The notes below the pieces were generated by a model, which saw only the letters and a list, made by a program, of their open reading frames with translations, was not told the origin of the DNA and made no database searches. Of a stretch of DNA of 24,179 bases, positions 1 through 24,179 are shown piece by piece. The DNA is taken from NCBI GenBank assembly GCA_005223375.1, contig RXOD01004316.1:1-24179 (forward strand). Reading direction: 5' to 3'. Source of the stretch: Amoebophrya sp. AT5.2 (Eukaryota; Sar; Dinophyceae; Syndiniales; Amoebophryaceae). Numbering within the stretch: position 1 is the stretch's first letter; each line of letters opens with the position of its first letter. A program made the translations under genes and the position numbers.

Positions 1-34
1 CTAGCATTTTGGATCTTTCTAATTCTTCAACAAG

Positions 35-3000
35 TCTCCGGGGGTGGGCCTCGCGTTCCTCGTCGCGACCGCCTGTTGCCAGGACTTTCCGCTGGCGCTG
101 TCCCTCTTCCTCAAGCGCAACAGCATGCATCCATCCAAAACGGGTGAGTTCCTGGCAGAAAGTTTCTCGCTGTCGCAGGTGCTTCGCGTGGAATTCTTGA
201 ACTCGCTACGGTTCGCGCCGTGCGGCGTCTGCGGAACCTTGCAGCGCTTGCTGAAACAGCTGCACATACCGCCTGACTTAAAATGCATCGACCGCATGCT
301 GGCGGACACCGCGATGGTGTGGTGGCGGCAGTGCGAGCGCAAGTACCGGAATAACGCGAGTTTCAAGAACGCACCACGGCGGGAAGGCGCACAGGAAATC
401 GAGGCAAACTTGCTGTTTGCAAAGCTGAAGTGCTACGAGACGCTTCATATGCTGCTGTGCAACGCACTGCTGCTGCACTTTCACGTGCACGGTAAAAGGG
501 ACACAAGCACTGCTGGAATAAATGTAATGGGGAAAACGTCGTCGGGCAGGCCGTTCGTGGTGTCATTGCAACAGTGGTTGGCGCTCAATACCGGGATCGA
601 GGACACGTATGGAGACGTCGACGCGATCGGCGGCGACGTCCCGAGAGATGTTCTGACAGACGTGTACCGAATGGTGACGGCAGAACCGATACAAGAAATT
701 ACAGACGGGGTAGTGCTCACGACAAACGACCAGAGCGTGATGCAGGTACGTATAGTTGTGCTTTGTTTCAATATTAGTTGTACTTATAGTTGTACTTAGT
801 TTAAAACTTTCGTGCTACTATACCATTACCTTCTGCTTGCTTGCTTGGTCTTTCATGAGGACGATGCCGATGCTCCCTGTTCTTTCAATGAATCGACTTC
901 AGTATTTCGTCGTGATGGTTCTGGCATTGCGTGACTTCAACACAAATGAATTTCCAAACTTTTACCTGTGATTCAGTTGCTGGGACGAACCAGCTTTCTT
1001 AAGCAAAGGCTTGGCTACTCTTGGGTCTTGGTGACACGGTTTTGGATACGATGCTTTCACATCGTGCAAAGCACCGCCCGGTTGCTTGTGATACGGTTTT
1101 GGATGTGATGCTGTTACCATCACATGGCATGATGCAAAGCATCAATTAATTTAAGGCTTTTGTCTGCTTGTGATACGGTTTTGGATGTGACGCTTTCACA
1201 TCGTGCAAAGCATCGCCCGCCTGCTTGTGATATGGTTTTGGATGTGATGCTTTTACCATCACGTGGCGTGATGCAAAGCACTAGGTAGTTAATTTAAGGC
1301 TTTTGTCTGCTTGTGTTACGGTTTTGGGTGTGATGCTTTCGCGTGGATGGTCTAAAGCGTTTAAAGCAGGTCTGGTCGCGCGGCCTTGTCTACGTCAAAT
1401 TTAAAAAATAAAAATTTAAATTTTGAAATTTAAACAGAAAAAAGTTTTGTTTCAAACGATGGGCCAGTTTGCGACAGCAAAAGCTCGGCCTTTCGTGTGG
1501 GGTTCGCTCCGGGATGTTACAGGGCTTGCTCTGGGTTGCTGTGGAGTTCGCTTTGGTCGCGGGGCCCGCTTTCCGTGGCGGAGTTTCATTTTCGGTTCCC
1601 ACGATCATCTGCACGATATAGCCTGGCGAAAATCTGTATGAAGGTCTGGTCAAGGCTGAATTTCGACGAAACCAAATCAATTCAAAATGAACTCCACAGG
1701 TTTTAAACGCCTTCGCAACCTCTACCGCCACCGCAGACAAGCGACCTCCGGGCGGGAAGATTTTGCAACCACCCCCTGGCAATGTTTTTGCAGCCACTTT
1801 GTCGCTGCACTTCTGCGACGGCAACTTTTACCCGGTTCCGCTGGGAAAGCTGGTGCGACGGCTCACGGGTAACCGTGGACACTGCACGGTGTTTGATCAC
1901 GACGAGGAATTTGCGAGCCAAATCCTTCACCAGGAAGAAGGTGCTGCTGCAGATCCAGATGACTTCTTCAATTATTCACAGAACCCGGGTGGAGAACGAG
2001 TCCCGCGCAAGTTCGATATCAACTACGCTACGCCAACGTCTTCTTCGGCGGGGGCACTGTTCTCAGCCACAGCAGCACAGGATCAGGACCTCGGCACTGG
2101 TACAACTCGCACGGCGTTCAGCAGCGCAGGAGACGACCAGCTGTCCACAAGGCGCTCGTCCGTCGCGTCGTTGGCTTCGGGGCGAAAATCGTCCTACGCG
2201 AATTTGGGTGCGTTGCTGGCGGAGAACGTAACCGCGAGCTCCCGGGGAAACAGCCCGGTCAAGAACACCAGTTCACCGTATAAGCAGAGCAGCGGGCGCG
2301 CACCACCACCGTCCGCAGGGGCTCTGTTTCCGACACCGGTGAAAAGTATCTTTGATGTTGATCCCTCCATGCCCACCGCATCAACGCAGCAGAAGCAGAA
2401 CGAAGCGATACAGGCGGAACAAATGACGACGGGAAAAAACGAGGTAGCACACTCCCTGGAGGACATGCTGGCGGGCTGGGCAGCGACGGAATCCGAAAGG
2501 CAGCAGGGCGACGACCCCGACGAAGACGTAGATGAGGTTGTTGCCGCGGTGGCTCCTGGGGAAGCCACGTCAGCGTGGGCGAACATCCCTGTTCTCGCTC
2601 CCGGCGCTCGGACAAGGTACCGGAGTTTTGCGTCTGGTGGAGACGGAATCGTTGCGAGTGTCATGGTGCCTGCACCGGGGACCACGACGCAGCTGAGAAA
2701 AGCAAACAAAATGAAAGTTGTCCGTCGCAGCGGCGACGGCTTCGAATCCCACCAGGGGCCGACAGAAGTTCTCGCGACCCGAACTTCGCCGGACGGGAGC
2801 TACAAGTATGACTACGGCGCGCCCTCGTACTCGTACCTCGGAGCGCAACAAGCCGCTGCGCGGGGGCAAGACCGCCAACGCATCGAATTATCGTTCGCGC
2901 ATAGCAACGACGAAGAAATTGTGAGAGTCGACAGTTTCTCCACCAAGAACGCCTCCGGGGACGAAGCATGTGAAGGGTCATCATCTTACCTCCGCCACCA

Positions 3001-3445
3001 CGCCGAAAACATGGATTGTTTCGCCTTCCTCTGCTGCGGCCTGCTGTTTCTTTCCACGGATGAAACGGCAGCGCCCTTCGCGTTCGTGAACCTGCGGTAC
3101 GTGAACTACAATACCGGCGCGCGAGTAGTTGCTGCGATCTCGACCGATTTTGGCAAGGCGCCAGAGCAGGAGGTGCCGAGGAAAATAATGAGAACATCTG
3201 CTACTTCTTCCGCTTCATCTTCATTGACTTCGACCGGGAGCTCCAGCAACATAACAGTGTTTCTGGAAAATCCGTCGACCAAGCAACGGTCAGAAAACGT
3301 TGAACTCGTCCTGTTGTTCCCGGATGGGCGGTGGGAATCAGTCGACACACCGGTGCTGCATTTGGCATTTGGGGATAAGCTCGTGCGCGATGCCTGGATG
3401 CACAGAATCAACACGGCGCTGGCAGATCGCGAACCGCATGCGTAA
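35..3445 (+). CDS. Sec7-PH Arf guanine-nucleotide exchange factor, 3' part (5' end outside window)
   Basis: This protein probably exchanges GDP for GTP on Arf GTPases at Golgi or endosomal membranes. Exons are 35-745 and 1700-3445 (TAA stop); both junctions are phase 0 (donor GTACGT at 746, acceptor CACAG ending 1699). The 5' edge is inferred: an in-frame TAA lies at 20-22 and a branch/acceptor-like tract ends in AAG at 34, so the window opens inside an intron. Exon 1 reads as a Sec7 domain: a GEFLAESFSLSQVL stretch, then IPPDLKCIDRML matching the family's LPGEAQKIDR loop. Exon 2 has a Ser/Ala/Gly-rich linker, then a PH-like domain (from about 3005) with a Thr/Ser-rich insert and the C-terminal helix Trp (DAWMHRI, about 3390-3410). 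The catalytic 'glutamic finger' position is Asp (GAC 275-277) and the NTDLH motif is degenerate. Family call is fairly sure; activity is not. Confidence 0.75.
1031..1348 (+). repeat. Higher-order tandem repeat, period 139-143 bp, about 2.3 copies, with internal hairpins
   Basis: Copies start at 1031, 1170 and 1313 with GTGACACGG, GTGATACGG and GTGTTACGG; the third is partial. Each full copy is made of two related half-units, both beginning with a GTGATACGGTTTTGGATGTG-like sequence. The first half carries an inverted repeat GATGCTTT...AAAGCATC around a short CACATCGTGC loop (clearest at about 1190-1215). The second half carries GATGCT...AGCATC and ends with TTAATTTAAGGCTTTTGTCT. The copies differ by scattered substitutions and a 4-nt length change, so they are not an assembly duplicate. 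Confidence 0.85.
1396..1435. repeat. AT-rich near-palindromic tract
   Basis: The tract is almost pure A/T and holds the palindrome AATTTAAATT flanked by further AAATTT/AAATTT blocks. It lies within the Arf GEF intron. Function unknown; it may simply be low-complexity sequence. Confidence 0.6.
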
Positions 3446-4676
3446 CCCAACGTGGAAAGTCAATGTCACGAACATATTCGTTTCGAAACATGATGAAAAT
3501 CTACCCTCCCACGCCACTCCCTTTAATCAGCCTTACTTCGGCAATTGACTCCGGTCGCGGCAGCGACACGTGGTTCTTGCTTGCCCTCAGAAAGCCGCGC
3601 TCAAATTTCGTATGGGGAAAACTAAAGTGTCTGATGTTTGAAGTAAATCGTAAAATCGATGAGGGTTCAGCTTCAGGTTCACATCAACTTCGCGGGTCGA
3701 TCGGCATTCTTCTCGTGTACTGCTATTCGAATTCGAGGTCGTCGACTGTCATCATTCCACACTTTCTTTCGTTTCGGGATGCCCGATTTTATATCTCCAT
3801 TCGTTCCGTCTCCAACAGGCACCAGTACTTTTCGATTCATTTTATACTAATTCCATCCAGTTTCTATTTCGATAGCCATAGCTCGTTGATGGGGTTGGAT
3901 TAAGTATACCATTCTTGTTCGAAAGCGGCACCCGACGAGCGTGCAGATTTAATTCATCCCATTCTTGTTGTTCGGCGTGTCAGACGCTGGTTGTTTTTTT
4001 TTTGAAGTAGAGCCGATGGCGATGGTTGTTTGAGGCGGCTTTTGACATGTGCTCGGTTCTGCTACATGCATCATCACGCAAACAACTATAAACACATCAC
4101 GCGGAGGATATGAGCTTCGTCATCGTGGCCACAGCGCACCGCCCGCGACCGCCGATAGCAGACAAGTCGGGAAAAAGGACCCGCAGTCGAGAGATTCGCT
4201 GTTGAACCAGGTTGCGTAGTTGTCGCCGCCGACGGGCCACAGGATCCGAAGCGCTTCTGTTAAAGCCGGTGTGCCAAGGCCGGTTCCCTCCAGGTTTCCG
4301 TGAGTAGTTGGCTTAATTGGCTCTCGAACCTCATCCTGCGCCGACCGACTCTTGGACTACTCGCAGCGGCGGCTTGCACCAGTGATCGACTAAAACTCAG
4401 AACGAAGAGGTACGCCATCGTCGGGCGAAGTACCGGCTCAAACTTTCTCTGGCACCACCACCCCGCGAGCGCGACGCCTCCAGTTGCGGCAGGACCAGGT
4501 GGACCCGCAGCGCGCTCTTCAACCAGCTCTGACTTTGCGGCTTTTGAAAACTCAAGCTAGTACGAAGCACGCGGCACCGGCACGTTTCTGGTGCGAGCGC
4601 AAGGACCTACTTCTCCGTAGCAGGAGCTCTGTGTGCCCCCGCTGCAGCAGCGCCTTAAGTACACCTCCGCAACAAC
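3446..4676. other. Intergenic region between Arf GEF and lectin genes
   Basis: No ORF here looks like protein on either strand; the forward ORFs at 3463-3903 and 4300-4560 have no recognisable domain and run through irregular, partly AT-rich sequence. The stretch should contain the 3' UTR of the Arf GEF gene and the promoter and 5' UTR of the lectin gene. A T-run is seen at about 3992-4003. No TATA box, poly(A) signal or conserved element could be assigned with confidence. Confidence 0.5.
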
Positions 4677-7331
4677 ATGCCGTCGTATTTCAACACAAAG
4701 TCCGGCGTTCTCGTCGGAATGTTGGCCGCCAGCAGCAGCACTTCACCAATGTTTGTACAGCCGGTTGCGGCACAAGCACCCGCCGCGAAGACCACGACCG
4801 AGCAGATACACTCGCCAAAAAGAAGGGGAGAACGAGTAAAATGGATCGAACTAGTGCACCACACTTTTCGGGACGGAAACCTTACGGACCACGGCCTAGC
4901 GCTCTGGCACCTGGAGTCGTGCGCAATACCGCTGGCAGATGAGGTACAGCATATAAATGAAGAAAATGCTTTTAATATTTGGCAACTACACACTGAAACG
5001 CAAACGTCAAAACATCAAAACCCAAGTGATTGTTGTGGCACTCGAAGAACAAAAAAACCATTTAAGTGCCTACACTCTCGTCCTCCATGACAGGTTCAGC
5101 TTTTCACGGACGTATCAGAGCGGAGTGGGCAGTTGTGGAATCGAGAAGCCATCACGACGGACAATTGGGAAGTCCAGTGGATGCTCGATGTATTTGAACA
5201 TTTGAATGAATATGAATATCCACCACTCACTGTGTAGTGATGATGTACGTGGTGCTGGAGCACAACAAGTGCACACTTTCTTTTTCGTTGAAAATAAGAG
5301 AAATCCAGATCCACCTCCACATCAACTGCATCGGCCCCAATGTGAATCCATCGACACAACATCACAGTTCAAGACCATGAACATCATGCAGAAGACGAAG
5401 GGGGTGGGTCTCGGGTTTTGGTTGACCGGGTTCAACGTGAACGAGGTGATGAACGCAAAGAAAATAGTCGGCACCAGTACGATGGGCCAGGCGGACAAGG
5501 ACTGGAACACAAACCTGCACAACCTGGGCTACGATTTTCTCGGCCACGACACCACGCTAAAGGGCTTTGGTCTCATACTAAGCGTGGACGACGAGACCGG
5601 GAACACGAGCCCAAACCTGAGCTGCGTGCGCACGCCACGAAAGCAGAAACTGGAGATGGGCAAGAATTTCCCCGACAAGAATGCACTGAAGGTCGACTTT
5701 CGGAATCAACCACTTGACTTCAGGGTTCGCGTCAAGGGAAATACAGTCGAAGTCGACTACAGGTACTAAATCGATATGCATCCACTGCTCTCGTGCGTGC
5801 TTATTTTTGCGATCACCGTAATATATTTCATCTCATGTTTCTCATCTCTCACTCTCACTCTCTTTTTGATTGTTTGATCGGATCAACTCATTTTTTGCGA
5901 TTGATTTCACACTGCGATGATTTATTTGTTTCTGCAGGCCCGGTGGATCGCACAAAGACTGGAAGAACGTGTGCTCAATTCGCGACTACGATGCCCCAAA
6001 ACGGACCTACATGGGCTGGTCCGCCTGGTCAGGGACGCCGAAGGAAAAGGATCAGGGCAGCCAAGGCGACTTCCGCCTGGCCGTAAAGAAGATCAAAACG
6101 TACTAGATTTATACTATAAATACAGTGGTCTCAGAGGCAGAGCGTCCTCATGTTGTTCTCACCGTCACAGTTGTCAGATGAATAAAAGATAAAAGTCAAG
6201 AAGCAATTTTAATACGAAGATTTGAAGATTAAGATATAGCGTTACGGCCTATTCTATTGCATTCTTTCACTCAGGTGGAACTATAACCTGGCGACGGTGG
6301 GTAGCGAGATGTCCGGGGTCGCGGAAGAGATTCGCGAGCTGTACGGGGAACTGCACAAGAAAAACTTCATGTTCGACTCCCAGAAGGAACAAACGGAGGC
6401 CATCAACGGCATCCTGAAGATGCTGAAAACCTACATCATGGGTTCGCACAAGGCCGAAGAGGGCCAGGCCAGAACGCTCCTGCACGTCAAGTCTCAGATG
6501 CTCGACATGGAGGCAAACGCACTGAAGCTCAAAAAGGAAATACACTACGTGCTTGGTACTCGGCCACTTTTGTTTTTTTGTTAGTTGAGAAGTTTGACCT
6601 CGCCCGTATTGAATCAGTGTCAACAGAGTTTGTGTAGTACTTGACTCCGCAGTGAAGCAAGTGAAGACTTTAAGTGCACGTACAAATAATAACGAAGAAA
6701 TCGATCGCAACAAGGCGAAGGCACACTCCCGCGAAGATTGCTTGCAGTCCTAAAAATTATCGCGATTCAAGCGCATAATTGCGATATCGATCATTCGATG
6801 TATCTTCGTCGTTAATTCTCATTCCACCACGCCACCACAGAAAACACGAAGGAAGCGGGCGATAATTCTCCGGCAGCGAAGAAGGCCCGACACGATCGCA
6901 TACTCAACGAGCTCCGCAAGGAGATGGGCAGCATCAAGAAGGTCATCCAAACCAGTGAAGACGACGGCGGCAAGATGTCATCAGTCTCGGAAGCGGTACT
7001 GATCCATGACTGCTACTACTGTTGGTTTGTTCGGGTTGGATCGATGTAGGTGGAAGTTGAACTCGATCATATGGAATTGTTCTTCTTCTTGTGTCTGTAC
7101 TATGTGAAAATTTTGTACTTCCACCACGACGCACGACAGGCAGCTAAAGCTGCGAGCGCAGACAAGAGGGTGATGGGAGTTGCGGACCAGACCGAAAAGA
7201 TCAAGGAAACCGCGGAGAATCAGATGCGCAACGCCAACTTCATGAACTCGTTGGTGCTGCTAACGCTCATTGGCATCATCGGCATGATCGCGCACAAAAT
7301 TATCTACTACGAGAAGAAGCACTTATTGTAG
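4677..7331 (+). CDS. ERGIC-53/VIP36-like L-type lectin cargo receptor, complete, seven exons
   Basis: This is a type I membrane protein predicted to act in ER-to-Golgi cargo transport. Exons 4677-4943, 5094-5189, 5368-5762, 5938-6099, 6275-6555, 6841-6995 and 7140-7331 join in frame to about 515 residues, close to ERGIC-53's 510. A weak hydrophobic N-terminus (residues 10-31) may be the signal peptide. The lectin fold follows: AIPLADE, NWEVQW, GFGLILS, VDFRNQ, WKNVCSI and a terminal YMGWSAWSG strand. Exons 5-6 encode a long charged coiled-coil stalk. Exon 7 encodes a transmembrane helix (about 488-509) and the short tail EKKHLL. Several junctions are independently supported because they rejoin lectin beta-strands, such as IPLADE|VQLF and QWMLDV|FKTM. 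Six introns are 144-285 bp; five begin GTAC and one GTATTT. Known Ca/mannose ligands look substituted, and the tail dilysine is one residue out of register with KKXX. Receptor identity is secure; sugar binding is doubtful. Confidence 0.9.
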
Positions 7332-8572
7332 AGCCGGACTTCTGATGTAGCGAAGGCGCGATCATCATGGCGACAGGCACCAACAACGAGCAGCAGCGAT
7401 CAGTAGCGCAGTGAGATTTGTAGATAGGCCCCGCGTTCTGACTTCTGCAAAAAGCTGTTGAACTCCATCCAGATTGTAGCGCGACAAGACTAGTATGATC
7501 GACAGAACTACGACAACGGCGTTTCTGATCAGTTACCATATTATATGCGAAACACATTGTTCTGGTGGTACCCCTAACAAACTCGTCCATCCTACTAGAT
7601 ATCCACGAGGCCAGGGCGGTGACTCTTTCCATTCCATTCCATACGACGCGTTGTCATTTCCAAGAAACTGGCGCAGAACTGAGGCTGAAGGACAAAGCTC
7701 CACTGTACAACATTCTACCAAGCTTAAATCTACGAACCGCAAATGACTACGACATCGACAAGCGACTATCGATTCACGATAAATATTGTACGACACAATT
7801 CCTTGTACACAGTCACAGACGAGGACGCGCAAGTTAGCGCTTGTGTAGCGATCCCGGGCCCCCGCAAGGCAGCCGATCAAGGCTTGGCCTTCCTTGGGTC
7901 GAAACACTTGGATGGTCGGGTATTATCGCCGCCAGCCCTCGCGATGTTGAAATTTGCAAATGAAACGCGAAACGCCCCCTCAGTTTGAATGAATCGTTAT
8001 CAAATTTGGAAATGTAAGTACCCGCGTGGTGAAGATGCCGCTGCAGCTGCAGTGTGTGCCCCCGCTCTGAATGATCGATCGTTCCCACCACGACGCCAAT
8101 GCAACGTTTTGACGATCCGCGAGTCTCGATGGCCCCTCCACCTCCGCGGCTCGTTCTATGTTCTCAAGAAAGATGTTGAAAGCACTGGCTGCCTGCAAGT
8201 AGTGCTCCGCAATGAATGTTTTTTTGCAAGGAAACCAACGTGCTCAAGCCGCCGTAGCTGCAATCCAAATCGAACTCCATGACAACTGTAACTCTTGAGT
8301 ATTATGTATGACTTGCTTCCACCGAGTCTTGATTTACGAGCATGCGCATTGCGTCTGTGTGGCACCGATGTATTATTTCGAATCTGATCATACCAGGACC
8401 AGTTGAGTTTGTGGCACGGGCAAGATCTTCAATTTGTATCGATAGCGATGCGGTGAATTATGGCAGCTGGTACCGCGACTACGACCACATACTGTTTTGA
8501 AAAATGTTACTATTTCCGTTTTCGTATTTGTTCCGCGACCACTAGCACTAGCCTATCCCAGCGCAAGCGACC
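7332..8572. other. Intergenic region between lectin and exportin genes
   Basis: No convincing coding exon or structural RNA is seen. Short ORFs on both strands (for example 7989-8282) have no domain-like content. The region should contain the lectin 3' UTR and the exportin promoter and 5' UTR. The exportin start codon at 8573 sits in ACCATGG, a strong eukaryotic start context. Confidence 0.5.
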
Positions 8573-10828
8573 ATGGCCGGTTCACAGCCTCTTCCGCAGC
8601 TTCCGTTCGATCCGGCCGTGTTGCTGGACACGAGCAGTTGGTCCGAGGAGCGGGTGCAGATGCTTGATATTCTCGTCGAGATCATGTACAGCCAATCCAC
8701 GGAAATTCTGCGGCAGATTAGCAGCGGCAACCTCCAGTTCGGCGGTAGCTCTTCGTCCTCCGCAGGGGCTTCCGGCGTCGGAGGTAATCCGAACGCGGCG
8801 CCCAGCGGCGGCCTGGGGGATCAGGTTCAGGTCGTGACTAACAAGGAGCTGAAGCAGGAAAACCAGCGCATAGTGAAGGCCGCGCACGACACCCTGCACG
8901 CGCTGAAACAGAACGGCGAGGCGTGGAAACTGGTGGACCTGATCATCGAAAAGTCCCAGAACCCGGCGAGCAAATTTTTCGCGCTGAACCTGCTCGACGT
9001 GTGCGTGAAAACGAAGTGGCGGCTGCCGGACTTGCCGCGGCCCACGATACGGAACTACGTCACCGATTTGGTGATTCGGGTTTCTTCGTCGGAGGAGGCG
9101 GTGAAGAACGAGCGGCAGTTTTTGACGAAGCTGAGCGAGGTTTTGGTGCACATCGTGCGGCAGGAGTGGCCCCAGGACTGGCAGGAGTTCATCCCCGACA
9201 TCTGCAAGGCGTCCATGCACAACCAATTTCTGTGCGAGAACAACATGCGGGTGCTGGCGATGCTTTCGGAGGACATCTTCGAGTTCGGGGACAAGCAGCT
9301 CGTGTCGAAGAAAGTACTGGAGCTGAAAACTAGCTTCGCGCACCAGTTCAAGGAGGTGTTCGACCTCTGCATGTGGGTGTTCCAGCAGTACGTGCAGCAG
9401 CCTCGCGGTACGGTGAGGCCCCAGCTCGTGCAGACCACGCTGATCACGCTCAGCAAGTTCCTGAACTGGATACCCTTCGGCTACGTGTTCGAAACCGAGC
9501 TGATCCCCATTCTGTTCAACCACTTCTGGGACCCGCCAGATTTTCGGATTGAGTGCGTCATGTGCCTGAACGAAATCTCGTGCCTCGAGGCGGTTTCGGC
9601 GGGGGGCGGGGGTGGCGGCGGGTCGCTGCTTGTTCCCGGCGGATCGTCTTCAGGAATGATCGGGGGAGCAGAGGCCGGTGCGCCGAACTACCGCCAGCAG
9701 CTGCTGGAGTGCTTCCAGGCAACGGTGATGAAGATCAACACGACGCTGCCCAACGACATCCTGGAGCGGGTCCGCGCAGGCGATCGATACTCGACGCACC
9801 TGATCCAGCAATTGACTTTGCTGGTCACCAGCTTTCTGAAGCATAACTTCGACGCGGTGGACGAAAACTTCGAGGCATTGAGCGCGGCTTTGAACTTTTT
9901 AGTGGAAGTGACGGCGGTCCCGGACGAAGAAATCTTCAAGCTCTGCGTCGAAAGCTGGGACCTAGTCGCCGGACGCCTGTATCTGCACGGGGAGCAAAGT
10001 ACTGCTTGCTACTTGGGGTCTGACTCTGAATTACAAACATAGTTGTGATAGTGCGAAAACAGGAAAATCAAGATTGTTTTGCGGGAAGTCGTTCTTCAAG
10101 TTCATCGCAAATCCACTTTCAGGTCGCAAGGCGTGGCTGATGGAGAACCTGCAGCAGGGCCACGGCGCCACCGACAGCCGTTCGCACGAGGTGATCCGCA
10201 CCGAGCTGAACGATCCCAAGCTGAAAAGGTACTCCCCGGTGCTGTCCCGCGTGCGCGAAATGCTGATCATGCGCATGGTGAAACCCCCAGAAGTGACCAT
10301 CAAGGAGAACGAGGAGGGGCACATCGTCCGTGCCGACGAGGTCGACACCGACGAAATCGCGCTGTACCGCATGATGCGCGGCATCCTCGTGTACCTGACC
10401 CACCTGAATCCCGAGAACATGGACAAGCTCATGCTCGAGAAACTAAACATAGAGTCGCGCATCGCCCAAACGGGAATCCACCCAGTCACAAACGTGCAGC
10501 TGCCCGGGCCGTGGTCACCCACGAACCTCAACAAGCTGTGCTACGCGATCGGCTCCGTGTCCGGTGCATTGAGCGAAAACCACGAAAAACGGTTTCTAGT
10601 CTCCGTCATCAAAGATTTGCTGGCACTGTGCGACGTGAAGCGGGGAAAGGAAAACAAAGCCGTGGTAGCATCGAACATCATGTACGTGGTGGGGCAATAC
10701 CCGTCATTTCTGCGTGCACACTGGCGGTTCCTAAAGACGGTGATCTACAAGCTGGTCGAATTCATGCACGAAACATTCCCGGGCGTACAGGAGATGGCCG
10801 TGGATACGTTCTTGCGGATCACACAAAA
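8573..10828 (+). CDS. XPO1: Exportin-1 (CRM1), N-terminal portion, two exons; rest of gene not in window as seen
   Basis: Exportin-1 carries leucine-rich NES cargo out of the nucleus with RanGTP. Exon 1 (8573-9998) and exon 2 (10123-10828) are joined over a 124-bp intron (GTACTG...TTCAG, phase 1), giving about 710 residues. Diagnostic stretches include [76 protein letters not shown] and [17 protein letters not shown]. The N-terminal Ran-binding HEAT region is present, with two lineage-specific inserts: Ser/Gly-rich (residues ~55-86) and Gly-rich (~343-372). The frame ends at donor GTACCT (10829, phase 2) just after RITQK, which aligns with human IAQK before Cys528. No continuing exon was found in the following 13 kb. 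The retroelement downstream may occupy this intron, or the gene may be truncated. Start ATG chosen for its ACCATGG context. Confidence 0.93.
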
Positions 10829-11186
10829 GTACCTTTTGCTTTTCTGATAGAGATAGTGGTTTCACATTCACGACTGGCTTTCAGCGCGCGAGCGCGCCGA
10901 AATCGTGGCTCAACAGTTTCATGATAAAGTAAAAATCCGCTTGTTCCTATGGCGATCTTTCCAGCTTAATTTGTAAAAACTTAAAAATTTTTTCAATAAT
11001 ATCATTCATCGCAGCATCAGGTCATCGGCACTAGGGATAAATATAAGCTGTCCGTCGTTGGCGCTCGTGTCGATAAGTATGTGCTTGGTGCTTTTCGTGA
11101 ATATCGGTTACCGACCTACACGGTTTGGAACTCACTTGTATTGCGCGGCCGCGCGTAGTTTTCGTATTCTTGACACCCGGATCCCC
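10829..11186. other. Start of exportin intron 2 / possible left flank of the retroelement
   Basis: The stretch opens with the donor GTACCT and is mostly AT-rich (for example 10970-11005). No exportin-like exon that restores the reading frame was found; the next family segment, beginning with the Cys528-containing helix, is absent. The left end of the retroelement should lie in or near here, but no terminal repeat could be paired by eye with the 3' region. Confidence 0.4.
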
Positions 11187-12229
11187 ATGACCTGGTACTC
11201 TGAGCTGAGCCCTTGGCCCCGCGACGAGTGCGAGGGCATGGAGATTTGCATCCTGCAGGGACGACGGGTACGGCCGCCCTTACTGATGGATTGTTTTCTG
11301 TCATGTAAGAGCGGTTGTTGTGTCTGGAGTATCTTGTGTTTTCCATGTATGAGAAATCGCTTCGGCGAACCCTCCACCCTCACCGTAGGGTGTGAGCCTC
11401 CGCGCTCTCTTACCTTACCACCGCCGCACCATCCGGCCCTACCCGCAAGAGCTGCCGACCATGGCCATCACTCTCTGAAGGCGAACTCCCGCCACGAGCA
11501 ACAGATGCGCAACTCACGCTTTTACCAGAACCCCACGGGGGGCACTGGCCCCGTACCAGCCTACTACTGACGCCGCAGGCAGAAGATCCACGGCATACTT
11601 GGCCACCGAGCCCCGATGTTCCACGTGTGCACCGTCACCGTTCTCCGGTTCATGCTATCATGATGAATGTAGCTGGTGCCTCGTGCTGGGAGTTATCTTG
11701 GACTTTGATCGTGAGCATCGATCGTCGTGGGCACTCGAGAAAGCCAGGGCCGAGGGTCGTGCGCAGTGTCGTGAATCGATCTTGAAAGAGCACAGCCTCC
11801 AAATGTTTTTGCCTACAAACACGCCTGCTGATGAAAAGCAGCCCTGTAGCTTGTTTTTTCTGCCGCGCATGAAACGCAGCGATGCCATTACAGCAGTCCG
11901 ACTTTGTCACTAGCGGTCCCGTTCCCTCTTGCATCGGCTATAGCATTGATTTAAGCAGAGGTTACTATCAGGCAGCCGAGCGGTGCACTTTCTCCCACTT
12001 TGATAGCCGCTACGAAGGTCATCTGCGCCGAAGGGTCATCTGCACCAAGGTAAAAGTAGACCGAAGTAACGCCTTCCACGTGCCTAAGGGCTACCACGAA
12101 GCCAAGCTACCTGACAACAACTGGCCAGAGTGGCCCGGAAATCACGATACAGCGCACTTCAATAGAGAGCACTTCGCGGGGGCGCTTGCGACGCTCCCCA
12201 GACCAGCACGGAAGCTCAAGAAAAGTTGA
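11187..12229 (+). CDS. Unrecognised protein; three-exon model, last exon best supported
   Basis: I do not recognise this protein. The terminal ORF (from about 11894 to a TGA at 12227-12229) has protein-like composition with His/Trp/Arg-rich segments such as HVPKGYHEAKLPDNNW. A possible upstream model uses ATG 11187 and exons 11187-11267, 11481-11552 and 11894-12229, with donors GTACGG and GTACCA, all phase 0, giving about 162 residues; the last acceptor is a CAGCAG tandem site. This model rests only on phase and donor similarity. Alternatively translation starts at ATG 11882. It is followed after four bases by the next ORF on the same strand. Confidence 0.3.
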
Positions 12230-12233
12230 ATAA

Positions 12234-12731
12234 ATGCCTTACTGGCAGCTCGATAGAGGGGGCATAGATAGAAATGGCTCACGTGTACTTACCCGCACCG
12301 AAGACCCCAGCTCCGTTGCGGTAAAGGGAGCCTGCGAGGGGCATTCCCTACGAGCGATCTACTTCGAAGGGTGCAGACATTGCACCCGGAATTTTACCAA
12401 AAAGCAGACAGGCTGTGAGCACTGCGCGACGGGGGACGATTTTTGGATTCCCTATGATCTGAACTATACCACTACCCTAGATAACTTCGAGGCGGAGGCG
12501 ATCCTCCAGGGCTCGGAAAACGTTCGCGTCATTCCAGGGTCGCCCTGGCAGCAAGGCACGGACAGGCAAGGCAACACCCGCTGGATCAACTACCGAGAGG
12601 CCGAAGGCTTTGTTGAAAGCAAAATCAGAAAAACTGAAGATCTCCTTCACATTCCGCGCCCCCTTAAGAGGAGCTACGCGCTAAAGCAACCGGTCCTGGT
12701 TGAGCGCCGTTGGGTCATAGGCAATGACTAA
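12234..12731 (+). CDS. Unrecognised 165-residue protein with a Cys4 zinc-ribbon-like motif
   Basis: An uninterrupted 165-codon ORF starts four bases after the previous stop (TGAATAAATG). Residues 47-64 form C-X2-C-X10-C-X2-C (GCRHC...GCEHC), a spacing typical of small zinc ribbons that bind nucleic acid or protein. The rest is Trp- and Arg-containing and looks like folded protein, for example PGSPWQQGTDRQGNTRW. No family was recognised. It overlaps the following ORF by eight bases. Together with its neighbours it may be an accessory protein of the retroelement; that role is inferred from position only. Confidence 0.5.
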   Translation: MPYWQLDRGGIDRNGSRVLTRTEDPSSVAVKGACEGHSLRAIYFEGCRHCTRNFTKKQTGCEHCATGDDFWIPYDLNYTTTLDNFEAEAILQGSENVRVIPGSPWQQGTDRQGNTRWINYREAEGFVESKIRKTEDLLHIPRPLKRSYALKQPVLVERRWVIGND

Positions 12732-12969
12732 ATCTACTTTCCTTCTCGAAATGAAAATGGGAGGCCCGGTTTTTGAGTTTGAAGTTTCGAACCGGCTGAG
12801 CCTCGAACAGATTGAAATATTTCAAGCAAAGGCACCGCATAAGCGAGAAAAAGCAAAATCTAAAGCCTTAGCCTACAATAAGGAGAGGACCTACGAAGTG
12901 GCATGTGCCCCGAGACCCTTCATAAGCGACGCCCTCAGAAAAAAGGCGCACTTGTATTACCTGGATTAA
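12724..12969 (+). CDS. Unrecognised 81-residue basic protein overlapping the previous ORF
   Basis: The ORF starts inside the end of the preceding one: the string ATGACTAA contains this start and the previous stop, an eight-base overlap with a one-base frame change. The product is small and Lys-rich (HKREKAKSKALAYNKER) and ends RKKAHLYYLD. No domain was recognised. Its start could be reached by stop-restart coupling, or the ORF could be a chance extension; the shortness keeps confidence low. Confidence 0.35.
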   Translation: MTKSTFLLEMKMGGPVFEFEVSNRLSLEQIEIFQAKAPHKREKAKSKALAYNKERTYEVACAPRPFISDALRKKAHLYYLD

Positions 12970-13052
12970 TCCACGCCGCTGGATCGTCTAGAACTACCGC
13001 TCGAGTACCAATCTCAGTTGCTAGCACTTCCCTGTTCGTTCTAGTCGGACAG

Positions 13053-14200
13053 ATGCCGTCAAGCAAGAAAGCGAACGACCTCTACGCCGAGGTCAAAGAG
13101 CAACTCAATGACTCGCGCCGCAACTACGAGTCCTACAAAACCCTCGAGGCCTATAACGGCCTGATCAAAATGCATCACGCCTGTGAGAAACTGGTGGCGG
13201 AGATGGCTGAACTGCTGCAACCCGCGCAGGGGACGAAAAACAAGATTCCCCCCCTGAAGCACAAGACAGCCCACGAGAAAGACACCCGTGGAAGGTACTA
13301 TGAAAAGGATAACGTCCGCTGATCCTATGAAGGCTTCCGCCCCGAGAAAAGTGAGCAATGTTTTTCTTTTACTTCACTACAGTGCCAGTGACAACAAGGT
13401 CGATGAGGAGCTCGCCAAGCTCAGCCGCAAGGTAGACATCCTCCTGCAGGAGAAGGACGCCCGCAACCCGAACCAGGAGAACGCCCAAGGAAGCAAGGGA
13501 ACGCACGGCCTGCCGGACGACTGGTCGCTCCGCCTGGCGTGCGGTGACATGACCCCATTGAAATACATCAACCCTGACGAGGTCGGTACAACTCCACTTT
13601 CGCATCTCCGTTTTTGAACTTACTTTACGACTACCACTTCTTGTTTCCGTCGAGTTGATGTTTCACCGATAAGGCCTTCGCTTCCCCCACTCGCAGAAGC
13701 TACGGAGCAAGGATTCCGCCTCAAGCAGCGAGGAGCCTAAAACAACTCTGGCCCGGTCTGGAATAGTACGCGAAATCTACGAGAAGCTGAAGAAGAAGGT
13801 CTCCGCTCTGATTGGGACCAGCAGTCGCGAAGAACTAGAGCAGTTTACGGAGATGGCTATGAGCGAGCAGCTGGAAGGAATGGCCTTCGACCACAGCACC
13901 CTCATCCACAAGGAGCAGCTACGGGAACAGCTAGAATTACGTCCGACAGGCTTCGTCGCCAATACGGACCGCATCACGGGCAAGAAACAGCCGACCAAAA
14001 CTAAAATGAAGGCTCAGGAGGTGGTGAAAACCCCAGGAGGAAAGGCCCTGGGTCCAGGGATATGGATCCAGGCGCCCGAAGATGGTGCCTGGCACAACGA
14101 GGCGGAACGCGAAGAGGATCCGCCGCAGCATTTTCCGGAGGATGAGGACTGCCCGTGGGAAGATGATCCCCCTTCCTTTCCATGCCGCTATGAGATGTAG
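13053..14200 (+). CDS. Unrecognised spliced element protein, about 323 residues, helical N-terminus and acidic C-terminus
   Basis: Exon 1 is 13053-13294 (ATG after GGACAG), with a helical charged start (KANDLYAEVKEQLNDSRRNY). A clear 88-bp intron (GTACTA at 13295, acceptor CTACAG ending 13382, phase 2) joins it to exon 2. The second junction has two in-frame solutions: 13586-13673 (GTACAA...ATAAG, 88 bp, phase 1, giving 323 residues) or 13582-13696 (GTCGGT...CTCGCAG, phase 0, giving 314). I prefer the first for its donor. Exon 3 ends with TAG at 14200, after a coiled-coil-like part (EIYEKLKKKVSALIG) and an acidic, Trp/Pro-rich tail (EDCPWEDDPPSFP). The product could be a structural or assembly protein of the element, but no homologue is recognised. 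Confidence 0.55.
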
Positions 14201-14587
14201 AAGCACGGCATCCAGATGATCAAAAACTGTATTTTACTTTGGAAAAGAAAAAGGCGCCGCCAGACACCGCGAAGCATCAGCTGGTGCACACGTAAGAACG
14301 TGATGCACCATGAGTCTTGTCGTCGCGCGACATTGTAGATGAGCTCCAATACAGAAAGTACTGTCCCTGAGAGTGTTTCGTGGAATGAGTGCGGGCACTT
14401 GAGGGCTCCCTTCGTCTGAAGGCTTCGTGGGCAGTCGTGCAGGGTATCGCCCGGCTTAGCTCTCGTATAGAAACGCCCTTTGCGGTCCCTCAAAAATGAC
14501 CAAAAAGCTCTACAATCACCTGCAACAAACTTCACCTTGAAAGTGTTTCTATTGTTTTGCACCTGACTCCATGTGAGCGCGCGAATC
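14201..14587. other. Non-coding gap between two element genes, with a hairpin
   Basis: No plausible coding sequence on the + strand. The gap holds a strong hairpin at 14282-14310 and, just after it, the short palindrome GTCGCGCGAC. It should hold the 3' end of the upstream gene and the promoter or 5' UTR of the Gag-like gene. A 198-codon antisense ORF (14188-14784) crosses it but has no recognisable content. Confidence 0.5.
14282..14310 (+). other. Perfect-arm hairpin with one bulged base
   Basis: The arms TGGTGCA and TGCACCA continue as CACGT and ACGTG around an AAGA loop, with a single unpaired A on the 3' side. That is about 12 paired bases in 29 nt. It lies in the gap before the Gag-like gene. 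It could be an RNA structure in the element transcript or a DNA palindrome; no function can be assigned from sequence alone. Confidence 0.6.
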
Positions 14588-17500
14588 ATGGCGGATAGTA
14601 GACTCTCGCCGGGAAGGCGGCCTGATGACCAGATCGACGAGTGTCCGTACGTGCGGGACCTTTCGTTTCTTCTGAAGCGCAGCATTGTGCTCAAGGTGGA
14701 CCAAGGCTCGCTTGAGGGCAAGGCGCAGCAGTACGTGAGGCAAGCAGCCGAAAAGAAGGCTACCATCGAGAAGACACTAGACAAAATCTACAACAACACA
14801 CTGGGCCACACCGCCCTCAATGACGAAAGTCGGTTCAAGCAGTTCGAAAAACGCCTGCAGTCGAAGGACCTGCGATTCCAGGGGCACGACTCCGCGGAAG
14901 GAAAAAGAAAAATGCAAGACTTCGCGGCCGCCCTCGCCGCAGCAATGCTGGCCACCGTCAGGTTTAACGCAGCATGTAAGCAGAATGGAAAAAGAAAAAG
15001 CTTCTACTCGTTTACCCGTATTCACCTTTCCCTCACCCGCACGAAACGCACAAAAGGTACTCCCACCCCAGCGCGAAGACGCTCCTGCACGAGGAAGAAG
15101 ACGCTGGGGACTTCGTGTACCTGCTGGCAAGGCCGGGCCGAGATTTCGTCACCTACATGAGACAGGTACAAAGCTAGTTGAGGAGTCGCGTCACTCTTTC
15201 ACTACGACTTCGGCTTGGTGTCGTTGTGTATTTTGGTAACCACTCGCAGGTGATCATCATGTTACAAGTCTACGGAAAGGCGGGGTCGAAGGATTTTCGC
15301 ACCCATCCACTCGTCACCATTCTCCTCTGCAAGGACAGGCGGCTCCTCTTCCTCGAAGCAGTCCAAATTTTGATAGCCTGGACCAGATACGCGACGATCG
15401 GCGTGCTGCCTGAAACGGCGCCCGACTACGAGAGCTCGGTCATCAAGCTCGGGGAGCTGTGCCCGGTGGCGGAGTTTCTGCTGCCGCAGTCCCAAGAGCT
15501 CTTCGACTGCACGCCAGGAACGCTCAAGGAAATGAGTGACTCCTTTTGCGAAGAGAAGAAGTTGCTCATGTACCCTTTCCCGGAGGACGACTCGCAGCAG
15601 GCGGTCGAGGTGTGGACGGACCAAAACCTCTTTTTCACGCTGCCCAGCAGCACGACGGCAGGAGCAGCCGCAACTGCCACCGCCGCGGCCGAGCACAAAC
15701 CCACCACAAGCAGCTCCGTTTGGAGTGAGATCTGGACAAAAGAAGGAGGAGCTCCCACGCAGGAGCGCCAGCACCAAAAAGAGCAGCTCACCCCCTCGAA
15801 GCAAAACCGCCGACCCCTTTCAGCAGGAGGGGAAGAAGCCCAGGGAGCAGCAGCGGCGAGCAAACCGCCAGCAAAGCGATCGGGATCGGCGAAAGCATCG
15901 CCCACCCGGAAGCGGAGCACGAAAAAAGACCAGGAACCGCTCCTGGAAAAGGAGGAAAAAGACCCCCCACTCCACAAAAAAGATGTGCTGGCTAAATCCA
16001 ACGCGGACGTGCTGCGCCTCAATGGAAAAGGTCTGATGCCGACCGAGTCGGTGAGGGGAAAAGGAAAAGCAGCAGCGGAACTACTGACGAAAACCACGCA
16101 GGAGCACACCCTCCAAAACTTAATTTCCGGCACGGCAAAGCAGTGCTCGGGCTTCCCGAAGCAGCAGCACGACCTCGCCGGGGCGTACTACCAGCAAAAG
16201 AAGCAGGTGGAATTTGCGCCGGAGACGGAAGAAGTCATCACGAAAGCGAGAGAGGTAGACGTCCTCGCCGAAACGGAAGAGCGACTGAAGGAGACGCTGC
16301 GGGACCTACAAGAAGCTGAGAAAGCAGCCAAGCCGCCGGCAGCCTCGCCGCCGCCGTCCCAGAAATCTGGAGGCGGAGTGCCAAAACCGCAGTCGTCACC
16401 CATTGCGGGCAGCAGCGCCCAGAGCCTTTTTGACTTGCAGGGAGAGCTCAGCCACCGCATGATGTCGCGGGCGTCTTTGCAGGAGGAAAAGCGGGAGCGC
16501 GAGGAGCGCGAGCGTGCCGAAGCGGAAAAGCAGAAATCCTACTACGAAGGCCCCTACGAACCAGACTACGACTTCACCCACCTCATGGGGGGCTCCGGCC
16601 TCGACGGAATGAGGGAGAGCAGGTTCCGCGAACCGAGAATTCCCCCGCAGGTCGAGCAGGATGAGAACCTGCGTCGTCTGCGCGAAGAAGAAATCGGCAC
16701 CCTACGGACTCGCGCGGAGGAGCTGCGCCAAAAGATCAAGGAGGCCGAGCAACGCCAAGCCCAGCGTGAAGCGGATCGCGCGGAGCGCGAGCGCCAACGC
16801 GAACGCATTGAGCAAGAGCAGCGTGACCGAGCACGCGCGCGCTTCGAGCAGCAGGAACAAAACCGCTGGACGAGAAACGGAGACACACGGATGCCGCACG
16901 GCGTCGCGCACGCAGCCGGAAACTTCTTCGACCTGATCAGCAAATTGGACGACTTCTCGTCTTCTAGAGCCAGTGCGCGAGAGGGGCTCCAACGCAGAAA
17001 GGAAAACCCCAAGAAAAAGGCGGATCCTCTGGCAGGAATGGTCTCGACAGCGAACCCAGAAGGCAAGAAGAAGCCCGAAGCGGAGATCGACAGTTACGAG
17101 CAGTGCATGGAGATCCCAGTACCCGTGGCGCACGAACTAGCCTTCAACGAGGAAGAGGCCACTCCCGCGCAAATTTGGCTCAAAGTCGCCTCCGTCCCAG
17201 ACCCGAAGAGCAAAAACTACTTCCAGAACCCGCGCCCCGCGCGAGAGATTCGTGAACTGCTCAGTAACTTCTACGTCCGCAAGTCGAAGCAGCGCAACGC
17301 GGTGGGAGATGTTATTCCGGAGCCACTCGAGCAGAAGGCCCTGCGCGCCTGCTCCTTGAAATCGGCCATCTTCTGGTTGATCGAGGAATTTGACCACGGC
17401 CGACTGGAAAACGCGACTGAAGACGTGGCCACGCTCGTGCTCACCGGTCTCATGGAGCAGGACGAGTTTGAGGACACCCTCGACAAATACGCAATTGACG

Positions 17501-18624
17501 GAAAAATCGAAAACAAGGAGTCGTCCTTGGTGGTGCCGGCGGGTCCTTCGACGCGCGCGCGAGCCTGGAAGGCGTGCCAGGCGATCGCCAGAGATGCAGC
17601 AACCCTTTCCGGCGAGCAGTGCGCAGCCCTCAAACTGCAGGACAGGAAGATCTTCTCGCAGATCCGCTCCGCACTTAGCCGCTGCCTAAAGGACGTCCGC
17701 TCCTGTTCGTACGCAAGGGGATACGATCCCACAACAGCGGCACCGGATAACTTCGAAAAGGCAATCTCGCAGTTTCGCCTCAAAGATCTTTTTGTGGTGG
17801 CGTGTTACGTTTGCGGATTCTGGAGGTCGTCGCCGGAGATGACAGCGAATCGCTTCACCACCCTCAATGGGCGCTTCCAGGTGGGAGACGGGAAGTGGTG
17901 GAAGGACATGGAGTTGAAGGACCGCCTAAAACTCCTACAAACGTTCCTCGACCGCTTAGATAACTACCCGAACAAGTCGTGCCAAGTAGACGAGCTTGAG
18001 CTAGCCTACCACCAGTGGGCATCGCTCGCGCCGGCGGTCACCAAGGGCCAGCAGGTAGCAGTGCGCGAAAGGCAGCAAAAGAAACACAAGGAAAAAGAAG
18101 AGGAAAAGAAGAAGCATCAACAGCTGACGAACACCTCCGGCAACGGCAACGGAGGCGACGGGGGCGGTGGCCAGTGGGCCAAGAACCGCTGGAACCGCTG
18201 GGACAAGAACAAGAACTGGAAGAAAAACTCCAACTGGAAAGGCAGCTGGTGGAAAGACAACAACCGGGACCGGGCCACCTCCTCGCTCACCTTTGGGACG
18301 ACCGTCCCCCCAGCCGACAAAAGAGAGGGCGACACTTCCAACACGGGAGACAAGCGCAGACGCGCGGACGACGGTACGGCTCGCCCCGGCACAGTCGAAG
18401 TTTCTTTCATCAGAGAGAAGGTGGCCCAGCTCAAGCAGGTGACGCCGGACGAAATAAAGGAGCGCAAAGACATTTGCTGCTACCATCTGGGTTTCCTCTG
18501 CGAAGTCTGCGATGACAAGGGAAATGCGGTGAAGTGTCTGTCGCGCCCCGTGTGCGCGCGGTGCAGAAAAGACAAGCACCACACCAAGACCAAAGACTAC
18601 CTAAAATCACTCAAGGATCGTTAA
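14588..18624 (+). CDS. Gag-like protein of the retroelement, about 1285 residues, spliced
   Basis: The likely role is packaging element RNA in a capsid-like particle, inferred from position 5' of RT and from nucleic-acid-binding features. Proposed exons are 14588-14961, 15057-15165 and 15250-18624 (TAA). Intron 15166-15249 (84 bp, GTACAA...CGCAG, phase 0) is well supported because it joins FVTYMRQ to VIIMLQVYGK; intron 14962-15056 (GTTTAA...AAAAG, phase 2) is less sure. The order is: helical N-terminus; Ala/Pro/Lys-rich low-complexity region (about 295-440); Arg/Glu-rich coiled coil (about 568-702); a folded-looking region (about 770-1080); Lys/Glu stretch; W/N/K/G-rich patch (about 1132-1170, KNRWNRWDKNKNWKK); and a C-terminal Cys/His cluster CC-X6-C-X2-C-X8-C-X5-C-X2-C-X4-HH (about 1235-1265). 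It is much longer than usual Gag proteins. No direct family match was recognised. Confidence 0.65.
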
Positions 18625-19393
18625 CTTACCTTCTCTCCCTACGAGGCCGCGCCGTCGCTTCCAATTTCGAATAACAGTAGTTACTACAACGCACTGGGGA
18701 GCGCTGTCCTGCCGCCCCCTATGTCAGAGCCTACCTTCACTTTTGTTTTTTGAATTTCTTGGCCCTCCAAGAAAATAGTCACTACTTCGGAGAAGTCTTT
18801 TGAAAAATATATATTTATTTAAAATAATGCCGGGCAGTGAAGACCCGATGAAAGAAGCGCCAGCGACGGCGCGACTATCCAAAAAAGCCTCCTGCGCTGC
18901 AGATAGCAGAGGCGCGTAAAGCGGATTGACTCCGCGTCACCACTGGAACCGAAAACGAGAGCAGAAGAGCCTCGCACGAAGCTCCGCAAGTCCGGGCAGA
19001 ACCCGGCTTTTACTAGCAGTCGTACACTGAAAACAAATTTAAAATCTACTTTTAGTTCTTCATGAAAACCCCACTCAAGCAGCCCGCAAGAAAAGAGGCG
19101 ACTCACCAGACGCCGCCGGCTACGATCGCGCAGCAGGCGCCAAGGCATTATCGGTGCGCTTACTTCTCGTGGTACGCCGCGTGAGCGCATCTCTCCATTC
19201 GGACTCCCGTTGTCGTGACCCTCGTATCGTGAGCTTCTCGGTGGGCGTGGGAATGAGCATCGACCTCTCGTCTCGATCTTGGGCACCCGGGAAAGGGATG
19301 CGTGCCTCGCGTTAAACGAAATGCTTTTTTCCTTTTTTCACCCACGCACCCTACTTTTTTCCCCACGTCGCTTCCCGCTTGATAGCTGCCACC
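18625..19393. other. Non-coding gap between Gag-like and RT genes
   Basis: No credible CDS was seen in this 769-bp gap. It contains an AT-rich tract (about 18798-18828), a small GC hairpin CCGGG-CAGAA-CCCGG at 18992-19006 followed by CTTTTA, and pyrimidine-rich runs close to the RT start (about 19320-19378). It probably combines the 3' end of the Gag-like transcript with promoter or leader sequence for the RT gene. No tRNA, ribozyme core or terminal repeat was identified. Confidence 0.45.
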
Positions 19394-22300
19394 ATGGGCA
19401 GACTGGAAGCCCACCACAAGGGGGCTTTAGATAAGCTACGAGAGAAGAATCGTCTCGAAAAATTGAAGTCCGAAGACGAAGTCTACGAAGCTGAGCGAAA
19501 GCGGCTCCGGGACTGGCTCGACGAGCAGCGGAAACGAAAGGAAACCGAGCAGGCGCTGCAAGAGCAGATGGAATACTTTGAATTCCAACGCGGCAACTGG
19601 GGCCCGCATCCGCGCAACAGGCCGGCCACTCACATCCTCAACATCTCCACGGCTTACCTCAACCATGACCAAGACTTCGGCACGGAAAGGCTTTCCCCCT
19701 TTCTGCTCAACGCATGGGCGAACGAGCTGAACTACTTAGAAGAGGACAGGCGGGAGCTGCTGTATGGCAAGAGTGGCTTCGTGAACAGGGGGTTCCCTGT
19801 CGAAGGGCCCGTGCCGCTGTATGGCGCCTGGGAGCACGCAAAGAAGCTTACGCAGCACGAAAAGCTAAGGCTCGAGGAAGCAAAGCAGGACCTCCACCAG
19901 CGGCTGACCGCGATTGACCAGCTACGAAAGCTCCGGGCAAACCCGTACGACTTCGAGGACGAGCAGGCACTGCAAGGCTGCTGGAAATCGGTGTCCACGC
20001 TCTTGGCGGGACCATGGGCCGACCCAATCCCACCCGAAGAGGTGGAAGGAAAGGCGGAATGGATTTTCCCCTACTTTGGGTGCCTTTCCTACTCATACTT
20101 ACCTCCATCTAGCTCTCCTACTTTCCGTTTTTGGTTCTTTTATTCCCGCACTTGCTATTTCGCAGTCTTATTTCGAGGTCAGGGTGATGCCCGCTTCTAC
20201 TACTTTCAATTCGTGGCGCGAATCGTTGCGACCCTATACCATTGGAGACGTCCTGGCTGCGGGTTCCCGTGGGGGTGAGCCGCTGCAGAAGTCCGGACCG
20301 GTCGGACGGCCGTGCTGGATGTCTCAGCCACTGTCCGGCTCAACGGTCTGGGTCGCTATGCCTTGGCAAAGTAGCGCGGTCTCTGCGGAGCTGGTTGGCC
20401 AGTGGATGCAGCGCGACCACTTTTTCGCTCTTATAGCTCCTTCTCCCCTCTCTCGCGAGAACTCAATCTCACCCTACTTCACTTCAGGATCGGCCAGAAG
20501 TGGGACGACTCCCTGGGACGCTGGGCCAAGATCCGGCCAATAGCGAACGAGAAGGCCAGAAATCGGTTGCGTTCGCCGATAAGCGAGCGCATGACACTCC
20601 CGGGGACCGACGTGATCGTCGACATGGTCCTCTACTCCGCGAACCCGAGCCTGGGCGAGTCCATGATGCAGAGCAAAAACGACATCACCAGCAGCATACT
20701 GCAGAACAGAAAGAAAAAAGGAGGAGGCAAGATGACGTGGAGAGACGTGACGACGTTGCCGCGCCCCCTCCCGCAGTTTGAGGGGCATAGTTTTACTCCA
20801 GTGTTTGGAAAGCTAGACTTATTTCAAGCATGCCTCCAGCTAGGGGCTTCGAACCCCGATCGGAACCTGTTCCAGCTTTACTCGCCGGAAAAACAGGAGT
20901 ACATTTACGGGAAGTCGTATGCGTTATCCTTTGGTAACATTCACTCGATCTTCGGATTTGTGGCAGCAATTTCCGAACTGATATCCAGGGTCATAAATGT
21001 ACTAATGGAAATCCCGGCAGCAGTATATGTAGATGACATCATATACGCCGCGACGCCACGCCTCCAACAGTTGTATATGGACTCGATAAGGGAAATGCTC
21101 GCAATCGCCGGAATCGCGGTTGCCCCGGAGAAGTGCGAGGTAGCCCCCATGGGCGAGCCCCTCGAGATGCTGGGTATTATCTTCCATGTGTACGAGGACA
21201 GGATCGAGGTGCACCTCTCCAACAAAAAGATCAGGATGATCTCGGGCAAAATCGATAAGGTAATCGGGAAGCTCAGGGGCCTATGTGATGATCTAGGGGA
21301 CACGAGGGCCAGCAACAAGAAGAGGCAAAAAGGGAGCGACGGCATCCCAGTGCCGGGTCGTGAAGCCGACTTCGATTTTGAGTCGCTGTGCGAGGACCTC
21401 GAAAAAATTAACGGACTCTTCATACATGCTACATTTTGGCGCAATGTAAAAAGAGGAGCACCACTCGCCAGATTCATTTACGACCTGCTTAGCAATAAGG
21501 CAGCTTTCGCCGAGCGCGTAAAGTCTGAAGGATGTCTAGAGTCGCTGAGAGTACTACTGGCCACCATGGCCGACGAGGTGCAGCTGCAGAAGCCTATGAT
21601 CCTGCGCAGAGATTTAGCTATCAGGAAGCGCCTGCATGTGATGACTGACGCGTCGGCATCTGGCACTGACGTCGCTTTCGGAGGGCTACTCTTTCGAGAG
21701 GATGGCTCGTCCATAGGCTTCTCACTACACACGACCCAGAAGCAGCTGCCAGAGAATCTGAGAAGAGCATCCATACTAGTCTACGAACTAATCGCGATCA
21801 AGATCGCGCAGGTCGTCTTCGCAGACGAGTACGCCGAAGCCTCGGTGGTGCAGCATTGTGACAATGCTGGCGCCGTCTACGGACTGGTCAAGGGTACTTT
21901 AAAATGTGGCCTAGCAACTAGCATTGTTGCCGATATTGGAAGCACCAACATGGACCGAGAAGATATCGTGTATTACGCCTACGTGAACACGCACGCAAAC
22001 CCCAGCGATGCGTGCACAAGAACAGACATGTTAGAGGAATTGGCCAAGGCGTACAACACAAAACTTACCATCTCCACGGAACAAGTAGAAGAAATCGTAC
22101 TAGAAACCGCAATGAAGTCTGTCACTGCAACCATCGAGATGCAGCTGTAGTCATGTTGTATATGTTTTGGTTTGTTTCCCATGTGTATGCGCTCTGTTGG
22201 AGCAAAACTGATGACCATACTTGTAAAAGTAGGTTTGTAAAGTCAACGGCTGGAAAACGCTCCAAGAGCTCGATGCAGATCTCGCGAAGCAAGGCAAGCA

Positions 22301-23461
22301 GAAGAAAACAGGCAATAAGTACAGTGGGGTCCTCCCGCACTTCCGCTTGGAAATCCAAGAGCACCTCAAGGAGGACCCGAAGAGGCCGAGGGCCGAAAAC
22401 ATCGTTCCCCGGGCCGTCTCGAGCAAGTGGCCCTTGACTGACGCGCAAATCATCTTCGTCTGGCCTGAGGAGTCGGCGCACTTAGGTTCGGAGAAGGGGC
22501 TGCCTGTGAGAAATTCGAAGTGGCGTGCGTGGATGTTGTACACGCTAGCCAACCTCAAGGAAACGCTCTTCGATCCGAACAGCATCAAAACAAAAGAGCA
22601 GTGCCAGGCGCTTCGAGATGGCCACCCAAAGTACTGCTTCTCGGTCCTTTGTCAATGCACAAACAGGTTCACAAATTAACCGATCCCTGATCTTCTTTTA
22701 TGTCAAGCCCAACATTCCACAGCGTGCTGTGGGCCCAGCTCCAACTTTTTGGCCAGTGGTTGTACGAAAAGGAGATCCAGACACCAAAAGCGTGCGTCGC
22801 GCTCGTCGCCCAGCGGCTACGAAGCCTGAACGCGCTGGAGCGTTTCAATCCGCAATCAGGGCACCTGCAAACCCTGACGTTTAAGGCTCTCGAAACCTAC
22901 GGCGAGAGGTTCGAGCCGTGCAGAGCAATGCCGCCCGACACAGCAAAGGTGAATCGGCTCAGCAGAAGAGAGCAAGTGCTGTTCACGATCTGGATGGCAA
23001 CAGGACTCAGAAAAGAATCAATGGCCTCGATCAGAAATGACCTAATTCAACTCGTCACGCCTGAGAAGAAATTCATGCAAGCGATAATTCCGGCGATCAA
23101 AAGTGTCCCAGTGCCGGGCGAAACGTTTTCGGTCTACTTTCCAGCGAAGCTGTACTCCGAGGGAATCTTCCCTGTAGAACCATTAGAACTGGATAAGATA
23201 GCGATGACGCTAGGAACCACCTCGCACGGAGTAAGAAGGGCGCTGGCTATCTACCTCAGAAGAAGAGCCGCGGAAGTCGGCGCGACGCCAGGCACACGAG
23301 AATACGCAATCTTTAAGAAAAGAGTATGCGACAGCTTCGCCTGGACGCAAAACTCCCTCATGTGGGAGGGCGTTTACTCACTGGATGTGATAAAATATGT
23401 GAACACGACCTTCATGGTCCACCCCGACGTGGACGCCTGGTTTACAACAGAGCTTTATTAG
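19394..23461 (+). CDS. Reverse transcriptase-RNase H-tyrosine recombinase polyprotein, about 1216 residues, five exons (joining inferred)
   Basis: The start ATG sits in GCCACCATGG. Proposed exons: 19394-20079, 20183-20401, 20488-22096, 22233-22630 and 22723-23461 (TAG). The order is a charged coiled-coil N-terminus; RT with KLDLFQACL (motif A), YALSFGNIHS (B) and YVDD (21026-21037); RNase H with TDASASG, YELIAIK, CDNAG and NPSDACTR; then a tyrosine recombinase with R (23009), HGVR (23225), W (23342) and Tyr (23375). The last intron (22631-22722, GTACTG...CACAG) is firm. Intron 22097-22232 (GTACTA...AGTAG, phase 0) removes an in-frame TAG at 22148 and is needed because the recombinase frame has no upstream ATG. 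The first intron has another in-frame solution (20042-20165), and donor GTGGAT at 20402 is uncertain. RT/RNase H and recombinase could instead be two proteins. All listed catalytic positions are present, so the enzymes look intact. Confidence 0.8.
22097..22232 (+). other. Candidate intron joining RNase H to the tyrosine recombinase
   Basis: It begins GTACTA, the donor seen in several other introns here, and ends AAAGTAG; both sides are phase 0. It contains the TAG (22148-22150) that would otherwise end the RT/RNase H frame. Downstream, the recombinase frame is open from 22233 (an in-frame TAG lies at 22230) but has no ATG until about 22530, inside the domain. The pyrimidine tract before the acceptor is weak, which limits confidence. 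Confidence 0.5.
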
Positions 23462-24179
23462 CCAAAGTTTGTTCTCCATGACGCAAACCGAACTGTACTT
23501 AGACGCGCAGAAACATGTGCAATACACTTTTGGTATTTGGAAGCAGAGGCGGATCCGCAAAAACCCGTCGTCCCTGCAGGCTGATGTTTCCGAGAACCAA
23601 ATCTTTCATCTTTCACCTGTGCGCGAACAAGAAAAGACCACATGAAAAGTTGTATGACCGCGGGCAGGGTCAAGTTCTTGCCCGAAAAATGTTTCCCCGA
23701 AATCGTATGTCTGGCACGCCGATCCTCACAAGATCCCAACCCACAAGCCTCTCGGTATAGATCCTTCTGGCTCGCGATACAAACTGGCAACGAGATCGGC
23801 ACCTGTCGAAGCCCTACGCTAAGCCTACGACATGTGACAGACTGGCGACCTCTCTTATGCCAGTTCTTGTGGACTTCTACTCCGCTACTGCTGCCGCGCA
23901 GCTTCGGACAGGACGACTCTGACGACGGACATGCACTATCGGTACGACGTGTATGCCGCCTTTCATCGTCCTCCCGGGGCGCGCTTTGCCAACTGATAGC
24001 GGGTTACTGTGTGTACCCGATCATATTGACAATACACAACTACACCGAGCGCCTTGACGGGCCGTTATATTTATCAGGCGGATTGGTTTGGATTGGTTTT
24101 GGTTTGCTTGTTATTACCTGTTGTTATTTGGCCTTACTTTATTTGGTTTATCTTATTGGTTAAGCTAGTTCTCTCGCGG
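23462..24179. other. Region 3' of the tyrosine recombinase; possible element terminus
   Basis: Two modest ORFs occur: ATG 23478 to TGA 23645 (55 codons, start MTQTELYLDAQK) and 23642-24163 (173 codons, ending in a hydrophobic stretch made from T/G-rich repeats such as GGATTGGTTTGGATTGG near 24078-24100). Neither resembles a known protein. The region is where a 3' UTR and right terminal repeat of a DIRS-like element would be expected, but no matching copy was found by eye near the left side or elsewhere in the window. The flanking host sequence is not recognisable. Confidence 0.4.

Follow-up and report, generated by a model that had tools for sequence, protein, structure and literature searches.

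Retroelements are expected to lose introns, and retrotransposons with a tyrosine recombinase (YR) are poorly understood. The window analysed here, a 24,179-nt contig of Amoebophrya sp. AT5.2 (RXOD01004316.1; C520 in the analysis), carries a putative YR retrotransposon with introns in its genes and raises the question of which form of its RNA is copied. From a comparison set of 33 diverged copies of the same genome, we read it as a large element with split direct repeats that usually takes unspliced RNA as its template and spliced RNA now and then, a reading to which we assign a probability of about 0.7. The multi-gene YR retrotransposon with spliceosomal introns that had been proposed from the window sequence finds support in the comparison of copies, the termini and the predicted fold of the YR.

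Termini and gene order

The element covers approximately 13.05 kb (about 11028-24074) within a family of about 11-13 kb and thereby exceeds at both ends the extent given in the preliminary description (13053-23461). The left terminus (A1, 11028-11150; first base and inner limit putative) starts with CTAGGGAT, followed by the half-site AAATATA at 11039, the reverse complement of the right-end TATATTT. A matching left half-site lies at 7551 in C363, and tblastx homology sets in at 11119 to C1129 and at about 11156-11159 to C363. The right terminus (B, 24066-24074) consists of the half-site TATATTT (24066-24072) and AT before the flank; homology between C520 and C363 stops at 24074, with the matching C363 terminus at 20983. 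Complete direct A1...B1-A2-B2 repeats were present in C324 and C1027, and B1/B2 repeats in 19 of 34 contigs (C801, whose repeat reaches the contig end, was left out of the junction count). The 5' flanks of six copies held A1 twice, a 23-bp remnant in C494 and none in C928, C801 and C336. In C520 and C363, B abuts the flank and A2-B2 is missing, which may be due to assembly collapse or a real deletion; the C520 contig ends ~105 bp past B. No LTR pair was found within the window. The B1/A2 junction forms a palindromic, YR-like site, and these palindromic junctions covary among copies, which would make them many natural recombinase/site pairs.

From 5' to 3', the forward strand encodes three small ORFs, a spliced ORF (g1), a spliced Gag-like gene, a spliced RT-RNase H gene (pol) and a spliced YR gene. 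As placed earlier, RT-RNase H (20375-22150) shares its strand with the ORF of the last YR exon (22691-23461), downstream of the Gag-like gene. In a genome search, the relatives of Gag-like, RT and YR proteins mostly shared contigs and kept this order. Protein searches matched one metagenome protein and, from EukProt, models of this assembly, one of them untraced; four weak matches in IMG/VR were judged unrelated, and a search of Rfam gave no match.

ORF 0a (11882-12229) shares 68% amino acid identity with C363 and 53% with C1129. ORF 0b (12234-12731, 165 aa; 47 and 41%, respectively) is element-specific: each of its four genome matches lies on a contig also holding the RT and YR of this family, and it had no Pfam match. 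ORF 0c (12724-12969, 81 aa) overlaps the 3' end of 0b by 8 nt and matches C363 and C1129 over 12805-12942 (50 and 46%). Next follows g1 (13053-14200) with exon 13053-13294, an intron (13295-13382) and later exons up to 14200 that are uncertain; its first and last exons are 41 and 33% identical to C363. The clean frame join claimed for its intron was recovered, the joined exons reading open in C520, the one copy covered by this frame reading. The Gag-like gene (14588-18624; exons 14588-14961, 15057-15165 and 15250-18624, stop included) encodes 1285 aa, the length stated before, with a C-terminus rich in Cys and His on sequence inspection; its alignment comprised pieces of 15 copies. The first gag intron (14962-15056, 95 nt) occupies a site common to C520, C363 and C1129. 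The second (15166-15249, 84 nt), proposed earlier, is present in C520 and absent from C363 and C1129, which read seamlessly there.

The pol gene (19394-22150, 782 aa) comprises a conserved N-terminal region, a reverse transcriptase (YVDD) and RNase H. RVT_1 matched 11 of 12 members, the score of the window copy lying under the curated cut-off. The alignment contains VYxDD along with TDAS, YEL, HCDN and NxxDAxTR motifs, which we take to be RNase H-like; no Pfam RNase H family matched pol. The dN/dS ratios indicate strong purifying selection on RT-RNase H (ten pairs; C324-C1027, C835-C13 and C494-C1010, each with a frameshifted copy, were set aside, and synonymous sites were saturated in C520-C1129 and C439-C223).

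The YR gene (22233-23461; exons 22233-22630 and 22723-23461) encodes 378 aa as joined. Residues R107, H179, R182, W225 and Y229 (numbering of the 256-aa last ORF) belong to an R, HxxR, W, Y pattern conserved in an alignment of 25 copies, with Y in 90% or more, and presumably represent the tyrosine recombinase motif. An AlphaFold model (pLDDT 86) had its best VIA matches in Cre and XerH, other YRs matching too, which supports the predicted function of the product as a tyrosine recombinase. By sequence, no convincing Pfam or PDB family was found: the few weak Pfam matches were unrelated (best Helicase_C_4, 0.0018, in 7 of 25), hhalign against lambda Int and Cre gave no match, and none of the 28 places found in a genome search with PF00589 lay on the studied copies.

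Introns and their distribution among copies

GT..AG fitted 24 of 25 required gaps, whereas the 63 other dinucleotide pairs fitted 0.38 on average and 3 of 25 at most, in a test whose intron calling itself gave GT-AG a lower cost; this fit indicates that chance does not account for the introns as a class. In pol or YR, 18 of 33 copies have one or more required GT-AG introns, the exon context MRG/intron/G is common among 27 introns, and presence and absence across copies support their assignment as spliceosomal. Intron X of YR (22631-22722, 92 nt, GTACTGCT..CCACAG, phase 2), also named before, was present in five of 33 copies, all from one clade, and absent from 28.

Intron P of pol (20080-20487, 408 nt, GTGCCT..CTTCAG, phase 2) was recognized by copy comparison in an alignment of 33 pol copies with splicing allowed, and connects the RT with the ORF that begins at 19394. 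Of the three junctions in the preliminary description, those in gag and YR hold by copy comparison and the one in g1 is plausible from its open frame; its Gag-like and spliced genes ahead of the RT hold as well. It had overlooked intron P, the first gag intron, the three 5' ORFs and exon 1 of the RT gene. Its suggestion to look for identical introns in other copies led to a divided result: of the 32 copies that could be assessed, 13 carry P at one site and in one phase and 19 read straight through (C169, with the pol start not covered, was left out).

On a careful tree, calculated without the long-branched C2236, the state of P changes four times. C439 and C223, which lack P, are nested in a P-bearing clade (support 100/99), and every most parsimonious drawing found retains one exact loss, which suggests that P was lost exactly at least once. 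The closest nearby alternative avoiding this loss, a group of C2183, C324 and C1027, was mildly rejected (p 0.027); the groups of the AU test were named after tree inspection, and its 14-row group also took in P0001, a metagenome protein with no assigned P state. Repeated gain of P at one favourable site, as opposed to a single gain and losses, seems unlikely to us. The four changes can also be drawn as one loss and three gains, in the C520 clade, in C550 and in the C126-C324 group, the recurrent exon context would suit it, and spreading introners in Amoebophrya genomes are treated in passages of PMC7789003; however, the shared site and phase in 13 copies and the exact loss left in each of these drawings speak against it.

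The start of YR was compared in 32 copies (C2236 dropped). It lies at a 3' splice site in 18 of them, including C520, where the first exon opens at AG/GTT without a start codon; 17 of the 18 lack an in-frame start codon, and the remaining one, C96, has an in-frame ATG upstream. Because YR opens in this manner, its translation from a spliced mRNA is suggested for these copies, and the conserved 3' splice site would add control of recombinase expression by splicing to what is known of YR retrotransposons. No phase-0 GT along pol was specific to the splice-site-opening copies (26 frameshift-free copies), a 27-donor matrix gave no consistent strong donor, and C520, C363 and C1129 held no conserved ORF between gag and pol. 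Two EukProt models (P0023 and P0004), both gene predictions, have pol fused to YR. A dinoflagellate spliced leader would not supply the start, since its in-frame reading runs into a stop and contains no AUG; recoding or a common frameshift from pol into YR is unlikely, the frame offset varying among the copies read.

Template of copying

From the gene order, the copies, the presence or absence of introns, the termini, the palindromic site, the near-identical repeats and the nested exact absences, all read from the sequence, we infer the RNA forms, circle, insertion step and YR mRNA of the following cycle. The element would be transcribed, and RT-RNase H would usually copy the unspliced RNA into circular DNA with a palindrome at the B/A junction; the YR would insert this circle at a loosely defined site. 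Spliced versions of the transcript would serve as mRNAs for Gag and Pol and, in the C520 lineage, also for YR; an occasional copy of spliced RNA would result in exact intron loss. The introns would survive many rounds of copying because the unspliced form is normally the one copied.

Repeats within a copy are 98-100% identical, though the proteins of those copies are far apart. In intron carriers with measurable repeats, B1/B2 identity is 98.6-100% (five of the 13 P carriers, C520 included, have no measured repeats), and this near-identity indicates that these carriers replicated recently, introns included; gene conversion could also have made B1 and B2 alike. Earlier it had been held that the template has to be full-length unspliced RNA, unless the element moves mostly as DNA. 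This covers one half of the picture: the repeats of the carriers indicate replication with the introns in place. But P is also exactly absent from several lineages; this points to occasional copying of spliced RNA and argues against DNA-only movement.

An antisense transcript, not processed by the spliceosome, could instead be the template, as passages of PMC3846280 discuss for Penelope-like elements; it would account for intron retention but not, by itself, for exact intron absence, and we consider it quite improbable. Slightly less probable still is movement chiefly as DNA, in which a circle excised by the YR is inserted again and the introns never meet splicing before copying. A YR and a palindromic junction site exist and the introns persist over long times, but the selection on RT-RNase H is strong, cut-and-paste alone would not renew the near-identical split repeats, and exact absence in nested lineages is not easily accounted for unless RNA is involved. 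A family of gene clusters that do not move, are perhaps domesticated and were multiplied by segmental duplication would suit diverged, often intact copies with low dN/dS, but is hardly credible in view of split-repeat termini, flanks that differ between copies at the B2 ends and repeats this alike inside copies with distant proteins. Under copying of mostly unspliced RNA, the resolved tree of one family in one genome shows introns gained, retained for long and exactly absent, so that whether spliced or unspliced RNA was copied becomes readable from DNA; the family is an apparent natural record of the RNA form copied.

Nucleotide comparison revealed a non-coding conserved stretch of ~225 nt within intron P (20206-20429), 88% identical to C363 and 81% to C1129 despite saturated synonymous sites. 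Three further places, on C2502, C2412 and C2646, also hold this stretch. It folds no better than shuffles (z -1.05), and covariation in three sequences (4 of 70 pairs compensatory, 5 broken) supports no RNA structure. As splicing removes it, this element could mark the unspliced RNA. In retroviruses, the genome is unspliced RNA and a downstream gene is expressed from spliced subgenomic RNA. A presumed likeness in both respects leads us to propose, tentatively and as a doubtful extension, a similarly regulated splicing: unspliced RNA would be the genome, a spliced subgenomic RNA would yield the recombinase, and the ~225-nt element would mark the template. Exact intron absences would then be escapes from the selection of unspliced RNA as template. 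In contrast to retroviruses, a YR takes the place of Env and no LTRs or DDE integrase were seen; the scanned window pieces and the scans of RT and YR gave no match to an integrase family.

Relation to known elements

RT-RNase H, YR and the A1...B1-A2-B2 repeats support affiliation with split-repeat YR retrotransposons of the Ngaro/PAT/SymbioDIRS type. DIRS1 proper has inverted terminal repeats and an internal complementary region; it was rejected as an assignment, the terminal repeats of C324 and C1027 being direct and the inverted part only the short half-site.

Arkhipova et al. reportedly described Penelope-like elements with introns in 2003. These have a GIY-YIG endonuclease and another RT type, in contrast to the YR, the split repeats and the exact intron absences in sister copies found here; GIY-YIG gave no Pfam match in nine window pieces and the RT and YR alignments (ORFs 0a and 0c and parts of g1 were left out). 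According to passages of PMC3846280, Penelope-like elements keep spliceosomal introns, as does the family described here.

SymbioDIRS, DIRS-like elements found in Symbiodinium (de Mendoza et al. 2018, PMC5890265), likewise come from a dinoflagellate host lineage. In passages of that source they share A-coding-B-A-B repeats, a separate YR ORF, an RT with a poor fit to Pfam and coexisting old lineages, and >90% of their DNA methyltransferases are in intronless genes. Here, in contrast, scans of window pieces and of RT and YR hit no DNA methyltransferase family, gag, pol and YR all carry introns, and extra 5' ORFs are present. Ngaro elements of Cafeteria burkhardae resemble the family in their A1-[ORFs]-B1A2B2 structure and the order Gag-like, RT-RNase H, YR, as described in parts of PMC8547959, where the statements on introns concern things other than Ngaro ORFs. 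They are ~6 kb long and their YR matches PF00589, unlike the YR of this family; the size and gene content of the ~13.05-kb window element depart from the usual Ngaro, as had been noted before. Dozens of related elements are present in the genome of this single dinoflagellate-lineage protist.

Introns among the copies of the element

Searches of the genome with reverse transcriptase (RT), tyrosine recombinase (YR) and Gag-like protein queries gave at least 83, 56 and 43 matches, respectively, counted as matched stretches and read as lower bounds. The matches lay mostly on common contigs in the order gag-RT-YR, and 33 copies having both RT and YR formed the working set. A purpose-written spliced-alignment program was used to align the DNA of each copy to proteins from copies free of introns. 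Among the 32 copies in which it could be assessed, 13 carry intron P of pol (20080-20487), always at the same site and in the same phase; it measures 85-408 nt, is bordered by GT..AG in all 13 and is in frame in a single case (contig C324). The other 19 copies read without break across the site, and the absence is nucleotide-exact in the copies displayed.

Intron X of YR (22631-22722), proposed earlier from the window alone, is present in 5 of 33 copies. A further YR intron, Y, was clean in three copies, with less clear calls in C169 and C13. Three copies have pol intron Q, which is in frame in one of them. Altogether, pol or YR holds one or more required GT-AG introns in 18 of 33 copies; C324, C1878, C169 and C2236 have weaker calls. 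The gag gene, which starts at 14588 in the window copy, was surveyed in C520 (the window), C363 and C1129. Its intron 1 (14962-15056) is common to all three; intron 2 (15166-15249), also proposed earlier, is supported by comparison, C520 having it and C363 and C1129 lacking it. At 13295-13382, a candidate junction in the window copy, the joined reading is open.

A GT..AG placement costing no more than 4 in score was possible for 24 of the 25 required introns, whereas the 63 other dinucleotide pairs averaged 0.38 and reached at most 3 of 25 in the same test. This control is not fully independent, since the intron calls had favoured GT-AG; the need for an insertion (stop or frame change) is independent of the motif. 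Among the required introns, only Y of C169 was called without GT-AG borders. The element introns are of the GT-AG type; in Amoebophrya AT5, 99.98% of introns are GT-AG, and in A25 and A120 the majority are non-canonical (available part of PMC7789003).

Intron history and copying template

In trees of pol (a quick one of 34 rows and a careful one of 33), introns X, Y and Q, like the form of the YR start, require one change each, and P requires four. P is most simply explained by a single gain at the root of a 21-row clade with three later losses, in C439-C223, in C162-C478 and in C253-C928-C801. P may also have been gained in parallel; C439-C223, however, is nested in a P-bearing clade with support of 100/99, so that one exact loss would stay in each most parsimonious drawing found. 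For groups chosen after the tree was seen, a grouping of all P copies together with the metagenome protein P0001 was rejected (p 1e-72), as were those of the seven P copies near C439-C223 (p 8e-7) and, mildly, of C2183-C324-C1027 (p 0.027). Pol is under constraint, with dN/dS of 0.07-0.09 in the five of ten pairs that were usable; synonymous sites in usable pairs are at or near saturation except in C2059-C1454 and C96-C2087.

In the eight of 13 P carriers measured (C324, C1027, C2453, C336, C494, C1010, C230 and C2183), the direct repeats B1 and B2 behind YR are 98.6-100% identical. By the logic applied to LTRs, these copies would have been made recently, introns included, which argues that copying normally starts from unspliced RNA or from some other unspliced template. 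Spliced RNA would be copied now and then, as is indicated by the nested lineages that lack P exactly. The preliminary description had offered an unspliced template or movement as DNA through the recombinase; the former accords with the near-identical repeats, but movement solely as DNA accounts neither for the renewal of the repeats nor for the absence of introns to the exact nucleotide.

Introns in Penelope-like elements were reportedly described by Arkhipova et al. 2003. For these elements, antisense or unspliced templates are discussed in the available part of PMC3846280. The accessible portions of the freely readable literature searched, including PMC3266345, PMC3783388, PMC5718144, PMC8226300, PMC2632668 and PMC12477816, hold no description of introns in YR retrotransposons; earlier mentions may exist.

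Conserved stretch in intron P and opening of the YR gene

Intron P contains a stretch of ~225 nt (20206-20429), non-coding by its stops and indels, which is 88% and 81% identical to its counterparts in intron P of C363 and C1129, whereas these copies are saturated at synonymous sites and just 46-52% alike in intron X. Further places in the genome are C2502:3499-3721, C2412:6739-6955 and C2646:6691-6859. By eye, its ends are short inverted repeats (GTGGCGCG...CGCGACCAC), and therefore the stretch may be a small mobile, MITE-like insert. On a bolder reading, it is possibly an RNA signal present in unspliced RNA alone.

YR lies 27-162 nt behind pol in 18 copies, the window's included, and in all 18 an in-frame AG|GT in the identical place marks the start of its conserved reading; only C96 has an in-frame ATG before it. 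YR begins with its own ATG in 14 other copies, and AG|GT is missing from that place in all of them (C801 and C162 have it elsewhere within 60 nt). This pattern suggests that YR of the 18-copy group is made from spliced RNA; an upstream exon was sought for this group and not found.

Termini, relatives and genomic setting

Directly behind YR, 19 of 34 contigs examined carry a direct repeat of 214-329 bp (97.8-100% identity); several of the other 15 have less than 1 kb of sequence there. Contigs C550, C347, C1454, C835, C1878 and others end within ~1 kb behind YR, as expected for an assembly broken by identical terminal repeats. The stretch after the first repeat, A2, matches A1 at the element start in C324 (100% over 124 bp) and C1027 (98.5% over 130 bp), giving the layout A1...B1-A2-B2 and lengths of 10,950 and 11,407 bp. 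Among six 5' flanks fetched, A1 was present in these two, C494 starts within it (23 bp), and it was not found in C928, C801 and C336. In the available parts of the sources, SymbioDIRS of Symbiodinium has a similar A-coding-B-A-B layout (PMC5890265), and Ngaro of Cafeteria (A1-[ORFs]-B1A2B2) is shorter, at ~6 kb (PMC8547959).

The B1/A2 junction is palindromic, with a full 7-nt arm match in 14 of 18 copies versus 8 of 900 control centres, and its arms covary among copies (GATATTT/AAATATC, GATATTC/GAATATC, TATGTTC/GAACATA; AAATAAA/TTTATTT in C2221). The half-sites AAATATA (11039) and TATATTT (24066) of the window recur as a pair in C363, and homology with C363 stops at 24074; the element would therefore span about 11028-24074, beyond the 13053..23461 delimited at first. 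In both copies B is followed directly by flank, without A2-B2, possibly through assembly collapse of identical repeats or a real deletion. A 21-nt inverted repeat (95%) lies near both element ends (11249-11269 and 23563-23583). In C363, ORF 0a seems partly tandem-duplicated (8361-8705 and 8767-8982).

An RT profile run against 5.8 billion proteins yielded six relatives, among them P0001 and the EukProt model P0024; the search scored 7998 candidates preselected by shared words, and within this limit a narrow distribution of the family is not proved. Database proteins P0002 and P0003 are identical to contigs C494 and C478, and P0004 and P0023 show partial matches of 99-100% to C2453 and C1129. 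Pfam PF00589 scored above cut-off at 20 places in the genome, marking other tyrosine recombinases, none on contigs of the studied copies. Distant RT relatives share contigs C2694 and C2240 with weak Phage_integrase matches below cut-off, perhaps a second YR retrotransposon family.

The assembly comprises 50.7 Mb in 2759 contigs. The dinoflagellate spliced leader gave 18 exact and 15 one-mismatch matches in it (reversed control, 0), on which ground the host is assigned to the dinoflagellate lineage; the small size of the assembly may indicate a syndinian-like parasite. Beside the element lies an exportin-1-like host gene (~8573-10844). A EukProt gene model matches it at 99-100% identity, which places this assembly, or a very close one, in EukProt; the gene's best other relatives in a protein search are 30-48% identical. 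A short tandem repeat array, spaced at 57 and 82-86 nt, occupies 1007-1340 of the window.
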